DNA from: Intrasporangium calvum DSM 43043
Lineage (GTDB): Bacteria; Actinomycetota; Actinomycetes; Actinomycetales; Dermatophilaceae
Direction of reading: 5' to 3'
DNA length: 64,000 bases
Assembly (NCBI RefSeq): GCF_000184685.1
Contig: NC_014830.1
Coordinates: 2,480,001 to 2,544,000, forward strand
The notes beneath the pieces are model-generated. The model was not told where the DNA came from, did not search any database, and saw only the letters and a program-made list of their open reading frames with translations. How positions within the stretch are numbered: position 1 is the first letter of the stretch; the number at the start of each line of letters is the position of its first letter. Positions 1-64,000 of the stretch are shown piece after piece. Both the position numbers and the translations under genes were made by a program.

Positions 1-442
1 GGTCCACCGAGCGCAGCGGGATCTTCGCGAGATCGAGGGCAGTCAGCAGGTTGGTGTAGCCGAGCTCGGTCGAGAAGGACACGCCGAACAGGTCGAAGTC
101 GCCCACCGCGCGGTGGCCGTCGACGGTGAACTGCGGCAGCGCTGCCTCGCGGAGCGCAGCCTCCATGTCCGGCCACACAGCGTAGGTGCGCTCGGCGAGG
201 GCGTCGGGCCGTTCGTTGATGACTTCGTAGAGGATCATGACGCCCTGGTTGGGCACACCGACCTCGTAGGCGTCGGGGTACATCAGGGCCCATCGCGTCG
301 TCAGCTCGTCGCCGGACGGGCCGTGACCACCGACGTTCCAGTCCTTGACGGTGGAGTTGAGCTCACCGCCGACGTACTGGATGGGTTTGGTCACCCGCTC
401 CAGCAGGGGCTCGAGGGCGTTGAACAGGGACTCGCCGGGCAT
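1..442 (-). CDS. B12-binding radical SAM protein, TIGR03960-like (5' part only)
   Basis: This frame starts with ATG at 442 and runs off the left edge without a stop, giving 147 N-terminal residues. I see the stretches KPIQYVGGELNS, WALMYPDAYEVGVPNQGVMI and DLFGVSFSTELGYTNLLTAL, which match the N-terminal, cobalamin-binding-like half of the TIGR03960 family (YgiQ-related). The radical SAM cysteines would lie beyond the edge. In actinobacteria this gene commonly follows rodA and precedes a DUF2344 partner and an RNase E/G gene. Here an acyl-CoA ligase gene lies between it and rodA. The family's reaction is not established, so only the family is called. Confidence 0.8.
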   Translation of the reverse strand, partial: MPGESLFNALEPLLERVTKPIQYVGGELNSTVKDWNVGGHGPSGDELTTRWALMYPDAYEVGVPNQGVMILYEVINERPDALAERTYAVWPDMEAALREAALPQFTVDGHRAVGDFDLFGVSFSTELGYTNLLTALDLAKIPLRSVD

Positions 443-481
443 CCGTAAATAGTACGTGAGGGCCAAGACTGCCCCGGAACG

Positions 482-561
482 ATCGAAAGAGCAGTTCGTC
501 CCGCTGCTGCCACGGTCAAGGTCGACGTGGGTGCGAAGGCGGGACGAACTGCTCTTTCGAT
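482..561. repeat. Long-stem hairpin repeat, family A, after fadD
   Basis: Perfect 22-base arms (482-503 and 540-561, arm ATCGAAAGAGCAGTTCGTCC plus CG) enclose a 36-base loop. The element begins 5 bases after the stop codon of the acyl-CoA ligase gene and lies upstream of the radical SAM gene. There is no T tract, so it is not a classical intrinsic terminator. Related copies are at 9920-10050, 15893-15964, 25924-25997 and 61365-61444. Confidence 0.85.
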
Positions 562-566
562 GGGGC

Positions 567-2426
567 TCAGTCCTCCTGGTAGAGGGCGTCGAGCTGGTCC
601 TGGTACTTGTCGACGACAGCGCGGCGGCGCAGCTTCATGCTCGGAGTCAGGTCGCCCATCTCGATGCTCAGGTCGTGGTCGAGGATCGTGAACTTCTTGA
701 TCGTCTCCCACCGGTTGAGGCTGTCGTTCAGCTTGTCCACGTACCCCTGCACGAGCTCACGGGCAGCGTCGGACGTGACGATCTCCGCATAGGGCCGGCC
801 CGCCATACCGTTCGCCGCCGCCCAGCCAGCGATCGCATCCGGGTCGAGAGTCACCAGCGCGGTGGCGAAGTTGTGGCCCGCTCCGTGGACGAGGAACTGG
901 CTGACGTAGACGCACATGCCCTTGAACTTCGCCTCGATCTCGGCCGGGGCGATGTACTTGCCGCCGGAGGTCTTGAAGAAGTCCTTCTTGCGGTCGGTGA
1001 CGTAGACGAATCCGTGCTCGTCGATCCGGCCGATGTCGCCGGTGTGGAACCATCCGTCGGCGTCGAGGACCTCCGCGGTGGCCTCGGGGCTGTTGTGATA
1101 GCCGCGCATGACGCCCGGGCCCTTGACGAGGATCTCGCCGTCCTCGGCGATCGCGACCTCGGTGTCGGGCATCGGCCAGCCAACCGAGCCGTACCGGTAG
1201 CAGCCCGGCCGGGGGAGGTTGACGGTCGTGCCCGAGGACGTCTCGGTGAGGCCGTAGCCCTCGACGAGAAGCAGGCCCGCTGCTCCGAACCACTTGGCGA
1301 CCTCGGCGTTGAGCGGCGCCGACCCGCTGATCATGAAGCGGACCCGGCCGCCGAAGCGCTCCTGGATCTTGTGCAGGACCAGTTTGGTGACGAGCCGGTG
1401 CCGGAGGGTGAGTCCGGACGACGGCGTCTCGCCCTGCTCGAGGACGTCACGCATCTCCGCCCCGACCTTGAACGCCCAGTCGATCAGCTTCTTCTTGACC
1501 CCCGTCTCCTGGGCGAGCATGAGCGCGACCCGACCGCGAGCCTTCTCGTAGATCCGGGGCGGTCCGGCCATGAAGGTGGGCTTGATGATCGCCATGTTGT
1601 CGACGATCTTGTCCAGCCGGCCGTCCACCGCCGTCGGGAACCCGATCTGGAGGCCGAGGGCGAGGAGCATCTTGCCGAAGACGTGTGAGAGCGGCAACCA
1701 GAGGAACTGGAGGTCGTCCTCCGTGACCGTGCCGGTTGCCTGGATGAGCGCGCCCTCGTAGACCACGCTGTCCTGGACGAGGCGGACGCCCTTGGGCCGA
1801 CCGGTGGTGCCGGACGTGTAGATGACGACGGCGAGACTCTCGGGGCCCAGCTGGTCGATCCGCGCGTCGACGGCGTCGGGCGTCGAGGCGAGCAGCTCCC
1901 GCCCCTTGGCAGCCAGATCGTCGGTCGTGATGACCCAGCCGTCATCGCTGCCTCGCCCGGACATGGCGATGACGTGCTTGACGTGCGGGATGTCGGCGCG
2001 GCGGTCGGTGAGCTTGGCGATCTGGGCGTCGTCCTCCGCGAAGACCAGGACGCTGCCGGAGTCGGTGAGGATGTAGGCGACGTCATCGGCGATCGTCGTC
2101 GGGTAGACGGTCGTCGTCGCGGCGCCGGCGCACACGATCGCGAGGTCGGCGAGCACCCAGGGCAGGCTCGTGGCGGACGCGATGGCGACGCGGTCCTCGA
2201 GCTCGACGCCGAGGCTGATCAGACCGGCGGCCCACTCCTGGACGATGTCGTGGGTCTGGCGCCACGTCAGCGTGGTGAGCTCGCTCCCCCCGTCCTTGAA
2301 GTAGAGGTAGGCGGGACGGTCGGGGGTGGCCTGGACGCGGCTGCGGAACAGGGCGCCCACGCTCGGGGCCCGGTTGTCGAGGACCGCTTGGTCGACGTCG
2401 CGATCGGCGACGGACTGCAGGGGCAT
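567..2426 (-). CDS. fadD: Long-chain fatty-acid--CoA ligase (AMP-forming, FadD15-like)
   Basis: A 619-residue member of the adenylate-forming family, which activates long-chain fatty acids with ATP and CoA for degradation or lipid synthesis. The P-loop YTSGTTGRPKGV lies near residue 200, EGYGLTETSSGT near 390, and GWFHTGDIGRID with DRKKDFFKTSGGKYIAP in the hinge and C-terminal part. The ATG at 2426 was chosen because GGAG lies about 9 bases upstream; a longer frame upstream has no family similarity. It is the first gene after rodA and is followed by a family A hairpin just past its stop. The chain-length preference cannot be read from the sequence. Confidence 0.9.
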   Translation of the reverse strand: MPLQSVADRDVDQAVLDNRAPSVGALFRSRVQATPDRPAYLYFKDGGSELTTLTWRQTHDIVQEWAAGLISLGVELEDRVAIASATSLPWVLADLAIVCAGAATTTVYPTTIADDVAYILTDSGSVLVFAEDDAQIAKLTDRRADIPHVKHVIAMSGRGSDDGWVITTDDLAAKGRELLASTPDAVDARIDQLGPESLAVVIYTSGTTGRPKGVRLVQDSVVYEGALIQATGTVTEDDLQFLWLPLSHVFGKMLLALGLQIGFPTAVDGRLDKIVDNMAIIKPTFMAGPPRIYEKARGRVALMLAQETGVKKKLIDWAFKVGAEMRDVLEQGETPSSGLTLRHRLVTKLVLHKIQERFGGRVRFMISGSAPLNAEVAKWFGAAGLLLVEGYGLTETSSGTTVNLPRPGCYRYGSVGWPMPDTEVAIAEDGEILVKGPGVMRGYHNSPEATAEVLDADGWFHTGDIGRIDEHGFVYVTDRKKDFFKTSGGKYIAPAEIEAKFKGMCVYVSQFLVHGAGHNFATALVTLDPDAIAGWAAANGMAGRPYAEIVTSDAARELVQGYVDKLNDSLNRWETIKKFTILDHDLSIEMGDLTPSMKLRRRAVVDKYQDQLDALYQED

Positions 2427-2563
2427 GCTGACTCCTTCGTCACTGACACGGCGGCCCGACCTCGGCGACGGCGGACAACCACGTAGAGCGGATGATGCCG
2501 CATCCGCCGTCAAAGGTCACGTCTTGCGCGCCGATCGGCACCACACTGTGACCGACGGGTAAC

Positions 2564-3766
2564 TTACCGACGCCGCCACTGCGCACCGGTGGTCTCCGCG
2601 GAGACGTTCCCGACGATCCCCACCGCGAGCCACACCGCGATCATCGACGACCCACCGTAGGACAGGAACGGCAGCGGCAGCCCGGTCACCGGGAGCATCC
2701 CGAGGTTCATCCCGATGTTCTCAACCGCCTGCACACCCAGCCAGACCCCGACCCCGGTGCTCACCAGGTGACCGAAGGCATCGGCCCTGCGAGCCACGAC
2801 CAGAGCACGCAGGACGATGAAGCCGAGCAGCACGATGATGCCGGCCGCACCGAGGAAGCCCAGCTCCTCGCCCGCCACCGAGAAGACGAAGTCGGACTCC
2901 TGGTAGGGGATCAGCCCCGCCTGGGTCTGCCCTCCCTCGAAGAGCCCCTGCCCGTCGAGCCCGCCCGAGGAGATGGCGATCCGCACCTGTCGCGTCTGGT
3001 AGCCGATGCCCTGTGGATCGAGCGAAGGGTCCAGGAAGGCGCGCAACCGGTCACGCTGGTAGGGACTGAGCAGCGACGTCGTGAATGCCGCCGTGACCGT
3101 CGCTGCCCCGGCCAGCACGACGGCGACGGTCCAGGCACGTGGTGCCCCGGCCGCCCCGATGACCGCGACCGCCATGGCCACGAGAACGAGGGCCGACCCG
3201 AGATCGGGTTGCGCCAGGACGAGCACGACGGGCAGGCCGGCCAGCACCCAGGCCAGGGCGACGTCCCGGTGGCGCTGGCGTTGGCGCCGGTCTGCCTGCT
3301 CGGCGAGGAGCATGCCGAGGCTCACGACCAGCGCCACCTTCATCAGCTCGGACGGCTGGAGCGTGAACCCTCCCGGCAGGCTGATCCACGACCGGGAGCC
3401 GTTGACCTGCCTCCCGAGCGGAGACAGCACCGCGACGAGGCCAGCCAACGCCGCGACGTAGACGAGCGGCGCGGCCGCCCGCAGCAGCCGCACGTCGACC
3501 CGCGTGACGACCGCGGCCAGGACCATGCCGATGGCGGCGGCGAGAGCCTGCTTGACCGCCACGGCGGCCCCGCTCTCCGCTCTCGTGGCCGACCACACGA
3601 GCAGGATGCCGACGACGGTGAGGCCGGTAGCCCCGATGAAGAGGCCCAGGTCGATCCACAGCCACCGCGGCGCGACGGCCCGGGGCGAAGCACCAGGCGT
3701 CGGGCGTCGCCGCTGCCCGCCCCGGGAACCTAGGCGGGCACGATCGCGGACAGGATCTCGCGGCAC
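2564..3766 (-). CDS. rodA: SEDS peptidoglycan glycosyltransferase RodA
   Basis: A 400-residue polytopic membrane protein of the SEDS family (RodA/FtsW/SpoVE), which polymerises lipid II during wall growth together with a class B PBP. Visible marks are VNGSRSWISLPGGFTLQPSELMK, AQPDLGSALVL and the C-terminal NIGMNLGMLPVTGLPLPFLSYGGSS split over the last two membrane segments. The only in-frame start I find is GTG at 3766, so the gene overlaps the end of ribF by 37 bases and has a basic 30-residue N-terminal tail. I prefer RodA over FtsW because of the neighbouring radical SAM gene typical of rod-shape clusters; mreBCD is not in the window. Confidence 0.88.
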   Translation of the reverse strand: MPRDPVRDRARLGSRGGQRRRPTPGASPRAVAPRWLWIDLGLFIGATGLTVVGILLVWSATRAESGAAVAVKQALAAAIGMVLAAVVTRVDVRLLRAAAPLVYVAALAGLVAVLSPLGRQVNGSRSWISLPGGFTLQPSELMKVALVVSLGMLLAEQADRRQRQRHRDVALAWVLAGLPVVLVLAQPDLGSALVLVAMAVAVIGAAGAPRAWTVAVVLAGAATVTAAFTTSLLSPYQRDRLRAFLDPSLDPQGIGYQTRQVRIAISSGGLDGQGLFEGGQTQAGLIPYQESDFVFSVAGEELGFLGAAGIIVLLGFIVLRALVVARRADAFGHLVSTGVGVWLGVQAVENIGMNLGMLPVTGLPLPFLSYGGSSMIAVWLAVGIVGNVSAETTGAQWRRR

Positions 3767-4701
3767 CGGGCGACGTCCTCGCGCATCTGGGTCACGAGCC
3801 CCTCGATCGAGTCGAACCGCAGCGTGGGGCGCAGGTGGGAGACGAAGTCCACCGCGACCCGCTCACCGTAGAGGTCGAGATCCGTGCGGTCGAGGACGTA
3901 CGCCTCCACCCGGCGCTGGTGACCGTCGAAGGTGGGGTTGGTCCCGACCGAGATCGCCGCCGGCAGGGTGCGGTCGACGGCGCCCGTGTCGAGGTCGAGA
4001 CGGATCAGCCACCCCGCGTAGACGCCGTCGCTCGGCACGAGGCCCTCGTGGTCCTGGGACAGGTTGGCGGTCGGGAAGCCCAGCTCACGACCGCGGTGGT
4101 CGCCGTGCACGACGGTCCCCGTGACGCGGTGGGGACGGCCGAGGATCTCGGAGGCGTGCGACACCTTGCCGTCCAGGATCTCGGCACGCAGCTGGGTCGA
4201 GCTCCAGCGCCGCCCCTCGTGCGAGGCCTCGCCGATGTCGTCCAGGGCGATGACCTCGAACCCGTGCTTCTCGCCCAGCTCGGTGAGCGTGCCGACGTCC
4301 CCGGAGTTGCGCACTCCGAACCGGGTGTCCCGGCCGACGACGACGGCGACGGCGTGCAGCCCGTCCACGAAGGTCCTCTCGACGAACTCCTCCGGCGTCT
4401 GCTGGGCGAACTCACGCGTGAAGTTCAGCACGAGCACCGCGCCCAGCCCCACCGACTCCAGCGCGTCGAGGCGCTGCTCGACCGACATCACCATTGCTGG
4501 GGCCCGCTCGGGGTGAAGCACCGTGACCGGGTGCGGCTCGAACGTCACAGCGACCGGGGTCGCTCCGCGCTCCCGGGCCTCACGGACGACCCGCCCGAGC
4601 ACTTCACGGTGCCCCCGGTGCACGCCGTCGAAGTTGCCCAGCGTGACAACCGTGGGCCCGAGATCCGACGGGATGTCCTCCAGGGCGTACCAGCGCTGCA
4701 C
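3730..4701 (-). CDS. ribF: Bifunctional riboflavin kinase / FAD synthetase
   Basis: A 323-residue enzyme that phosphorylates riboflavin to FMN and adenylates FMN to FAD. The N-terminal nucleotidyltransferase carries VTLGNFDGVHRGH near residue 20, and the C-terminal flavokinase carries ELGFPTANLS and ISVGTNPTFDG. The frame is open about 100 codons further upstream, into truB, but family similarity begins at VQRWYALEDIP, so GTG at 4701 is used. No Shine-Dalgarno is present; TACAGT lies exactly 7 bases upstream, consistent with a leaderless start. It lies downstream of truB, the usual actinobacterial order. Confidence 0.92.
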   Translation of the reverse strand: MQRWYALEDIPSDLGPTVVTLGNFDGVHRGHREVLGRVVREARERGATPVAVTFEPHPVTVLHPERAPAMVMSVEQRLDALESVGLGAVLVLNFTREFAQQTPEEFVERTFVDGLHAVAVVVGRDTRFGVRNSGDVGTLTELGEKHGFEVIALDDIGEASHEGRRWSSTQLRAEILDGKVSHASEILGRPHRVTGTVVHGDHRGRELGFPTANLSQDHEGLVPSDGVYAGWLIRLDLDTGAVDRTLPAAISVGTNPTFDGHQRRVEAYVLDRTDLDLYGERVAVDFVSHLRPTLRFDSIEGLVTQMREDVARCREILSAIVPA

Positions 4702-4750
4702 GCGGACCACTGTAGTAGCCACCGCCGCTCGGCCCCGCCGCCACCCCGCG

Positions 4751-5689
4751 TCAGTCGGCAGGCGCGAAGACGACCCGGGCCTTGGCCATGGTGCGCGTCT
4801 CGTCGAGGACGGCAACGAGGCGCCCGTCCGGGTCGATGGCCGCGACCGCCTCGGCCCGGACCTCGCCAGCCGCGATCCGCTGGCCGTGGCCGAGGCTGCG
4901 CGCCTCGTCAGCAGACACCTCGTGGACCGGGAGCTGGGCTCTCGCAGCCTCGGCCACGGGGACGATCGGCAGCTCCGGGTGAGCCCGGTCGTCTGCCCCG
5001 TCAGCAAGCTCGTCCAGAGACACCGCCATGGTCAGGTCGAACCGGCCCACGCGGGTCCGCCGCAGCGCGGTCAGGTGCCCCCCGACGCCGAGGGCGGCGC
5101 CGAGGTCCCGAGCGAGCGCACGGACGTACGTCCCCGAGGACACCTCCACCTCGACGTCGACGTCGACCACATCGAGGGCACCGCCATCCGGCAGTGCCGA
5201 GGTGGTTCGCGTCACCGAGAGGACGTCGAAGCGGGACACGGTCACGGGTCGAGCCGGCAGGTCGACGACCCCGCCCTTGCGGACCGTCACATAGCTGCGC
5301 TCCCCGCGCACCTTGATCGCGCTCACCGCGCTCGGCACCTGCCGGATGTGGCCGGTCAGCCCCGACACCGCGTCCCCCAGGCGGGCCTCGAGCCCGCCAG
5401 GGTCGGCGACACCCAGGGATGTCGTCGGATCACCCTCTGCGTCGTCGGTGACCGTCGCCTGCCCCAGCCGGATCGTCGCCCGGTACTCCTTGTCGCAGCC
5501 GACGAGGAAGGTGAGCAGCTTGGTGCCCTTCTCCACGCCGAGGACGAGCACCCCGGTCGCCATCGGGTCCAAGGTGCCGGCATGGCCGACCCGGCGCGTC
5601 CCGCACAGTCGTCGCGCCCTGGCCACCACGTCGTGGCTGGTCCAGCCGGCGGCCTTGTCGACGACGAGCAGACCGCTCGGTGCGGTCAC
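4751..5689 (-). CDS. truB: tRNA pseudouridine(55) synthase
   Basis: A 312-residue TruB, which converts U55 of the T-loop of tRNAs to pseudouridine. The catalytic motif [17 protein letters not shown] contains the essential Asp near residue 40, and [11 protein letters not shown] and [13 protein letters not shown] are typical. The GTG start at 5689 overlaps the stop of rbfA as GTGA, indicating translational coupling. The family's C-terminal PUA-like region is present and of normal length. Confidence 0.95.
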
Positions 5690-6144
5690 CGAGCCTCGAC
5701 GTCGACGTCGTCGGCAGCGAGACGCTCGGCCGGCTTCTTGTAGGGGTCCGGCTCGCCCGCGTGCTTGGCGTTCGCTGCAGCACGGGCGAGCTCCTCGTCC
5801 CGCGCCCGGGTCTGCGCGACGAGGTCCTCGAGGTGCGCCGCGCCCTCGGGAAGCGCGTCCGCGATGAACTCGAGCGACGGAGTGAGCCGGATACCGATCT
5901 GCTTGCCGACGGCCGAGCGGATCCGGCCCTTGTTGGCCTCGAGCACGGCAGCCGTCGCCTGGCGCTCCTCGTCGGATCCGAAGACCGTGTAGAACACCGA
6001 GGCGTGCTGCAGGTCGCCGGTCACCCGAGCGTCGGTGATCGTGACGAAACCGAGCCGGTCGTCCTTGATACGGAACTCGAGGTACTCCGCGACGATGACC
6101 TTGATCCGATCGGCGATCTTGCGGGCGCGAGCTGGGTCAGCCAT
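5686..6144 (-). CDS. rbfA: 30S ribosome-binding factor A
   Basis: A 152-residue RbfA, a KH-fold factor needed for late maturation of the 30S subunit and the 5' end of 16S r[43 protein letters not shown] and ASVFYTVFG are diagnostic. ATG at 6144 is preceded by AGGTAGGAGC at good spacing; an upstream in-frame start lacks similarity. The C-terminal 30 residues are charged and end in a non-conserved tail. It is 250 bases downstream of infB, and that gap holds a hairpin, so it may have its own promoter. Confidence 0.94.
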
Positions 6145-6295
6145 TGCTCCTACCTCGTTTCTTCTCGAATGGTCACGGCTGCGGGACGCACCGCTGAGCC
6201 TCACACGGGGTGAGCCTGGACGTCTGGCCGCGTACCCACCCTAACCTCGGTGGAACGCAGCCCGCCGCAGCCGAACGTGCCGGGCATCGGGAGCG

Positions 6296-6310
6296 AGCCC
6301 GGCGGCATAC
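6296..6310 (-). repeat. Dispersed 15-base word, one-mismatch copy
   Basis: AGCCCGGCGGCATAC differs in one base from the reverse complement of GTATGCCGCTGGGCT. It lies in the infB-rbfA gap and is preceded by GAGCG, as in several other copies. Confidence 0.6.
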
Positions 6311-6327
6311 GGACATATCGGGTGTGA

Positions 6328-6387
6328 CGTGGAGGGAGCCACCGCCGATCGGGCACTCAGCCCTCCCGGAGCGGCGGCCCCTCCACG
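6328..6387 (-). terminator. Hairpin after infB
   Basis: CGTGGAGGG (6328-6336) pairs with CCCTCCACG (6379-6387), and CCGCCG/CGGCGG extend the pairing inside. It begins about 8 bases after the infB stop codon. No T run follows, as is common for actinobacterial terminators. Confidence 0.5.
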
Positions 6388-6394
6388 AGCACCG

Positions 6395-9385
6395 TCAGGC
6401 GCGCGGCTTCTCGCGCATCTCGTAGGTGGCGATGAGGTCACCGATCTGGAGGTCGTTGAACGACCCCAGGTTGATGCCACACTCGTAGCCATCACGGACC
6501 TCGGTGACATCGTCCTTGAACCGACGCAGCCCGGCGATCTCGACGTTCTCGGAGATGACGACACCGTTGCGGGTGATCCGCGACTTCGAGCCACGCTTGA
6601 TCTCGCCGCTGCGGACGATCGATCCGGCGATGTTGCCGAACTTGCTCGAACGGAAGATCTCGCGGATCTCCGCCGTGCCGAGCTCGACCTCCTCGAACTC
6701 CGGCTTGAGCATGCCCTTGAGCGCGGCCTCGACCTCGTCGATGGCCTGGTAGATCACCGAGTAGTAGCGGATCTCGACGCCCTCGCGCTCGGCGTAGTCG
6801 GCGTTCTGGCCCTCGGCCCGAACGTTGTAGCCGATGATGATCGCGTTGGACGCCATCGCGAGGTTGATGTTGTTCATCGTGATCGCACCGACGCCGCGGT
6901 CGATGATGCGCAGGTCGACCTCGTCGCCGACGTCGATCTTGAGCAGCGCGTCCTCGAGCGCCTCGACGGAACCCGACACGTCACCCTTGAGGATGAGGTT
7001 GAGGGTCTCGACCTTGCCGGCCGCGAGAGCCTCGTTGAGGTCCTCGAGCGAGATGCGCTTGCGGGCCTTGGCCAGGCTGGCCTGGCGGTCGGCCGCCTCA
7101 CGCTTCTCGGCGATCTGGCGAGCAGTCCGGTCGTCCGGTGCCACGACGAACGTGTCACCGGCGCGCGGCACCGAGCTGAGACCGAGCACCTGCACCGGAC
7201 GGGACGGGCCGGCCTCCTTGACGTTCTTGCCGTGCTCGTCGAGCATGGCGCGGACGCGACCGTAGGCCGAGCCGGTGACGATGGCGTCCCCGACGTGGAG
7301 CGTGCCGGTCTGGACGAGCACCGTCGCCGTGGCGCCGCGGCCCCGGTCGAGGTTCGCCTCGATGGCGACACCGCGGGCCTCGCGCTCCGGGTTGGCGCGC
7401 AGGTCGAGCGCGGCGTCCGCGGTGAGCAGGACCGCCTCGAGCAGCCCGTCGATGTTGACACCCTGCTTGGCCGACACGTCGACGAACATGGTGTCGCCGC
7501 CGTACTCCTCGGCGACGAGGTTGTACTCGGTCAGCTGCTGGCGGATCTTGGACGGGTTGGCGCCCTCGACGTCGATCTTGTTGACCGCGACGACGATCGG
7601 CACGTCGGCCGCCTGGGCGTGGTTGAGAGCCTCGATCGTCTGGGGCATGACACCGTCGTCGGCCGCGACCACGAGGATGGCGATGTCGGTCACCTTTGCA
7701 CCACGAGCACGCATGGCGGTGAACGCCTCGTGACCCGGGGTGTCGATGAAGGTGATCGGACGCTCGACGCCCTCGTGCATCTTGCGGACCTGGTAGGCAC
7801 CGATGTGCTGGGTGATCCCACCGGCCTCGCCCGCTGCGACGTCCTCGTTGCGGATCGCGTCGAGCAGGCGCGTCTTGCCGTGGTCGACGTGACCCATGAC
7901 GGTGACGACCGGCGGACGCGCCTCGAGGTCCTCGTCGTCCTCGCCCTCGATGCCCGTCTCCAGGTCGATGTTGAAGGAGTCGAAGAGCTCACGCTCCTCC
8001 TCCTCCGGGGAGACGACCTGGACGTCGTAGCCGAGCTCGACACCGAGGAGCTTGAAGGTGTCCTCGTCGAGCGACTGCGTCGCCGTCGCCATCTCACCGA
8101 GGTGGAAGAGAACAGTGACGAGCGATGCCGGGTTGGCGTTGATCTTGTCGGCGAAGTCGGTCAGCGACGTACCACGCCGCACCCGCACGACGGTCTTGCC
8201 GTCACCACGAGGGACCGTGACGCCACCGATCGACGGCGCCTGCATCTGCTCGAACTCCTGGCGCTTGGCGCGCTTGGACTTCCGGCCTCGGACCGGACGA
8301 CCGCCACCGCGGCCAAAGGCGCCCTGCGTGCCGCCACGGCCACCCGGGCCGCCGCCACGGGGGCCACCACCGAAGCCACCGCGGCTCGGACCACCGGGCG
8401 CACCGGCGCCGGCACCGCCGCCACCGAAGCCGCCGCGCCCACCGGCGCCACCGGGGCCACCGGGACCGCCGGGGCGGCCGGGGCCCGCGGGACGCTGGCC
8501 GGGACGGCCGATCGTGCTGCGCTCAGGCATCATGCCCGGGCTGGGGCGCGGGCCACCGGGACGCGGGGCCGGACGAGGACCACCGGCACCCGGACCGCCG
8601 GGACGCGAGCCACCGGCAGGCGCGCCGGGGCGCGGGCCACCGGGGCGCTGCTGCGGACGCGGCATGCCCTGGCTCGGGCTGAACGGATTGTTGCCGGGGC
8701 GGGGACCGCCATCACCGGGACGCTGCCTGGTCTGGCCCATCCCCTGGCTCGGGGCGAACGGGTTGTTGCCCGGTCGCGGCGTGCTCGGACGGGGCGCGGG
8801 ACGCGGCCCCGGGGTCGGGGCGCCGCCGCGAGCGGCCGGAGCCGCCGGGCGACTGGGGGCGGGGGCCGCAGGCCTGGCCGCAGGGGCAGACGCAGGCCCG
8901 CTGGGCGCGGCCTTCGCCGCAGGAGCCGGCTGGGCAGCCGGAGCGGCCGGTGCTGTGGTCGCCGCCGGGACAGCGGGAGCGGCCGGAGCCGCCGAAGCAG
9001 CGGGAGCCGACGAGGGCGCCGGCGCGGCAGGCCCGGGGCGGCTCGGAGCGGGTCCCGGCCGACCGGGCGTGGCGGACGCCGGCGCGGCGGGAGCCGGCGC
9101 GGCGGGAGCAGCTGGGGCCGCCGGAGCGGTGGGTGCACCCGTCCTCGGGGCCGCAGGCGCACCGCCGGACGGTGCAGTGGGGGTGCCGGTCCTCGCGGAC
9201 GGCTTGGCGTCACCGCCGGAGCGCAGCTCCGCCGGGAACGACTCCTTGATCTTGCGGACGACTGGGGGCTCGATGGTCGACGATGCCGACCTGACGAACT
9301 CTCCCTGGCTCTTGAGATGAGCAAGCAGAGCCTTGCTCTCTACACCGAGCTCCTTTGCGAGCTCGTAGACCCGGACCTTGGCCAC
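6395..9385 (-). CDS. infB: Translation initiation factor IF-2
   Basis: A 996-residue IF-2, the GTPase that brings initiator tRNA to the 30S subunit and promotes subunit joining. The N-terminal IF2_N helix bundle ([20 protein letters not shown]) is followed by about 300 residues of low-complexity Ala/Pro/Gly/Arg sequence, which is normal for actinobacterial IF-2. The GTPase domain has [17 protein letters not shown] near residue 495, [18 protein letters not shown] and [12 protein letters not shown]. Domains II, III and C2 complete the C terminus. It lies directly downstream of ylxR in the nusA operon. The G-rich segment produces long open frames on the opposite strand that are not genes. Confidence 0.98.
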
Positions 9386-9551
9386 ATTTCTCCTGTCTTG
9401 GTCCGGACCTGACAGGAGGCCGAACCGGGGGTTATTGCTGGGGCTTGCTCATCGCTGAGGACTCATCGGAGGCTCATAGCGTTTGACCCGCCTTGGTTCG
9501 TTTGACGTTGTGCACGACCGCCGGGTGACGGTCGATCTGAAGAATGCTGCT

Positions 9552-9857
9552 TTACGCGAGCTGGACTCCGAGATGCTGTGCCACCGCGCTCACGTCGACC
9601 GGGGCCTGCAACCGCAGGGCACGTCCGAACGCCTTGCGGCGCACTGCCAGCTCGAAACAGTCGGTTCGGGGGTGCAGCCACGCACCACGACCCGGCATCT
9701 GGTGTCTCGGGTCAGGCCGGAGGTGAACCGGGGTGCTTCCCCGGGTATCTCCGTCCGTCACCGCGACCACTCGCAGCAGAGCCGACCAGCTATCCGTTCC
9801 TCGACATCCCACACAGGTGCGGGACGGCTCGGCACGGAGTCCAGTCCGGTCGGCCAC
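9552..9857 (-). CDS. ylxR: YlxR family RNA-binding protein (DUF448)
   Basis: A 101-residue protein of the YlxR family, found between nusA and infB in most Gram-positive bacteria. RTCVGCRGTDSWSALLRVV and the PGRGAWLHP motif are characteristic, and the KAFGRALR segment matches the end of the fold. The start is GTG at 9857; TAGACT lies 5 bases upstream and no Shine-Dalgarno is visible. Members bind RNA or nucleoid components in other bacteria; the role here is not shown. The gap between it and nusA holds two nested family A hairpins, which is unusual inside this normally compact operon. Confidence 0.92.
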   Translation of the reverse strand: MADRTGLRAEPSRTCVGCRGTDSWSALLRVVAVTDGDTRGSTPVHLRPDPRHQMPGRGAWLHPRTDCFELAVRRKAFGRALRLQAPVDVSAVAQHLGVQLA

Positions 9858-9872
9858 AGAACAGTCTAACCC

Positions 9873-9887
9873 GGATGCCGCTGGGCT
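9873..9887 (+). repeat. Dispersed 15-base word, near copy
   Basis: GGATGCCGCTGGGCT matches GTATGCCGCTGGGCT at 14 of 15 positions. It lies in the nusA-ylxR gap and is followed by CGGTCCCCGGGGGCCCG. Confidence 0.55.
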
Positions 9888-9919
9888 CGGTCCCCGGGGG
9901 CCCGATCCCCCGCCTGCTC

Positions 9920-10050
9920 ATCGAAAGAGCCGTTCCTCGCCTCGATCGAGAGAGCAGTTCGTCCCGGGTCGGGACACTCGGCGCGCTCGAGGCGCGCCGG
10001 ACGAACTGCTCTCTCGATCGTGAGGAGGGGGGACGAACTGCTCTTTCGAT
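9920..10050. repeat. Two nested family A hairpins between nusA and ylxR
   Basis: The outer left arm begins at 9920 (ATCGAAAGAGCCGTTC, degenerate) and pairs with 10031-10050 (GGACGAACTGCTCTTTCGAT). Inside it, GATCGAGAGAGCAGTTCGTC at 9944 pairs perfectly with 9999-10019. The inner pair reads GAGAGAG where other copies read GAAAGAG, and its partner arm carries the matching change. The outer right arm ends 2 bases before the nusA stop codon. Confidence 0.85.
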
Positions 10051-10052
10051 CG

Positions 10053-11072
10053 TCAGGCGGGGGGTGGGGGCGTCGCCTCGGTGTCGGGCCGGATGTCGAT
10101 CCGCCAGCCGGTCAGCTTCGCGGCGAGCCGGGCGTTCTGGCCCTCCTTGCCGATGGCGAGGCTGAGCTGGTAGTCGGGCACGACGACCCTGGCCGTGCGA
10201 GCCGCCGCGTCGACGATCTCGACGGACTGCACCCGCGCCGGGGAGAGCGCTGCCGCGACGAACGTCGCCGGGTCCTCGGAGTAGTCGACGATGTCGATCT
10301 TCTCGCCCCGCAGCTCGGTCATGACCGCGCGGACCCGAGCGCCCATCGGCCCGATGCACGCGCCCTTGGCGTTGACGCCGGGCACCTTGGAGTGCACGGC
10401 GATCTTCGTCCGGTGCCCCGACTCGCGAGCGAGGGCAGCGATCTCGACCGTGCCGTCCGCGATCTCGGGCACCTCGAACTTGAACAGGGTGCGGACCAGG
10501 TTGGGGTGGGTCCGGGACAGCCCGACCTGCGGACCCCGCGGTCCACGTTTGACGCTGACGACGTAACAACGGAGACGCTCGCCGTGAACGTAACGCTCCC
10601 CCGGCACCTGCTCGGCGAGCGGCAGAATGCCCTCGACCGCACCGAAGTCCACGAGGACGTTGCGCGGGTCCTGGCTCTGCTGGATGACGCCTGAGATGAC
10701 GTCACCCTCCCGGCCCTTGAAGTCGCCGAGGATCTGCTCGTCCTCGAGGTCGCGGAGGCGCTGCACGATGACCTGGCGCGCCGTCGAGGCGGCGATCCGA
10801 CCGAAGCCGACCGGGGTGTCGTCGAACTCCGGCCCCGGCTCGCCCCGCTGTGGCCGCTCGCCTTCCTCTGCGGGAAGGAGGTCGCCCTCCTCGCGGGCCC
10901 AGACGACGACGTGACCGGTCTTGCGGTCGAGCTCGACCCTGGCGCTGCGGTAGCTGCCCTCGGTGCGGTGGTAGGCGACGAGGAGGGCCTGCTCGATGGC
11001 GGGGATGAGCACATCGAGGCTGATCCCCCGCTCCCGCTCGAGGGCCCGGAGTGCGGCAAGGTCGATGTCCAT
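10053..11072 (-). CDS. nusA: Transcription termination/antitermination factor NusA
   Basis: A 339-residue NusA, which binds RNA polymerase and nascent RNA to modulate pausing, termination and antitermination. The order is N-terminal domain ([17 protein letters not shown]), an S1 domain around residues 130-195, and KH domains with [21 protein letters not shown] and [19 protein letters not shown]. The C-terminal acidic repeats of enterobacterial NusA are absent, as usual in Gram-positive bacteria. Its ATG overlaps the rimP stop by one base (TGATG), so the two are probably translationally coupled. Confidence 0.97.
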
Positions 11073-11665
11073 CAGTTCTCCTCGTCCGGGCCGGCGGGAC
11101 CGGCCTCGATGTCTGCCTCGTGAGTCGTGAGCGCCGCCTGCGGGTGAGCTGCCTCCACCTCGGCCCGCTTGAACTCGACCTGCACCGTTGCCTGGTGCAC
11201 GGAGTCGAGCGCGAGCGTCAGCTGGTGGCCAGCAGCTTTCTTCGTGGCCGGGACCTGAAGAACGAGCCGGTCCGGGTGGACCTCGATGAGGCGACCGGTC
11301 ACCGAGCCGCCCTCGTGGGCGACGTCGACGAGCCGGCCGACCTGGCGCCGGAAGTCGTGGCGGGAGCGCAGCGGCCGGCCGACGCCGGGCGAGCTGACCT
11401 CGAGCACGTAGGGCATCGAGCCCATGACGTCGGAGTCGTCGAGCCGGGTGCTGACGGCGCGGGTCGCGTCGGCGATGTCGTCGAGGGAGAGCGGTGGCAC
11501 CGGGCTCGTGGCATCAGAGGGGTCGAGGCCGGCGATGTCGGAGTCGACGAGGACGCGCACCATCCGGCGCTTCCCGGCCTGGTTGACCGCCAAGTCATCG
11601 ATGACGAGCCCGAGCGACACAAGAGCCGGCTCGATGGTGGCTCTGATCTGCTCGACCGTGCTCAT
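11072..11665 (-). CDS. rimP: Ribosome maturation factor RimP
   Basis: A 197-residue RimP, which assists assembly of the 30S subunit. [20 protein letters not shown] and [16 protein letters not shown] are typical. Two ATGs lie six bases apart (11671 and 11665); AGGAGG is 8 bases before 11665 but only 2 before 11671, so 11665 is used. It is the first gene of the minus-strand operon rimP-nusA-ylxR-infB. The segment upstream, shared with a divergent plus-strand gene, must hold its promoter. Confidence 0.95.
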
Positions 11666-11824
11666 CGCCATCACCTCCTGCTCTTCTCGAATTCCGGCAC
11701 ACGCACTCTCGGGCGGGCCGCGTGAACCTACTCTAACCGGGCTCGGTCGTCCTCGCCGACCACAACGGCCGGCCACCGGACTCCGATCCGTCCGCCCCCA
11801 CCGAGTCCCCCCGAGTCCCCAAAC

Positions 11825-11883
11825 GTGCCTCCACCGTGCCCCCACCGTCCCTCCACCGTGCCTCCACCGTGCCTCCACCGTGC
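11825..11883. repeat. Short tandem repeat, about 11-base unit
   Basis: Five to six imperfect copies of GTGCCTCCACC lie in the divergent rimP / DUF4439-like intergenic region. Copy lengths vary between 10 and 11 bases, so it is an imperfect array. It may affect either promoter or may just be a slippage product. Confidence 0.7.
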
Positions 11884-11931
11884 GCCTGTGGGCTGCACGG
11901 CCGGCGACACACGCGTGGCAGGATCTGACCC

Positions 11932-12924
11932 ATGAGTGGCGACACCCGGAGACGCGGGTCCCGGGTGAGCGAGCAGCGCGCTCTTCCGCCCCGGCGGTTG
12001 CTCCTCATCGGCGGCGGCGCAGCCGTCCTCGCGGTCCTCGTCGACCGGGGGCTGCGCCTCGACCTGCCGCAGCCACCTCCTCCCGTTCCCACGCGCCGCC
12101 CGGCCGCGGACGAGGCGCTCCTCGTGGCGGTCGTCCGTGACCTCGACGAGGTCCTCCGGACCTGGCCGCGCGCGACGAGGCCCACCGCGCTCAAGGGCAT
12201 CCGTGGCCTCGTGCAGCAGCAGCGCCGAGTCCTTGCCGGTCGTCTCACGAACGACGGGGTCCCCACGGACGAGATCACCGCTCCCCCAACGACCCCGCCC
12301 ACCACGCCCACCACGCCCACCACGCCCACGCCGCCCACCACCAGCGCTGACGCGGCACCCGTCCAGCACCTGACGGTCGCCCGCCTGGCGCAGCTGCTGG
12401 CCATCCTGCCCGCAGGGCACCTCAAGGCGACGACGAGCGCGACGGACGGCGCACGCGAGCTGCTGACAGCGGCATACGGCGGCCTCCTGACCGGGGCGGG
12501 GCTCCTCGGCGAGGACGTCCTCCCGGCCTCCGGGACGAGCCCGGTCCGCAGTCAGCTCGCCGAGCGGACCTCTCCCCTCGTCTACGCGTTCGAGGTCGTC
12601 GCCGCCCAGTCGTCCGGCGGGCAGCGACGGCGGGCCCTCACCGCGCTCGAACGGCTGCGCGCGCTGGAGCGGGCCGTCGGCCGCGCCGAGGAGTCGAGCG
12701 GGTGGCCGCTGCCCTTCGCCGTGACGGACGACAAGAGTGCCGACCGCCTTGCCGACCTGGTGCTCGGTCGAGCCATCGGCGCGCTGGGCGCCGTCCTGCC
12801 GGCCGTCCCCACCCCGGAGGCCGTCGACGACGTGGCCCGCTGGCTCGCCGTCGTCCAGCTGGCCGCCGTCGACTGGGGACGAAACCCGGTGGCGCTCCCG
12901 GGCCTGAGGCAGCCACGGCCGTGA
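11932..12924 (+). CDS. DUF4439-like (ferritin-like fold) protein with N-terminal anchor
   Basis: A 330-residue protein divergent from rimP, the position where actinobacteria commonly carry a DUF4439 protein. Residues 22-40 (RLLLIGGGAAVLAVLVDRGL) could be a signal or membrane anchor. A Pro/Thr linker of TTP repeats spans roughly residues 117-138. The C-terminal part (TSPLVYAFEVVAAQ, RALERAVGRAEESSGWPLPF) resembles the helical bundle of DUF4439. I do not see a full set of Glu/His metal ligands, so iron binding is doubtful. CAGGAT lies 7 bases before the ATG, suggesting a leaderless transcript. The function is unknown. Confidence 0.65.
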   Translation: MSGDTRRRGSRVSEQRALPPRRLLLIGGGAAVLAVLVDRGLRLDLPQPPPPVPTRRPAADEALLVAVVRDLDEVLRTWPRATRPTALKGIRGLVQQQRRVLAGRLTNDGVPTDEITAPPTTPPTTPTTPTTPTPPTTSADAAPVQHLTVARLAQLLAILPAGHLKATTSATDGARELLTAAYGGLLTGAGLLGEDVLPASGTSPVRSQLAERTSPLVYAFEVVAAQSSGGQRRRALTALERLRALERAVGRAEESSGWPLPFAVTDDKSADRLADLVLGRAIGALGAVLPAVPTPEAVDDVARWLAVVQLAAVDWGRNPVALPGLRQPRP

Positions 12925-13859
12925 TCGACCTCATCCCGTTGCACTTCGCCCACCGCATCGCGGGTGTCGCCGCGGACGGCTACCTGTCCGGTGAGGACTG
13001 GCTGCAGGAGCTCCCGGGGCTGCTGCGTGACCTGCTCGCCGAGTGGGAGCTCGAGCCGACCGGCCGCAGCCTCAGCGGCTCCTGCTCCGTGGTCGTCCCC
13101 GTGCGGCTGCTCGGCGCCGGGCGCGGCTCGGTCGGCGTCGCCGGCGAAGCGGTGCTCAAGGTGTCCTGGCCCCACCCGGAGGCGGCGACCGAGGCGCTCG
13201 CACTCCAGACCTGGAACGGCCACGGCGCCGTCCGCCTCGTCCGGGCGGACCCGTCCCGGTTCGCGCTCCTCCTCGAGCGCGTCGACGTTCGCGACCTGGT
13301 GCAGGTCGAGATCGACGAGGCGTGCACGGTGATCGGCCAGCTCATCACGACGCTCCGTCGCCCGGCGCACCCCCGCATCCCCCGCCTCGACGACTACGCC
13401 TCCCGGCAGGCCGATGAGCTCCGTGCCGCCCCGCCGGTGATCCCGCGCCGCTACCTCGACCAGGCCGCCGCGCTCGCCCGTGAGCTCGTGGTTCGCCCCC
13501 CGGCCGAGGAGCGCCTGTTGCACACCGACCTCCACTTCGCGAACGTCCTGGCCGCCCGACGGACACCCTGGCTCGCCATCGACCCAAAGCCGATGGCCGG
13601 CGATCCCGCCTTCGAGGTGGCACCGGCGTTGTGGAACCGCGCCGGCGAGCTCGGCACCGGGTCGCAGGTGCGCTGGTCGCTGCGTCGCCGCCTCGAGATC
13701 ATCTGCGAACGCGCCGGTATCGACGAGGGCCGCGCCCGCGCGTGGACGATCGTGCGCGAGGCCGACAACGCGCTCGAGGCCGCTGGCGACCCCGGCGACC
13801 CCGCGGCCCGGGACCGGGTCAGTCTCGCCGTCATGATCATCAAGGCGATGAACGACTGA
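12921..13859 (+). CDS. Aminoglycoside/hydroxyurea kinase family protein (StrB-like)
   Basis: A 312-residue protein of the PF04655 kinase family (streptomycin 6-kinase, hydroxyurea phosphotransferase). The catalytic loop [14 protein letters not shown] and the DFG-like segment [20 protein letters not shown] are intact, and [14 protein letters not shown] forms the nucleotide loop. GTG at 12921 overlaps the stop of the upstream gene as GTGA, so the pair is translationally coupled. The chromosomal setting beside rimP and a DUF4439-like gene suggests a housekeeping kinase rather than an acquired resistance gene. The real substrate is unknown. Confidence 0.8.
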
Positions 13860-13896
13860 CGCCGCTCGGCAGCAACCCGGATGGCAGGGTGGAGGG

Positions 13897-15882
13897 ATGA
13901 GCAACCGACTCGCTGCGGCGACCAGCCCGTACCTGCTCCAGCACCGGGACAACCCGGTTGACTGGCAGGAGTGGGGAGAGTCGGCCTTCGCCGAGGCGCG
14001 TGAGCGCAACGTCCCGGTCCTCCTCTCCGTCGGCTACGCCGCGTGCCACTGGTGCCACGTCATGGCGCACGAGTCGTTCGAGGACGAGGCGGTGGCGCAG
14101 GCGCTCAACGAGCGTTTCGTGTCGGTCAAGGTGGACCGGGAGGAGCGGCCCGACATCGACGCGGTCTACATGGCGGCGGTCACGGCGACGACCGGTCACG
14201 GCGGGTGGCCGATGACGTGCTTCCTCACTCCCGAGGGCGAGCCGTTCTTCTGCGGCACGTACTTCCCGCGGGACCACTTCCTCCAGCTCGTCGCCGCCGT
14301 CGACGAGGCGTGGCGGACACGTGAGGAGGAGGTCCGCGCCTCCGGCCTCCACATCACCAGCGCCCTTCGCGAGGGGCTGGCCAGCCCTGAGCCGTATGCC
14401 GCTGGGCTCGCCGATCTCGACCGCGCCGTCACGCTGTTGTCGGGTCAGTTCGACTCTGGTGCGGGTGGTTTCGGTGGTGCGCCGAAGTTCCCCCCGTCGA
14501 TGGTGCTGGAGTTCCTGCTGCGCCACCATGGCCGGACGGGGGACGACGTGTCTCTGGCCATGGCGGACCGGACGCTCGAGGCGATGGCCCGGAGCGGGAT
14601 GTACGACCAGGTCGGCGGCGGTTTCGCCCGCTACTCCGTCGATGCGAAGTGGGTCGTGCCGCACTTCGAGAAGATGCTCTACGACAACGCGCTGTTGCTG
14701 CGGGTCTATGCGCACTGGTGGCGCTTGGGCCAGAACCCCTTGGCGGAGAAGGTCGCCCGGGAGACGGCCGAGTTCCTGCTCACCGAGCTGCGCACGACAG
14801 ACGGCGGGTTCGCGTCGTCCCTCGACGCCGACACGCAGGGCGTCGAGGGCCTGACCTACGTGTGGACCCCCGCCCAGCTCGCCGAGGTTCTCGGCGAGGC
14901 GGACGGAGCACGGGCGGCCGACCTCTTCTCCGTGAGCGAGCACGGGACCTTCGAGCACGGCACCTCGACGCTCCAGCTCCTCACCGACCCCGACGACCGG
15001 GAGTGGTTCAGAGACGTGCGGACCCGGTTGGCGCAGGCGCGGGCGAAGCGGCCCCAACCGGGCCGCGACGACAAGGTTGTCACCTCGTGGAACGGGCTCG
15101 CCATCACCGCCCTCGCGGAGGCCGGGGCCATCTTCGAGGAGCCTGCCTGGGTCGCCGCTGCCGTGGCCTCCGCGAATCTCGTCCTCGACCTGCACGTCGT
15201 GGACGGTGGCCTGCGGCGCGCCTCCCGAGACGGTCGGGCCGGTGCAGCCGCCGGCGTGGCGGACGACTACGGAAACGTGGCCGAGGGGCTGCTGTCGCTG
15301 CACCAGGCGACGGGCGAGGCGCGCTGGCTCACCGTCGCGGGCCACCTGCTCCGACAGGCTCGGGACCGGTTCGGGGCAGAGGACGGTGGCTTCCACGACA
15401 CCGCGGCGGACGCCGAACAGCTCTTCCTGCGTCCGCGCAGTGGGGCGGACAACGCCGAGCCGTCCGGCCAGTCAGCCATCGCGGTCGCCCTCGTCACCCT
15501 CGGCGCGCTGACCGGTGACCCGGAGGCCATCGAGGCGGGGCGCCGCGGCATCGACGCCGGCATGGGGCTGGCGCGCCGGGAGCCGCGGTTCGGCGGCTGG
15601 ACGCTGGCCGGCGCCGAGGCCCTTGCGGCCGGCCCGCTGCAGGTCGCCGTCGTCGGGAGCGGACCGCAGGCCCAGGCCTTGGCGCGCACGACCCACCTGG
15701 CGACGAGCCCCGGCCTCGTCATGGTCCATGGTGCCCCCGACTCGCCCGGGATCCCCCTGCTCGAGGGACGGCCGCTCGTGGGAGGCAACCCAGCGGCATA
15801 CGTCTGCCGTGGCTTTGTCTGCGACCGACCGGTGACCACTCCAGGGGAGCTCTCGGCCGCGCTCTCGGCACGCACCCCCTGA
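13897..15882 (+). CDS. Thioredoxin-domain protein YyaL (DUF255)
   Basis: A 661-residue protein of the YyaL/SPATA20 family. The N terminus begins [19 protein letters not shown], then [20 protein letters not shown] places a CxxC motif near residue 50, as in a thioredoxin-like domain. The remainder is an (alpha/alpha)6-barrel-like region related to N-acylglucosamine epimerases ([29 protein letters not shown]). Two copies of the dispersed 15-base word lie inside the gene, encoding PYAAGL near residue 167 and NPAAYV near the end. It converges on apbE, and a family A hairpin separates the two. The biochemical role of the family is not established. Confidence 0.88.
14394..14408 (+). repeat. Dispersed 15-base word, exact copy inside yyaL-like gene
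   Basis: GTATGCCGCTGGGCT, followed by CGCC. In the gene's frame it encodes Tyr-Ala-Ala-Gly-Leu, using the TAT codon that is otherwise rare in this GC-rich DNA. Confidence 0.9.
15787..15801 (-). repeat. Dispersed 15-base word, near copy inside yyaL-like gene
   Basis: AACCCAGCGGCATAC is one base off the reverse complement of the word. It encodes Asn-Pro-Ala-Ala-Tyr near the C terminus of the DUF255 protein. Confidence 0.65.
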
Positions 15883-15892
15883 GGCCGCCACC

Positions 15893-15964
15893 CATCGAAA
15901 GAGCAGTTCGTCCCGGTCCGAGACGTGGACTCACGGTGCGAGGGGACCAACCGCTCCTTCGATG
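15893..15964. repeat. Family A hairpin between convergent genes, one arm degenerate
   Basis: The left arm (CATCGAAAGAGCAGTTCGTC, from 15893) matches the family exactly, while the right arm (GGGGACCAACCGCTCCTTCG, from 15942) has several differences, leaving an imperfect stem. It lies 11 bases after the yyaL-like stop and 2 bases before the apbE stop, so it could serve as a bidirectional terminator. Confidence 0.8.
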
Positions 15965-15966
15965 TG

Positions 15967-16755
15967 TCAGAGGGCGGTGGAGAGGTAGTCCGGGGCTGAC
16001 CGGAGGAACGCCTCGCGAGCGCGCTCTCCTCCGACGAACAGGGCGGTCGCCCAGATGTCCGCCCAGACCAGGGTCGGACCGATGACGGTGACGGAGCCCG
16101 GGCGACCCACGTGGCGGCCGGTCACCGGGTCGTAGAGGTGAGCCCCGCGCGCGGCAGTGCCGGACGTGGCGACCGCGCCATGCGTCAACGACACGGTCGT
16201 GGCGATCGACGTCCGGTCGCGCGGGTCCTCGATGCCGACCCGCCACGGCAGCGCCCCGGGCCCCGACCGCGGCAGGTCCGCGTGGGCGCCGATGAGGAGG
16301 TCACCTCCGGCGTTGATGCAGTAGGAGGTCCCCGCGAGCGTCTCCAGCTCGCGGGCCGCGAGGTCGACGGCCCAGCCCTTGACGAGCCCAGTGGGGTCGA
16401 ACGCGAGGTCCCCCTCACCCGCGGGCAGGAGCGTGGTGAAGGCACCACCCGTCCGTCGTTCGGCGAGCTCACCCAGGCCCAGGGCCTCCCGGACGAAGGG
16501 GCTGCACTCCTCGAGCGTCGTCTCACCGCGGCGCAGTCGGATGACGTCGCTGTCCTCCCGGTAGGTCGAGAAGACCACGTCCATCCCACGGAGCGTCGAG
16601 TAGGCGCCGGCCACCGCCCTGGCGGCCGCGGCGCTGTCCACCTCGGGCCCGCGCAGGTGGATGCTCACCGGGATCCCCATCACCTGCTCCACCCACGCCC
16701 TTCGTCCCACGGGCGGGACCACAGAGCTCACGGTGCGCGTCGTCATGGTTGTCAT
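15967..16755 (-). CDS. apbE: FAD:protein FMN transferase (ApbE family)
   Basis: A 262-residue ApbE-type flavin transferase, which attaches FMN covalently to a Thr of a target protein using FAD. GWAVDLAARELE, INAGGDLLIGA, ATSGTAARGAHLYDPVTGRH and WADIWATALFVGG match the family. The ATG at 16755 follows GAGGAGGCAGTG; upstream codons have no similarity. The probable substrate is the FMN-binding protein encoded 10 bases upstream, which has the acceptor motif. No lipobox or signal is obvious, so the enzyme may act in the cytoplasm or be exported in a non-classical way. Confidence 0.9.
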   Translation of the reverse strand: MTTMTTRTVSSVVPPVGRRAWVEQVMGIPVSIHLRGPEVDSAAAARAVAGAYSTLRGMDVVFSTYREDSDVIRLRRGETTLEECSPFVREALGLGELAERRTGGAFTTLLPAGEGDLAFDPTGLVKGWAVDLAARELETLAGTSYCINAGGDLLIGAHADLPRSGPGALPWRVGIEDPRDRTSIATTVSLTHGAVATSGTAARGAHLYDPVTGRHVGRPGSVTVIGPTLVWADIWATALFVGGERAREAFLRSAPDYLSTAL

Positions 16756-16765
16756 CACTGCCTCC

Positions 16766-17248
16766 TCAGAGGTGGGCTTGGTCGATGGCCGACTGAAGCG
16801 ACTCCGTGTAGCCCTCCCACGTGACCGTCGCCCCCGACACGGCATCGATGTCCGCGGCCTGGGCGTCGACCGCCTCGGAGTTGTAGACCGGCACGGCGCG
16901 AGCGTTGATCATCTGGTCGTGGCGGTCCCGCATCGGCGCCTGGACCGCGTCCGCTGCGGTGATGCTCCCGTCGGCAACGGTGATCTTCACCTGGACCACG
17001 CCGAACCGGGTCATCACCTCGTCGCCGAGGTACGTGGCCGACGCGCCGGCGGCCGCGACGCCCGACCCGGACGAGCCGGATGCGGCGCCCGAGCCGGATG
17101 CGGCGCCCGAGACATCGGACTGCTGGCTCGAGGCGAGCCGTCTGGTGTCCGCGGTCGCGGTGACGTCGGGCGTCCTCGAGGTGGAGTAGCTGAAGAGCAG
17201 GACCAGGGCAGTGAGGGTGCTCATGGCCCACAGGGTGATTCGACGCAT
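16766..17248 (-). CDS. FMN-binding domain protein, probable flavinylation substrate
   Basis: A 160-residue protein with an N-terminal hydrophobic signal or anchor (residues 5-22, TLWAMSTLTALVLLFSY) and a Ser/Gly/Ala linker with repeated GAASGSG units. The C-terminal FMN-binding domain (PF04205 type) contains DAVSGATVTWEGYTESLQSA; Thr141 in SGAT is the expected FMN attachment site. It sits between apbE and a ferric-reductase-like flavocytochrome gene in one operon, so it probably carries electrons on the outer face of the membrane. The final acceptor is unknown. Confidence 0.88.
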   Translation of the reverse strand: MRRITLWAMSTLTALVLLFSYSTSRTPDVTATADTRRLASSQQSDVSGAASGSGAASGSSGSGVAAAGASATYLGDEVMTRFGVVQVKITVADGSITAADAVQAPMRDRHDQMINARAVPVYNSEAVDAQAADIDAVSGATVTWEGYTESLQSAIDQAHL

Positions 17249-17272
17249 GACGGTTTCCCTTTCCGTGTCGGG

Positions 17273-18709
17273 TCAGTAGGCGAAGCGCTCCTGGTGGATC
17301 GCCTCCGGTGGCACGCCGGCCTCGCGAGCTGCGGCGATGACGAGGTCCATCCACTCGGGGGCCCCGCACACATAGGCCTCTCGCTCGCCGAGGTCCGGGA
17401 CGAGGGCGAGCAGTGCCTCGGCGTCCCCGAGGTGTGCAGCCTGCTCGGGCAGCCAGCTGGCCCGGGCCCTCACCCGCGGCCCGAGGACCGAGACGACCTG
17501 GGCGCCCTTGGCGCGGGCGACGCGAACGAGCTCGTCCGTGAGCACGAGGTCGGCGTCGCTGGTCGCCCGGTAGATGACGACGGTCCGGTCGGGCCCCGCG
17601 GGCAGCTCCTCGAGGAGGGCCCGGAGTGGCGTGATGCCGATTCCGGCGCCGACGAGCAGCCACCGGTCGCGGGTGGCGGCCCCGGCGTGGAGACGCCCGT
17701 ACGGCCCCTCGACGAGCACCTTCGTGCCCGGGGTCATCGCAGCCAGGCGCTTCGTGGAGTCGCCGACGATCTTGGCGGTGATCCTCAGGGTCTGCCCGTC
17801 CGGAGCCGCGGAGAGGGAGTACGGGTTGGCCCTCGTCCACCCGTGGCCGCCGAGGAAACGCCACTGGAAGAACTGCCCACCGCGCGCCCGCAGCCGCTCC
17901 AGGTCGCGACCTGCCACGACGACGGACACGACGTCCGGTGACTCGGCCACGACGTCACGGACGGCGAGGGCGTGCCGGCGGGAGCGGACCAGCGGGAGAA
18001 CGAGACGGAAGGCCACGACGGCAGCGAGCACAGCGGCATACAGCCCCCACCAGAACACCGTCGCGACGGAGCTGGCTCGGAAGTCCTGGCCCGTCCACAG
18101 CTGGTGCGGCAGCGCCAGCCCGGCGCCGAGGTAGGCATAGAGGTGCAGCAGGTGCCACGACTCATAGCGCAGCCGGGCCCGGGCTCGCCGCACCGACGTG
18201 ACGACGACCATGACGAGCGCCAGCGAGCCGGCCAGGGCCAGCAGCATTCCCGGTGAGTGGAGCACTTCGTCGAGGAAGGTCGTGACCACCCCGGCCCCGG
18301 TGCCCAGCGCGTAGCCGACGATCGTCAGCCCGATGTGGGCGAGCATGAGGGAGAAGGACGTGAAGCCGACGAGACGGTGCACCCGCGCGAGCTCGCCCTG
18401 ACCCCAAGCCTGCTCGACAGCCGGGATCCGCGCCATGAGGGCTACCTGGAGGAGCAGGAGCACCGAGGCCAGCAGACCGGCAAGCCGGCCGAGACTCGTC
18501 ACCGCGTCGGCCGTCAAGCCGAGCAGCCCGGTCTCGCCCAGGGCGCCGCCGCCGAGCCACAGGCCGACGACGAAAAGGACGAGCGCCCACGCGGTCGCGA
18601 TGCTCGCGTCCCGCCACCACAGGGGGGTGGGCGGGGGCAGCCGCTGCCGTATGCCGCTGGGCTGGCTGCCCGCGGCGAGTGCCGGTCCCGGGGTGGCTGA
18701 GGTCGTCAT
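17273..18709 (-). CDS. Ferric-reductase-like transmembrane flavoprotein
   Basis: A 478-residue protein. The N-terminal half has about six membrane segments, several with His (VHRLVGFTSFSLMLAHIGLT, YESWHLLHLYAYLGAGLALP), as in the haem-binding ferric reductase-like domain. The C-terminal half is a ferredoxin-reductase-type module with ANPYSLSAAPDGQTLRI (FAD) and LLVGAGIGITPLRALLEEL (NAD(P)H) near residue 350. It would pass electrons from NAD(P)H through FAD and haem across the membrane, probably to the flavinylated neighbour. The N-terminal tail holds one copy of the dispersed word (encoding QPSGI). Confidence 0.87.
   Translation of the reverse strand: MTTSATPGPALAAGSQPSGIRQRLPPPTPLWWRDASIATAWALVLFVVGLWLGGGALGETGLLGLTADAVTSLGRLAGLLASVLLLLQVALMARIPAVEQAWGQGELARVHRLVGFTSFSLMLAHIGLTIVGYALGTGAGVVTTFLDEVLHSPGMLLALAGSLALVMVVVTSVRRARARLRYESWHLLHLYAYLGAGLALPHQLWTGQDFRASSVATVFWWGLYAAVLAAVVAFRLVLPLVRSRRHALAVRDVVAESPDVVSVVVAGRDLERLRARGGQFFQWRFLGGHGWTRANPYSLSAAPDGQTLRITAKIVGDSTKRLAAMTPGTKVLVEGPYGRLHAGAATRDRWLLVGAGIGITPLRALLEELPAGPDRTVVIYRATSDADLVLTDELVRVARAKGAQVVSVLGPRVRARASWLPEQAAHLGDAEALLALVPDLGEREAYVCGAPEWMDLVIAAAREAGVPPEAIHQERFAY
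18649..18663 (+). repeat. Dispersed 15-base word, exact copy in the flavocytochrome gene
   Basis: GTATGCCGCTGGGCT followed by GGCTGCC, antisense to the gene, within the codons of the poorly conserved N-terminal tail. Confidence 0.9.
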
Positions 18710-18778
18710 GGCCTCAACCTCGCCGCGGCGCCTGTGTCCTCACTGTGGGTGCGTCATGGCGTCCGTGTGAGCCGGATC

Positions 18779-19564
18779 TCAGGACCACCAGCCGAGGAGG
18801 CTGCCCCCGATGCGGACGATGAAGGCGCCGACGATGACGACGAAGACGGCGCGGACGAAGCCGCTCCCCCGGGCCACGGCGGTGCGGGCCCCGACGTAGC
18901 CGCCGAGGATGTTGCCCACGGCCATGAGCAGGCCGACCTGCCACACGACGTGACCGCCCGGCGCGAACACCGTCAGCGCCCCGAGGTTGGTGGCGAAGTT
19001 GGCGATCTTGGCCTTCACGCTCGCCTCGAGGAAGGTGTAGCCGAGCAGCCCGACGAGGGCGAACACGAGGAAGGAGCCGGTCCCCGGTCCGAGCGCCCCG
19101 TCGTAGACGCCGATGACGAAGCCCGTGAGCATGGCCAGGGCCACGTGCCGGTGCCCGTGGAATCGCCGGAGCGACTCGCGCCCGAGGTCGGGCCGGAACA
19201 GCGTGTAGGCGCCGACGACGACGAGCAGGACGAGGATGATCGGGTTGAAGGCGGACTTGGGGATGTGCAGGCCGATGACGGCCCCACCGATGGCCCCGAG
19301 ATAGGCCACGGCGGCCATGGGCAGCGCCGTGCGCAGGTCCGCGCCGACCCTGCGGAAGTAGGTGACGGAGCTCGTCGCGGTGCCGAAGATGGAGCTGATC
19401 TTGTTGGTCGCGAGCAGCTGGGCGGGCGTGGCTCCGGGCAGGCCGAGGAGCAGTGCGGGGAGCTGGACCAGGCCGCCGCCCCCCACCACCGCGTCGATCC
19501 AGCCGGCCACGAAGCCCGCCAGGGCGAGCAGCGCGAGGACGGTCGGGGTCAGGTCGTCCGGCAC
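18779..19564 (-). CDS. TauE/SafE family sulfite exporter-like permease
   Basis: A 261-residue membrane protein of the TauE/SafE (DUF81) family, members of which export sulfite, sulfoacetate or related anions. It begins with GFVAGWIDAVVGGGGLVQLP, carries the mirrored half LTGFVIGVYDGALGPGTGSF, and ends in GAFIVRIGG, giving about eight membrane segments. GTG at 19564 was chosen because it lies 13 bases after the stop of the HAD gene; the open frame upstream lies inside that gene. No sulfur gene is adjacent here, so the substrate cannot be inferred from context. Confidence 0.85.
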   Translation of the reverse strand: MPDDLTPTVLALLALAGFVAGWIDAVVGGGGLVQLPALLLGLPGATPAQLLATNKISSIFGTATSSVTYFRRVGADLRTALPMAAVAYLGAIGGAVIGLHIPKSAFNPIILVLLVVVGAYTLFRPDLGRESLRRFHGHRHVALAMLTGFVIGVYDGALGPGTGSFLVFALVGLLGYTFLEASVKAKIANFATNLGALTVFAPGGHVVWQVGLLMAVGNILGGYVGARTAVARGSGFVRAVFVVIVGAFIVRIGGSLLGWWS

Positions 19565-19577
19565 GAGGCCCGCGCGA

Positions 19578-20297
19578 TCAGGGAAGGTTCCACGCCGCGA
19601 CGATCGTCTCGATGTCGGCGAGCTCGTGGGCCACCGCGTCGGGCGTCGCCTCGTGGGAGACCTGCTGCTCCACCGGGATCGTCGAGTGCGGGATCCAGAT
19701 GGCCCGCATCCCGACCTGCTGCGGACCGTGCACGTCCTCGTAGGACCGGTCACCGACGTAGGCGCACTCGTCCGGGGCGACCCCGAGCGCCTCGGCCGCG
19801 TGCGCGAAGATCTCGGCCCGCGGCTTCACCCAGGGCACCTCGCTGGAGTACACGTCGGCGTCGATGAGGTCGAGGACACCGTCTCGCTCGAAGACGGCTC
19901 GGTGGTAGGCCCGGTCCCAGATCGTGTTGGAGAGGACACCGACCCGGATCCCCGCAGCGCGCAGCCCCTCCCACAGCGGCCCGATGGCCGGGTGCGTCAG
20001 GGTGTGCGGCTCCCAGAACTCCCGGTAGGCGGCCGTGCCGGCCTCGGTCCGCGCGTCGCCGGGCGGCAGGCCGCACGACTCGAGGATGTCGTGCAGTCGG
20101 GCACTGAGCCCCTCGGTGCGGCCACGGGCCCACGCGAGGTCCTCAGCGGCATACAGCCGGCTCGCGAGGTCCTCGCGCGCACACGCGACCGTGCCGGCTC
20201 CGTCGGCGAAGGCGGTCCACTGGGCCCGGAGGTCGACGGTGTGCCAAGGCGTGATCGTCCCGCCCCAGTCGAAGATGACCGCCCGGACTGCCGTCAC
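19578..20297 (-). CDS. HAD family hydrolase
   Basis: A 239-residue haloacid dehalogenase-like hydrolase. Motif I is [12 protein letters not shown] (the second Asp position of DxD is replaced by Gly), motif II is [10 protein letters not shown], and motif IV is [20 protein letters not shown]. Family members are mostly small-molecule phosphatases. The change from DxD to DxG at motif I is seen in some HAD members, but makes phosphatase activity less certain. GTG at 20297 overlaps the proS stop as GTGA, so it is coupled to proS. Confidence 0.85.
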
Positions 20298-22060
20298 GAG
20301 CCACGCACCTCCGCCAGGACCGACTCGACGACCGAGTCGAGGGCGACCTCGCGGCGCTCGCCCGACCGGCGGTCCTTGATCTCGACCTTGCCGTCGGCGA
20401 GGCCCCGGCCGACGACGATGATCGTGGGCACGCCGATCAGCTCGGAGTCCTTGAACTTGACGCCAGGGCTCACGCCCTTACGGTCGTCGACGATGCACGT
20501 CAGGCCGTGCGCCTCCAGGTCGCGGGCGATGTCGTCGGCGGCGCGGAAGAGGGGCTCGTCCTTGCCGGCCGCGACGATGTGGACGTCGGCGGGGGTGAGC
20601 TCACGCGGCCAGATGATGCCCGAGTCGTCGTAGTTGCCCTCGACGACGCAGGCGACGGCGCGGGAGACGCCGACCCCGTAGGAGCCCATGACGACCGTGG
20701 TGAGCTTGCCGTTCTGGTCGAGGACGCGCAGGTCGAGGGCCTCGGCGTACTTCTTGCCGAGCTGGAAGACGTGGCCCATCTCGATGCCGCGGGCACCCTC
20801 GAGGACGTGGTCGCAGTTGGGGCAGGGGTCGCCGAAGCGCACCTCGGCGGCCTCGATCGCCCCGTCGCCCTCGAAGTCACGGCCGGCGACGAGGTCGAGG
20901 ACGTGCTTGCCCGGCTCGTTCGCGCCCGTCACCCAGCGCGTCCCGGGAGCGATCCGGGGGTCGAGGAGGAACCGGATCCCGGTGGTGCCCTCGAGGCCGA
21001 GCGCACCCGGGCCGATGTAGCCCTTGACGAGCCCGGGGTGCCGGGCGAAGTCCTTCTCGTCGAAGGCCTCGACGGTGGCGGGCTCGACCTGGGCGCCGAG
21101 GCGCTTCTCGTCGACCTCGCGGTCCCCGGGCACGCCGATGGCGAGGGGCTCGCGGGTCCCGTCCGGGTGGACGAGCATGACGACGACGTTCTTCAGGGTG
21201 TCGCCGGCGCTCCAGGGCCGGTCCGGGCGGGGGTGGTGCGCGTTGAGATGGTTGACCAGCGTCTCGATCGTCGGCGTGTCCGGCGTGTCCTCCGCGTGCG
21301 CCGCGGGGACCCCGTCCCAGCCGACCGGCTCGGGGGCGGGCACGCGCACGGCCTCGACGTTCGCCGCGTAGCCGCAGTTGGTGCAGTGGACATAGGTGTC
21401 CTCGCCGACCTCGGCGGTGGCGAGGAACTCCTCGCTCTTGGACCCGCCCATCGCCCCGGCCATCGCCTCGACGATGACGTAGTGGAACCCGAGCCGGTCG
21501 AAGATGCGGACGTAGGCGTCCCGGTGGGCCTGGTAGCTCTTGTCGAGGCCCGCCTCGTCGATGTCGAACGAGTAGCTGTCCTTCATGACGAACTCTCGGC
21601 CGCGGAGGAGCCCGGCGCGCGGACGGGCCTCGTCGCGGTACTTGGTCTGGATCTGGTAGATCGACAGCGGCAGGTCCTTGTAGGACGAGTAGAGGTCCTT
21701 GACGGTGAGGGTGAACATCTCCTCGTGGGTCGGGCCGAGGAGGTGGTCGGCGCCCTTGCGATCCTGGAGCCGGAAGATGTTGTCGCCGTACTCGGCCCAC
21801 CGGCCGCTCGCGTCGAAGGGCTCACGGGGCAGCAGCGCCGGGAAGAGCAGCTCCTGGGCGCCGATGGCGTCCATCTCCTCGCGCACGATGCGCTCGACGT
21901 TGCGCAGCACCCGCAGCCCGAGCGGGAGCCAGGTGTAGACGCCGGGGCTGACGCGGCGGATGTAGCCGGCCCGGACGAGGAGCCGGTGGCTCGGGACCTC
22001 AGCGTCCGCCGGGTCCTCACGCAGGGTGCGCAGGAACAGGGACGACATGTGCAGGACCAC
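20294..22060 (-). CDS. proS: Prolyl-tRNA synthetase
   Basis: A 588-residue bacterial-type ProS that charges tRNA-Pro. Class II motifs are visible ([41 protein letters not shown], and the C-terminal anticodon-binding domain with [19 protein letters not shown]). The insertion domain between motifs 2 and 3 (YCG-type editing region, [15 protein letters not shown]-like) is present. I use GTG at 22060, seven bases after GAGGAG, giving an N terminus [13 protein letters not shown] as in relatives; ATG at 22048 is an alternative. The HAD gene follows in an overlapping arrangement. Confidence 0.95.
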
Positions 22061-22113
22061 GGGCGGGCTCCTCGGCAGATGGGCAGGACTTCGACGACGG
22101 AAGGATATCTGCC

Positions 22114-22128
22114 GTATGCCGCTGGGCT
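22114..22128 (+). repeat. Dispersed 15-base word, exact copy upstream of proS
   Basis: GTATGCCGCTGGGCT followed by CGCCCCC, in the 332-base gap between proS and the divergent GNAT gene. The rest of that gap holds the coding remnant at 22174-22290 and no other gene that I recognise. Confidence 0.9.
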
Positions 22129-22173
22129 CGCCCCCGTTTCCCGTGACCGCAGGCGGTGGCTCGCCCCGCAGGC

Positions 22174-22290
22174 CTACCGAGTCACTGTCGCCTCGACGTC
22201 GAGGCGACCGAGCTTGTCCGGGTTGGCGACGGAGTAGATCCGTCTGATGCGCGCGTCGTCGCGTCCCACACCGTCCGCACCGCCGCCGAC
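22174..22290 (-). pseudogene. Probable 3' remnant of a SigJ-like ECF sigma factor gene
   Basis: The minus strand reads [19 protein letters not shown] and then DVEATVTR before a TAG at 22174. The [13 protein letters not shown] stretch is typical of the extreme C terminus of SigJ-type (SnoaL-extended) sigma factors. Upstream, similarity fades and a TGA occurs at 22291, so only about 28-39 codons remain. A perfect 22-base palindrome at 22187-22208 lies inside it, which also keeps the opposite strand open. I infer a decayed gene; the alternative is a chance resemblance. Confidence 0.45.
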
Positions 22291-22392
22291 TCAGCGGACT
22301 ACCTCCTCCCCCACCTCTGGGTGGCCCGCTGACGAGGTGGCCCGCCTCGAAAGTCAGTGGAGGCTGGCTCCGCACCTTGGCACAGTGGGCGT

Positions 22393-23238
22393 GTGCCGCT
22401 GACCTCCGTATCGTTCCGGTCCACCTCCGACCCGGCCGAGGCGAGGACCTGGTTCGGCGAGCTCGTCGCCGCCGAGCCGGTCCTCATGTCCGTCATCGCG
22501 AGCGTCACCGACGGCCTGGCCGCCGACCCGGCACGGTATGCGAACCCCCGGTGGTGGGCCGGCTCCGACGGTTCCGGACGGGTCGTCGCCGCCTTCATGC
22601 GGACGCCCCCGTTTCCCCTGCACGTGGCCGTGGCCACGGAGCCGCAGGCCGTCGCGCTCGCCGAACACCTCGCCGCCGAGGGCTTCACCCTGCCGGGTGT
22701 CGGTGGTCGACGCCGGCCGGTGGAGGCCTTTCGCGATACGTGGGTGCGGCTCACGGGCCGGACGGCGCGCACCATGATGCAGCTCGGTGTGTTCGACCTG
22801 GTGGTGCCGCCCCGCGTGCCGTTCGACGTCACCGGCCACTACCGCCACGCCCGCCAGGACGAGCTGGAGCTGGTCTCGACGTGGGCGCAGGACTTCGCGG
22901 ACGCCGTCCACGAGACGCCGCGCCCTGCGCCGCGGCTCGACTCACACGTCGCAGCGGGACGGGTCGGGTTCTGGGTCGACGGCGCTGAGCCCGTGTCGAT
23001 GGCCTACGCGTCGGCCTCGAACGGGGGTGTCACGAGGGTCAGCGGCGTGTGGACGCCCCCCGCCCTGCGCGGGCGGGGCTACGCCAGTGGGCTCGTCGCG
23101 GCCCTGAGCAGCGAGCGGATGGAGGCCGGAGAGCGGTGCATGCTCTTCACCGACCTGTCGAACCCGACGAGCAACAAGATCTACGAGGCGATCGGCTACC
23201 GACGGATCGGCGACGACCTCGAGGTCGAGCTGGGCTGA
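22393..23238 (+). CDS. GNAT family N-acetyltransferase
   Basis: A 281-residue protein whose C-terminal half is a GNAT fold: [20 protein letters not shown], then [19 protein letters not shown] as the acetyl-CoA binding R/Q-x-x-G-x-G/A loop, and [19 protein letters not shown]. The N-terminal half resembles a degenerate second GNAT domain. GTG at 22393 is preferred; GTG at 22357 is also in frame. The substrate is unknown. It is transcribed away from proS and has no clear operon partner. Confidence 0.8.
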
Positions 23239-23291
23239 GGGGGCCCGGAGCGCCTGGAGATGACCGGGAGATGATCTGGCGAGGACCCGGA

Positions 23292-23714
23292 CTACCGCAG
23301 CACTCCCCCGGCACGCAGCCCGGCTCGGACGAGCGGCCACTGGAGCGGGAGCCGAGCGACCGTGGCCGCGAGGTAGGCACGTCGGCGAGGGTCGGCCGGG
23401 TTGCGGTTGAGCCGCCTGACCGCCTGGGCGGTCATGGTCACGTTGGCCGGGAAGACCGCGACCAGCAGCGCGGCCGAGGCCAGTCCGGCGGCCCGTCTGG
23501 TTCTCGGCACGAGCAGACCTGTCGCACAAGCGACCTCCGCCGCGCCCGAGGCATAGACCAAGCCGCGACGACTGGGCAGGGACTTCGGCACGATCGGCTC
23601 GAACACCTGCGGGCGAGCGAAGTGCAGCACACCCGAGACGAGAAACAGCCCGGCGAGGACTGCTGCGTCCTTCCCCAACGACCCGGCCGGTCCCCGAGCT
23701 GCGTCATCATGCAT
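23292..23714 (-). CDS. DoxX family membrane protein
   Basis: A 140-residue four-helix membrane protein of the DoxX type: VLAGLFLVSGVLHFARPQVFEPIVP, YASGAAEVACATGLLVPRTR, and AALLVAVFPANVTMTAQAV. Related proteins are linked to quinone-dependent oxidation or redox stress, but this short form has no defined activity. ATG at 23714 is preceded by TAAGGT at 7 bases, suggesting a leaderless start; an in-frame GTG at 23723 is the alternative. Confidence 0.8.
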   Translation of the reverse strand: MHDDAARGPAGSLGKDAAVLAGLFLVSGVLHFARPQVFEPIVPKSLPSRRGLVYASGAAEVACATGLLVPRTRRAAGLASAALLVAVFPANVTMTAQAVRRLNRNPADPRRRAYLAATVARLPLQWPLVRAGLRAGGVLR

Positions 23715-23774
23715 GCGGCACACCTTACGTGGGGGCCTCGCCGGTCACGGCAGCACCGGTCAGGGCAGCACAGG

Positions 23775-24620
23775 TCAGAGCAGGACGGTGGTGAAGGCGC
23801 CGACCTCTCGGAAGCCGCACCGGGCATAGGTGGCGCGCGCCGGGGCGTTGAAGTCGTTGACGTAGAGGGACACCTCGTCGGCCAACGAGTCGAGCACCTG
23901 CTCCACCACCGCGGCCATGGCCGGCACGGCGAGGCCCTGGCCGCGCAGGCGCGGGTGCACCCAGACACCTTGGACCTGGGCGCAGCCGAGCGCGAGCGAG
24001 CCGACGTCAGCCTTGAAGACGACCTCCCCGTCCTCGACCCGCACGAAGGTGTGCCCCTGCCGGATCAGCGCTGCGACACTGGCGCGGTAGCCGCGGTCGG
24101 AACCGAAGTACGGGGGGTAGCCGATCTCCTCGGTGAACATGTGCGCAGCAGCCGGGACCACGGCGGCGAGCTCGTCGAGGCGCGCTGGGCGAACGAGGGG
24201 GTCGATCGGAACCCCCAGCTCCGAGGGCCGTGTCGCCGTGGCGAGGAGCGGCTGGTGGGTGCGCACGGCACGGACCGGGCCCCAGGACGGGCCGAGGCGG
24301 TTCCACAGGCCGAGGACCTGCTCCGACGGCCCGAAGATCGAGGCGCACTGACGGCGCTGCCGCATGATCCTCGCCGAGAGGTCGGCGATCCCCGCGTCGT
24401 CGAGGCCGACCGGGACGACGTTGGCGGAGACCCACGCGAGGCCGTCCAGGCGACCGTCGACCCAGTGCCCGAGGAGCGCTCCTGGATTCGAGCGCAGAGC
24501 CCCCTCCTCGATCCGGGCCGCGACGAACACGTTGGCCACCCGGTCACGCGCACACCAGTCGAGGGCGGCTGGGCGGTCGTCGGCCGTCATGGGCCGCACC
24601 GGGAGGCGTTGGCGGAGCAC
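23775..24620 (-). CDS. GNAT family N-acetyltransferase with DUF4081 domain
   Basis: A 281-residue protein that commonly follows ispG in actinobacteria. The N-terminal DUF4081-type part (ALDWCARDRVANVFVAARIEE, GLAWVSANVVPVGL) precedes a GNAT domain with VQGVWVHPRLRGQGLAVPAM and VSLYVNDFNAPARATYARCG. GTG at 24620 lies 6 bases after CAGAGT, fitting a leaderless start and the usual N terminus; an upstream ATG at 24656 is in frame. Its substrate is unknown; the conserved link to ispG suggests a housekeeping protein modification rather than detoxification. Confidence 0.82.
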   Translation of the reverse strand: MLRQRLPVRPMTADDRPAALDWCARDRVANVFVAARIEEGALRSNPGALLGHWVDGRLDGLAWVSANVVPVGLDDAGIADLSARIMRQRRQCASIFGPSEQVLGLWNRLGPSWGPVRAVRTHQPLLATATRPSELGVPIDPLVRPARLDELAAVVPAAAHMFTEEIGYPPYFGSDRGYRASVAALIRQGHTFVRVEDGEVVFKADVGSLALGCAQVQGVWVHPRLRGQGLAVPAMAAVVEQVLDSLADEVSLYVNDFNAPARATYARCGFREVGAFTTVLL

Positions 24621-24741
24621 CCCCACACTCTGCCTCCCCCGGAGGTCGCCTGTCATCCCGGCGCGCCCCCAGCGTGTGGAACACGCCCGCCGCGGCTGCG
24701 AACGCCGTTGTCGGGCCGACGGCGGCGCGGGCCCACCGGTC

Positions 24742-25902
<1,161 letters not shown>

Positions 25903-25923
25903 GGTCGCCATTATCCCCCGCCA

Positions 25924-25997
25924 ATCGAAAGAGCAGTTCGTCCCCCACTCCGGCGCGGCTGGTGCCGCGCCCAAGGGGGACGAACTGCTCTTTCGAT
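25924..25997. repeat. Family A hairpin between M50 protease gene and ispG
   Basis: Perfect 23-base arms (25924-25946 and 25975-25997) with a 28-base loop. It ends 2 bases before the stop of the protease gene and lies just upstream of the ispG -10-like hexamer at 25910-25915, so it could end one transcript next to the start of another. Confidence 0.88.
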
Positions 25998-25999
25998 GG

Positions 26000-27346
26000 T
26001 TAGCCGAAGATGCTGATCGGCTTGACGATGTCCGCGTAGATCAGCAGGACGGACATGGTGATGAGCACGAGGGACATTCCGTAGGCGATGGGCAGACCCT
26101 TGGCCACGTCCACGTAGCCCGGATCGGGGCGGTTGCGCAGCTTGGCCCAGCCACGCTTGACCGCCTCCCACATCGCACCCGCGACGTGGCCCCCGTCGAG
26201 CGGCAGGAGGGGGATGAGGTTGAAGACGAAGAGGGCCAGGTTGAGCGACGCGATGAGCAGGACGAGCTGGGCGATCTTCAGCCAGTTGCCGCCCTCGTCG
26301 GCCGGGATGTCGAGCGCCGCGACCTCGCCACCGATCCGGCCGACGCCGACGACCGAGATGGGGCCGTTGGGATCGCGTTCGCCGGACCCGAAGGCCGCCT
26401 CGGCCACACCGACCATCTTCTCCGGGATGCGCCAGATGACGGAGGCGGTGTCGACGACCCGGTCCCAGACGAAGCGGGGTGCCTCCAAGAGCGGTGTCGT
26501 CACGAGCTCCTGCCCGGGCGTGATGCCCATGAAGCCGACGCTCTTGAGGACGAGCTTCCCGTCCTGGGTGACGGGTGCTCCCTGCTCGTCGAGGGTGGCC
26601 CGCTCGAGCCGGGCCGGGGTCACGGTGAGGGTCACCTCCTCGCCGCCGCGCTGCACGACGAACGTCATCGGCGATCCGCCGCTGTCCCGGATCGCGGCGG
26701 CCACCGCGGTCCACGTGCTGACCGGCGCGCCGTTGATGGCGACGATCCGGTCGTTCTCTCGCAAGCCGCCCAGCTTGGCCGGTGCGGCGGGATCACCGGG
26801 CGCGCAGGCAGGGTGCGGGTCGGCCACCGTGGGGGTCGCCGTGGGCACGCACTCGGAGATCAGCCCCACCTTGGGCACGACCTGCGGCAGTCCGTAGAGG
26901 GTGATGACGCCGGTGATGAGCACGAAACCGATGAGCAGGTTCATCAGCGGGCCGCCGAGCATGACGACGACCTTGCGGCCGGGGCTCAGCTTGTAGAAGA
27001 CCCGGTCCGCGTCCTCTGGTCGGACCTCCTCCATCGAGTCCGCCCGAGCCTGGTCGACCATCTGGCTGAACCGCCCTGTCGAGACGGTGCGCAGCTGGCC
27101 CTCGACGTCGCCGGGGCGCGGGGGCAGCATCCCGACCATCCGGACGTAGCCGCCGAGCGGGATCGCCTTGATGCCGTACTCGGTCTCGCCGCGCCGGCGG
27201 GACCAGATCGTCGGACCGAAGCCAACCATGTACTGCGTCACCTTGACGCCGAACTTCTTGGCCGGCACGAGGTGGCCGATCTCGTGCAGCGCGATGGACA
27301 GCGCCACACCAACGACCACGACGAGGACCCCTATGAGAAACAGCAC
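26000..27346 (-). CDS. Site-2 (M50) intramembrane metalloprotease, RseP/Rip1-like
   Basis: A 448-residue membrane zinc protease. The first membrane helix contains the zinc motif [18 protein letters not shown], and the C-terminal helix has [19 protein letters not shown] with the third ligand Asp. A PDZ domain (around [17 protein letters not shown]) lies between. Relatives cleave anti-sigma factors and other membrane proteins in regulated intramembrane proteolysis. GTG at 27346 lies 6 bases after GACAAT; upstream codons run into a hairpin without similarity. It sits in the conserved dxr-protease-ispG order. Confidence 0.93.
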
Positions 27347-27393
27347 CCGTCCATTGTCACATCCACCCCTGAGATCCCAGGCCTGGCCGCAAT

Positions 27394-27435
27394 TCGATGT
27401 GATCGATCGACTCATAGCCCGATCGATCACATCGA
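27394..27435. terminator. 16-base-arm hairpin after dxr
   Basis: TCGATGTGATCGATCG (27394-27409) pairs perfectly with 27420-27435 around a 10-base loop. It lies 22 bases after the dxr stop codon. Its sequence is unrelated to family A except for the TCGAT edge. The arm is itself rich in GATC-type palindromes. Confidence 0.7.
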
Positions 27436-27457
27436 CCGGGCACGGGGTTGGAGGTGG

Positions 27458-28702
27458 TCAGGAGAGTCGCAGCCGGGCAGCGTGGCGGGCCCAGGCATCG
27501 GCGGCGAGGACGTCGTCGAGCGTGAGGTCGGTGACGCTGGAGCCGGGCTCAGCGGCATACGAATCCACCACGGCCGCGACGGTGTCGACGATGCCGACGA
27601 AGCTCACCCGGCCCTCGTGGAAGGCGTCCACAGCCACCTCGTTGGCCGCGTTGTACACCGCCGGCCAGGTGCCCCCGGCCTCCCCGACTCGGCGCGCGAG
27701 GGCCACCGCCGGGAACGCCTCGTCATCGAGCGGCTCGAACTCCCACGACTGCGCCTGGGTCCAGTCGACCGGCACGTCGGCGTCGGCGAGCCGCTCGGGC
27801 CACGACATGCCGAGCGCGATCGGGACGAGCATCCGTGGCGGTCCGGCCTGCGCGATCGTCGAACCGTCGACGAACTCGACCATCGAATGGATCATCTGCT
27901 GCGGGTGCACGACGACGTCGATCCGGTCGAACGGGATGTCGAAGAGCAGGTGCGCCTCAATCACCTCGAGACCCTTGTTGACGAGGGTGGCGGAGTTCGT
28001 CGTGATGACCCGACCCATCGCGAAGTTCGGGTGGGCGAGGGCCTGCTCCGGCGTGACGTCGGCGAGCTCGGCCCGGGTGCGCCCGCGGAACGGTCCGCCG
28101 CTCGCGGTGACGACGAGCCGCCGGACCTCCTCCGGACGCCCCCCACGCAGGCACTGAGCGATCGCCGAGTGCTCGCTGTCGACGGGCACGATCTGCCCCG
28201 GAGCGGCGAGCGCCTTGACGAGCGGGCCGCCGATGATGAGCGACTCCTTGTTGGCCAGCGCGAGCGTCGTCCCGGCGCGCAGGGCTGCCAGGGTCGGCTC
28301 GAGCCCGATCGCGCCGGTGATGCCGTTGACGACGACATCACCCCGCCGGGCGGCCAGCGCTGCGCTGGCGCCGGGCCCGGTCAACAGCTCCGGGTCGTAT
28401 GCCGCTGGGCTCCCTGGCGCTCCCCCGCCGGATGCGGTGCCCGGCTCGGTCCGGTCGGCGGCCTGCCGGATCGCGGCTGCGAGCACGTCCGGCGTGGCCC
28501 CGGCCGCGGCGACGACGGGGACGCGGAGGGCCACGGCCTGCTCGGCGAGGAGCTGGACGTTGCTGCCCGCAGAGAGGCCGACCACCACGAACCGGTCGCG
28601 GTTGCGCTGGACCAGGTCGATGGCCTGGGTGCCGATCGAGCCGGTGGACCCGAGCAGGATCACCCGGCGGGGGGAGGCAGGAGTCGGTACGGCAGCAGTC
28701 AC
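27458..28702 (-). CDS. dxr: 1-deoxy-D-xylulose 5-phosphate reductoisomerase
   Basis: A 414-residue Dxr, which converts DXP to MEP with [23 protein letters not shown] binds [17 protein letters not shown] and [15 protein letters not shown] carry metal and substrate ligands, and [11 protein letters not shown] and [17 protein letters not shown] are typical. GTG at 28702 follows GGAGG at about 8 bases; GTG at 28720 is possible. A stretch near residues 90-105 ([19 protein letters not shown]) is longer than usual and contains an exact copy of the dispersed 15-base word. Confidence 0.95.
28398..28412 (+). repeat. Dispersed 15-base word, exact copy inside dxr
   Basis: GTATGCCGCTGGGCT, antisense to dxr, encodes Ser-Pro-Ala-Ala-Tyr in a variable loop of the enzyme. 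Confidence 0.9.
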
Positions 28703-28726
28703 CTGCACATCCTCCCCCACCGGCCG

Positions 28727-29248
28727 TCAGGCGGTGATGCCGCGGCCGCGGAGCAGCTCATCGCGCTGGAAGGCGTAGGCGACCGCCCACGTCATCCGGA
28801 GCCGGTACATCCGGATGTCGTCACCCCACGAGAACGGGCTCGTGCCGTAGTGCGCCGTCCAGTGGGCGTCCACCTCGTCCAGCTCAGGCCCCGGCGCCAG
28901 CAGCTCAGCGGTGCCGTGGCTGAAGAGCGCCAGCTCCTCACCGTCGATGTGGGCCACGCTGACGGCCGGCCGGCGCGCGATGTGCTTGGCCTTGGCCGAG
29001 CTGCCGTCGGTGCCGAAGGTCCAGGTGCCGTGCAGGAAGTGGCCGTCCATGGCGCTGATGCGCGGCTCACCCTTGGAGGTGACCGTGGCCACGGAGAGGA
29101 CCTTCATGCCGGTGAGCAGCTGGACCAGCTGCTCAGCCGTCAGGGCGTGCTCAGCGGTGATGATCGAGCGCAGGTGCGTCGAGCCACGCCCCCGAGACGC
29201 CTCGAGCAGGGCTTGGAGGGACTCGAGCTCAGTCGTGGTTTCGAGCAT
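28727..29248 (-). CDS. Pyridoxamine 5'-phosphate oxidase family (split-barrel flavin) protein
   Basis: A 173-residue protein of the PNPOx-like split-barrel superfamily, which bind FMN, F420 or haem. MKVLSVATVTSKGEPRISAM, GTWTFGTDGSSAKAKHIARR and PAVSVAHIDGEELALFSHG match the family core. The C-terminal WGDDIRMYRLRMTWAVAYAF closes the barrel. The start at 29248 is 6 bases after TACCGT. The substrate and cofactor are not evident, and it is not close enough to PdxH to call vitamin B6 synthesis. Confidence 0.8.
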   Translation of the reverse strand: MLETTTELESLQALLEASRGRGSTHLRSIITAEHALTAEQLVQLLTGMKVLSVATVTSKGEPRISAMDGHFLHGTWTFGTDGSSAKAKHIARRPAVSVAHIDGEELALFSHGTAELLAPGPELDEVDAHWTAHYGTSPFSWGDDIRMYRLRMTWAVAYAFQRDELLRGRGITA

Positions 29249-29322
29249 CCTCCAACGGTATCCCCGCCCACCGACACCACCCGTTGGCCGGACCGAGGGC
29301 CAGGGTCCGGCAGGATGAAGGC

Positions 29323-29832
29323 GTGCGAGAGACGACCCGCAGGCGCCTGCTGCTCACCCTGCTCGTCCTCAGCGCCCTGCTCGCAGTCTGGGTGATCGCC
29401 CGAGCCTCCGGACCGGGCCCGACGCACAGCGGGTCCACCGTCGGTTCACCCGGCCCCGCGGCCACGGCCACGGTCGGCGCCGACCCGACCCAGCGGCATA
29501 CGGCATCGTCGGGTGCGAGCGAGAGCGCGACGGACCCGGTGTCGGGGCTGCCCTGGATCGCCGAGTCAGCCCTGCCGGCCGAGGCTCGCGACACGCTCGC
29601 GCTCATCGCCGCAGGCGGACCGTTCCCCTACCCCCGCAACGACAACCAGACGTTCCAGAACCGCGAGCGGCTCCTGCCGGTCCGTCCGCGCGGGTACTAC
29701 CGCGAGTTCACCGTCGAGACGCCGGGCTCCGACGACCGCGGCGCTCAGCGCATCATCACCGGCGCCGACGGCGAGAAGTACTGGACCGATGACCACTACG
29801 ACTCGTTCAGCCGGGTCCGGGAGGGCACATGA
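29323..29832 (+). CDS. Secreted guanyl-specific ribonuclease, RNase Sa/barnase type
   Basis: A 169-residue exported RNase. Residues 5-24 (RRRLLLTLLVLSALLAVWV) form a signal or anchor, then a Ser/Ala/Pro/Thr linker leads to the catalytic domain. YYREFTVETPG, RGAQRIITG and KYWTDDHYDSFSRV align with RNase Sa; Glu128, Arg143 and His158 are the expected catalytic residues, at spacing close to that of RNase Sa. GTG at 29323 lies 6 bases after CAGGAT. Its TGA overlaps the ATG of the barstar gene. A near copy of the dispersed word in the linker encodes TQRHT. Confidence 0.88.
   Translation: MRETTRRRLLLTLLVLSALLAVWVIARASGPGPTHSGSTVGSPGPAATATVGADPTQRHTASSGASESATDPVSGLPWIAESALPAEARDTLALIAAGGPFPYPRNDNQTFQNRERLLPVRPRGYYREFTVETPGSDDRGAQRIITGADGEKYWTDDHYDSFSRVREGT
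29487..29501 (-). repeat. Dispersed 15-base word, near copy in the RNase gene
   Basis: GACCCAGCGGCATAC matches 14 of the 15 bases of the reverse-complement word and encodes part of Thr-Gln-Arg-His-Thr in the linker, a different reading frame from the dxr copy. Confidence 0.65.
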
Positions 29833-30176
29833 CGACGTTCCTCGGCAGGTACGACGAGGTGGACGACCACCTCATCACCCTCATCGGGCACGGGTCGGAC
29901 GTGCGGATCGTCCGGGCCGGTGTCGACAAGCGCACGGTCCTCGACGAGTTCGCCGCGGCCCTGGACCTGCCGGCGTGGTTCGGGCGCAACTGGGACGCGC
30001 TCGTCGACGCCCTGCGCGGGCTGCCGACCGAGGAGGGCCGCCGTCTCGAGCTCGTCTGGGACCACACCCACGAGCTGCGTGAGACCGCGCCGGAGACCTA
30101 CGCCACCGTCGTCGACATCCTCGAGCAGGTCGCCGACGAACGCGAGGACCTCGGCCTGACGGTCATCGACCGCTGA
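29829..30176 (+). CDS. Barstar family ribonuclease inhibitor
   Basis: A 115-residue barstar-like protein. DEFAAALDLPAWFGRNWDAL is the hallmark helix and loop that plugs the RNase active site, followed by DALRGLPTEEGRRLELVWDH. The ATG overlaps the RNase stop as ATGA, giving coupled synthesis of toxin and cytoplasmic inhibitor. Family knowledge says barstar binds the RNase with very high affinity and protects the producer. Specificity for this RNase is inferred from adjacency. Confidence 0.9.
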   Translation: MTTFLGRYDEVDDHLITLIGHGSDVRIVRAGVDKRTVLDEFAAALDLPAWFGRNWDALVDALRGLPTEEGRRLELVWDHTHELRETAPETYATVVDILEQVADEREDLGLTVIDR

Positions 30177-30203
30177 GCCGGTGTCGTCCGTCGGCGGAGG
30201 GCG

Positions 30204-31244
30204 TCAGGTGGTGAAGACCCGCTCGTCGATGAGGCGCTCCTTCACCTCGTTGCCGCGCGTGTGGAAGCGGCCGTGCTCGAAGTCCTTGGCGAACTCCAGC
30301 TCGACGTGGGCACGGCCGTGGCGGTTCTTCTCGACGGTGACGACGGTCCAGTCGCGGAACCGCTGGATGTTGCCGAGGTCATAGACGAGGTGCTCGCGCG
30401 AGACCACGTCGACCTTGTCGCTGACGATGAGCACGACGTCGGCCTCGTAGGCGAGCGACGACGTGCCCCGCAGGTCGTGGGTGCGCATCCGGTGGCCTGA
30501 GGCCAGCGCATCCTTGTCCGCGGCGGAGATGGCCACGATGGGAGCGCCGACCTCGAGAGCGAGGTCCTTGAGGCCCTCGACCGCGGCGGTCGTCCGCTCG
30601 TCCTCCGTCGTTCCGGGCACCGGGATCTTCTGGAGGTAGTCGACGAGGACCAGCGGCGCGGCCCCGGCTGCCACGGTGACCTCCCGCACCGTACGGGCGA
30701 TCTCGTCGAGGGTCGTCGTCGCTCCGGAGGACTCGTGCAGGTGCAGGCGCTCGCCGTAGCCGGTCAACGCGGCGTGGGCCTCACGTCCCCCGGTCAGTCC
30801 GGCGAGCAGGGCGTCGAGCGGGGCGCCCTGGGAGCCGGCTTCGAACGCCGCCCGGACCGAGTGGACGTCGGCGGCGTTGCTGATCCCGAAGGTGTCGACG
30901 GCTCCCGCGCCCTCGAGCGACTGCAGGGACTCCATGGCCTCCATCGAGATGAGCCGCTCGAGCAGCGTGTGGGCCTCGTGTTCATAGGAGAAGACGAGAG
31001 CGGTGCCACCGGCCGCGACGGCGTTCCGCGCGAACTGGAAACCCAAGGTCGTCTTCCCGTTGCCGGCAGCGCCACCGACGAGAACCAGCTCACCGGAGCG
31101 GAACCCGCCGGTCAGCGTGGCGTCCAGCGCGGCGAACCCCGTGGGGTGGACCGTGGCGCCGGCGGCGAGGCCCTGCCGGAGCACGTGATCGACCTCGGTG
31201 AGCAGGCTGCTCACCGACCGCGGCGGCTGCGAGGGTCCGGTCAC
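30204..31244 (-). CDS. Orphan DnaB-like RecA-fold ATPase (helicase C-terminal domain only)
   Basis: A 346-residue protein with the C-terminal ATPase domain of DnaB and no N-terminal primase-binding domain. The Walker A loop GGAAGNGKTT is at residues 57-66, VFSYEHEAHTLLERLISME follows, Walker B is LVLVDYLQKIP, and LRGTSSLAYEADVVLIVSD and VEKNRHGRAHVELEF are typical DnaB segments. GTG at 31244 follows AGGTGA at about 6 bases. The normal replicative DnaB is longer and its gene usually lies near rplI, so this is probably an accessory ATPase. Its role is unknown. Confidence 0.8.
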   Translation of the reverse strand: MTGPSQPPRSVSSLLTEVDHVLRQGLAAGATVHPTGFAALDATLTGGFRSGELVLVGGAAGNGKTTLGFQFARNAVAAGGTALVFSYEHEAHTLLERLISMEAMESLQSLEGAGAVDTFGISNAADVHSVRAAFEAGSQGAPLDALLAGLTGGREAHAALTGYGERLHLHESSGATTTLDEIARTVREVTVAAGAAPLVLVDYLQKIPVPGTTEDERTTAAVEGLKDLALEVGAPIVAISAADKDALASGHRMRTHDLRGTSSLAYEADVVLIVSDKVDVVSREHLVYDLGNIQRFRDWTVVTVEKNRHGRAHVELEFAKDFEHGRFHTRGNEVKERLIDERVFTT

Positions 31245-31285
31245 GGGGTCACCTGCACGGTTGCCATGGGGACGATTGGAGCACA

Positions 31286-31327
31286 GCCCGGCGAGCGGCC
31301 GCACCCGGTTCGACGATTCTGCCGGGC
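31286..31327 (-). terminator. Short hairpin after the SSADH gene
   Basis: GCCCGGC (31286-31292) and GCCGGGC (31321-31327) can pair, 9 bases after the stop of the aldehyde dehydrogenase gene. The 28-base loop and missing T run make this weak. Confidence 0.35.
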
Positions 31328-31335
31328 AGCTGACG

Positions 31336-32805
31336 TCAGAGCGCCAGGCCGACGTACTTGGTCTCGAGGTACTCCTCGATGCCCTCGAAGCCGCCCTCGC
31401 GCCCGACCCCGGACGACTTGACGCCGCCGAAGGGCGCCGCCGGGTTGGACACGATCCCCTGGTTGACCCCGACCATGCCGTACTCGAGCGCCTCAGCCGT
31501 GCTGATCGCCCGCGTGAGGTCCTTCGTGAAGAGGTAGGCGACGAGCCCGAACCGGGTGTGGTTGGCCAGACGGACGGCCTCCTCGTCGGTGCGGAACGTC
31601 GTGACCGGTGCGACGGGTCCGAAGATCTCCTCCTCGGACAGATCGGCCTCGACCGGGACGTCGGCGAGGACGGTCGGCTCGAAGAACCAGCCGGCCCCGT
31701 CCCGCGCGTTGCCGCCGACGACGACCCGGGCTCCCTTGGCGACGGCATCGTCGACGAGGGCCTTGACCTTGTCGCGCGACTTCTCGTCCACGAGCGGTCC
31801 GACGTCGACGCCGTCCTCCGTGCCGCGGCCGAGACGCAGCGCTCCCATCCGCTGCGCCAGCCGCTCGGAGAACTCGGTGGCGATGGACTCGTGCACATAG
31901 AACCGGTTGGCCGCCGTGCACGCCTCACCCATGTTGCGCATCTTGGCGAGCATCGCGCCGTCAACCGCCCGCTCGAGGTCGGCGTCGTCGAAGACGAGGA
32001 ACGGCGCGTTACCGCCGAGCTCCATCGAGACGCGCAGGATGCCCTCGGCCGCCTGCTCGATGAGCTTCTGGCCCACCGGGGTCGACCCCGTGAAGGTGAG
32101 CTTGCGCAGGCGCGGGTCGCGGATCATCGGCTCCATCACGGCGCCGGTGCGGCCGTGCGCCGTGGTGACGACGTTGAGGACGCCCTTGGGCAGCCCGAGC
32201 CCGTCGAGCAGGTCAGCGAGGGCCAGCATCGTCAGGGGGGTCTGGCCGGCCGGCTTGACGACCATGGTGCACCCGGCGGCGATGGCGGGGCCGATCTTGC
32301 GGGTGCCCATGGCGAGCGGGAAGTTCCACGGCGTGATCATCAGGGTCGGCCCGACCGGCTGCTTCATCGTCAGGAGTCGCGTGGCGCCGTTGGGCGCGAC
32401 GCCGTAGCGGCCGTGCACGCGGACCGCTTCCTCCGAGAACCAGCGGAAGAACTCCGCGCCGTAGGCGACCTCGGCCCGGCTCTCGGCCAGCGGCTTGCCC
32501 ATCTCCAGCGTCATGAGCATGGCGAACTCGTCGGCTCGCTCGACGATCTGCTCGTAGGCGGCGCGCAGCAGCTCGCCCCGGTCGCGCGGTGCCGTGCGGG
32601 CCCACGCGGGCTGGGCTGCCACGGCGGCGTCCAGCGCCGCGCGGCCGTCCTCGACCGTGGCGTCGGCCACGTGAGTCAGGATCTCGCCGGTGGCCGGGTC
32701 GTCGACGGCGAGGGTGGAGCCGTCTGAGCTGTCGCGCCACTCCCCCGCGATGAACAGGCCCTTGGGCACCGAGTCGAGCACGGACTGCTGCGTCACTGCT
32801 GTCAT
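31336..32805 (-). CDS. gabD: NAD(P)-dependent succinate-semialdehyde dehydrogenase
   Basis: A 489-residue aldehyde dehydrogenase. LTFTGSTPVGQKLIEQAAE, the general-base Glu in VSMELGGNAPFLVFDDADLE and the catalytic Cys in MGEACTAANRFYVHE are intact. Close resemblance to GabD-type SSADH and the linked polyamine genes suggest oxidation of succinate semialdehyde to succinate, the last step of putrescine/GABA breakdown. ATG at 32805 lies 7 bases after TAGGCT. It could accept other short semialdehydes. Confidence 0.88.
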   Translation of the reverse strand: MTAVTQQSVLDSVPKGLFIAGEWRDSSDGSTLAVDDPATGEILTHVADATVEDGRAALDAAVAAQPAWARTAPRDRGELLRAAYEQIVERADEFAMLMTLEMGKPLAESRAEVAYGAEFFRWFSEEAVRVHGRYGVAPNGATRLLTMKQPVGPTLMITPWNFPLAMGTRKIGPAIAAGCTMVVKPAGQTPLTMLALADLLDGLGLPKGVLNVVTTAHGRTGAVMEPMIRDPRLRKLTFTGSTPVGQKLIEQAAEGILRVSMELGGNAPFLVFDDADLERAVDGAMLAKMRNMGEACTAANRFYVHESIATEFSERLAQRMGALRLGRGTEDGVDVGPLVDEKSRDKVKALVDDAVAKGARVVVGGNARDGAGWFFEPTVLADVPVEADLSEEEIFGPVAPVTTFRTDEEAVRLANHTRFGLVAYLFTKDLTRAISTAEALEYGMVGVNQGIVSNPAAPFGGVKSSGVGREGGFEGIEEYLETKYVGLAL

Positions 32806-32883
32806 GCGTTCCAGCCTAGATCTGTCGTGGTGGGCCCGACGTCGGAGGGTGGGATACCGCGTCGGTCGGGATGGGCCGCGTCC

Positions 32884-34161
32884 TCACCGGTCCTCGAGCC
32901 CCCACGGGGACTCGTAGCCGGCTGGTTTGGGCGCGGCGAGCAGCTCGAGGAAGGGCTGCGCGTCGAAGGCCTCCGGGCCGAGCACGCCGGCGCCGGCCCA
33001 CGTCCCCCGAGCGAGCAGCTCGAGCGCGACGACGGGGTTGACGGCGGTCTGCCAGACGACGCACTGGGCGCCGTAGGTCTGCATCGACCACTCGTTGTCG
33101 ACGACGTGGTAGAGGTAGGTCCGCCGCGGCCGGCCGTCCTTCCCGGTGCCGGTCACCCAGAGTCCCGCGCACGTCTTGCCGGTCATCTGCGGGCCGATGG
33201 TCGCCGGGTCGGGCAGGCAGGCGGCGACGACATCGCGCGGGGAGACGTCCACCGGCCCGCTCGAGCTGGGGACGCGAACTTTCTCGGTCCGGTCGAGACC
33301 GAGGGTGTGGAGCGTCCTGAGGACGCCGATGAACTCGTCGCCGAGGCCGTACTTGAAGGTCACCCGCTTGGCATCGAGCCAGCGCGGCATGAGGAGGACC
33401 TCCTCGTGCTCGACGTTGACGCACTCGACCGGACCGATCCCTTCGGGGAACTCGAACACCTCCGGCTCGCTGAACGGCTCGGTCGTGAACCACCCATGGT
33501 CCTTCTCCCACACGACCGGTGGGTTGAGGCACTCCTCGATCGTGGTCCAGATGGAGAAGCTCGGGGCGAAGATCTCGTTGCCGACCTCGTCGTGCACGAC
33601 GAGGTTGGCCCCGTCCCGGGTGCCGAGCTCGTCGATCTCGCTGAACAGGTGGTCGCTGGCGTAGCGGGCGAACACGTCGGAGAGGCCCGGCTCGACGCCG
33701 ATGCCGACGAGGGCGAGCCGTCCCTCCGCCTCCCACTGGGCGGCGTGCGCGAACTGCTCGTCGCCGAGCTTGACGCCGACGGTGCCGTACGGGTCGGTCG
33801 GGTGACGCCGGGACAGGCTCATCGCCATGTCGAGGTAGTCGGCCCCCGCCGCGCGGGCGCCCTCGAAGATCGGCATGACGAACCGGGGGTCCACGGCATT
33901 GAACACGTGGGTGGCGCGGTGCTCCCGGGCGAGGGCCGTGACCGCGGCCGCGTCCGAGGCGTCCACCTGGGCGGCCACGAAGCGCGCCGGGCCGTCAGCC
34001 CCCCCGGGGGCCGTATGCCGCTGGGTCACCTCGCGCACGGTGCGCTCGGCCCGTGCCACGTCGTGGTCAGCCACGACCCAGAGGTCGAAGAAGTCGCGCT
34101 CGGCCGCGATGCGGGCAGCGGCGTCGCCCACGCCCCCCGAGCCGATCATGAGGACCCGCAT
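32884..34161 (-). CDS. Saccharopine dehydrogenase-like oxidoreductase
   Basis: A 425-residue NAD(P)-binding protein of the Lys9/saccharopine dehydrogenase-like family. The Rossmann motif MRVLMIGSGGVGDAAARIAAE starts the protein, ATHVFNAVDPRFVMPIFEGA and GIGVEPGLSDVFARYASDHL follow, and the C-terminal catalytic part contains EVFEFPEGIGPVECVNVEHEE. It lies 6 bases downstream of potC, so it is in the polyamine transport operon. Relatives include carboxynorspermidine and homospermidine-type synthases as well as lysine-pathway enzymes. A role in polyamine interconversion is plausible but not proven. Confidence 0.82.
   Translation of the reverse strand: MRVLMIGSGGVGDAAARIAAERDFFDLWVVADHDVARAERTVREVTQRHTAPGGADGPARFVAAQVDASDAAAVTALAREHRATHVFNAVDPRFVMPIFEGARAAGADYLDMAMSLSRRHPTDPYGTVGVKLGDEQFAHAAQWEAEGRLALVGIGVEPGLSDVFARYASDHLFSEIDELGTRDGANLVVHDEVGNEIFAPSFSIWTTIEECLNPPVVWEKDHGWFTTEPFSEPEVFEFPEGIGPVECVNVEHEEVLLMPRWLDAKRVTFKYGLGDEFIGVLRTLHTLGLDRTEKVRVPSSSGPVDVSPRDVVAACLPDPATIGPQMTGKTCAGLWVTGTGKDGRPRRTYLYHVVDNEWSMQTYGAQCVVWQTAVNPVVALELLARGTWAGAGVLGPEAFDAQPFLELLAAPKPAGYESPWGLEDR
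34013..34027 (+). repeat. Dispersed 15-base word, near copy in the saccharopine dehydrogenase-like gene
   Basis: GTATGCCGCTGGGTC shares the first 14 bases with the word. On the coding strand it gives Thr-Gln-Arg-His-Thr near residue 47. Confidence 0.65.
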
Positions 34162-34167
34162 GGAGGA

Positions 34168-34974
34168 TCAGGCCACCTGTCGGTTGCGTCGGTTGCTGAC
34201 CACCTGGCCGGCGATCACGACGGTCAGGGCGATGAGGAACATCACCGTGCCGATGACGTACACCTGCACCGGCACGCCGCGGGCCGAGGCGCCCCAGACG
34301 TACATCGGGAAGGTGATGGAGCTCGGACTGGCGTTGAAGTTGGTGATGATGTAGTCGTCGAAGCTGAGCGAGAAGGCAAGCAGCGCCCCGGCGGCGATGC
34401 CCGGCGCGGACAACGGCAGCGTCACCCGCAGGAACGTCTGGAACGGCGTCGCACCGAGGTCGGCGGCCGCCTCCTCCAACCGTGGGTCGAGGGTGGCGAC
34501 CCGTGCCTTGACCGCGACGACGACGAACGAGATGCAGAACATGATGTGTGCGATGAGGATCGCGAGCGGTCCCGTCGGCAGGCCCATCATGAGGAAGAGC
34601 GTCAGCAGGCTCGAGCCCATGACGACCTCGGGGGTGGCCATCGGCATGAAGATGAGCAGGTTGGTGCCGGACCGGCCCCGGAACCGGTAGCGCCCCAGCG
34701 CGAACGCGATCATCGTGCCGAGCACGGTCGCGACGAGCGAGGCGGTGATCCCGATCCGCAGGCTGAGCCCGACGGCGTCGCAGATGCCCGGTGTGCCGCA
34801 CGGGTTGGTCCACCCGTCGGTGGAGAACCGGTTGAAGTTGTAGTTGAACTTGCCCTCGGGGTCGTTGAAGGAGAACACCGCGACGATGACGTTGGGCACG
34901 AGCAGGTAGGCCAGCACGACGAGCGCGGCGAAGGCGACGAGGTGGCGGCGGACCCAGTTGATGATCGCATCCAT
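34168..34974 (-). CDS. potC: Spermidine/putrescine ABC transporter permease (PotC type)
   Basis: A 268-residue inner-membrane permease with about six membrane segments. The cytoplasmic EAA loop reads LEEAAADLGATPFQTFLRVT followed by LPLSAPGIAAGALLAFSLS, and it contacts the PotA ATPase. SFDDYIITNFN is a segment often seen in PotC/YdcV-type permeases. It is one base downstream of the potB stop and belongs to the potD-potA-potB-potC operon. Confidence 0.9.
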   Translation of the reverse strand: MDAIINWVRRHLVAFAALVVLAYLLVPNVIVAVFSFNDPEGKFNYNFNRFSTDGWTNPCGTPGICDAVGLSLRIGITASLVATVLGTMIAFALGRYRFRGRSGTNLLIFMPMATPEVVMGSSLLTLFLMMGLPTGPLAILIAHIMFCISFVVVAVKARVATLDPRLEEAAADLGATPFQTFLRVTLPLSAPGIAAGALLAFSLSFDDYIITNFNASPSSITFPMYVWGASARGVPVQVYVIGTVMFLIALTVVIAGQVVSNRRNRQVA

Positions 34975-34975
34975 G

Positions 34976-35905
34976 TCAGAGCAGCTCCTCGGTCCCGGCC
35001 TTGCGCACGTAGAGGGCGACGAGCGTGACGATGATGAGGAGCAGGACGAACGACAGGGCCGCGGCGAGCGGGTAGTCGAGGACCCGCAGGAACTGGCTGT
35101 CGATGACCGAGCCGATCATCGTCGTCTGGGTGTTGCCGAGGAGTCGCGCGTTGATGAAGTCACCGCTCGCCGGGATGAAGGTGAGCAGGGTGCCGGCGAC
35201 GACCCCGGGCAGCGACAGGGGCCAGGTGACTCGGCGGAAGGCCTGCATGGGGGTCGCGTAGAGGTCCCCGGCCGCCTCGAGCAGCCGGGGGTCGAGCCGC
35301 TCGAGCGAGGCGTAGAGCGGCAGGATCATGAACGGCAGGAAGTTGTAGGTCAGCCCCATGACCACGGCGAACGGGGAGAAGAGCAGCGAGTCGGTCGACG
35401 TGAGGCCGACCGCCTGCAACGCGTCGGTGATGCCGAGCTGCTGGGCCCACTGGGTGACGACCCAGTTGTCCGACAGGATCGTCTTCCAGGCGAGCGTCCT
35501 GATCAGGAAGCTCGTGAAGAAGGGGGCGATGACGAGGACGAGGACGATGTTCTTCCACCGGCCGGCCTTCTGGGCGATGAAGTAGGCCAGCGGATAGCCG
35601 AGGAGCAGCGCGAGCACCGTCGCGAGGGCGGCGTAGGTCAGCGAGCGGACCATGTGCGGCCAGTACCGGCTGAAGGCCTCCGCGTAGATGCCGACGTTGC
35701 CGGTGAACACGTAGCCCTCGTCGATGTTGCCCTCCTGGAGGGACTGCGACGCCAGGGTGATCATGGGCAGGACGAAGAAGACGGACAACCACAGCAGGCC
35801 GGGCAGCAGCAGGGCGTAGGGCACCCAGTTGCGGCGGGTGGGGCTGGGCGCGCTGCCGGTGGCGAGCGGACTGGTGAGGGACCCGGAGGTCGCCGCCTCA
35901 GACAT
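34976..35905 (-). CDS. potB: Spermidine/putrescine ABC transporter permease (PotB type)
   Basis: A 309-residue permease with an N-terminal cytoplasmic tail, then PYALLLPGLLWLSVFFVLPM as the first membrane segment. The EAA loop is LLEAAGDLYATPMQAFRRVT and NFLPFMILPLYASLERLDPR precedes it. It overlaps potA by 8 bases. With PotC it should form the membrane channel for polyamine uptake. Confidence 0.9.
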   Translation of the reverse strand: MSEAATSGSLTSPLATGSAPSPTRRNWVPYALLLPGLLWLSVFFVLPMITLASQSLQEGNIDEGYVFTGNVGIYAEAFSRYWPHMVRSLTYAALATVLALLLGYPLAYFIAQKAGRWKNIVLVLVIAPFFTSFLIRTLAWKTILSDNWVVTQWAQQLGITDALQAVGLTSTDSLLFSPFAVVMGLTYNFLPFMILPLYASLERLDPRLLEAAGDLYATPMQAFRRVTWPLSLPGVVAGTLLTFIPASGDFINARLLGNTQTTMIGSVIDSQFLRVLDYPLAAALSFVLLLIIVTLVALYVRKAGTEELL

Positions 35906-37016
35906 CGTCCTCGACCACCGCTCCCGCCTCCGCGTCCTGCGAGGCGTCGAGGGCGAAGCCGTGCTCGGCCGCCCAGGAGACGGTCACGTCCTCGCCGAGC
36001 GACGCCCGGGCCGACCCGTCGTTCTGCTGCACCACGGTGAGCTCGCGACCCCAGGGCATCCGGACGATGTACTGGATCGCGACTCCGGTGAAGGAGACGT
36101 CCCGGACCGTGCCGCGCAGCCGGTTGGGCCCGCCGACCTCACCGAGCCGCAGCTTCTCCGGGCGGACCCCGAGCCACACGTCGCTCGCGCCCGCCGGCAG
36201 ATGGTCCGTGGCCACCTCGAGGTCGGCGTCATGACTGCGCACCAGGGTGATGCCGTCGCGTGGCGAGCCGGGCACGACCTCGGCTCGCAGGAGGTTGGAC
36301 TGCCCGAGGAAGTTCGCGACGAAGGTCGAGTGCGGCTTCTCGTAGAGGGTGGCGGGGTCGCCGATCTGCTCGACGAAGCCGGCGTTCATGACCGCGATGG
36401 TGTCGGCCATGGTCATGGCCTCCTCCTGGTCATGGGTGACGTGGATGAAGGTGAGTCCGACCTCCTGCTGGATCCGTTTGAGCTCGATCTGCATCTGCCG
36501 GCGCAGCTTGAGGTCGAGCGCCCCGAGCGGCTCGTCGAGCAGGAGGACGTCGGGCCGGTTGACGAGGGCCCGCGCCAGGGCCACCCGCTGCTGCATCCCG
36601 CCGGACAGCTGGACCGGCTTGCGGCCGCCGAGGCCCTCGAGCTGGACGAGCTCGAGCGCCTCGGTGGCCTTGCGTCGGGCGTCCTTGTCGCCGCGGCGCT
36701 TGAGTCCGAACATGACGTTGTCGAGCACGGTCATGTGGGGGAAGAGGGCATACGACTGGAAGACCGTGTTGACGTTGCGCTGGTGCGCCTTCGTCGCCGT
36801 GATGTCCTGGTCGCCGATGCGGATCGACCCGGCCGTCGGCGCCTCGAGTCCCGCGATCATCCGCAACGTCGTCGTCTTGCCGCACCCGGACGGGCCAAGC
36901 AGGGCGAAGAAGGAGCCCTGCGGGATCGTCAGGTCCATCGGCTGGACCGCGGTGAAGGTGCCGAACGTCTTGGTGAGCGCGACCAGGTGCAGGTCGCCCT
37001 TGCGGGTCTCTCCCAT
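35898..37016 (-). CDS. potA: Polyamine ABC transporter ATP-binding protein (PotA type)
   Basis: A 372-residue ABC ATPase: Walker [19 protein letters not shown] near residue 42, signature [16 protein letters not shown], Walker [13 protein letters not shown] and the H-loop [12 protein letters not shown]. The last third is a TOBE-type regulatory domain. ATG at 37016 overlaps the potD stop by one base (TGATG). It energises import of putrescine or spermidine through PotB/PotC. An upstream in-frame extension lies in potD and is not coding. Confidence 0.93.
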
Positions 37017-38278
37017 CAGCCCGTGACGATGGACTGGAAGGCGCGGTTGTACTTGGTCTCCTCGTCGGGGGTCAGTCCGCGGAACACGTGCGCGCGGCTG
37101 AGGACGTCGGGGGTCGGTGCGATGAGCGGGTTCTCGCCGAGCTCGGCGTCGATCTTGACCAGCTCGTCGCGCGCCCCCTTGACCGGCGGGATGTAGTTGA
37201 CCCACGCCGCGACCTCGGCCATGACCTTCGGGTCGTAGTAGTAGTTGATCAGCAGCTCGGCGTTCTTCTTGTGCTGCGCCATCGCCGGGATGACGAAGTT
37301 GTCCGACCAGATGGTGAAGCCCTTCTCGGGCAGTGCGTACTGGATGTTCTCGTCGTCGAACTGGAGCTGGACGACGTCGCCGGTCCACGCGACACAGGCG
37401 GCGATGTCGCCCTTGGCCAGCCCGTCGGTGTACTCGTTGCCGGTGAACTTGAGGATCTGCTCGGAGTCCTTGGCCTGCTGGATCATCTCGAGCGCGGCGT
37501 CGAAGTCGGCGTCCGTGAAGCTGGCCGGGTCCTTGCCCTGCTCGAGCAGGACGAGTCCGACGGTGTCACGCATCTCGGTGAGGAGCGTGACCTTGCCCTT
37601 GAGTGCGGGGTCGGTGAGCAGCTGGGTGATCGACTCGATCTTCTTTCCGCCGGTCGCCTTGAGGTTGTAGCCGATCCCGGCGAACCCGCTCTGCCACGGG
37701 AGCGAGTAGACGCGCCCCGGGTCGAACTCGACGTTCTTGAGGGAGTCCTCGAGGTTGCCCGCGTTGGGGATGTTGGCGAGGTCGAGCTTCTGGACGTACC
37801 CCTGGCGGATGAGCCGGGCGACGAGCCAGTCGGTCGAGCACCACACGTCGCGCCCGGTGTCCTGGCCTCCCTCGAGCAGGGGCCGCACCTTGGCGTAGAA
37901 CTCGTCGTTGTCGAGGTAGTCCTCGGTGTAGTTGACCTTGATCCCCGTCTCCTTGGTGAAGGCGTCGATCGTCGGTCGCGACTTTCCGTCGTCGGTGACG
38001 TCGATGTACTCGGTCCAGTTGGACCAGTTGACGATCTTCTCGGTGTCGCTCAGGTCCTGGGCGGCCTTCGCCGTCGGGGCCGCGGACGTGGCCCCGGTGC
38101 CCCCCGTGGCGGGTGTCGTCGGGTTGCGCCCCTCCGACCCGCAGGCCGCGAGGAACGCCGCAGCGCTGAGCCCCGCGGCTCCCATCATCGCCGACCGGCG
38201 GCTGACGAGGCCACGGGCGAGGGCCGCACGGAAGGCGAGGTTGTCGGAGGCCGCTGGCTGGCGGTTGGAGTTGTTCAT
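37016..38278 (-). CDS. potD: Polyamine ABC transporter substrate-binding lipoprotein (PotD type)
   Basis: A 420-residue extracytoplasmic solute-binding protein. The N terminus has a twin-arginine-like [20 protein letters not shown] leading to a lipobox Cys at residue 46, so it may be a Tat-exported lipoprotein. The mature part includes [35 protein letters not shown] and [19 protein letters not shown], typical of PotD/PotF. It is the first gene of the transporter operon and follows an inverted pair of the dispersed word. Confidence 0.9.
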
Positions 38279-38323
38279 GAGGTGCTCCCGGGGTGAAAGC
38301 GAAGGGGTGGGGGGAAACGGGTC

Positions 38324-38385
38324 CGTATGCCGCTGAGCTGGCTCTCGAGGTGAGCTGACCCGGGGAGCGAGCCCAGCGGCATACG
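38324..38385. repeat. Inverted pair of the dispersed word (hairpin) after the aldehyde dehydrogenase gene
   Basis: GTATGCCGCTGAGCT at 38325-38339 (one mismatch) and an exact reverse copy AGCCCAGCGGCATAC at 38370-38384 face each other. Together with flanking bases they form a stem of about 17 base pairs with one mismatch. It lies 32 bases after the stop of the aldehyde dehydrogenase gene and upstream of potD. Confidence 0.8.
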
Positions 38386-38417
38386 GCTCAGTGACTGCTC
38401 ACGACCGACTCAGGTGC

Positions 38418-39866
38418 TCATGAGTTGATGTTGGCCATGACGTGCTTGATGCGCGTGTAGTCCTCGAACCCGTACATCGACAGGTCCTTGCCGTAGCCGC
38501 TGTGCTTGAAACCCCCGTGTGGCATCTCGGCGACGATCGGAATGTGGGTGTTGATCCAGACAGCCCCGAAGTCGAGCCGCTTGCTGACCCGCATCGCGCG
38601 CCCGAAGTCCCGCGTCCACACGCTGGAGGCGAGGCCGTACCTGACGTCGTTGGCCCACGCGACGGCGACGTCCTCGTCGGTGAACTGCTGGACCGTGATG
38701 ACGGGCCCGAAGATCTCGTTCTGGATCTGCTCGTCCTGCTGCTCGAGGCCGGCGAGCACCGTCGGCTCGAAGAAGAAGCCCTCGCCGAGGCTCTTGACGC
38801 GGGAGCCACCGGCGACGATGCGCGCGTGGTCCGGGAGCCGGTCGATGAAGCCCGACACGTGCGCGACCTGGTTGGCATTGTTGACCGGCCCGAACGCCGC
38901 GTCGGGGTCGTCCGGCATGCCGACCTTGACGGAGGAGGCGGCGTACTCGCCGAGGGCGGCGACGAAGTCGTCGTGGATCCGCGGTCCGGCCAGGACCCGG
39001 GTCGCCGCCGTGCAGTCCTGCCCGGCGTTGAAGTACCCGGCGCCCGCGATGCCCTCGACGGCCGCCTCGATGTCGGCGTCGTCGAAGACGATGACCGGAG
39101 CCTTCCCACCGAGCTCGAGGTGGACCCGCTTGAGCTTGTGGGCGGCGCTCTCGGCGACCTGCATGCCGGCGCGGACCGACCCGGTGATCGCCACGAGGGA
39201 CGGGGTGTCGTGCTCGACGAGCAGCCGCCCCGTCTCACGGTCGCCGGTGACGACGTTGAAGGTGCCCTCGGGCAGGAACTCGGCGGCCACCTCGGCGAGG
39301 AGCAGGGTCGTCTCGGGAGTCGTGTCCGACGGCTTGAGGACGATCGTGTTGCCCGCGGCGAGCGCCGGCGCGATCTTCCACATCGCCATCATCATCGGGT
39401 AGTTCCAGGGAGTGACCTGGCCGACGACGCCGATCGGCTCGCGGCGGATCCACGAGGTGTGGCCGGCCATGTACTCCCCGGCCGCCCGGCCCTCGAGGAC
39501 CCGGGCCGCGCCGGCGAAGAAGCGCAGCTGGTCGACCATCGGCGGCACCTCCTCGGACGCGGTCAGCGCGTGGGGCTTGCCGGTGTTCTCCGCCTCGAGC
39601 CGGACGAAGTCGTCCGCGCGGGCCTCGATCGCGTCGGCGAACTTGAGCAGGGCCTGCTGCCGCTCGCTCGGCGTCGTCTCACCCCACGTCTCGAACGCCT
39701 TCGACGCCGCGGCGTAGGCCCGGTCGACGTCTGCGGCGGAGCTGACCGGGGCCTTTGCGACCACGGAGGCCGTCGCGGGGTTGACGATGTCGGTCGTGGT
39801 GTCGGCGTCAGGGTCGACGTACTGGCCACCGATGAAGTTGCGGAGCTGGCGAACCTCGGAAGTCAT
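38418..39866 (-). CDS. Gamma-aminobutyraldehyde dehydrogenase (aldehyde dehydrogenase family)
   Basis: A 482-residue aldehyde dehydrogenase. [40 protein letters not shown] (base Glu) and [20 protein letters not shown] (catalytic Cys) are present. It most resembles aminobutyraldehyde/1-pyrroline dehydrogenases, which turn 4-aminobutanal into GABA after deamination of putrescine. ATG at 39866 lies 6 bases after TAGAGT. It is divergent from the Lrp gene, with a shared control region, and precedes the pot operon. Confidence 0.87.
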
Positions 39867-39891
39867 GCGGGAACTCTAACCGCGCGGCCTC

Positions 39892-39931
39892 CTGATTCGG
39901 AATAGATGCGTCAATCAATCTTCGGAATCAG
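39892..39931. promoter_or_regulatory. Probable Lrp operator in the divergent control region
   Basis: CTGATTC (39892-39898) and GAATCAG (39925-39931) form an inverted repeat, and TTCGGAAT occurs as a direct repeat at 39896-39903 and 39921-39928. The segment is AT-rich compared with its surroundings and lies between the divergent aldehyde dehydrogenase and Lrp genes. Control by the neighbouring Lrp protein is an inference from position. Confidence 0.5.
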
Positions 39932-39979
39932 TTGTCGCCTGCCTTGCCAACCGCGTGATCCACCCGTCAAGATCAAGCC

Positions 39980-40444
39980 ATGCCCACGAAGCAGAGCGCC
40001 AACCTCGATGCCGTGTCCAAGGCGATCATCGAGCAGCTTCAGCACGACGGGCGCAAGTCCTATGCGTCGATCGCCACCGAGGTGGGCCTCTCCGAGGCTG
40101 CCGTGCGCCAGCGGGTCCAGCGCCTGCTCGACGCGGGTGTCATGCAGATCGTCGCCGTCACCGACCCGCTCCAGGTCGGCTTCCTCCGCTCCGCGATGAT
40201 CGGTCTGCGGGTGTCCGGCGACATGACCGAGGTCGCCGACGCCCTGACGACCATGGAGGAGGTCGACTACGTCGTCACGACGGCGGGCAGCTTCGACATC
40301 CTCGCCGAGGTCGTCTGCGAGGACGACGACCACCTCCTCGAGCTGCTCACCAAGCGGATCCGAGCCCTCCCGAACGTCGTCGCCACGGAGACGTTCGTCT
40401 ACCTGAAGCTGAACAAGCAGCTCTACAACTGGGGTACACGATGA
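39980..40444 (+). CDS. Lrp/AsnC family transcriptional regulator
   Basis: A 154-residue regulator with an N-terminal helix-turn-helix (LDAVSKAIIEQLQHDGRKSY, then ASIATEVGLSEAAVRQRVQR) and a C-terminal RAM ligand-binding domain (EVADALTTMEEVDYVVTTAG, FDILAEVVCEDDDHLLELL). ATG lies 6 bases after CAAGAT. It overlaps the aminotransferase gene as ATGA and is divergent from the aldehyde dehydrogenase. It probably controls the polyamine genes in response to a pathway compound; the effector is unknown. Confidence 0.92.
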   Translation: MPTKQSANLDAVSKAIIEQLQHDGRKSYASIATEVGLSEAAVRQRVQRLLDAGVMQIVAVTDPLQVGFLRSAMIGLRVSGDMTEVADALTTMEEVDYVVTTAGSFDILAEVVCEDDDHLLELLTKRIRALPNVVATETFVYLKLNKQLYNWGTR

Positions 40445-41880
40445 CACTCAACCCGAACGACGTCTGGGAGCCCTCGTCGGACCGGCGGACGCCGGCCGGC
40501 ACGCTCCTGTCCGACGCGGCCCGCGACCACCTCTGGATGCACTTCACCCGCCACTCGGTGTTCGAGGACCCGGGGTCCGGCGGCCTGGGCCACGCCGTTC
40601 CGATCATCACCAAGGGCCGGGGGTGGACGATCTGGGACGACCGCGGCAACGAGTACATCGACGCCCTCGCCGGGCTCTTCGTCGTCCAGGTGGGCCACGG
40701 GCGTGAGGAACTGGCTGAGGCAGCGGCGAAACAGGCCCGTGAGCTCGCCTTCTTCCCGCTCTGGTCCTACGCCCACCCCAAGGCCATCGAGCTGGCCGAG
40801 CGCCTCGCCGGCTACGCCCCGGGCGACCTCAACCGGGTCTTCTTCACCACCGGAGGCGGCGAGGCGGTCGAGTCCGCGTGGAAGCTGGCGAAGCAGTTCT
40901 TCAAGTTGACGGGGAAGCCGACCAAGCACAAGGTCATCTCGCGCAACGTCGCCTACCACGGCACCCCGCAGGGCGCGTTGTCCATCACCGGGATCCCCGG
41001 CGCCAAGGAGATGTTCGAGCCGCTCGTGCCCGGCGCCTTCAAGGTCCCCAACACCAACCAGTACCGCGCCCCGCAGCACCTGCGCGACGACGAGAAGGCC
41101 TTCGGTCGGTGGGCCGCGGACCGGATCGCCGAGGCGATCGAGTTCGAGGGCCCTGACACGGTCGCCGCGGTGTTCCTCGAGCCGGTCCAGAACTCCGGCG
41201 GCTGCTTCCCGCCGCCGGCGGGGTACTTCGACCGGGTCCGCGAGATCTGCGACGAGTACGACGTCCTCCTCGTCGCCGACGAGGTCATCACGTCGTTCGG
41301 GCGCATCGGCTCGATGTTCGCGAGCATCGACTTCGGCTTCCAGCCGGACATCATCACCTGCGCGAAGGGGATGACGAGCGGCTACTCCCCCATCGGCGCG
41401 ATGATCGCGAGCGACCGGCTCTTCGAGCCGTACAAGAAGGGCACGACCTACTTCCCGCACGGCTACACCTTCGGCGGGCACCCGGTCTCTGCTGCGGTGG
41501 CCCTCGCCAACCTCGACATCTTCGAGCGCGAGGGGCTGAACCAGCACGTCAAGGACAACGCGCCCGCCTTCAAGGCCACGCTCGACAAGCTCCTCGACCT
41601 GCCCCTCGTCGGCGACGTCCGGGGTGCCGGGTACTTCTACGGGATCGAGCTGGTCAAGGACAAGGCGACCCGCGAGACCTTCGACGACGCCGAGTCCGAG
41701 CGGCTGCTGCGCGGCTTCCTCTCCAAGGCGCTCTTCGACGCCGGCCTGTACTGCCGGGCGGACGACCGGGGCGATCCCGTCATCCAGCTCGCCCCGCCGC
41801 TGATCATGGGGCAGGAGCAGTTCGACGACATCGAGTCCCGGCTGCGCTCCGTCCTGACGGAGGCCGAGGACCACCTCTGA
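40441..41880 (+). CDS. Class III aminotransferase, probable putrescine/polyamine aminotransferase
   Basis: A 479-residue PLP enzyme of the omega-aminotransferase family. VFFTTGGGEAVESAWKLAKQ binds the cofactor phosphate, LVADEVITSFGRIGSMFAS holds the Asp for the ring nitrogen, and TCAKGMTSGYSPIGAM holds the Schiff-base Lys. It resembles SpuC-like putrescine-pyruvate aminotransferases. With the adjacent aldehyde dehydrogenase it would convert putrescine to GABA. It may also take other diamines or GABA itself. Confidence 0.88.
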   Translation: MTLNPNDVWEPSSDRRTPAGTLLSDAARDHLWMHFTRHSVFEDPGSGGLGHAVPIITKGRGWTIWDDRGNEYIDALAGLFVVQVGHGREELAEAAAKQARELAFFPLWSYAHPKAIELAERLAGYAPGDLNRVFFTTGGGEAVESAWKLAKQFFKLTGKPTKHKVISRNVAYHGTPQGALSITGIPGAKEMFEPLVPGAFKVPNTNQYRAPQHLRDDEKAFGRWAADRIAEAIEFEGPDTVAAVFLEPVQNSGGCFPPPAGYFDRVREICDEYDVLLVADEVITSFGRIGSMFASIDFGFQPDIITCAKGMTSGYSPIGAMIASDRLFEPYKKGTTYFPHGYTFGGHPVSAAVALANLDIFEREGLNQHVKDNAPAFKATLDKLLDLPLVGDVRGAGYFYGIELVKDKATRETFDDAESERLLRGFLSKALFDAGLYCRADDRGDPVIQLAPPLIMGQEQFDDIESRLRSVLTEAEDHL

Positions 41881-41917
41881 CCCGGCCGCCACGGGACTCG
41901 CGGTGGGCGGGCGAGCG

Positions 41918-41957
41918 AGCCCAGCGGCATACGACCCATTCCGTATGCCGCTGGGCT
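41918..41957. repeat. Inverted pair of the dispersed word (tight hairpin) after the aminotransferase gene
   Basis: AGCCCAGCGGCATAC (41918-41932) and GTATGCCGCTGGGCT (41943-41957) are both exact, separated by 10 bases, and pair perfectly. The hairpin lies 37 bases after the aminotransferase stop, so it probably functions as a terminator. Confidence 0.85.
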
Positions 41958-41983
41958 GGCTCCCGCACGCCGCCTTCCTCCGC

Positions 41984-42051
41984 AACACACCCGGATAGCG
42001 ACTGCCGGTACCGCCTATGGGCGGCCCAGGCGCGCGACAACCGGGTGTGTT
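41984..42051. repeat. Family B hairpin upstream of the Gly/Asp-rich gene
   Basis: AACACACCCGG (41984-41994) pairs with CCGGGTGTGTT (42041-42051). A second copy with the same AACACACCCG edge lies downstream of the gene, at 42827-42894. Confidence 0.75.
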
Positions 42052-42132
42052 CCCCGGCGTGGGGTGCGGAACCCATCTGGGTACGGCCGTCGTTGACAGG
42101 ACTGACGACGTCGCCGACACGTGGGAGTGGAC

Positions 42133-42813
42133 ATGGGATTCCTCGATCGACTGCTCGGGCGTGAGCCCCTCCAGCAGCAGCACCAGCCGGCCCCTCCGAC
42201 TGGCCGCCCCTATGACGTGCCCACCCCGAGGGGTGGCGCGTCGAGCGAGGACGAGCGGGCCATCGCGCGCTACCGCTACCTGCTGCGCACCGCCCCTCCA
42301 GAGGACATCGAGAAGGTCCACGCCGAGGCGTTCGGACAGCTGTCGCCAGAACAACGGCAGATGGTGCTCCAGCGCCTCACCGAGGACCTGCCCGAGGCGG
42401 AGCGTCCCCGCAGCGACCAGCCCGCGGACCTGGCCCGCAGCGCCACCCGCGCCGAGATGCGCCAGCCGGGCTATCTCCAAGGGGCCTTCGGCGGAGGACG
42501 GGGGGGCATGGGGATGGGCGGTATGTTCGCCGGCTCGATGCTCGGGACCATCGCCGGGTTCGTGGTCGGCTCGGCCATCGCGGATGCGATGCTCGGCGGC
42601 TACGACGGTTCTCCCGAGGCGACGGAAGCGGGCGACTCCGGTGGAGACCTCGGCGGCGACGGTGGTGACGCTGGAGGAGACACGGGTGGGGACGCCGGTG
42701 GCGGGGACCTCGGCGGGGATGCGGGCGGAGACGCAGGAGGCGGCTTCGGCGGCGGCGACTTCGGGGGCGGCGACTTCGGCGGCGGCGACTTCGGCGGCTT
42801 CGGAGACTTCTGA
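42133..42813 (+). CDS. Hypothetical protein with Gly/Asp-rich C-terminal repeats
   Basis: A 226-residue protein I cannot assign to a function. It starts MGFLDRLLGREPLQQQ, has a helical segment near residues 40-95 (EDERAIARYRYLLRTAPPED, QLSPEQRQMVLQRL), then a Gly/Met-rich hydrophobic stretch (GMFAGSMLGTIAGFVVGSAI) that could be a membrane hairpin. The last 65 residues are GGD, GGDAGGD and GGGDFGGGDF repeats. ATG at 42133 follows GGGAGTGGAC; another start is 12 bases upstream. Family B hairpins bracket the gene on both sides, so it is probably transcribed alone. Confidence 0.75.
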   Translation: MGFLDRLLGREPLQQQHQPAPPTGRPYDVPTPRGGASSEDERAIARYRYLLRTAPPEDIEKVHAEAFGQLSPEQRQMVLQRLTEDLPEAERPRSDQPADLARSATRAEMRQPGYLQGAFGGGRGGMGMGGMFAGSMLGTIAGFVVGSAIADAMLGGYDGSPEATEAGDSGGDLGGDGGDAGGDTGGDAGGGDLGGDAGGDAGGGFGGGDFGGGDFGGGDFGGFGDF

Positions 42814-42826
42814 TCCCTCGCCACGT

Positions 42827-42894
42827 AACACACCCGCTTACCGTCTGCTCGTGCCGGCTGCAACCAGAACCATCACGCGGTAAGCGGGTGTGTT
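42827..42894. repeat. Family B hairpin between convergent genes
   Basis: A perfect 17-base arm, AACACACCCGCTTACCG (42827-42843), pairs with 42878-42894. It lies 13 bases after the Gly/Asp-rich gene and 14 bases before the stop of the AEC transporter gene, so it could end both transcripts. Confidence 0.85.
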
Positions 42895-42908
42895 GCGAGG
42901 GGACGGGT

Positions 42909-43847
42909 TCAGATGCCGGCGACGGCGTGGAACAGACCCGCGATCGCGATGATGACCGGCACGGCCGCAAAGGTGCTGATGAAGATCGCGTCCCGGGCCA
43001 GGGTGACCTCCCGGCGGTAGCGGACCGCGTACGTGAAGATGTTCTGCGCCGTCGGCAGGGCGGCCGTGACGACGACGGCGAAGAGCGCCTGGTCCCGCAG
43101 CCCGAGCGCGAGCCCGACGCCCAGGGCGACGGCCGGCATGGCCAGGACCTTGAGGCCGACGATGGTCCAGACGTGACGTGCCGAGGCCCCGGCCGCCGGC
43201 AGCGGACCGCGGCGCAGGGAGATGCCGAAGGCGACCAGCATCGAGGGCACCGCCATGTTGCCGAGCAGCGCGATGGGGTCGCTGACGACGCGGGGCAGGT
43301 CGATGTCGAGGACGGCAATGAGCAGGCCCGCGATGGCCCCGATGGTGATCGGGTTGCTGAACATCCGCCGGAGGCTGCGGAGCAGCCTCGGCCGCTCACC
43401 ACGGGCGTCGCTGTCGAAGAGCGCCATGTACACCGGGGTGATGAGCAGCAGCTGCATCAGCAAGGTGGGGGCCACCCAGGCGACGTCGCCGAGCACGTAG
43501 AGCGCGATCGGGATGCCGAGGTTGCCGGCGTTGACATAGCCCGCGGAGAGGCTGCCGATGAGCTGTGAGCCCATCCCCTGCCCCGGCCACCGCAGGCGCG
43601 CCAGCAGGACGTAGACGACGGCGATGACCACGAAGCTCGTCACCGACGTGAGCAGGTTGCGCGACACGACGGCGTCGAGCGGTGTCCGCTGCATGACCGT
43701 CAGCAGCAGCGCCGGCGACGCCGCGTAGAAGGCGAGGCGCGAGAGGTTCACCTGCGCGGAGTCGTCGAGGACCCGCAGGTGGGCGAGCAGCCAGCCGACG
43801 GCGACAATCACCGAGATGGTCGCGAAGCCCTCGAGGACACCCAGCAC
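42909..43847 (-). CDS. AEC (auxin efflux carrier) family transporter
   Basis: A 312-residue membrane protein with about ten segments. The pseudo-repeated halves carry AGYVNAGNLGIPIALYVLGD and AALPTAQNIFTYAVRYRREV, the crossover motifs of the AEC family. Relatives move malate, malonate or other carboxylates. GTG at 43847 lies 6 bases after CAGGAT; the very long in-frame extension upstream runs opposite the neighbouring gene and is not coding. The substrate is unknown. Confidence 0.87.
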   Translation of the reverse strand: MLGVLEGFATISVIVAVGWLLAHLRVLDDSAQVNLSRLAFYAASPALLLTVMQRTPLDAVVSRNLLTSVTSFVVIAVVYVLLARLRWPGQGMGSQLIGSLSAGYVNAGNLGIPIALYVLGDVAWVAPTLLMQLLLITPVYMALFDSDARGERPRLLRSLRRMFSNPITIGAIAGLLIAVLDIDLPRVVSDPIALLGNMAVPSMLVAFGISLRRGPLPAAGASARHVWTIVGLKVLAMPAVALGVGLALGLRDQALFAVVVTAALPTAQNIFTYAVRYRREVTLARDAIFISTFAAVPVIIAIAGLFHAVAGI

Positions 43848-43973
43848 GCGCCGATCCTGCCAAAGGCAGCCCGACGGTGCCGCACCGGTCCAGATCGCGG
43901 GTTTCCGCAGCAAAGCCGAGCGAAGCGGACCGAAGCGGACCGAGCACACCGCGCCGACCGGCATCATGGCGAC

Positions 43974-45194
43974 ATGGAGATCGAGACCCTGGACGCCCTC
44001 GACGAGCATCTCGACGAGGGTGGCAGCCTGCACGGGCTGCGCCTGCAGAACCTCGACCTCTCGGACTACGCCGTGCCACTGGGCGCTCACGGCGACCTGA
44101 CCGGCCTCGTGGTGCTCGGTGGCATCGTGCCCCCGGACGTCGCCGAGGTGCTGCACCGCGGTGGCGCCATCCGCTTTCCCCAGGTGTCCGATGCGCCGAT
44201 CGACCCCTGGCGCGGCCTGTACTACCCCGAGGACCTCTACGCGGGTCTCGAGAAGGGGTACGCCGCCACCCCTGACGCGCAGGCCTACGCGTGGTCGATC
44301 GACGCCAGACTGCGCACCGACGCCTACGCGACGCTCGTCCGGGCGATCCACGACGACTCGGTCACCGACGACCTCGACGAGTTCGTCGAGGGTCGGTCGT
44401 GCGTCGGCGTGATGGGCGGTCACGCGTTGCTGCGCGGGACCCTCGAGTATGCCGAAGCGGCGGGTTTGGGCCGACGTCTCGCCGAGGCGGGACACGTCGT
44501 CGTCACGGGTGGCGGCCCGGGAGCCATGGAGGCGGCCAACCTCGGTGCGTTCGTCTCCGAGAGTGCCGCCCTGCCCGATTCCCTCGCCCGCCTGGCGACC
44601 GTGCCGTCGTTCCGACCGGACATCACCGCGTGGGCTCGGGTGGCCATGGAGGTGCGCCGAGACATCCTCCGGGACGTCTTCGGGGACCTCTTCGAAGACC
44701 TCCCCCGTGACGAGATGGGTGACGAGATGGGTGACGAGATGGGTGGCGAGGTCGCCGACGAGGTCGGCGACCGGAGGCACGAACCCACCCTGCCCGCAGA
44801 GACGCTCGGTCCGACGGCCCGGTCCTTGGGCATCCCGACGTGGTTCTACGGCCATGAACCGCCCAACGTCTTCTGCGACGTCGTGGCGAAGTACTTCTCC
44901 AACGCCATCCGCGAGGACGGCCTCCTGGCGCGGAGCAAGGGCGGCATCGTCGTGCTGCCGGGCGCTGCCGGGACCGTGCAGGAGATCTTCCAGGCGGCCA
45001 CCCCGCTCTACTACGCCCCGGCCGACCAGCCGCTGCCCCCGCTGGTCCTGGTGGGTCGGCAGCACTGGACGGAGACGGTTCCCGTGTGGCCCGCGCTGCA
45101 GCAGCTGGCGGCCGGACGTCGGATGGCCGAGGCGCTCCACCTGGTCGACGGGGTGGATGAGGTGTGCGCCCAGTTGGTCGTCGCGACCGGCTAG
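43974..45194 (+). CDS. LOG-like (lysine decarboxylase-fold) Rossmann protein
   Basis: A 406-residue protein whose core has HVVVTGGGPGAMEAANLGAF and GGIVVLPGAAGTVQEIFQAA, the phosphate-binding and PGGxGTxxE-type motifs of LOG phosphoribohydrolases. The N-terminal 130 residues are an extension not found in small LOG proteins. An acidic insertion near residues 246-262 is encoded by three 12-base tandem repeats. The ATG lies 6 bases after CATCAT. Larger LOG relatives may act as nucleotide 5'-monophosphate nucleosidases; the activity here is unproven. Confidence 0.8.
   Translation: MEIETLDALDEHLDEGGSLHGLRLQNLDLSDYAVPLGAHGDLTGLVVLGGIVPPDVAEVLHRGGAIRFPQVSDAPIDPWRGLYYPEDLYAGLEKGYAATPDAQAYAWSIDARLRTDAYATLVRAIHDDSVTDDLDEFVEGRSCVGVMGGHALLRGTLEYAEAAGLGRRLAEAGHVVVTGGGPGAMEAANLGAFVSESAALPDSLARLATVPSFRPDITAWARVAMEVRRDILRDVFGDLFEDLPRDEMGDEMGDEMGGEVADEVGDRRHEPTLPAETLGPTARSLGIPTWFYGHEPPNVFCDVVAKYFSNAIREDGLLARSKGGIVVLPGAAGTVQEIFQAATPLYYAPADQPLPPLVLVGRQHWTETVPVWPALQQLAAGRRMAEALHLVDGVDEVCAQLVVATG
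44709..44744 (+). repeat. Three tandem 12-base repeats in the LOG-like gene
   Basis: Three identical units of GACGAGATGGGT encode Asp-Glu-Met-Gly three times, followed by a diverged fourth unit. The unit length keeps the frame, so copy-number change would only alter loop length. Confidence 0.9.
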
Positions 45195-45214
45195 GGCGGA
45201 GTTTCGTCGATTAT

Positions 45215-45249
45215 TACTACGGCCGATTCCGGTACTACGATTCGTAGTA
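45215..45249. promoter_or_regulatory. TACTAC-N5-GTAGTA operator upstream of the HemG-type gene
   Basis: TACTACGATTCGTAGTA (45233-45249) is a palindrome of 8-base arms around one base, and an additional TACTACG half-site lies at 45215-45221. It ends 26 bases before the start codon at 45276, a position suited to repression. The half-sites resemble those of BlaI/CopY-type repressors. A matching site is found at the SQR gene. Confidence 0.6.
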
Positions 45250-45275
45250 TCGACTTCCTGATCGAGGGTGAGGAC

Positions 45276-46760
45276 ATGACCGAACCAGACCGTCCGCAAC
45301 GCGTCGTCGTCGTGGGAGGTGGGATCACCGGTCTGGTCGCAGCACGCCGGCTCGCACAAGCCGGCCATGACGTGACTCTGCTCGAGGCCGCCAACCGGCT
45401 CGGCGGCCAGGTCCACACCGTGGACCTCGGCACCCGCCGGGTCGACGTGGGTGCAGAGGCGATTCACCTCGGGTCCCCTGTCGCGCGCAGCCTCGTCGAG
45501 GAGCTCGGGCTCTCCGGCACCGTCCTCGGCAGCCGCCCCGGCCAGAGCTGGCTCTGGACCGGCCGCGGCCTCCGGGCGCTGCCGGCCGGGGTGACGCCCA
45601 GCGGGCCGACCCGGCTGCGTCCCGTCGTGACGAGTGGCGTCATGAGCGTCCGCGGCCTCGGTCGCGCCGGCCTGGAGCCGCTGGTCGCGCGGCTACGCCC
45701 CGGGCTCGCCGATGACGAGGACATCTCGGTCGGCGAGTTCGTCTCCTCCCGGTTCGGCCCCGAGGTGACGCAGCGCTTCATCGACCCGCTCCTCGGCAGC
45801 CTCCACGCCGGCGACGTCCACCGGCTCAGCCTCCGCGCGTGCGCCCCAGCACTCGTCGACGCGGCCACCCACCGCCGCTCCATCGTGCGCCGTCGCCCGG
45901 CCCCGCCCGCGCCCGCAGGGGGCGCGCCGCTGCCGATGTTCGCCTCGTGGCCCGGCGGCCTCGGGACCCTGACCGAGGCCATCCTCGTGGGCCTCCCGGT
46001 CGCGGTGCGCCTCGGATGCCGCGTCGACCGCATCATCCGCTCTGCCTCGGGCTACACGCTCGAGGTGACCCAGCTGACCGGAGGCACCGGCTCCGCCGAG
46101 CGGATCGAGGCAGACGGCATCGTCCTGGCCGTGCCCGCTGCCGCCGCCGCTCCCCTGCTCGCCCCACACAGCCGGCGGGCGGAGAGCATCCTCGAGAGGG
46201 CCGAGGTCGCCAAGGTCGCCACCGTGGTCCTCGGATACGAGCCGTCGGCCACCAAGGACCTGCGCGTCTTCGCCGGGACGGGAGTGCTACTGCCCTCCAC
46301 CGCGGGCCTGCTGCTCAAGGCCGCGACGCACCTGTCCCGCAAGTGGCCGCAGTTCGCCGACGACGAGCTGAGCCTCGTCCGCCTGTCCGCCGGCCGCAGT
46401 GGCGACAACCGCATCGAGGAGCTGTCCGACGACGAGCTCGTCACGCAGCTGGTCGACGACTACCGCACCGTTGCCGGCGTCGAGGCGCAGCCCCAGGTCC
46501 TGCACGTCCAGCGCTGGTCGGACGGGCTGCCGCAGCTTCGGGTCGGTCACACCGCCAGGCTGACCGCGCTCCGCGACGAGGTGAGCCACGCCCTGCCGGG
46601 CATCGTCCTCGCCGGATCCGGCTATGACGGGCTCGGCCTCGCGTCGTGCATCGCCTCCGGTGAGGCCGCAGCCGCAGCCCTCTCGCTGCGGGCCTCCCCA
46701 CCGCCGACGGCCGCCACCCCCGTCAGCAACCCCACCTCGACCAGCGCAGTCGGCGCATGA
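45276..46760 (+). CDS. hemG: Protoporphyrinogen/coproporphyrinogen oxidase-type FAD protein
   Basis: A 494-residue FAD enzyme. VVVVGGGITGLVAARRLAQA is the dinucleotide fold, RLGGQVHTVDLGTRRVDVGA follows, LPAGVTPSGPTRLRPVVTSG and RFIDPLLGSLHAGDVHRLSL fit oxygen-dependent porphyrinogen oxidases, and GIVLAGSGYDGLGLASCIAS is the C-terminal FAD contact. In Gram-positive bacteria this family often acts on coproporphyrinogen III. The ATG overlaps nothing upstream; the downstream radical SAM gene overlaps its stop as ATGA, so the two are coupled. The gene name is by family only. Confidence 0.85.
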   Translation: MTEPDRPQRVVVVGGGITGLVAARRLAQAGHDVTLLEAANRLGGQVHTVDLGTRRVDVGAEAIHLGSPVARSLVEELGLSGTVLGSRPGQSWLWTGRGLRALPAGVTPSGPTRLRPVVTSGVMSVRGLGRAGLEPLVARLRPGLADDEDISVGEFVSSRFGPEVTQRFIDPLLGSLHAGDVHRLSLRACAPALVDAATHRRSIVRRRPAPPAPAGGAPLPMFASWPGGLGTLTEAILVGLPVAVRLGCRVDRIIRSASGYTLEVTQLTGGTGSAERIEADGIVLAVPAAAAAPLLAPHSRRAESILERAEVAKVATVVLGYEPSATKDLRVFAGTGVLLPSTAGLLLKAATHLSRKWPQFADDELSLVRLSAGRSGDNRIEELSDDELVTQLVDDYRTVAGVEAQPQVLHVQRWSDGLPQLRVGHTARLTALRDEVSHALPGIVLAGSGYDGLGLASCIASGEAAAAALSLRASPPPTAATPVSNPTSTSAVGA

Positions 46761-47959
46761 CGACGGTCACGGAGCGCGCCGCCGTCCGTCGCCTGCGCCA
46801 CGCACCCGAGGACCGCCCGATGATCGTCATCTGGGAGGTCACGCGCGCCTGCGCGCTCGTCTGCCTGCACTGCCGCGCGGACGCGCAGCACCGACGCAAC
46901 CCGCACGAGCTGACGACCGAGCAGGGGCGGACCCTGCTCGACGACATCGCAGCGTGGGGCGCGCCATACCCCATCGTCGTGCTGACCGGTGGTGACCCCT
47001 TCGAGCGCCCTGACCTGGCCGAGCTCGTCCGGCACGGTTCGTCCATCGGCCTGCACATGGCCCTGTCTCCCTCGGTCACCCCACGGCTGACGCCGGAGGT
47101 CCTCGCCGAGCTGCGCGCCGCCGGGGCCGGCGCCCTCTCGCTCTCGCTCGACGGGAACACCGCCGCCACCCACGACGCGTTCCGCGGCGTTCCCGGCGTC
47201 TTCGACGCGACGCTGCGGGCCGCGCAGGACGTCCGCGATGCCGGCTTCCGGCTCCAGATCAACTCCACGGTGACCCAGGCCAACGTCCACGAGCTGCCGG
47301 ACCTGCTGCGCACCGTGATCGACCTCGGCGCCTCGCTCTGGAGCGTCTTCTTCCTCGTCCCGACCGGTCGCGGCGAGATGCTCCGGCCGCTCGACCCGCA
47401 GCAGGTCGAGGACGTCCTCCATTGGCTCCACGACGTGTCCGACCTCGTCGCGATCAAGACGACCGAGGCACCGCACTACCGCCGGGTCGCGATCCAGCGC
47501 GCCAGAGCGAGCGCCGAAGCGACAGCCGAGGGACTGCCCCTCGTCGGCGCACACCCCTCCGACGCACCCGCCGTCGGTGAGCTCCACCAACAGCTGACCG
47601 ACGCCGTGGAGGGGTTGCGAGCCCAGCGGCATACGGCCATCCGGCGACCGCGCCCACCCATCGAGGTCAACTCCGGCCGGGGGTTCGCCTTCATCGACCA
47701 CCTCGGCGACGTCTACCCGAGCGGCTTCCTCCCCCACCAGTGCGGCAACGTCAAGGAGACCGGCTTCCGCGACATCTACCAGACGAGCCCGATGCTGCGC
47801 TCCCTGCGCGAGCCCGCGCAGTTCGAGGGCAAGTGCGGGGTGTGCGAGTTCCGCGACGTGTGCGGGGGCAGCCGTTCGCACGCCTACGCCGTGACCGGCA
47901 ACGTCCTGGCATCCGACCCCACCTGCGTCTACGAGCCGACCGGCCAGCACGAGCGCTGA
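46757..47959 (+). CDS. Radical SAM/SPASM domain protein (haem-synthesis type, TIGR04053-like)
   Basis: A 400-residue radical SAM enzyme. The cluster motif is CALVCLHCRADAQHRR (CxxxCxxC), near residue 32, after VIWEVTRA. GGDPFERPDLAELVRHG and LSLDGNTAATHDAFRGVPGV are SAM-domain motifs. The C-terminal SPASM-like part has Cys-rich CGNVKETGFRD, GKCGVCEFRDVCGGSRSHAY and DPTCVYEPT. Such proteins resemble AhbD/NirJ and are often beside a porphyrinogen oxidase gene. A step in haem or a modified haem, or maturation of a peptide, is possible. A copy of the dispersed word lies in the gene. Confidence 0.85.
   Translation: MTTVTERAAVRRLRHAPEDRPMIVIWEVTRACALVCLHCRADAQHRRNPHELTTEQGRTLLDDIAAWGAPYPIVVLTGGDPFERPDLAELVRHGSSIGLHMALSPSVTPRLTPEVLAELRAAGAGALSLSLDGNTAATHDAFRGVPGVFDATLRAAQDVRDAGFRLQINSTVTQANVHELPDLLRTVIDLGASLWSVFFLVPTGRGEMLRPLDPQQVEDVLHWLHDVSDLVAIKTTEAPHYRRVAIQRARASAEATAEGLPLVGAHPSDAPAVGELHQQLTDAVEGLRAQRHTAIRRPRPPIEVNSGRGFAFIDHLGDVYPSGFLPHQCGNVKETGFRDIYQTSPMLRSLREPAQFEGKCGVCEFRDVCGGSRSHAYAVTGNVLASDPTCVYEPTGQHER
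47620..47634 (-). repeat. Dispersed 15-base word, exact copy in the radical SAM gene
   Basis: AGCCCAGCGGCATAC encodes Ala-Gln-Arg-His-Thr near residue 290, a linker before the SPASM region. This is a different frame from the dxr copy. Confidence 0.9.
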
Positions 47960-47963
47960 CGGC

Positions 47964-48003
47964 CCGGTCCTGCACGGGCCGACTACGTCCCCCGCAGGAC
48001 CGG
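47964..48003. terminator. Hairpin between convergent radical SAM and prpE genes
   Basis: CCGGTCCTGC (47964-47973) pairs perfectly with GCAGGACCGG (47994-48003) around a 20-base loop. The right arm overlaps the last codons of prpE, so it may serve as a bidirectional terminator. Confidence 0.55.
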
Positions 48004-49905
48004 ACCGAGCTGCTCGAGGACGCTTGCGTCCTCGATGGTCGCGGGCACGGCCGGCGACCCTCCGTCGGCGATCTCGCGCATGGTCTTGCGCAGGATCTTG
48101 CCGGAGCGCGTCTTCGGCAGGCCCGGCACGATGTCGACCTGGTGCAGGGCAGCCACCGCTCCCACCTCGCTGCGGACGCGCGCGACGAGCTCCCGCCGGA
48201 TTCGCTCGCCCTCGGCGTCCCCGTCGATCCCGCTCTTGAGCACGACGAGCGCGCGAGGGACCTGGCCCTTGAGCTCGTCGTGCACGCCGATCACCGCGCA
48301 CTCCGCCACGGCCTCGTGCCCAGCGAGGGCGGCCTCGATGGAGCCGGTGGACAGGCGGTGGCCGGCGACGTTGAGCACGTCGTCGGTCCGGCCCATGACG
48401 AAGAGATAGCCGTCGTCGTCGCAGTAGCCGCCGTCGCCGGTCAGGTAGTAGCCGGGGTAGGCGGACAGGTAGGAGGACACGTAGCGCTCGTCGTCCTGCC
48501 ACAGGGTGGGCAGGGTGCCCGGTGGCATCGGCAGCTTGATGCAGATCGCGCCCTCCTGGCCGGGCGGCATCTGGTTGCCCTCACCGTCGAGGACCTGCAC
48601 GTCGTAGCCCGGCACGGCCACGGTCGGGGAGCCGGGCTTGATCGGGAGCATCTCGATGCCCTTGGGGTTGCACGCGATGGGCCACCCGGTCTCGGTCTGC
48701 CACCAGTTGTCGATGACGGGGACGCCGAGCGCCGCCGAAGCCCACTCGTACGTGTCCGGGTCGAGGCGCTCACCTGCGAGGTAGAGCGTGCGGAAACGGG
48801 ACAGATCGTAGTCCTTGACCAGGGACGCCGACGCGTCCTCCTTCTTGATGGCGCGGAACGCGGTCGGCGCGGTGAAGAGGCAGACGGCGTCGTACTCGGA
48901 GATGACCCGCCAGAACGCCCCCGCGTCCGGGGTCCCGATCGGCTTGCCCTCGTAGAGGACCGTCGTCGCGCCGGTGAGGAGGGGCCCGTAGACGATGTAC
49001 GAGTGGCCGACGACCCAGCCGACGTCGCTCGCGGTGAACATCGTCTCGCCCGGCTGGACGTCGTACAGCTTCTCCATCGACCAGCGCAGGGCGACCGCGT
49101 AGCCGCCGCTGTCCCGGTAGATCCCCTTGGGCTTCCCCGTCGTGCCGGAGGTGTAGAGGATGTACAGCGGGTCGGTCGCCGCCACCGTGACGGGGTCGGC
49201 ACCGGCCTGGGCCGCCGCACCCGACTCGAACTCCTCCCAGTCCACGTCGCGCTCCCCCAGCTCCGCCCGCTCCTGGGGGCGCTGGAGGATGACGCAGGCC
49301 TCGGGCTTGTGCTCCGAGCGGTGGATCGCCTCGTCGAGGAACGGCTTGTACGTGACGACGCGCGTCGGCTCGATGCCGCACGACGCCGACAGGATCACCT
49401 TGGGCGCCGCGTCGTCGATCCGCGCTGCGAGCTCCTGCGGCGCGAAGCCGCCGAAGACGACCGAGTGGATCGCGCCGATCCGCGCGCACGCCAGCATGGC
49501 GATGACCGCCTCCGGCACCATCGGCATGTAGATGACGACCCGGTCACCCTTCTCGACGCCGAGCCCGCGCAAGCCGCCGGCCACGGCTCGGACGCGAGCC
49601 AGCAGAGCGGCATACGTGATGGTCTCCTTGGTGCCGGTCACCGGGGAGTCGTAGTGGATGGCTGGCTGGTCGCCCCGACCGGCGGCGACGTGCCGGTCGA
49701 CCGCGTTGTGACAGACGTTGAGCTCACCGTCGGGGTACCAGCGGTAGAAGGGCGGGTTGTCGGCGTCGAGGATGCGCGTCGGTGGGGTCACCCAGTCGAT
49801 GAGGTTCGCGGCTTCCGCCCAGAACCCGTCGGGGTCCGTCAGGCTCGCCTCGTACGTGGTGCGGTAGCTCAAGGGGTATGCCGCTGGGCTGGCTCCGTCG
49901 CTCAT
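47983..49905 (-). CDS. prpE: Propionyl-CoA synthetase (PrpE-type acyl-CoA synthetase)
   Basis: A 640-residue acetyl-CoA-synthetase-like ligase. YTSGTTGKPKGIYRDSGGYA is the A3 loop, ASDVGWVVGHSYIVYGPLL and FTAPTAFRAIKKEDAS are typical of PrpE rather than Acs, and the A10 Lys is in TRSGKILRKTMREIA. It activates propionate (and perhaps acetate or butyrate) to the CoA ester. The N terminus MSDGASPAAYPLSYRTTYEA contains an exact copy of the dispersed word. ATG at 49905 lies 6 bases after CAGGGT. Confidence 0.9.
   Translation of the reverse strand: MSDGASPAAYPLSYRTTYEASLTDPDGFWAEAANLIDWVTPPTRILDADNPPFYRWYPDGELNVCHNAVDRHVAAGRGDQPAIHYDSPVTGTKETITYAALLARVRAVAGGLRGLGVEKGDRVVIYMPMVPEAVIAMLACARIGAIHSVVFGGFAPQELAARIDDAAPKVILSASCGIEPTRVVTYKPFLDEAIHRSEHKPEACVILQRPQERAELGERDVDWEEFESGAAAQAGADPVTVAATDPLYILYTSGTTGKPKGIYRDSGGYAVALRWSMEKLYDVQPGETMFTASDVGWVVGHSYIVYGPLLTGATTVLYEGKPIGTPDAGAFWRVISEYDAVCLFTAPTAFRAIKKEDASASLVKDYDLSRFRTLYLAGERLDPDTYEWASAALGVPVIDNWWQTETGWPIACNPKGIEMLPIKPGSPTVAVPGYDVQVLDGEGNQMPPGQEGAICIKLPMPPGTLPTLWQDDERYVSSYLSAYPGYYLTGDGGYCDDDGYLFVMGRTDDVLNVAGHRLSTGSIEAALAGHEAVAECAVIGVHDELKGQVPRALVVLKSGIDGDAEGERIRRELVARVRSEVGAVAALHQVDIVPGLPKTRSGKILRKTMREIADGGSPAVPATIEDASVLEQLGPVLRGT
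49876..49890 (+). repeat. Dispersed 15-base word, exact copy at the prpE N terminus
   Basis: GTATGCCGCTGGGCT followed by GGCTCCGTCG, antisense, encoding Ser-Pro-Ala-Ala-Tyr at residues 6-10 of the protein. Confidence 0.9.
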
Positions 49906-50022
49906 GCTCCCACCCTGCCCGGCCTCCTGCGCCGAGGGCCAGCCCCGACTTCGTCACACGAGACGAGCGGTCAGGACCGGTCGGTGAACGGAACTGCGTC
50001 GACGGGATGCCCCTGCGGGGGG

Positions 50023-51204
50023 TCAGGCGGTGGCGGCGGCGAGCTGGCCGCACGCACCGTCGATGTCCTGGCCCCTCGTGTCGCGGATCGTCGTGGGGAT
50101 GCCGTGCGCCCGGAGTCGCTCGACGAAGTTCTGCTCCACCCCCGGCCGGCTGGCCGTCCACTTCGATCCCGGCGTCGGGTTGAGCGGGATCGGGTTGACG
50201 TGCACCCATCCACGGCCCCGCCGGTTGAGCTTCTGGGCGAGCAGGTCCGCACGCCATCCCTGGTCGTTGATGTCGCGGATCAGGGCGTACTCGATGGAGA
50301 CCCGTCGGCCGGTGGTCTCGTAGTAGCGGTGGGCCGCGTCGATGGCCTCGTCGACCTTCCAACGCGTGTTGATCGGGACCAGCTCGTCGCGCAGCTCGTC
50401 GTCGGGCGCATGGAGCGAGAGGGCGAGCGTGACCGGAATGCCCTCGGCCGCCAGCTTGTCGATCGCGGGGACGAGTCCGACGGTCGACATCGTGATGCCG
50501 CGCGCGGAGATCCCGAGTCCGTCCGGCGCCGGGTCGGTGAGCCGTCGGATGGCGCCGATCGCCGCACCGTAGTTGGCGAGCGCCTCCCCCATGCCCATGA
50601 AGACGACGTTGCTCACCCGCAGCGGGTGCTCCCGGTCCCCGTCCTGCCCGCCTGCGAGCTCACCGGTTCGCAGGGCCCGGGCGGCCCAGACGACCTGCTC
50701 GACGATCTCTGCGGTCGACATGTTGCGGGTCAGTCCGGCCTGGCCGGTGGCGCAGAACGGGCAGTTCATCCCGCAGCCGGCCTGGCTGGAGATGCAGATG
50801 GTGACGCGGTTGGGGTAACGCATGAGCACCGACTCGACGATGGCACCGTCGTGGAGCCGCCAGGCGTACTTCATCGTCTGGCCGTCGTCGGCCTGCCGAC
50901 GGACGATCGGCGCGAGGAGGGGCGGCAGCAGGTCGCGGACGAGGTCGGCCCGGACCGCCTTGGGCAGGTCGGTCATCTGCTCGGGGTCGTCGACGAGCCG
51001 CTCGAAGTAGTGCGTGGACAGCTGCCTGGCCCGGAACCCCTGGTGGCCGAGCGACTCGACGACCTCCTTGCGCTCGGCCGGGGTCAGGTCGGCGAGGTGG
51101 CGCGGCGGCTTGCCGCGGCGGGGGGCGCGGAAGGTGAGCTCGCCCGGGACAGGGCGCGCGGTCGTCGGCTCGGGCAGCGAGACGGGCGTGGCGTCATCAG
51201 TCAT
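50023..51204 (-). CDS. rlmN: Dual-specificity 23S rRNA/tRNA adenine-C2 methyltransferase
   Basis: A 393-residue RlmN radical SAM enzyme that methylates A2503 of 23S rRNA and A37 of certain tRNAs at C2. The cluster motif is [39 protein letters not shown] and [20 protein letters not shown] follow, and [20 protein letters not shown] is diagnostic. [20 protein letters not shown]-like residues near the C terminus carry the region of the methyl-transfer Cys. It lies near cdsA, frr and pyrH as in many actinobacteria. Confidence 0.95.
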
Positions 51205-51298
51205 GGTGCCCCCATTCTCTCAGCCGCTGTCAAAACGCAGCCCGGATGCCGCCGGGTCGGCTCCTCGTCCGCCGTGCCGCCCGTGCGGGGGAAGGGCG

Positions 51299-52096
51299 TC
51301 AGGTGGACCGGAGGGCTCGCTCCTCCGCGATCGTGTTCCCTCCGTCGACGACGAGCACCTGGCCCGTGACGTAGCCGGCCTCGGGACTGGTGAGGAAGGC
51401 GATCGCTGCGGCGACCTCCTCGGCGGTTCCGGAGCGTCCGACCGGAGTCGTCCAGCCCTCCCTCGCCTCGTCCTCGGTCTGGGACGCCGTGGCGATCCAA
51501 CCGGGCGCGACGGCGTTCGAGGTGAGGCCGTGGCGGCCCTCGTCGACCGCGATCGCCCGGGCCAGCCCGACGAGCGCTGCCTTGCCGGCGGCATAGGCGA
51601 CCTCGTGGCGCATCGCCATGGCCGCGCCGGTGACGCTGGAGACGAAGACGACCCGCCCCGAGCCGACGGAGCGCAGGTGCGGCAGGCACGCGCGGGTCAC
51701 GAGGTAGGCGGTGTCGAGGTTCCGCGCGAGGGACTGGCGCCATCGGTCGGGACCGGTGGACTCCAGGTCGCCGCCGAGCAGGTCGGGCACGGTGACGCTC
51801 ACCATGCCGGCGTTGTTGACGAGGGCATGGAGCCCGCCGTGCCTCTCGAGGCACCCCGTGACGACCTGAGCGACGGCAGCGGGATCGGTGAGGTCGCCGA
51901 CGTGGCCGGACGCAGTGATGCCGAGGGCTCTCAGCTCGGTGACGCGCTCGTGCACCCGCTCGGTCGTCGCGGCGAGGGCCACCTCGGCGCCCAGCCGGCC
52001 CAGCATCCGAGCGGTCTGGAAACCGATGCCGCTCGGGCTGCCCGTACCGGTGATCAGGGCCACCCGCCCGGTCTGGGCGAACGGGATTGCCGTCAC
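51299..52096 (-). CDS. Short-chain dehydrogenase/reductase family oxidoreductase
   Basis: A 265-residue SDR. ALITGTGSPSGIGFQTARML is the cofactor-binding fold, LVNNAGMVSVTVP is the NNAG motif, the catalytic Tyr and Lys are in EVAYAAGKAALVGLARAIAV, and TSPEAGYVTGQVLVVDGGNT is the common C-terminal end. GTG at 52096 overlaps the cdsA stop as GTGA, so it is coupled to cdsA. It resembles 3-oxoacyl-ACP reductases and many other SDRs; the substrate is not known. Confidence 0.87.
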   Translation of the reverse strand: MTAIPFAQTGRVALITGTGSPSGIGFQTARMLGRLGAEVALAATTERVHERVTELRALGITASGHVGDLTDPAAVAQVVTGCLERHGGLHALVNNAGMVSVTVPDLLGGDLESTGPDRWRQSLARNLDTAYLVTRACLPHLRSVGSGRVVFVSSVTGAAMAMRHEVAYAAGKAALVGLARAIAVDEGRHGLTSNAVAPGWIATASQTEDEAREGWTTPVGRSGTAEEVAAAIAFLTSPEAGYVTGQVLVVDGGNTIAEERALRST

Positions 52097-52968
52097 GAGA
52101 CGGCTCGCTCTGCCAGCAGGGACAGCACGGCCCACACGATGGGCACGACGACGATGAGAGAGTCGAGGCGGTCCATGATGCCGCCGTGCCCGGGGAGGAT
52201 GCTCGACATGTCCTTGATCCCGAGATCACGCTTGATGAGGGACTCCATGAGGTCGCCGATCGTCGCGGCGATGGCGACCGCGACGCCGAGAGCGATGCCG
52301 ATCCACCAGGGATGGCCCAGGAAGAAGTGGATGGTGAGCGAGCCGGCGACGATGCACAGGACCACCGATCCAGCGAACCCCTCCCAGGACTTCTTCGGGC
52401 TGATCGTGGGGGCGATCGGGTGCTTGCCGAGCCACACCCCGGCTGCGTAGCCGCCGATGTCGCTGCTCACCGCCGTGAGGAGGAAGACGAACATCCGTCC
52501 CACGCCGTCGGGCTCGGCGAGCAGGAGGACGGCGAAGCCGACGAGGAGCGGCGGGTAGGTGGCGATGAAGATCCCGCCCAGCACGTCCCGCCCGGCTCCG
52601 TCGAGGCGGCCGCCCCCCCGCCAGAGCAGCACGGCCGCCCCGGTGAGGACCCAGGCAGTGACGAGTCCGGCCGGGCCGTGGACGTATGCCGCCCAGGTCA
52701 TCCCCGCCATACCGAGCACAGCGGGCACGAGGGGCGCACGGACGGCGACGTTGCGCAGCGCGACGTGCAGCTCCCACATGCCGATGGCGACCGCGATCGC
52801 CACGACGACGAGGAACGACTCCTTCTTGACGAGCAGGGTCGAGATGATGATGACGCCGAGCACGACCCCGACACCGATGGCCGCCTTGAGGTCGCGGCCC
52901 GCCCGTGAGGTGGGCTGGGCCGGCGCCGACGGGTCGGGCAGCGCGGCGGCGGCGGGTGGGGTGGTCAT
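52093..52968 (-). CDS. cdsA: Phosphatidate cytidylyltransferase
   Basis: A 291-residue polytopic membrane enzyme that forms CDP-diacylglycerol from phosphatidate and CTP for phospholipid synthesis. The family signature is SLIKRDLGIKDMSSILPGHG followed by GIMDRLDSL, and SDIGGYAAGVWLGKHPIAPT with SPKKSWEGFAG are typical. The N-terminal 25 residues are a Pro/Ala-rich cytoplasmic tail. It follows frr and pyrH in the conserved order. Confidence 0.94.
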   Translation of the reverse strand: MTTPPAAAALPDPSAPAQPTSRAGRDLKAAIGVGVVLGVIIISTLLVKKESFLVVVAIAVAIGMWELHVALRNVAVRAPLVPAVLGMAGMTWAAYVHGPAGLVTAWVLTGAAVLLWRGGGRLDGAGRDVLGGIFIATYPPLLVGFAVLLLAEPDGVGRMFVFLLTAVSSDIGGYAAGVWLGKHPIAPTISPKKSWEGFAGSVVLCIVAGSLTIHFFLGHPWWIGIALGVAVAIAATIGDLMESLIKRDLGIKDMSSILPGHGGIMDRLDSLIVVVPIVWAVLSLLAERAVS

Positions 52969-53051
52969 CGCGAGGTCATCGAACGGTGCTCATGAGTCGG
53001 CCGGCGTGGCGTCGAGGAGGGGGCCCGGGTGGCGGTCGTGTCCGCCGCCCA

Positions 53052-53609
53052 TCACACCTCGAGCAGCTCGGACTCCTTGTGCTTGACGAGCGAGTCGATG
53101 AGGTCGGTGTGCTTCTTGGTCAGCGCCTCGAGCTCCTTCTCGGCGCGGGCGCCCTCGTCCTCCCCGACGTCGCCGTCCTTGACGAGCCGGTCGATGTCGG
53201 TCTTGGCCTTGCGGCGGACGTTGCGGATCGAGACCCGGCCCTCCTCCGCCTTGTGGTGGGCGAGCTTGATGTACTCCTTGCGGCGCTGCTCGGTCAGCTC
53301 GGGCATCACGCACCGGATCTGGTGACCGTCGCTGGCCGGGTTGACGCCGAGATCGGAGTCACGGATGGCCTTCTCGATCTCGTGCATCGCCGACTTGTCG
53401 AACGGGACGACGAGGATCGTGCGCGGCTCCGGGTTCTGGAACGACGCGAGCTGCTGGAGCGGCGTCGGAGCACCGTAGTAGTTGACGAGGAGCTTGTTGA
53501 ACAGGCCCGGGTTGGCGCGACCGGTGCGGATGCCCGCGAAGTCCTCCTTGAGGACCTCGACGGCCTTGTCCATCTTCTCCTCGGCCTCGAACATCGTCTC
53601 TTCGATCAT
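53052..53609 (-). CDS. frr: Ribosome recycling factor
   Basis: A 185-residue RRF, which with EF-G splits post-termination ribosomes. RTGRANPGLFNKLLVNYYGA, TILVVPFDKSAMHEIEKAIR and MPELTEQRRKEYIKLAHHKA are diagnostic. ATG at 53609 is preceded by GAGGAAGCC, which is part of a short GACGAG triplicate in the pyrH-frr gap. It lies 65 bases downstream of pyrH. Confidence 0.97.
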   Translation of the reverse strand: MIEETMFEAEEKMDKAVEVLKEDFAGIRTGRANPGLFNKLLVNYYGAPTPLQQLASFQNPEPRTILVVPFDKSAMHEIEKAIRDSDLGVNPASDGHQIRCVMPELTEQRRKEYIKLAHHKAEEGRVSIRNVRRKAKTDIDRLVKDGDVGEDEGARAEKELEALTKKHTDLIDSLVKHKESELLEV

Positions 53610-53674
53610 GGCTTCCTCGTCCTCGTCCTCGTCCGGGTCACAGCTGGGTCGGTCTGGTGCTCGCGTGCTCGGGC

Positions 53675-54403
53675 TCAGCCGTTGGTGACCAGCGTGCCGA
53701 TCTTCTCACCCAGCAGGGCACGTGTGATGTTTCCGGGGCCTTCCATACCGAAGACCACCATCGGCAGCTTGTTCTCCTTGCACAGCGAGAACGCTGCGGC
53801 GTCCACGATCCGCAGTCCGTTGGCCAGGCCCTCGTCAAAGGTGAGCGTGTCGTACTTCGTGGCCGTGGGGTCCGCCTTGGGGTCGGCGGAGTAGACGCCG
53901 TCGACGCCGTTCTTGGCGATGAGCAGCGCGTCACACTTCGTCTCGAGGGCGCGCTGAGCACTCACGGTATCGGTGGAGAAGAACGGCATCCCGGCCCCGG
54001 CGCCGAAGATCACGACCCGGCCCTTCTCCATGTGGCGGATGGCGCGGCGCGGGATGTACGGCTCGGCCACCTGCTGCATGGCGATCGCGGACTGGACCCG
54101 CGTCTCGACGCCCTCCTTCTCGAGGTAGTCCTGCAGGGCCAGGCAGTTCATGACCGTGCCGAGCATCCCCATGTAGTCGGCGCGGGTGCGGTCCATGCCG
54201 CGCTGCTGCAGCTCGGCGCCACGGAAGAAGTTGCCTCCGCCGACGACGACCGCGACCTGCACCCCACCCTCGACGGCATCGGCGATCTGTCGCGCGATCC
54301 CGGCGACGACGCTCGGGTCCAACCCGACCGCGCCACCTCCGAAGGCCTCACCAGAGAGCTTGAGGAGCACCCTCTTGAACGGTGTGTTGCGGGCGTCGGT
54401 CAT
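53675..54403 (-). CDS. pyrH: UMP kinase
   Basis: A 242-residue hexameric-type UMP kinase of the amino-acid kinase family, which phosphorylates UMP to [38 protein letters not shown] and [20 protein letters not shown] are typical, followed by [20 protein letters not shown]-like residues. ATG at 54403 follows CCAGGAGGCTCCGTC; upstream codons are not conserved. rpsB and tsf, usually adjacent, lie about 7 kb upstream, with other genes between. Confidence 0.96.
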
Positions 54404-54480
54404 GACGGAGCCTCCTGGTGGGCAGTTCCGGTGGTCGCCCGATCTTTCCACATGGGGGCCTCCCGGGTCGCATCGGCTGC

Positions 54481-55611
54481 TCAGGCCCGACCCACGAGCG
54501 AGACGAGGGTCGCGGCGAGGCGGGCGTAGTCGTCCTCGTCGTTGTACGCCTGGGCGGCCAGACGCAGATGACCGCGGCCGGCGAAGCTGACCGCCGGGAC
54601 GATGAACCCTGCTGCGAAGAGCTGCTGCCAGAGCGCCTCAGCCCCCTCAGGCGTCGCTGCCGCCTGCTCAGGGAGCGGGACGAGGGTCATGCAGGGAGCG
54701 GAGGGTATGCCGCTGGGCTCGCTCGTCGTGCCGAGCGCGCCCGCGATGTGGTGGGCCCCCCAGCGGACGAGGTCGGCGTTGTGTTGGACGTTGCGCCACC
54801 CGCCGAGGCGATGCCAGAAGTCGACGCCGTCCGGCAGCGCGAGCCAGGCCGAGTGGTCGACGGTCCCCTGCAGGTCGAAGGAGGCCGGGAACCGTTCACC
54901 GTGGCTCCAGGACGTGACGAGCGGCTGGACGTCGGCTCGGCGAGCCGAGTCGACCCACAGTAGGGCGGCCGAGCGAGGGGCGAAGACCCACTTGTGCAGG
55001 TTGCCGACCCAGTAGTGGACGCCGAGAGCCTCGACGTCGAGCCCCGGGAGCGCCCCGGGGACGTGGGCTGCGTCGACGAGCACGGGGACCGGCGCGACGG
55101 CCGCCGCCACCTCGGCGACCGGCAGGAGCAGGGCGGTCGCTGACGTGATCTGGTCGATGACGACGAGTCGCGTGTCGGGGGTCAGGGCCTCGGTGAACGC
55201 CGCGACGATGTCGGCGGTCGACGCGTGGAGGTGGAACGTCGCCTCGCGCGCCGAGCCGCCACGAGCTCGGACCGCCATCGCCACCCTGGGGTAGCCGTGG
55301 TTGCTCACGACCACGTCGTCCCCGCGGCCGACCGCGAGCGACTGGAGCACGACGGCGACGCCCTCCGAGACGTTCCGGACGAGGGCGGCCGCCTCGGGGG
55401 GCACCCCGACGAAGTCTGCTGCGCGCTCCCGCGACGCGGCGATGGCACCGGGCAGGTCGTCGCGGAACGCGCGCATCGGGGCCGACTCGATCCGCGCACG
55501 GGCCCGGTCCTGGGCCTCTCGCACGACGCGTGGCACCGCACCGAAGGCACCGTGGTTGAGGTGGGTCAGGGCAGGGTCGAGCTCGAACAGCTCGGCGATG
55601 TCGGCGCGCAC
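54481..55611 (-). CDS. Class V aminotransferase family PLP enzyme
   Basis: A 376-residue protein. [20 protein letters not shown] begins the fold, [20 protein letters not shown] carries the Asp that contacts the cofactor, and [20 protein letters not shown] carries the Schiff-base Lys. It resembles isopenicillin N epimerase-like and cysteine desulfurase-like members, but the substrate is unclear. GTG at 55611 lies 6 bases after CAGGAT and 15 bases after the kinase gene. A copy of the dispersed word encodes EPSGIP in a variable part. Confidence 0.85.
54705..54719 (+). repeat. Dispersed 15-base word, exact copy in the class V aminotransferase gene
   Basis: GTATGCCGCTGGGCT followed by CGCTCGTCG. 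On the coding strand it is read as Glu-Pro-Ser-Gly-Ile, a third reading frame of the same word. Confidence 0.9.
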
Positions 55612-55625
55612 GAGCCCATCCTGCC

Positions 55626-58289
55626 TCAGCGACCATCCCCCGGGGCCAGTGCGAGCGAGCAGGATACGGGGTCCAGGCCGGGGAGGGGCTCGGTCCCCAG
55701 AGCACGGGCCCGGGATCGGCCCAGGTTCCAGCCGAGGGCGTCGTCGGTCTCGGGCAGACCGCGCGAGCTGAGGATGCACGCCGAGAGGTCCGGCGTCAGT
55801 CCGGAGCGGATCGTCGGGGCGGCGTCGGCGCCGAGCGAGGCGAGGTAGGCGGCGTCGAGCTTGCCGGTCGCCGCGAAGCGGTCGATGTTGCGTTGGGCCA
55901 CCCAGGCCTCCGGGTCGGCCACGCCGATGGCGAGGACGAGGGCGGCCCCCGAAAGGAGGGCCGCTCTCGGGATCCACCACCCGGAGAGGTGGAGGCCGGC
56001 GATGACGACGAGGACGAGGAGCAGCCCCATCCACAGCTCGAAGGCGTCGACGAGCACGCGCAGGACGGTGAAGCCGTAGGCCTGCTGGTAGACGTTCATC
56101 CGGTAGAGAGCCGACCCGACGACGACGAGCGCCAGCAGGCACAGGGCTCCGAGGACGAGACGCAGGAGCAGGTGCTCCCGGGCGGTCTCACGCGGCGCCT
56201 TGCGTGCGACGAGGGCGACGGTGAGGAGGGTGAGGAACGTGACGGCCGTGAGCTGGCCGAAGCCCTGGTGGACGTACTCCGCGTAGGTCAGCCCGGTGGT
56301 CCGCCGCAGGTAGTCGTGCCCTCCCCACATGGCCGCGGTCTGCGCGACGACGAACGCCACGAAGACTGCCAGGACGAGCCCGGCGGGCACGAGCCACTCC
56401 CACGCGCGGCTCACGCTCCGTGCCCGCGGAAGGGCGAGCCGGTCGACGCGGGGCGGGTTGATCGCCACGTAGCAGGCCGCGAGCACCGTCCCGCCCACGA
56501 CGAACGCGGTGAAGAACCGGAGGACGAGGCTGTCGACCGCGACGTCGGGGATGACCGCCTCGGCCCAGGATCCGAAGACCGCGTCGCCGGATGCGAAGAG
56601 TCCACCGAAGACGATGAGGGCGGCGAGCGAGAGGGCGATGGTGCGCACCACCGGCCACAGGGACGACACCGAGGACATGGCGGTCAGGGTGCGGCCGAGA
56701 AGAGGCAGCCCGCGGACCGCGGCGAGCACCCAGGAGCTCCACCCGGCCACCGCAGGGACGACACCCCGGGTTCCGGTCAGGGCGGTCATGAGGAGCAGCC
56801 CGCAGATGCCGACGGCGAGGACCGTGAGCCATTCGGCTGCCCGGAGCACGACAAGTGAGGCCAGCCCCACCCCGACGACCGCCGAGGCGATGGTCCACGG
56901 GTCCCGCAGCCGCACCGACCCACTGAGGATCAGGCCGGCAGCGGGCAGGAGGACGAGCAGGAGTCCGAGACCGATGTTCCGGTCCGGCAGGACGAGGGCG
57001 GCCCAGGCGCCGATCCCGACGGAACCGAGGACGAGTCCGGGCCGCGTTGAGAGCCCGCGCTCGGGCCAGAGGTCGCCGAAGACGGAGTCCACGAAGGACG
57101 GGACCGGTGCGCCCGGTGGGGCTGGAGCGGTGGGCACGGCTGACGGGGTGGACACGGGTGTCTCCTCTGGTGAAGGGGCAGCTGCGGTCACGGGAAGGGG
57201 CCGTGGTGTCGGGGTGAGGTGACTCGGGGAGGGCTCGGACGCCGTCGGACGGAGCGGGAGGACGGCCCTGACCCGGGCGCCGGTCGTTCCGGCCTCGGCA
57301 GGGATGAGACTGATGCTGCCGCCGTGCAGCTCGCAGACCCAGCTGGCGATGGCCAGCCCGAGACCGGTGCCCCCACCGGACTCCTGCCACGACCCGAAAC
57401 GGTCGAAGACGTGCTCCGCGTGGTCCGGGGAGATTCCCGGCCCCTCGTCGCCCACCTCGAGCATCCACCGCTCGCGGTCGAGGACACCGGCACTGATGCG
57501 CACGGTGCCGCCCAGCGGGCTGTGGCGCACCGCGTTGTCGAGGAGGTTCGCCACGACCTGGGCCAGCCGGTCCGGGTCGGCGTCGACGAGGAGCGCTGTG
57601 GACGGTCCTCGGTCCGGAGCATGCGGCGGGGGGCTTCCGAGCACCGTCGCGAACTGGATGCGCCGCTGGTCCGCCGCTGCCGCTCGGGCCTCGGCGACTC
57701 CCTGCTCGATCAGCGCCCCGACGTCGACCCGCTCGACCGACAGCGTCCTCAGGCCGCCGTCCACCCGGCTCAGGTCGAGCAGGTCGGACACGAGGTCACT
57801 GAGCCGCTCGGCCTGCGTCAGTGCCGTCCGGAGCGCCGCATCGTCCGGGGACACCACCCCGTCGACGAGGTTCTCGAGGAGCCCGCGCTGGGCGGTGAGA
57901 GGCGTGCGCAGCTCGTGCGACACCATGGCGACGAGCTGTCGGCGCTGCTGGTCCGCGGTGGCGAGGTCGCCCGCCATCGTGTTGAACGCCCGCGCCAGCT
58001 GACCCACCTCGTCGGCCGAGGTCGCCGTCACCCGCCGCGAGTAGCCGCCCGTGGCCATGACGTTCGCGGCGGCGGTCATCTCACGGAGCGGCGAGGTCAT
58101 GCCCCGGGCGAGCCACTGGACGACGCCGAGGGAGCCCGCGATCGTGACCGGAACGGTCAGCCACGCGGGCACTCCGGCGCGGTCACCTGCCTCCGACACG
58201 AGCGAGGCCACCACGATGCTCAGTCCGACGAGGACGGCGAGCTTGACCTTGATGGAGCGCAGGCCGTCGAGGGGCCGGTCCCGGTTCAC
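55626..58289 (-). CDS. Sensor histidine kinase fused to a multi-TM DUF4173/DUF4153-like domain
   Basis: An 887-residue single frame. The N terminus has two membrane segments, HAMP (GMTSPLREMTAAANVMATGG), HisKA with MVSHELRTPLTAQRGLLENL and a HATPase with NLLDNAVRHSPLGG, VGDEGPGISPDHAEHVFDRF and GGGTGLGLAIASWVCEL. After a Pro/Ser/Thr linker near residues 370-425 comes a domain of ten or more membrane helices (GGLFASGDAVFGSWAEAVIP, FFTAFVVGGTVLAACYVAI), similar to DUF4173/DUF4153. GTG at 58289 overlaps the regulator's stop as GTGA. Normally a sensor domain precedes the kinase core; here the membrane domain follows it. Confidence 0.87.
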   Translation of the reverse strand: MNRDRPLDGLRSIKVKLAVLVGLSIVVASLVSEAGDRAGVPAWLTVPVTIAGSLGVVQWLARGMTSPLREMTAAANVMATGGYSRRVTATSADEVGQLARAFNTMAGDLATADQQRRQLVAMVSHELRTPLTAQRGLLENLVDGVVSPDDAALRTALTQAERLSDLVSDLLDLSRVDGGLRTLSVERVDVGALIEQGVAEARAAAADQRRIQFATVLGSPPPHAPDRGPSTALLVDADPDRLAQVVANLLDNAVRHSPLGGTVRISAGVLDRERWMLEVGDEGPGISPDHAEHVFDRFGSWQESGGGTGLGLAIASWVCELHGGSISLIPAEAGTTGARVRAVLPLRPTASEPSPSHLTPTPRPLPVTAAAPSPEETPVSTPSAVPTAPAPPGAPVPSFVDSVFGDLWPERGLSTRPGLVLGSVGIGAWAALVLPDRNIGLGLLLVLLPAAGLILSGSVRLRDPWTIASAVVGVGLASLVVLRAAEWLTVLAVGICGLLLMTALTGTRGVVPAVAGWSSWVLAAVRGLPLLGRTLTAMSSVSSLWPVVRTIALSLAALIVFGGLFASGDAVFGSWAEAVIPDVAVDSLVLRFFTAFVVGGTVLAACYVAINPPRVDRLALPRARSVSRAWEWLVPAGLVLAVFVAFVVAQTAAMWGGHDYLRRTTGLTYAEYVHQGFGQLTAVTFLTLLTVALVARKAPRETAREHLLLRLVLGALCLLALVVVGSALYRMNVYQQAYGFTVLRVLVDAFELWMGLLLVLVVIAGLHLSGWWIPRAALLSGAALVLAIGVADPEAWVAQRNIDRFAATGKLDAAYLASLGADAAPTIRSGLTPDLSACILSSRGLPETDDALGWNLGRSRARALGTEPLPGLDPVSCSLALAPGDGR

Positions 58290-58966
58290 GACCCGTCCTC
58301 GTACGCGTAGCCGACGCCATGGACGGTGCGCACCCGGTGGGCGCCGATCTTGGCGCGGAGGGACTTCACGTGGCTGTCGAGGGTCCTCGTCCGGGCCGCG
58401 TCGGCCCAACCCCAGACCTCACGCATCAGCTCCTCCCTCGAGCGGACGGTGCCGCACGGTTCGAGCAGGACGAGGAGCAGGTCGAACTCGAGCGGGGTGA
58501 GGTGAACCGGGACTGCGTCGACCGTGACTCGCCGGGTCGCGCGGTCGACGCACACGCCGTCGGCCCGGACGACGGCCTGGTCGCCGGCAACCAGCTGCCC
58601 GGCCCGCTCCACGCGCCGTAGGAGGGCCCGGACGCGCGCGACGAGCTCGCGCATCCGGAACGGCTTGGTGACGTAGTCGTCCGCTCCCACTGCGAGCCCG
58701 ACGGGCAGGTCCGTCTCGTCGTCCCGCGCCGTCAGCATGAGGACCGGCACGGCGCGGCTTGCCTGGATCCGACGGCAGACCTCCAGGCCGTCGAAGCCCG
58801 GCAGCATGACGTCGAGCACGACCAGGTCGGGCTCGTGCGTGGCGTGCGCCGCCACGGCTCGGGGCCCGTCGTGGGCCTGCACGACGTCGAACCCCTCGGC
58901 GCGCAGCCGGTCGGTGACGGTCTGGTTGATCGTCAGGTCGTCCTCGACCACCAGGATTCGGCTCAT
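58286..58966 (-). CDS. OmpR-family response regulator
   Basis: A 226-residue regulator. The receiver has ILVVEDDLTINQTVTDRLR, the phospho-acceptor Asp in PDLVVLDVMLPGFDGLEV, LTARDDETD and DDYVTKPFRMRELVARV. The C-terminal winged helix has LTPLEFDLLLVLLEPCGTV and SREELMREVWGWADAARTRT. ATG at 58966 lies 7 bases after TAGTCT. It is coupled to the kinase-DUF4173 gene and probably receives phosphate from it. The target genes are unknown. Confidence 0.93.
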   Translation of the reverse strand: MSRILVVEDDLTINQTVTDRLRAEGFDVVQAHDGPRAVAAHATHEPDLVVLDVMLPGFDGLEVCRRIQASRAVPVLMLTARDDETDLPVGLAVGADDYVTKPFRMRELVARVRALLRRVERAGQLVAGDQAVVRADGVCVDRATRRVTVDAVPVHLTPLEFDLLLVLLEPCGTVRSREELMREVWGWADAARTRTLDSHVKSLRAKIGAHRVRTVHGVGYAYEDGS

Positions 58967-59042
58967 GCCCCTGAGACTACGAGCGCCCTTCGGGACGTGA
59001 CGGGCGCGGCGTCTGGAGATGATGTGAAGAACGGCGCGGGCT

Positions 59043-59096
59043 CCGGTGCCGCAGGGCACCGGAAGTGGCCCGGGGCGGATGCGCTCGCCCCGGGCC
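59043..59096 (-). terminator. Double hairpin after the DsrE2-like gene
   Basis: GGCCCGGGGCG (59067-59077) pairs with CGCCCCGGGCC (59086-59096) around 8 bases, just after the dsrE2-like stop at 59112. A second stem, CCGGTGCC with GGCACCGG, lies next to it at 59043-59062. These end the sulfur operon. Confidence 0.7.
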
Positions 59097-59111
59097 GTCC
59101 AGACCCAGCCG

Positions 59112-59630
59112 TCAGATGAAGAGCAGCTGGGCGCCCGCGGTCATCTCGATGAAGTCCGACGCCGAGATGATGCCCTCGATGTCGTCTCGGAGATCCGCCT
59201 CAGTGAGGTGGTTCATGTCCGCGGACAGTCGGCACGCCCACAGGTGACCACCTGACGCGACGATCTGGTCGAGGAAGTCGGGCACCTCGGGGATGTCGAG
59301 CTCGGCGATGGCCTTCTTGAGCTGCGATGTGGCGAGGTGGGTCATGCCCGGGATACCGCCGAGCCCCTGAGGCATGTGCATCGCGGGGTTGCCGAGAATC
59401 GTCGCCTTCAGGTTGCTCTGGGTCTTCTTGTTGATCATGTCGAAGCCCCAGAAGGTGAAGAACAGGTGGGTCTCGATGCCCTCGCCCAAGGCTGAGTTGC
59501 CGAGGATGAGGCCCGGGTAGGCCATGTCGAGCGTGCCCTTGCTGCAGATGATGGCCAGCTTGCGGCCCCCATCTGCAGGCTCGTCGAAGGACGGGACGAA
59601 TGGTGCCTCGGTGACGGGCGTGTCGGTCAT
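59112..59630 (-). CDS. DsrE2-like sulfur-carrier protein (DsrE/DsrF/DrsH-like family)
   Basis: A 172-residue protein of the DrsE_2 family. LAIICSKGTLDMAYPGLILG, SALGEGIETHLFFTFWGFDM and MTAGAQLLFI match it, and Cys residues occur in IICSKG and LWACRLSADM. Relatives bind persulfide sulfur and associate with rhodanese, TusA or SQR. ATG at 59630 follows CAGGAGCATCCA. It is the last gene of the SQR-TusE-DsrE2 unit and probably accepts sulfur from SQR products. Confidence 0.88.
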   Translation of the reverse strand: MTDTPVTEAPFVPSFDEPADGGRKLAIICSKGTLDMAYPGLILGNSALGEGIETHLFFTFWGFDMINKKTQSNLKATILGNPAMHMPQGLGGIPGMTHLATSQLKKAIAELDIPEVPDFLDQIVASGGHLWACRLSADMNHLTEADLRDDIEGIISASDFIEMTAGAQLLFI

Positions 59631-59679
59631 TGGATGCTCCTGCTGTGTCTGGGTGTGGTGGTCAGTCCGGGGTTGCGGC

Positions 59680-59994
59680 TCACACGCAGCCCTTGGGCTT
59701 CGGGACACCGGCGACGTAGGACATCTTCTTGGCCGGCTTGCCCGGGAACATCGTGAACAGCTGCTTGACGGGCAGGCCGAGCTGGGTGCTCACGCGGCGC
59801 AGGGTCGGGGTCTCGCCCATGGCCTTGTAGTCCTCGCGGAGGAACGTGACGAGCTTCCAGTGCTCGTCGGTCATCTCGACGTTGATGAGGCGGGCGAACT
59901 CGGCACCGAGCTCTTGGGTCCAGTCCGCGGGGTTGCTGAGGAAGCCCTCCTCGTTGACCTCGACCTGGGTGCCGGCGATGGTGGTGGTAGGCAT
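59680..59994 (-). CDS. TusE/DsrC family sulfur relay protein
   Basis: A 104-residue protein. NPADWTQELGAEFARLINVE, TDEHWKLVTFLREDYKAMGE and RRVSTQLGLPVKQLFTMFPG are characteristic of DsrC/TusE, and the C-terminal arm is KPAKKMSYVAGVPKPKGCV. The penultimate Cys (CysB) is present, but the position of CysA, 11 residues before, is Ser. Single-Cys forms are TusE-like and carry sulfur rather than forming the CysA-CysB trisulfide of sulfite reduction. It lies between SQR and DsrE2. Confidence 0.92.
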   Translation of the reverse strand: MPTTTIAGTQVEVNEEGFLSNPADWTQELGAEFARLINVEMTDEHWKLVTFLREDYKAMGETPTLRRVSTQLGLPVKQLFTMFPGKPAKKMSYVAGVPKPKGCV

Positions 59995-60015
59995 TTGAAT
60001 TACGTCCTTTCGAGC

Positions 60016-61269
60016 TCAGGCGTCGGCCGGGATCTTGCCGGACATCGACATGGCGGGGGGAAGGCCGAGCGGGCGGCCGGGGAGCAGCATGTTCCAGTAG
60101 ATGTGCCGGAAGGCGAGCTTGCCCAGGTGGTTGGCGCGCGACTCCTTCAGCAGCGTCATCGGGCCGATCTTCGGCAGCGGGAACGTGCCGGTGAGCGGCT
60201 GCGTGTCGTAGTTGAAGTCGAGCAGCAGGGCCTTGCCGCCGCCGGACTCGACGAAACAGTTGGCGTGTCCGTCGAAGGAGTGGGTCATCGGCTTGCCGGC
60301 GATGAGCTCCATGAAGTTCTCGACGAAGATCTCTACGGAGAAGTGCGCGACCGAACCGGCCTTCGACGTCGGGATGTTGCTCGCGTCGCCGAGGGCGAAG
60401 ACCTCGGGGAACTCCGTCGACTGCATCGTGTGCTTGTCGACCGGGACGTAGTTGAGGTCGTCCCCGAGGCCGGACCGCGCCACGAACTCCGCGCCCATGT
60501 TGAGCGGGATGGTCACGAGCTGGTCGAAGGGGACCTCGCGCTCGTCGTACGAGATGAGGACCTTGCGCTCCTGGTCGATGCTCTCGACCATGAAGTCCGT
60601 CTCGACCGTGACGTTGCGCTCCTTGAGGATGTGGCCGAGCTCCTTGCTCGCCACTGGCTTGGTGAAGGCGCCGTCAAGCGGGGTGACGAAGACGATCTCC
60701 GTCTTGTCCCGCAAGCCGCGCTCACGGAGGTAGTCGTCGGCGAGGAAGGTGAACTCGAGCGGAGCCACCGGGCACTTGAACGGCAGCTCGGTGATGTGCA
60801 CGACGAGTCGGCCGCCCTTGAAGGCGCGCATCTGGTCGCGCAGGGCGACGGCGCCGTCGTAGGTGTAGAACTCGCCGACCGACTTGTGCCATTCGTCGCC
60901 GAGCATCCCAGGGGTCTGGTCGGGGCGGGGACTCGTGCCCGAGGCGACGACGAGGTAGTCGTAGGAGAGCGTCCGCCCGTCCGTCAGGGCGACGGTCTTG
61001 GCCCCGGGATCGACCTTGTCGATCTCGGCGAGGACGAGGTCGACGCCATCACCGATGAACGCGTGCTTCGTCTTGCGGATCTGCTCGGGCGTGTTCATCC
61101 CGAACGGGATGAAGAGGTAACCCGGCTGGTAGTCGTGGATATCGGTCTTGTCGACAACCGTGATCGTCCAGTCGGTCTTGGGGAGACGGTGGCGGAGCTT
61201 GTTCGCGACCATGGTTCCGGCCGTGCCCGCGCCCAGCACCACCAGGGTTTTCTTCGTTGCGGTGGTCAT
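60016..61269 (-). CDS. sqr: Sulfide:quinone oxidoreductase-like flavoprotein
   Basis: A 417-residue FAD protein of the SQR/FCSD family, which oxidises sulfide to persulfide or sulfur and reduces quinone. LVVLGAGTAGTMVANKLRHR binds FAD, DYQPGYLFIPFGMNTPEQIR and LVVASGTSPRPDQTPGMLGD follow, and FALGDASNIPTSKAGSVAHF is the second FAD contact. Only two Cys are present (in LPFKCPVAPLEF and HANCFVES), as in short SQR types. ATG at 61269 lies 11 bases from a palindromic site. It is first in the sulfur operon. Confidence 0.88.
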   Translation of the reverse strand: MTTATKKTLVVLGAGTAGTMVANKLRHRLPKTDWTITVVDKTDIHDYQPGYLFIPFGMNTPEQIRKTKHAFIGDGVDLVLAEIDKVDPGAKTVALTDGRTLSYDYLVVASGTSPRPDQTPGMLGDEWHKSVGEFYTYDGAVALRDQMRAFKGGRLVVHITELPFKCPVAPLEFTFLADDYLRERGLRDKTEIVFVTPLDGAFTKPVASKELGHILKERNVTVETDFMVESIDQERKVLISYDEREVPFDQLVTIPLNMGAEFVARSGLGDDLNYVPVDKHTMQSTEFPEVFALGDASNIPTSKAGSVAHFSVEIFVENFMELIAGKPMTHSFDGHANCFVESGGGKALLLDFNYDTQPLTGTFPLPKIGPMTLLKESRANHLGKLAFRHIYWNMLLPGRPLGLPPAMSMSGKIPADA

Positions 61270-61280
61270 GTCACCATCCA

Positions 61281-61296
61281 ATACCCCCGCGGGTAT
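61281..61296. promoter_or_regulatory. CsoR/CstR-type operator upstream of the SQR gene
   Basis: ATACCCCCGCGGGTAT has ATACCC/GGGTAT half-sites with a C/G-rich centre, a pattern reported for CsoR-family repressors including the persulfide sensor CstR. It lies 11 bases before the SQR start, where binding would block transcription. No csoR/cstR gene is in the window. It fits control of sulfide oxidation by sulfane sulfur; assignment of the regulator is an inference. Confidence 0.6.
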
Positions 61297-61323
61297 GGCG
61301 CGATACCATTTCGCCTGTGATCC

Positions 61324-61342
61324 CTACTACAACCAGTAGTAG
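61324..61342. promoter_or_regulatory. TACTAC-N5-GTAGTA operator between SQR and tsf
   Basis: CTACTACAACCAGTAGTAG is a perfect 7-base inverted repeat with a 5-base spacer, 54 bases upstream of the SQR start. It has the same half-sites and spacing as the site at 45233-45249. Confidence 0.6.
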
Positions 61343-61364
61343 AGAGTGCACCAACGTGCCGGAC

Positions 61365-61444
61365 CACATCGAAAGAGCAGTTTGCGACGGGCCGAGCGGG
61401 CCTTGGTCCAGATGGACCGTGTCGCAAACTGCTCTTTCGATGTG
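61365..61444. repeat. Family A hairpin after tsf with changed but matching arm tips
   Basis: Perfect 24-base arms (61365-61388 and 61421-61444). The outer part, ATCGAAAGAGCAGTTT, matches the family, but GCGAC replaces the usual CGTCC at the loop side and the partner arm carries GTCGC, so pairing is kept. It lies 15 bases after the tsf stop. Confidence 0.88.
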
Positions 61445-61459
61445 CCTGGGGTTACGACC

Positions 61460-62290
61460 TCACTGGCCGACGCGGAAGCGCGCGAAACCGGTCGCGGTGG
61501 CGCCGGCCTCCTCGAGCACCTTGGCGACCGTCTTCTTCGGCTCCTTGGCGAACGGCTGCTCGAGCAGGACGTTCTCCTTGAAGTAGCCGCCGACCCGGCC
61601 CTCGACGATCCGGGCGAGGGCAGCCTCGGGCTTGCCCTCCTCACGGGCGGTGGCCTCGGCAACTCGACGCTCGTTCTCGACCGTCTCGGCCGGGACCTCC
61701 TCGCGCGTCAGCACCGACGGGCTGAACGCCGCGACGTGCATCGCGACGTCACGGGCCACCTGCTCGTCGCCGCCCTCGAGCGCAACGAGGACGCCGATCT
61801 GCGCGGGCAGGTCGGGGCTCGTCTTGTGGAGGTAGGAAACGACCTTCTCCCCCTCGAGGCGGGCGACCCGGCGGACCTCGATCTTCTCGCCGATCGTCGC
61901 GTTGGCGTCGTCGAGGAGCTCCTTGACCGTCTTGCCGTCCGCGAGCGTGCTCGCGAGCAGGGACTCGGCGTCGGCTGCCTTGCTGGCCACGGCGTGCGCG
62001 AGGACCTGATCGGCGAGCGCGATGAACTTCTCGCCCTTGGCGACGAAGTCCGTCTCGCAGTTGACCTCGACGAGGGTGCCGACGCCGTCGCCGGCCCGGG
62101 CAGCCACGAGACCGTTCGAGGCCGAGCGGCCCTCACGCTTCGTGACGCCCTTGAGGCCCTTGACCCGGAGGATCTCGACGGCCTTGGCGCGGTCGCCGTC
62201 AGCCTCGTCGAGCGCCTTCTTGACGTCCAACATGCCCGCGCCGGTCTGCTCGCGGAGCGCCTTGATGTCAGCGGCGGTGTAGTTCGCCAT
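61460..62290 (-). CDS. tsf: Elongation factor Ts
   Basis: A 276-residue EF-Ts, the nucleotide exchange factor for EF-Tu. The N-terminal MANYTAADIKALREQTGAGM and LDVKKALDEADGDRAKAVEI are typical, with NCETDFVAKGEKFIALADQV in the core and a C-terminal KPEAALARIVEGRVGGYFKE. It follows rpsB after 63 bases, the near-universal order. A family A hairpin lies immediately after its stop, and an unrelated sulfide module follows instead of pyrH. Confidence 0.97.
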   Translation of the reverse strand: MANYTAADIKALREQTGAGMLDVKKALDEADGDRAKAVEILRVKGLKGVTKREGRSASNGLVAARAGDGVGTLVEVNCETDFVAKGEKFIALADQVLAHAVASKAADAESLLASTLADGKTVKELLDDANATIGEKIEVRRVARLEGEKVVSYLHKTSPDLPAQIGVLVALEGGDEQVARDVAMHVAAFSPSVLTREEVPAETVENERRVAEATAREEGKPEAALARIVEGRVGGYFKENVLLEQPFAKEPKKTVAKVLEEAGATATGFARFRVGQ

Positions 62291-62353
62291 GCTCTGATTC
62301 GCTCTTTTCGTCAGTGGGACTGGAAATCGACTCGAACGGTGCGCGCCGAAGGC

Positions 62354-63382
62354 TCAGGCCTGCTCGGCCGGAACCTCGGTCGCCTCGCTCGACTCGGCCG
62401 GAGCCTCGACAGCCTCAGCGGCAGCCTCGGGGGCGGCGGCCTCAGCGGTCTCGACCGGAGCCTCGGTCGCCTCGCTCGACTCGGCCGGAGCCTCGACAGC
62501 CTCAGCGGCAGCCTCGGGGGCGGCAGCCTCCGTGGTGGCTCCCTCAGCTGCGGGCGTCACCTCGGGGGCGGCAGGCTCGGCAGCGTCGGTGGCCACAGCC
62601 CCGTCCGCGGTGACAGCAGCCTCGGCGTAGAGCTCGCGCTCCCACTCGGCCAGGGGCTCCTCGACGCCGGCCTCCACACCGGAGCGGCCGGTGGACCGCT
62701 GGACGAGGCCCTCGGCAACGGCGTCAGCGATGACCCGCGTCAGCAGGGCGACGGAGCGGATCGCGTCGTCGTTGCCCGGGATCTTGTAGTCGACCTCGTC
62801 GGGGTCGCAGTTCGTGTCGAGGATCGCGATGACGGGCAGTCCGAGCTTGCGCGCCTCGTCGACGGCGAGGTGCTCCTTCTTGGTGTCGACGATCCACACC
62901 GCGGAGGGAACCTTGCTCATCGTGCGGATGCCGCCCAGGGTCTTCTCGAGCTTGTCCTTCTCGCGCTTGAGGATGAGCAGCTCCTTCTTCGTGTAGCCCG
63001 AGCCGGCCACGTCGTCGAAGTTCAGCTCCTCGAGCTCCTTGAGGCGCGTGAGGCGCTTGGAGATCGTCTGGAAGTTGGTGAGCATGCCACCGAGCCAACG
63101 GTGGTTGACGTAGGGCATCCCGACGCGGGTCGCCTGCTCGGCCACCGGCTCCTGGGCCTGCTTCTTGGTGCCGACGAAGAGGATCGTGCCGCCGTGGGCC
63201 ACGGTCTCCTTGACGAACTCGTACGCGTTGTTGATGTACGTCAGCGACTGCTGCAGGTCGATGATGTAGATGCCGTTGCGCTCGGTCATGATGAAGCGCT
63301 TCATCTTCGGGTTCCACCGGCGGGTCTGGTGCCCGAAGTGGACGCCGCTCTCCAGGAGCTGGCGCATGGTGACGACGGCCAT
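62354..63382 (-). CDS. rpsB: 30S ribosomal protein S2 with repeated Ala/Glu-rich C-terminal tail
   Basis: A 342-residue S2. [40 protein letters not shown] and [20 protein letters not shown] are diagnostic. ATG at 63382 follows AAGGAGGACACGGC. The conserved body ends near residue 235-250; the last 80 or so residues are Ala/Glu/Pro/Thr-rich and contain two near-identical 29-residue repeats beginning [20 protein letters not shown]. Such acidic tails on S2 occur in several actinobacteria. The 291-base region upstream, shared with a divergent gene, holds its leader. Confidence 0.96.
62374..62530 (-). repeat. 87-base-period duplication in rpsB
   Basis: The segments 62374-62443 and 62461-62530 differ at about one base in 70. 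The period is 87 bases (29 codons), so frame is kept. Near identity indicates a recent duplication or ongoing gene conversion. Confidence 0.9.
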
Positions 63383-63458
63383 GCCGTGTCCTCCTTGATT
63401 CGTGGTTGTCAGTTGCATGTGAGGTCACCACCGCGGAAGCGGCCCGACGTGCGGACCG

Positions 63459-63473
63459 AGCCCAGCGGCATAC
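63459..63473 (-). repeat. Dispersed 15-base word, exact copy in the rpsB leader region
   Basis: AGCCCAGCGGCATAC lies in the gap between rpsB and the divergent membrane protein gene, about 77 bases from the rpsB start. The rest of the gap holds a small stem (CGCGCGA at 63570-63576 with TCGCGCG at 63585-63591) and a weak -10-like TACGAT at 63616-63621 on the minus strand. Confidence 0.9.
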
Positions 63474-63673
63474 GCCTCACTCCTGGCGTCTCGGCGCCAC
63501 CCCGCCCAGCACGACCGGTGGTCGGGCTGGGACTGCCGTGGTGCGCCCCGGGTCAGGCCCGGACGAAGACGCGCGAATTGGGTCTCGCGCGCCGAGGCAC
63601 ACGTGACCGTCGTTCATCGTAGTGCGTCGCCCCGCGTGCTGGGAAATCGCCTCGACCGGCAAGAATGGCCGCC

Positions 63674-64000
63674 ATGGAGAACGGGTTGAGCTGGTCGAGC
63701 TGGTGGGACACCATCCCCGTCTTCGCCGTCCTCCTCGTCGCGCTCTTCGGGCCCGGCTGGCTCGTCGTGCGCGCCCTCGGCACCCGCGGCCTCGAGGCCG
63801 TCGCCGTCTCCCCCGCCGTGTCCGTCGCCGTGATCGCCGCCTGGGCCACCGTCACCCAGCGCCTCGGGATCGGTTGGAGCTGGCTGGTGCTCGCCGCCGT
63901 CACCGCGGTCACCGCTGCGGGCGGCTGGCTCGTGGTCCGCGGCCTGCGTGCCCACGACCCGGTGCTGACCCCGAAGCGCCGCCTCCTCGGCCGACCGGAC
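63674..64000 (+). CDS. Polytopic membrane protein, DUF6541-like (5' part only)
   Basis: An open frame from ATG at 63674 runs off the right edge, giving 109 residues. The N terminus has hydrophobic segments (TIPVFAVLLVALFGPGWLVV, AVSPAVSVAVIAAWATVTQR, SWLVLAAVTAVTAAGGWLVV), separated by short loops, which resembles the start of large DUF6541-type actinobacterial membrane proteins near glycan-related genes. The ATG lies 7 bases after AAGAAT, suggesting a leaderless start. The function cannot be given from this part. Confidence 0.65.
   Translation, partial: MENGLSWSSWWDTIPVFAVLLVALFGPGWLVVRALGTRGLEAVAVSPAVSVAVIAAWATVTQRLGIGWSWLVLAAVTAVTAAGGWLVVRGLRAHDPVLTPKRRLLGRPD

What the first reader, a model, noticed from the sequence alone, without database searches (positions are those of the whole stretch)
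61365..61444. Compensatory changes in a family A stem
In this copy the inner five bases of the left arm (GCGAC instead of CGTCC) differ from the family, and the right arm carries exactly the complementary bases, giving a 24-base perfect stem. Independent mutation would break pairing, so either selection for the stem or conversion between arms is implied.
Basis: seen in the sequence. Interest (0 to 1): 0.6.

Follow-up and report, generated by a model that had tools for sequence, protein, structure and literature searches.

The report
Hairpin family after bacterial stop codons
In one group of soil actinobacteria the same long hairpin sits just after the stop codon of dozens of genes, and its two arms keep matching each other even though their sequence differs between species; the copy flagged here looks like a member of a second version of that hairpin rather than a freshly repaired one.

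Summary
The 24-bp perfect stem at 61365-61444 is real, 15 nt after the tsf stop codon. The genome has 4,024,382 bp, the size published for Intrasporangium calvum 7 KIP.

It is one of 51 arm clusters located there; 45 of 51 lie within 25 nt of a stop codon, 24 between convergent genes. The inner stem has dialects, usually equal on both arms: TCC in 31 of 47 own hairpins, xGA in 8 of 47 (this copy among them) and 22 of 23 from PheN6, TCG in 47 of 49 from Humibacillus. So three of this copy's four paired differences are a subfamily mark; the fourth, C-G to T-A, recurs in six other own hairpins.

Covariation over the family is strong, though partly shared ancestry. Where gene order suggests one transcribed strand, leftover transition mismatches lean to G-U in the sense RNA (12:4 at 21 pairs, p 0.038; 8:4 at 17 pairs, p 0.19), without such lean between convergent genes: weak support for selection on an RNA hairpin.

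Best reading: transcribed 3'-end hairpins, probably terminators or 3'-end protectors, placed like REPs but lacking the REP tag and, where searched, a REP transposase.

The parts
61365..61388 (+). left arm of the 24-bp stem, CACATCGAAAGAGCAGTTTGCGAC
   Evidence: xGA (CGA) dialect
61389..61420 (.). 32-nt loop; on the minus strand it is predicted to fold into two small hairpins (61390-61402 and 61405-61418)
61421..61444 (+). right arm, exact reverse complement of the left arm; 15 nt lie between it and the tsf stop codon
61460..62290 (-). tsf, elongation factor Ts, whose 3' end carries the hairpin
   Evidence: PF00889 E 1.2e-70; found in 12 of 12 genomes searched
62354..63382 (-). rpsB, ribosomal protein S2, upstream of tsf
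   Evidence: PF00318 E 2.8e-97
60016..61269 (-). pyridine nucleotide-disulphide oxidoreductase family gene downstream of the hairpin
   Evidence: PF07992 E 7.7e-20
482..561 (.). family copy (TCC dialect), 5 nt after the stop of the minus-strand gene 567-2426
9922..10050 (.). family copy with two arms on each side (the outer left one degenerate), 2 nt after the stop of the minus-strand gene 10053-11072
15894..15963 (.). family copy filling 83% of the gap between convergent genes (stops at 15882 and 15967)
25924..25997 (.). family copy (TCC dialect), 2 nt after the stop of the minus-strand gene 26000-27346; the matching PheN6 site has a hairpin of the xGA dialect

Best explanation
It is one copy of a lineage-specific family of long, transcribed 3'-end hairpins (about 22-24 bp stem, usually a loop of roughly 25-35 nt) placed within a few nucleotides of stop codons. 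They most likely end transcripts: they terminate transcription, or protect the mRNA 3' end, for one gene or for two convergent genes at once. The family spreads and turns over as a paired unit, so both arms of a copy usually carry the same dialect; later point changes are kept paired by selection on the RNA hairpin. The flagged copy is an xGA-dialect member at the 3' end of the rpsB-tsf genes. Shown: the structure, family, dialects, 3'-end placement and covariation. Inferred: transcription through the hairpin, the terminator or 3'-protection function, RNA-level selection, and spread as a unit.
For: Placement: 45 of 51 own clusters within 25 nt of a stop codon, 24 of 51 convergent, against 5 of 55 adjacent gene pairs convergent in the window. 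Elsewhere, of hairpins with a 3' neighbour, 31 of 43 (Humibacillus), 8 of 13 (PheN6), 12 of 13 (G018) and 2 of 2 (G017) are within 25 nt. In 18 of 24 own convergent gaps the element fills at least 69% of the gap. At the tsf 3' end all 12 genomes examined have a predicted strong hairpin within 110 nt (mono-shuffle z -2.4 to -6.0), in the own genome this one. Both arms share the dialect in 39 of 47 own, 22 of 23 PheN6, 47 of 49 Humibacillus and 14 of 15 G018 hairpins. Covariation score 0.202 against 0.070 in shuffles (0 of 500) and at most 0.086 when slid. At 12 matched own/PheN6 sites, 8 have the hairpin in both species, and at 6 of these the dialect differs on both arms. In the Humibacillus pair L095/L107, loop and orientation kept, the pair next to the conserved AT changed from A-T to G-C on both sides. 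Tandem contexts: sense-strand G-U to A-C 12:4 at depth 21 (p 0.038), 16:6 at depth 25 (p 0.026); convergent 9:12 and 15:16.
Against: No expression data. No U-tract after the stem; the terminator scan of 60900-61900 found none, but that scan only takes loops of 3-8 nt. The G-U result rests on 16 mismatches at depth 21, is one-sided, was tried at four depths after a first look at fewer hairpins (11:4), is not significant at the 17 outermost pairs (8:4, p 0.19), and Humibacillus alone gives 2:3 at depth 21. Two of the five covariation measures, pairs with a two-sided change (7 against 6.0) and further pair types (16 against 15.1), are not above shuffles. Terminator function alone does not explain why a 13-nt arm core is conserved between copies whose loops are unrelated (own loops: 1.2% of pairs over the 99% null). 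PheN6 has no such hairpin at the tsf site. The L107 stem has a one-sided mismatch of its own.
Confidence: 0.6

Rival explanations
1. The arms match because of the mutation process, not selection: replication template switching or correction of quasi-palindromes copies one arm onto the other, so paired multi-base changes arise in one event (argued for RNA stems in PMC8794818; abstract, start of the introduction and one results section read).
For: Dialect differences are multi-base and on both arms. Stems are nearly perfect in convergent as well as tandem contexts. 2 of 13 Humibacillus orthologous loops match better when flipped, a pattern template switching can leave.
Against: The two flipped loops score no better than non-orthologous pairs (24% and 39% of the null as high). 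One-sided departures outnumber two-sided ones (111 to 68 cells over four genomes). The process does not predict the sense-strand G-U lean, nor why each genome shares one dialect over dozens of loci.
Confidence: 0.2
2. It is a small non-autonomous mobile element (REP- or MITE-like) tolerated at 3' ends because insertion there is harmless; the hairpin serves its movement, not the host.
For: Interspersed, 3'-end placement, stacked arms, related loops in Humibacillus (37% of loop pairs over the 99% null), and turnover between sister species (3 of 12 matched sites without it in PheN6, 1 decayed).
Against: No Y1 transposase (PF01797) in 8 of 8 genomes searched, 5 of which hold the family (G017, G018, G173 and G174 were not searched for it). 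No target-site duplication (2 of 47 flank pairs with an abutting direct repeat of 4 or more, 1.97 expected). 8 of 12 matched sites are occupied in both species, though the PheN6 stretches were chosen because they hold hairpins. No exact match to the hairpin pattern in viral contigs. Other transposase families were not searched.
Confidence: 0.3
3. The arms are binding sites for a sequence-specific DNA- or RNA-binding protein, or signals such as uptake sequences, and the pairing is secondary.
For: The 13-nt arm core is shared by two genera while loops diverge. Extra arms keep the order plus-arms then minus-arms in 47 of 47 paired clusters.
Against: Unpaired arms are rare: 117 of the 123 exact arms seen lie in clusters with both orientations. 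Inner stem positions covary instead of staying fixed. No candidate protein was identified or sought.
Confidence: 0.2

Closest known systems
REP sequences (GTAG- and CGTC-tagged palindromes; PMC3733652, passages found by term, abstract parts included)
   Same: Interspersed palindromes, mostly between convergent or co-directional genes and downstream of coding regions, plausibly transcribed; complementary changes between members.
   Different: Published REPs are 20-40 bp, with 6-13 bp (GTAG) or 8-9 bp (CGTC) stems and an unpaired GTAG or CGTC tag, and are often associated with RAYT transposases. Here the stem is about 22-24 bp, the loop long and variable, no such tag shows in the consensus, and no Y1 transposase was found in 8 genomes.
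U-lacking (I-shaped-like) transcript ends of GC-rich actinobacteria (PMC8269248, passages read)
   Same: Highly structured GC-rich stem-loop without a U-tract; bidirectional transcript ends are reported there.
   Different: Those are defined by shape, not by a shared sequence; here the arm sequence itself is conserved in dozens of copies.
DNA uptake sequence dialects of Neisseriaceae (PMC3630211, passages read)
   Same: A short sequence with lineage dialects, often as inverted pairs associated with terminators.
   Different: The two genomes named in the passages have 943 and 4,265 copies, and intragenic positions are common; here 129 exact arms, nearly all seen in inverted pairs next to stop codons.
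Template-switch maintenance of RNA hairpins (PMC8794818)
   Same: Explains paired multi-base changes in stems.
   Different: A mutation mechanism, not an element family; its loop-inversion signature is not established here.

Membership tests
REP sequence (GTAG/CGTC-tagged) | unpaired GTAG or CGTC tag at one end of the palindrome | tested here: not met
   Alignment A1 (42 copies): consensus ends CAATCG...CGATnG; the two outermost pairs form in 32 of 42 copies each, and CGTC occurs only inside the stem of some dialects
REP sequence (GTAG/CGTC-tagged) | short palindrome, 20-40 bp in all | tested here: not met
   usual element about 75-79 nt with a 22-24 bp stem; some shorter, down to about 50 nt
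REP sequence (GTAG/CGTC-tagged) | Y1 (RAYT) transposase in the genome | tested here: not met
   PF01797: 0 of 8 genomes, 5 of them holding the family; control hits in 5 of 14 known genomes. Not decisive alone: REPs without a RAYT in the same genome exist (recalled)
REP sequence (GTAG/CGTC-tagged) | intergenic, mostly downstream of genes | tested here: met
   45 of 51 within 25 nt of a stop codon
canonical intrinsic terminator | GC-rich hairpin followed by a U-tract | tested here: not met
   hairpin present, no run of T after it on either strand; scan found none, but is limited to loops of 3-8 nt
U-lacking transcription terminator of GC-rich bacteria | transcripts end at the hairpin | not testable with these tools
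   needs 3'-end mapping
MITE or insertion sequence ends | target-site duplication flanking the element | tested here: not met
   2 of 47 against 1.97 expected
DNA uptake sequence | hundreds to thousands of copies, many single and in genes | tested here: not met
   129 exact arms in 4.02 Mb; 117 of the 123 seen are in paired clusters
structured RNA family of Rfam 15 | match above a gathering score | tested here: not met
   0 matches in the window

The most novel reading that the evidence does not exclude
A trans-acting factor reads the arm sequence of these 3'-end hairpins, and the set of sites in a genome changes dialect together as that factor changes, so that both arms at dozens of unlinked 3' ends were rewritten in step between related species (TCC in I. 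calvum, xGA in PheN6, TCG in Humibacillus). This would be a sequence-specific transcript-end system with lineage dialects.
Probability: 0.15. Interest if true: 0.8.

Novelty: new variant of a known kind. Interest (0 to 1): 0.45.

Why it matters
Long hairpins shared by sequence over dozens of 3' ends, with dialects that differ between related species while both arms still match, offer a natural test of how compensatory changes arise: by selection on RNA or by template switching in DNA. They would also be sequence-recognisable 3'-end elements in actinobacteria, where, according to PMC8269248 (passages read), the control of transcript ends has been studied less than in other bacteria.

Tried and rejected
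REP with RAYT: no PF01797 in 8 of 8 genomes and no tag. MITE: no target-site duplication. Carriage by viruses: the exact pattern is absent from viral contigs. Known RNA family: no Rfam match in the window. Loop inversions as a template-switch signature: 2 of 13 better when flipped, neither above the null (the 14th pair, L097/L251, was left out), so inconclusive. Literature: the listings for Intrasporangium with palindromic repeat, Intrasporangium calvum with genome (10 of 12 listed), REP with actinobacteria and terminator, Humibacillus with repeat, REP with RAYT and convergent and interspersed repeats with terminator (10 of 37 listed) showed no title or abstract describing this family, and PMC3733652 names neither Intrasporangium nor actinobacteria in its text (term search). 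This covers the held library only; no bioRxiv, few subscription journals. PMC3035309 (two passages) gives 0 CRISPR repeats. R-scape was not run; shuffles and slides do not fully correct for relatedness.

Sampling limits: alignment A1 was chosen through an exact 13-mer, so the invariance of that core in A1 is by construction. The covariance-model search then found relatives with changed outer arms in G017, G018, G042, G173 and G174, plus weak hits in G079, G088 and G090 that I did not inspect. PheN6 stretches were fetched because they hold hairpins, so 8 of 12 shared sites is biased upwards. Of the 129 exact arms, 6 lie outside what I fetched. Single inexact arms and, clusters without both orientations were dropped. 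Notebook errors: the entry says 13 sites and 9 shared, a recount gives 12 and 8; the entry says '46ish', a recount gives 45. Gene calls come from my own codon-usage script (90% of the window coding).

Full report
Observation. The inverted repeat 61365-61388 / 61421-61444 is exact over 24 bp with 32 nt between the arms. On the minus strand, the strand of the upstream gene, 113 nt around it fold at -62.2 kcal/mol, z -6.6, and the loop is predicted to form two further small hairpins. It lies 15 nt after the stop codon of tsf (PF00889), which follows rpsB (PF00318), and before an oxidoreductase gene. In register, the copy reads AGTT-TGCGAC where most other window copies read AGTT-CGTCCC; four pairs differ and all are paired.

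Where it comes from. The window lies in a single-contig genome of 4,024,382 bases, the size given for the I. calvum type strain (PMC3035309, passage). The core 13-mer occurs 129 times there and never in the reversed control. The exact-hairpin pattern was found in 4 of 186 genomes of the taxonomic family: the own genome, one of the same genus, two of another genus. A scan of named genomes gave only I. calvum PheN6 and two H. xanthopallidus strains (records of the own genome or very near ones may be left out there). A covariance model built from 42 copies matched 12 of 184 family genomes at E <= 0.001; copies in G018, G017, G042, G173 and G174 were read and have the same plan with other arm sequences. 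The exact pattern is absent from viral contigs, and Rfam has no match in the window.

Anatomy. I located 51 clusters in the own genome, holding 123 of the 129 exact arms. 47 clusters have arms in both orientations, in 47 of 47 with plus-arms first and minus-arms after; 17 are simple pairs and the rest have three to seven arms. The other four have one to three arms in one orientation; two of these have a partner arm with three mismatches, and a single arm at 1317810 lies inside a called gene and may be chance. Extra arms can repeat with nearly identical spacers, as if by tandem duplication.

Placement. 45 of 51 own clusters lie within 25 nt of a stop codon, often 2-10 nt or overlapping its last base; 24 are between convergent genes, 23 between co-directional genes, 2 divergent and 2 inside calls. 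In the window 5 of 55 adjacent gene pairs are convergent. Elsewhere, of hairpins with a 3' neighbour, 31 of 43 (Humibacillus), 8 of 13 (PheN6), 12 of 13 (G018) and 2 of 2 (G017) lie within 25 nt (11 at locus edges and one divergent Humibacillus copy are not in these numbers). In 18 of 24 own convergent gaps the element fills at least 69% of the gap.

Dialects. The three bases after AGTTNG fall into types usually shared by both arms: own 31 of 47 TCC and 8 of 47 xGA, with 8 mixed or other; PheN6 22 of 23 xGA and 1 TCC; Humibacillus 47 of 49 TCG; G018 14 of 15 TGC/TGT. xGA pools CGA, TGA and CAA; exactly CGA on both arms, as in the flagged copy, is found in 4 of 47 own hairpins. In the first search the best match elsewhere in the genome was the copy at 3644095 (79% over the whole element), which has CGA on its left arm, CGC on its right, and shares the ACAT...ATGT ends. 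So three of the four paired differences are subfamily identity. The T-A pair occurs on both arms in 7 of 47 own hairpins, with 8 one-sided and 32 unchanged; 2.15 two-sided would be expected if arms varied independently.

Orthologous sites. With flanks 82-93% identical, 12 own sites could be matched to PheN6 stretches. 8 have the hairpin in both. At 6 of these the dialect differs on both arms and, by eye, the loops do not align; at 2 the dialect is the same, one of them with a loop that aligns. One PheN6 copy is decayed and three sites have none, the tsf site among them. Between the two Humibacillus strains 14 sites were matched. In one pair whose loop is kept in the same orientation (score 0.94 of the maximum, above all 156 null pairs; L095/L107) the pair next to the conserved AT changed from A-T to G-C on both sides, a compensatory change in place; the same L107 stem also has a one-sided mismatch. 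Own loops are no more alike than shuffled ones (1.2% of pairs over the 99% null, 37 loops), whereas Humibacillus loops are (37%, 43 loops).

Covariation and its cause. On the 42-copy alignment 96.5% of cells pair, 71 cells are changed on both sides (22.5 in shuffles; 0 of 500 as high) and the covariation score is 0.202 (0.070 in shuffles, at most 0.086 when slid). Pairs with any two-sided change (7 against 6.0) and further pair types (16 against 15.1) are not above shuffles, so the signal is concentrated in a few dialect positions and is partly shared ancestry. To separate RNA selection from DNA-level copying I counted leftover transition mismatches by transcript strand, as judged from gene order. 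A first pass gave G-U 11 to A-C 4 in the sense strand of tandem sites and 7:12 at convergent ones. After adding 20 stretches there were 151 hairpins (66 tandem, 73 convergent, 12 other): tandem 12:4 at depth 21 (p 0.038), 16:6 at 25 (0.026), 19:6 at 30 (0.007), 8:4 at 17 (0.19); convergent 9:12, 15:16, 17:18 and 9:10. By genome at depth 21 the tandem ratio is 4:1 (own), 4:0 (PheN6), 2:0 (G018) and 2:3 (Humibacillus). The direction is the one RNA selection predicts; the numbers are small, four depths were tried, and Humibacillus does not share it at that depth.

Function. The tsf 3' end carries a predicted strong hairpin in 12 of 12 genomes (mono-shuffle z from -2.4 to -6.0), of different families: this one in the own genome, a TATGCCG- or GATGCCG-type hairpin in eight, others in PheN6, G068 and G086. 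That a hairpin persists while its family changes suggests that it does a job at the transcript's end. With no U-tract it would be of the U-lacking type described for a GC-rich actinobacterium (PMC8269248, passages read), or an mRNA 3'-end protector. This is inference; no transcript data were available.

Verdict. The paired change is real, but this copy is best read as an xGA subfamily member rather than a stem repaired base by base. The family is the finding: a sequence-conserved, dialect-forming 3'-end hairpin family, REP-like in placement but outside the REP definition as tested here.

Noticed in passing
window 38323-38386 and 41913-41962; genome-wide: A second hairpin family, TATGCCGC...GCGGCATA, has exact matches in 87 of 184 genomes of the taxonomic family, up to 194 in one (G048), with 0 or 1 for the reversed pattern in the rows shown. 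Similar hairpins lie at the tsf 3' end of eight relatives.
   Followed up: partly
window 41984-42051 and 42815-42906: A third inverted-repeat type with AACACACCCG...CGGGTGTGTT arms; PheN6 has a similar ACACGCCCG...CGGGCGTGT pair downstream of tsf.
   Followed up: no
G000:C1:1250694-1250762 (L195): Three plus-arms in tandem between divergent genes, with no minus-arm within three mismatches in the 460 nt shown.
   Followed up: partly
L065, L067, L083, L095, L104: Humibacillus arrays contain a side type of arm, GAGCACTCCGTCG / CGACGGAGTGCTC, outside the main hairpin.
   Followed up: no
L164 (G174:C448), just after the hairpin at 109-157: Next to a normal copy lies a hairpin with arms reading CGGAGCGTTCTTTCGAT...ATCGAGAGAACGCTCCG, which seems to carry the motif in the opposite order.
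   Followed up: no
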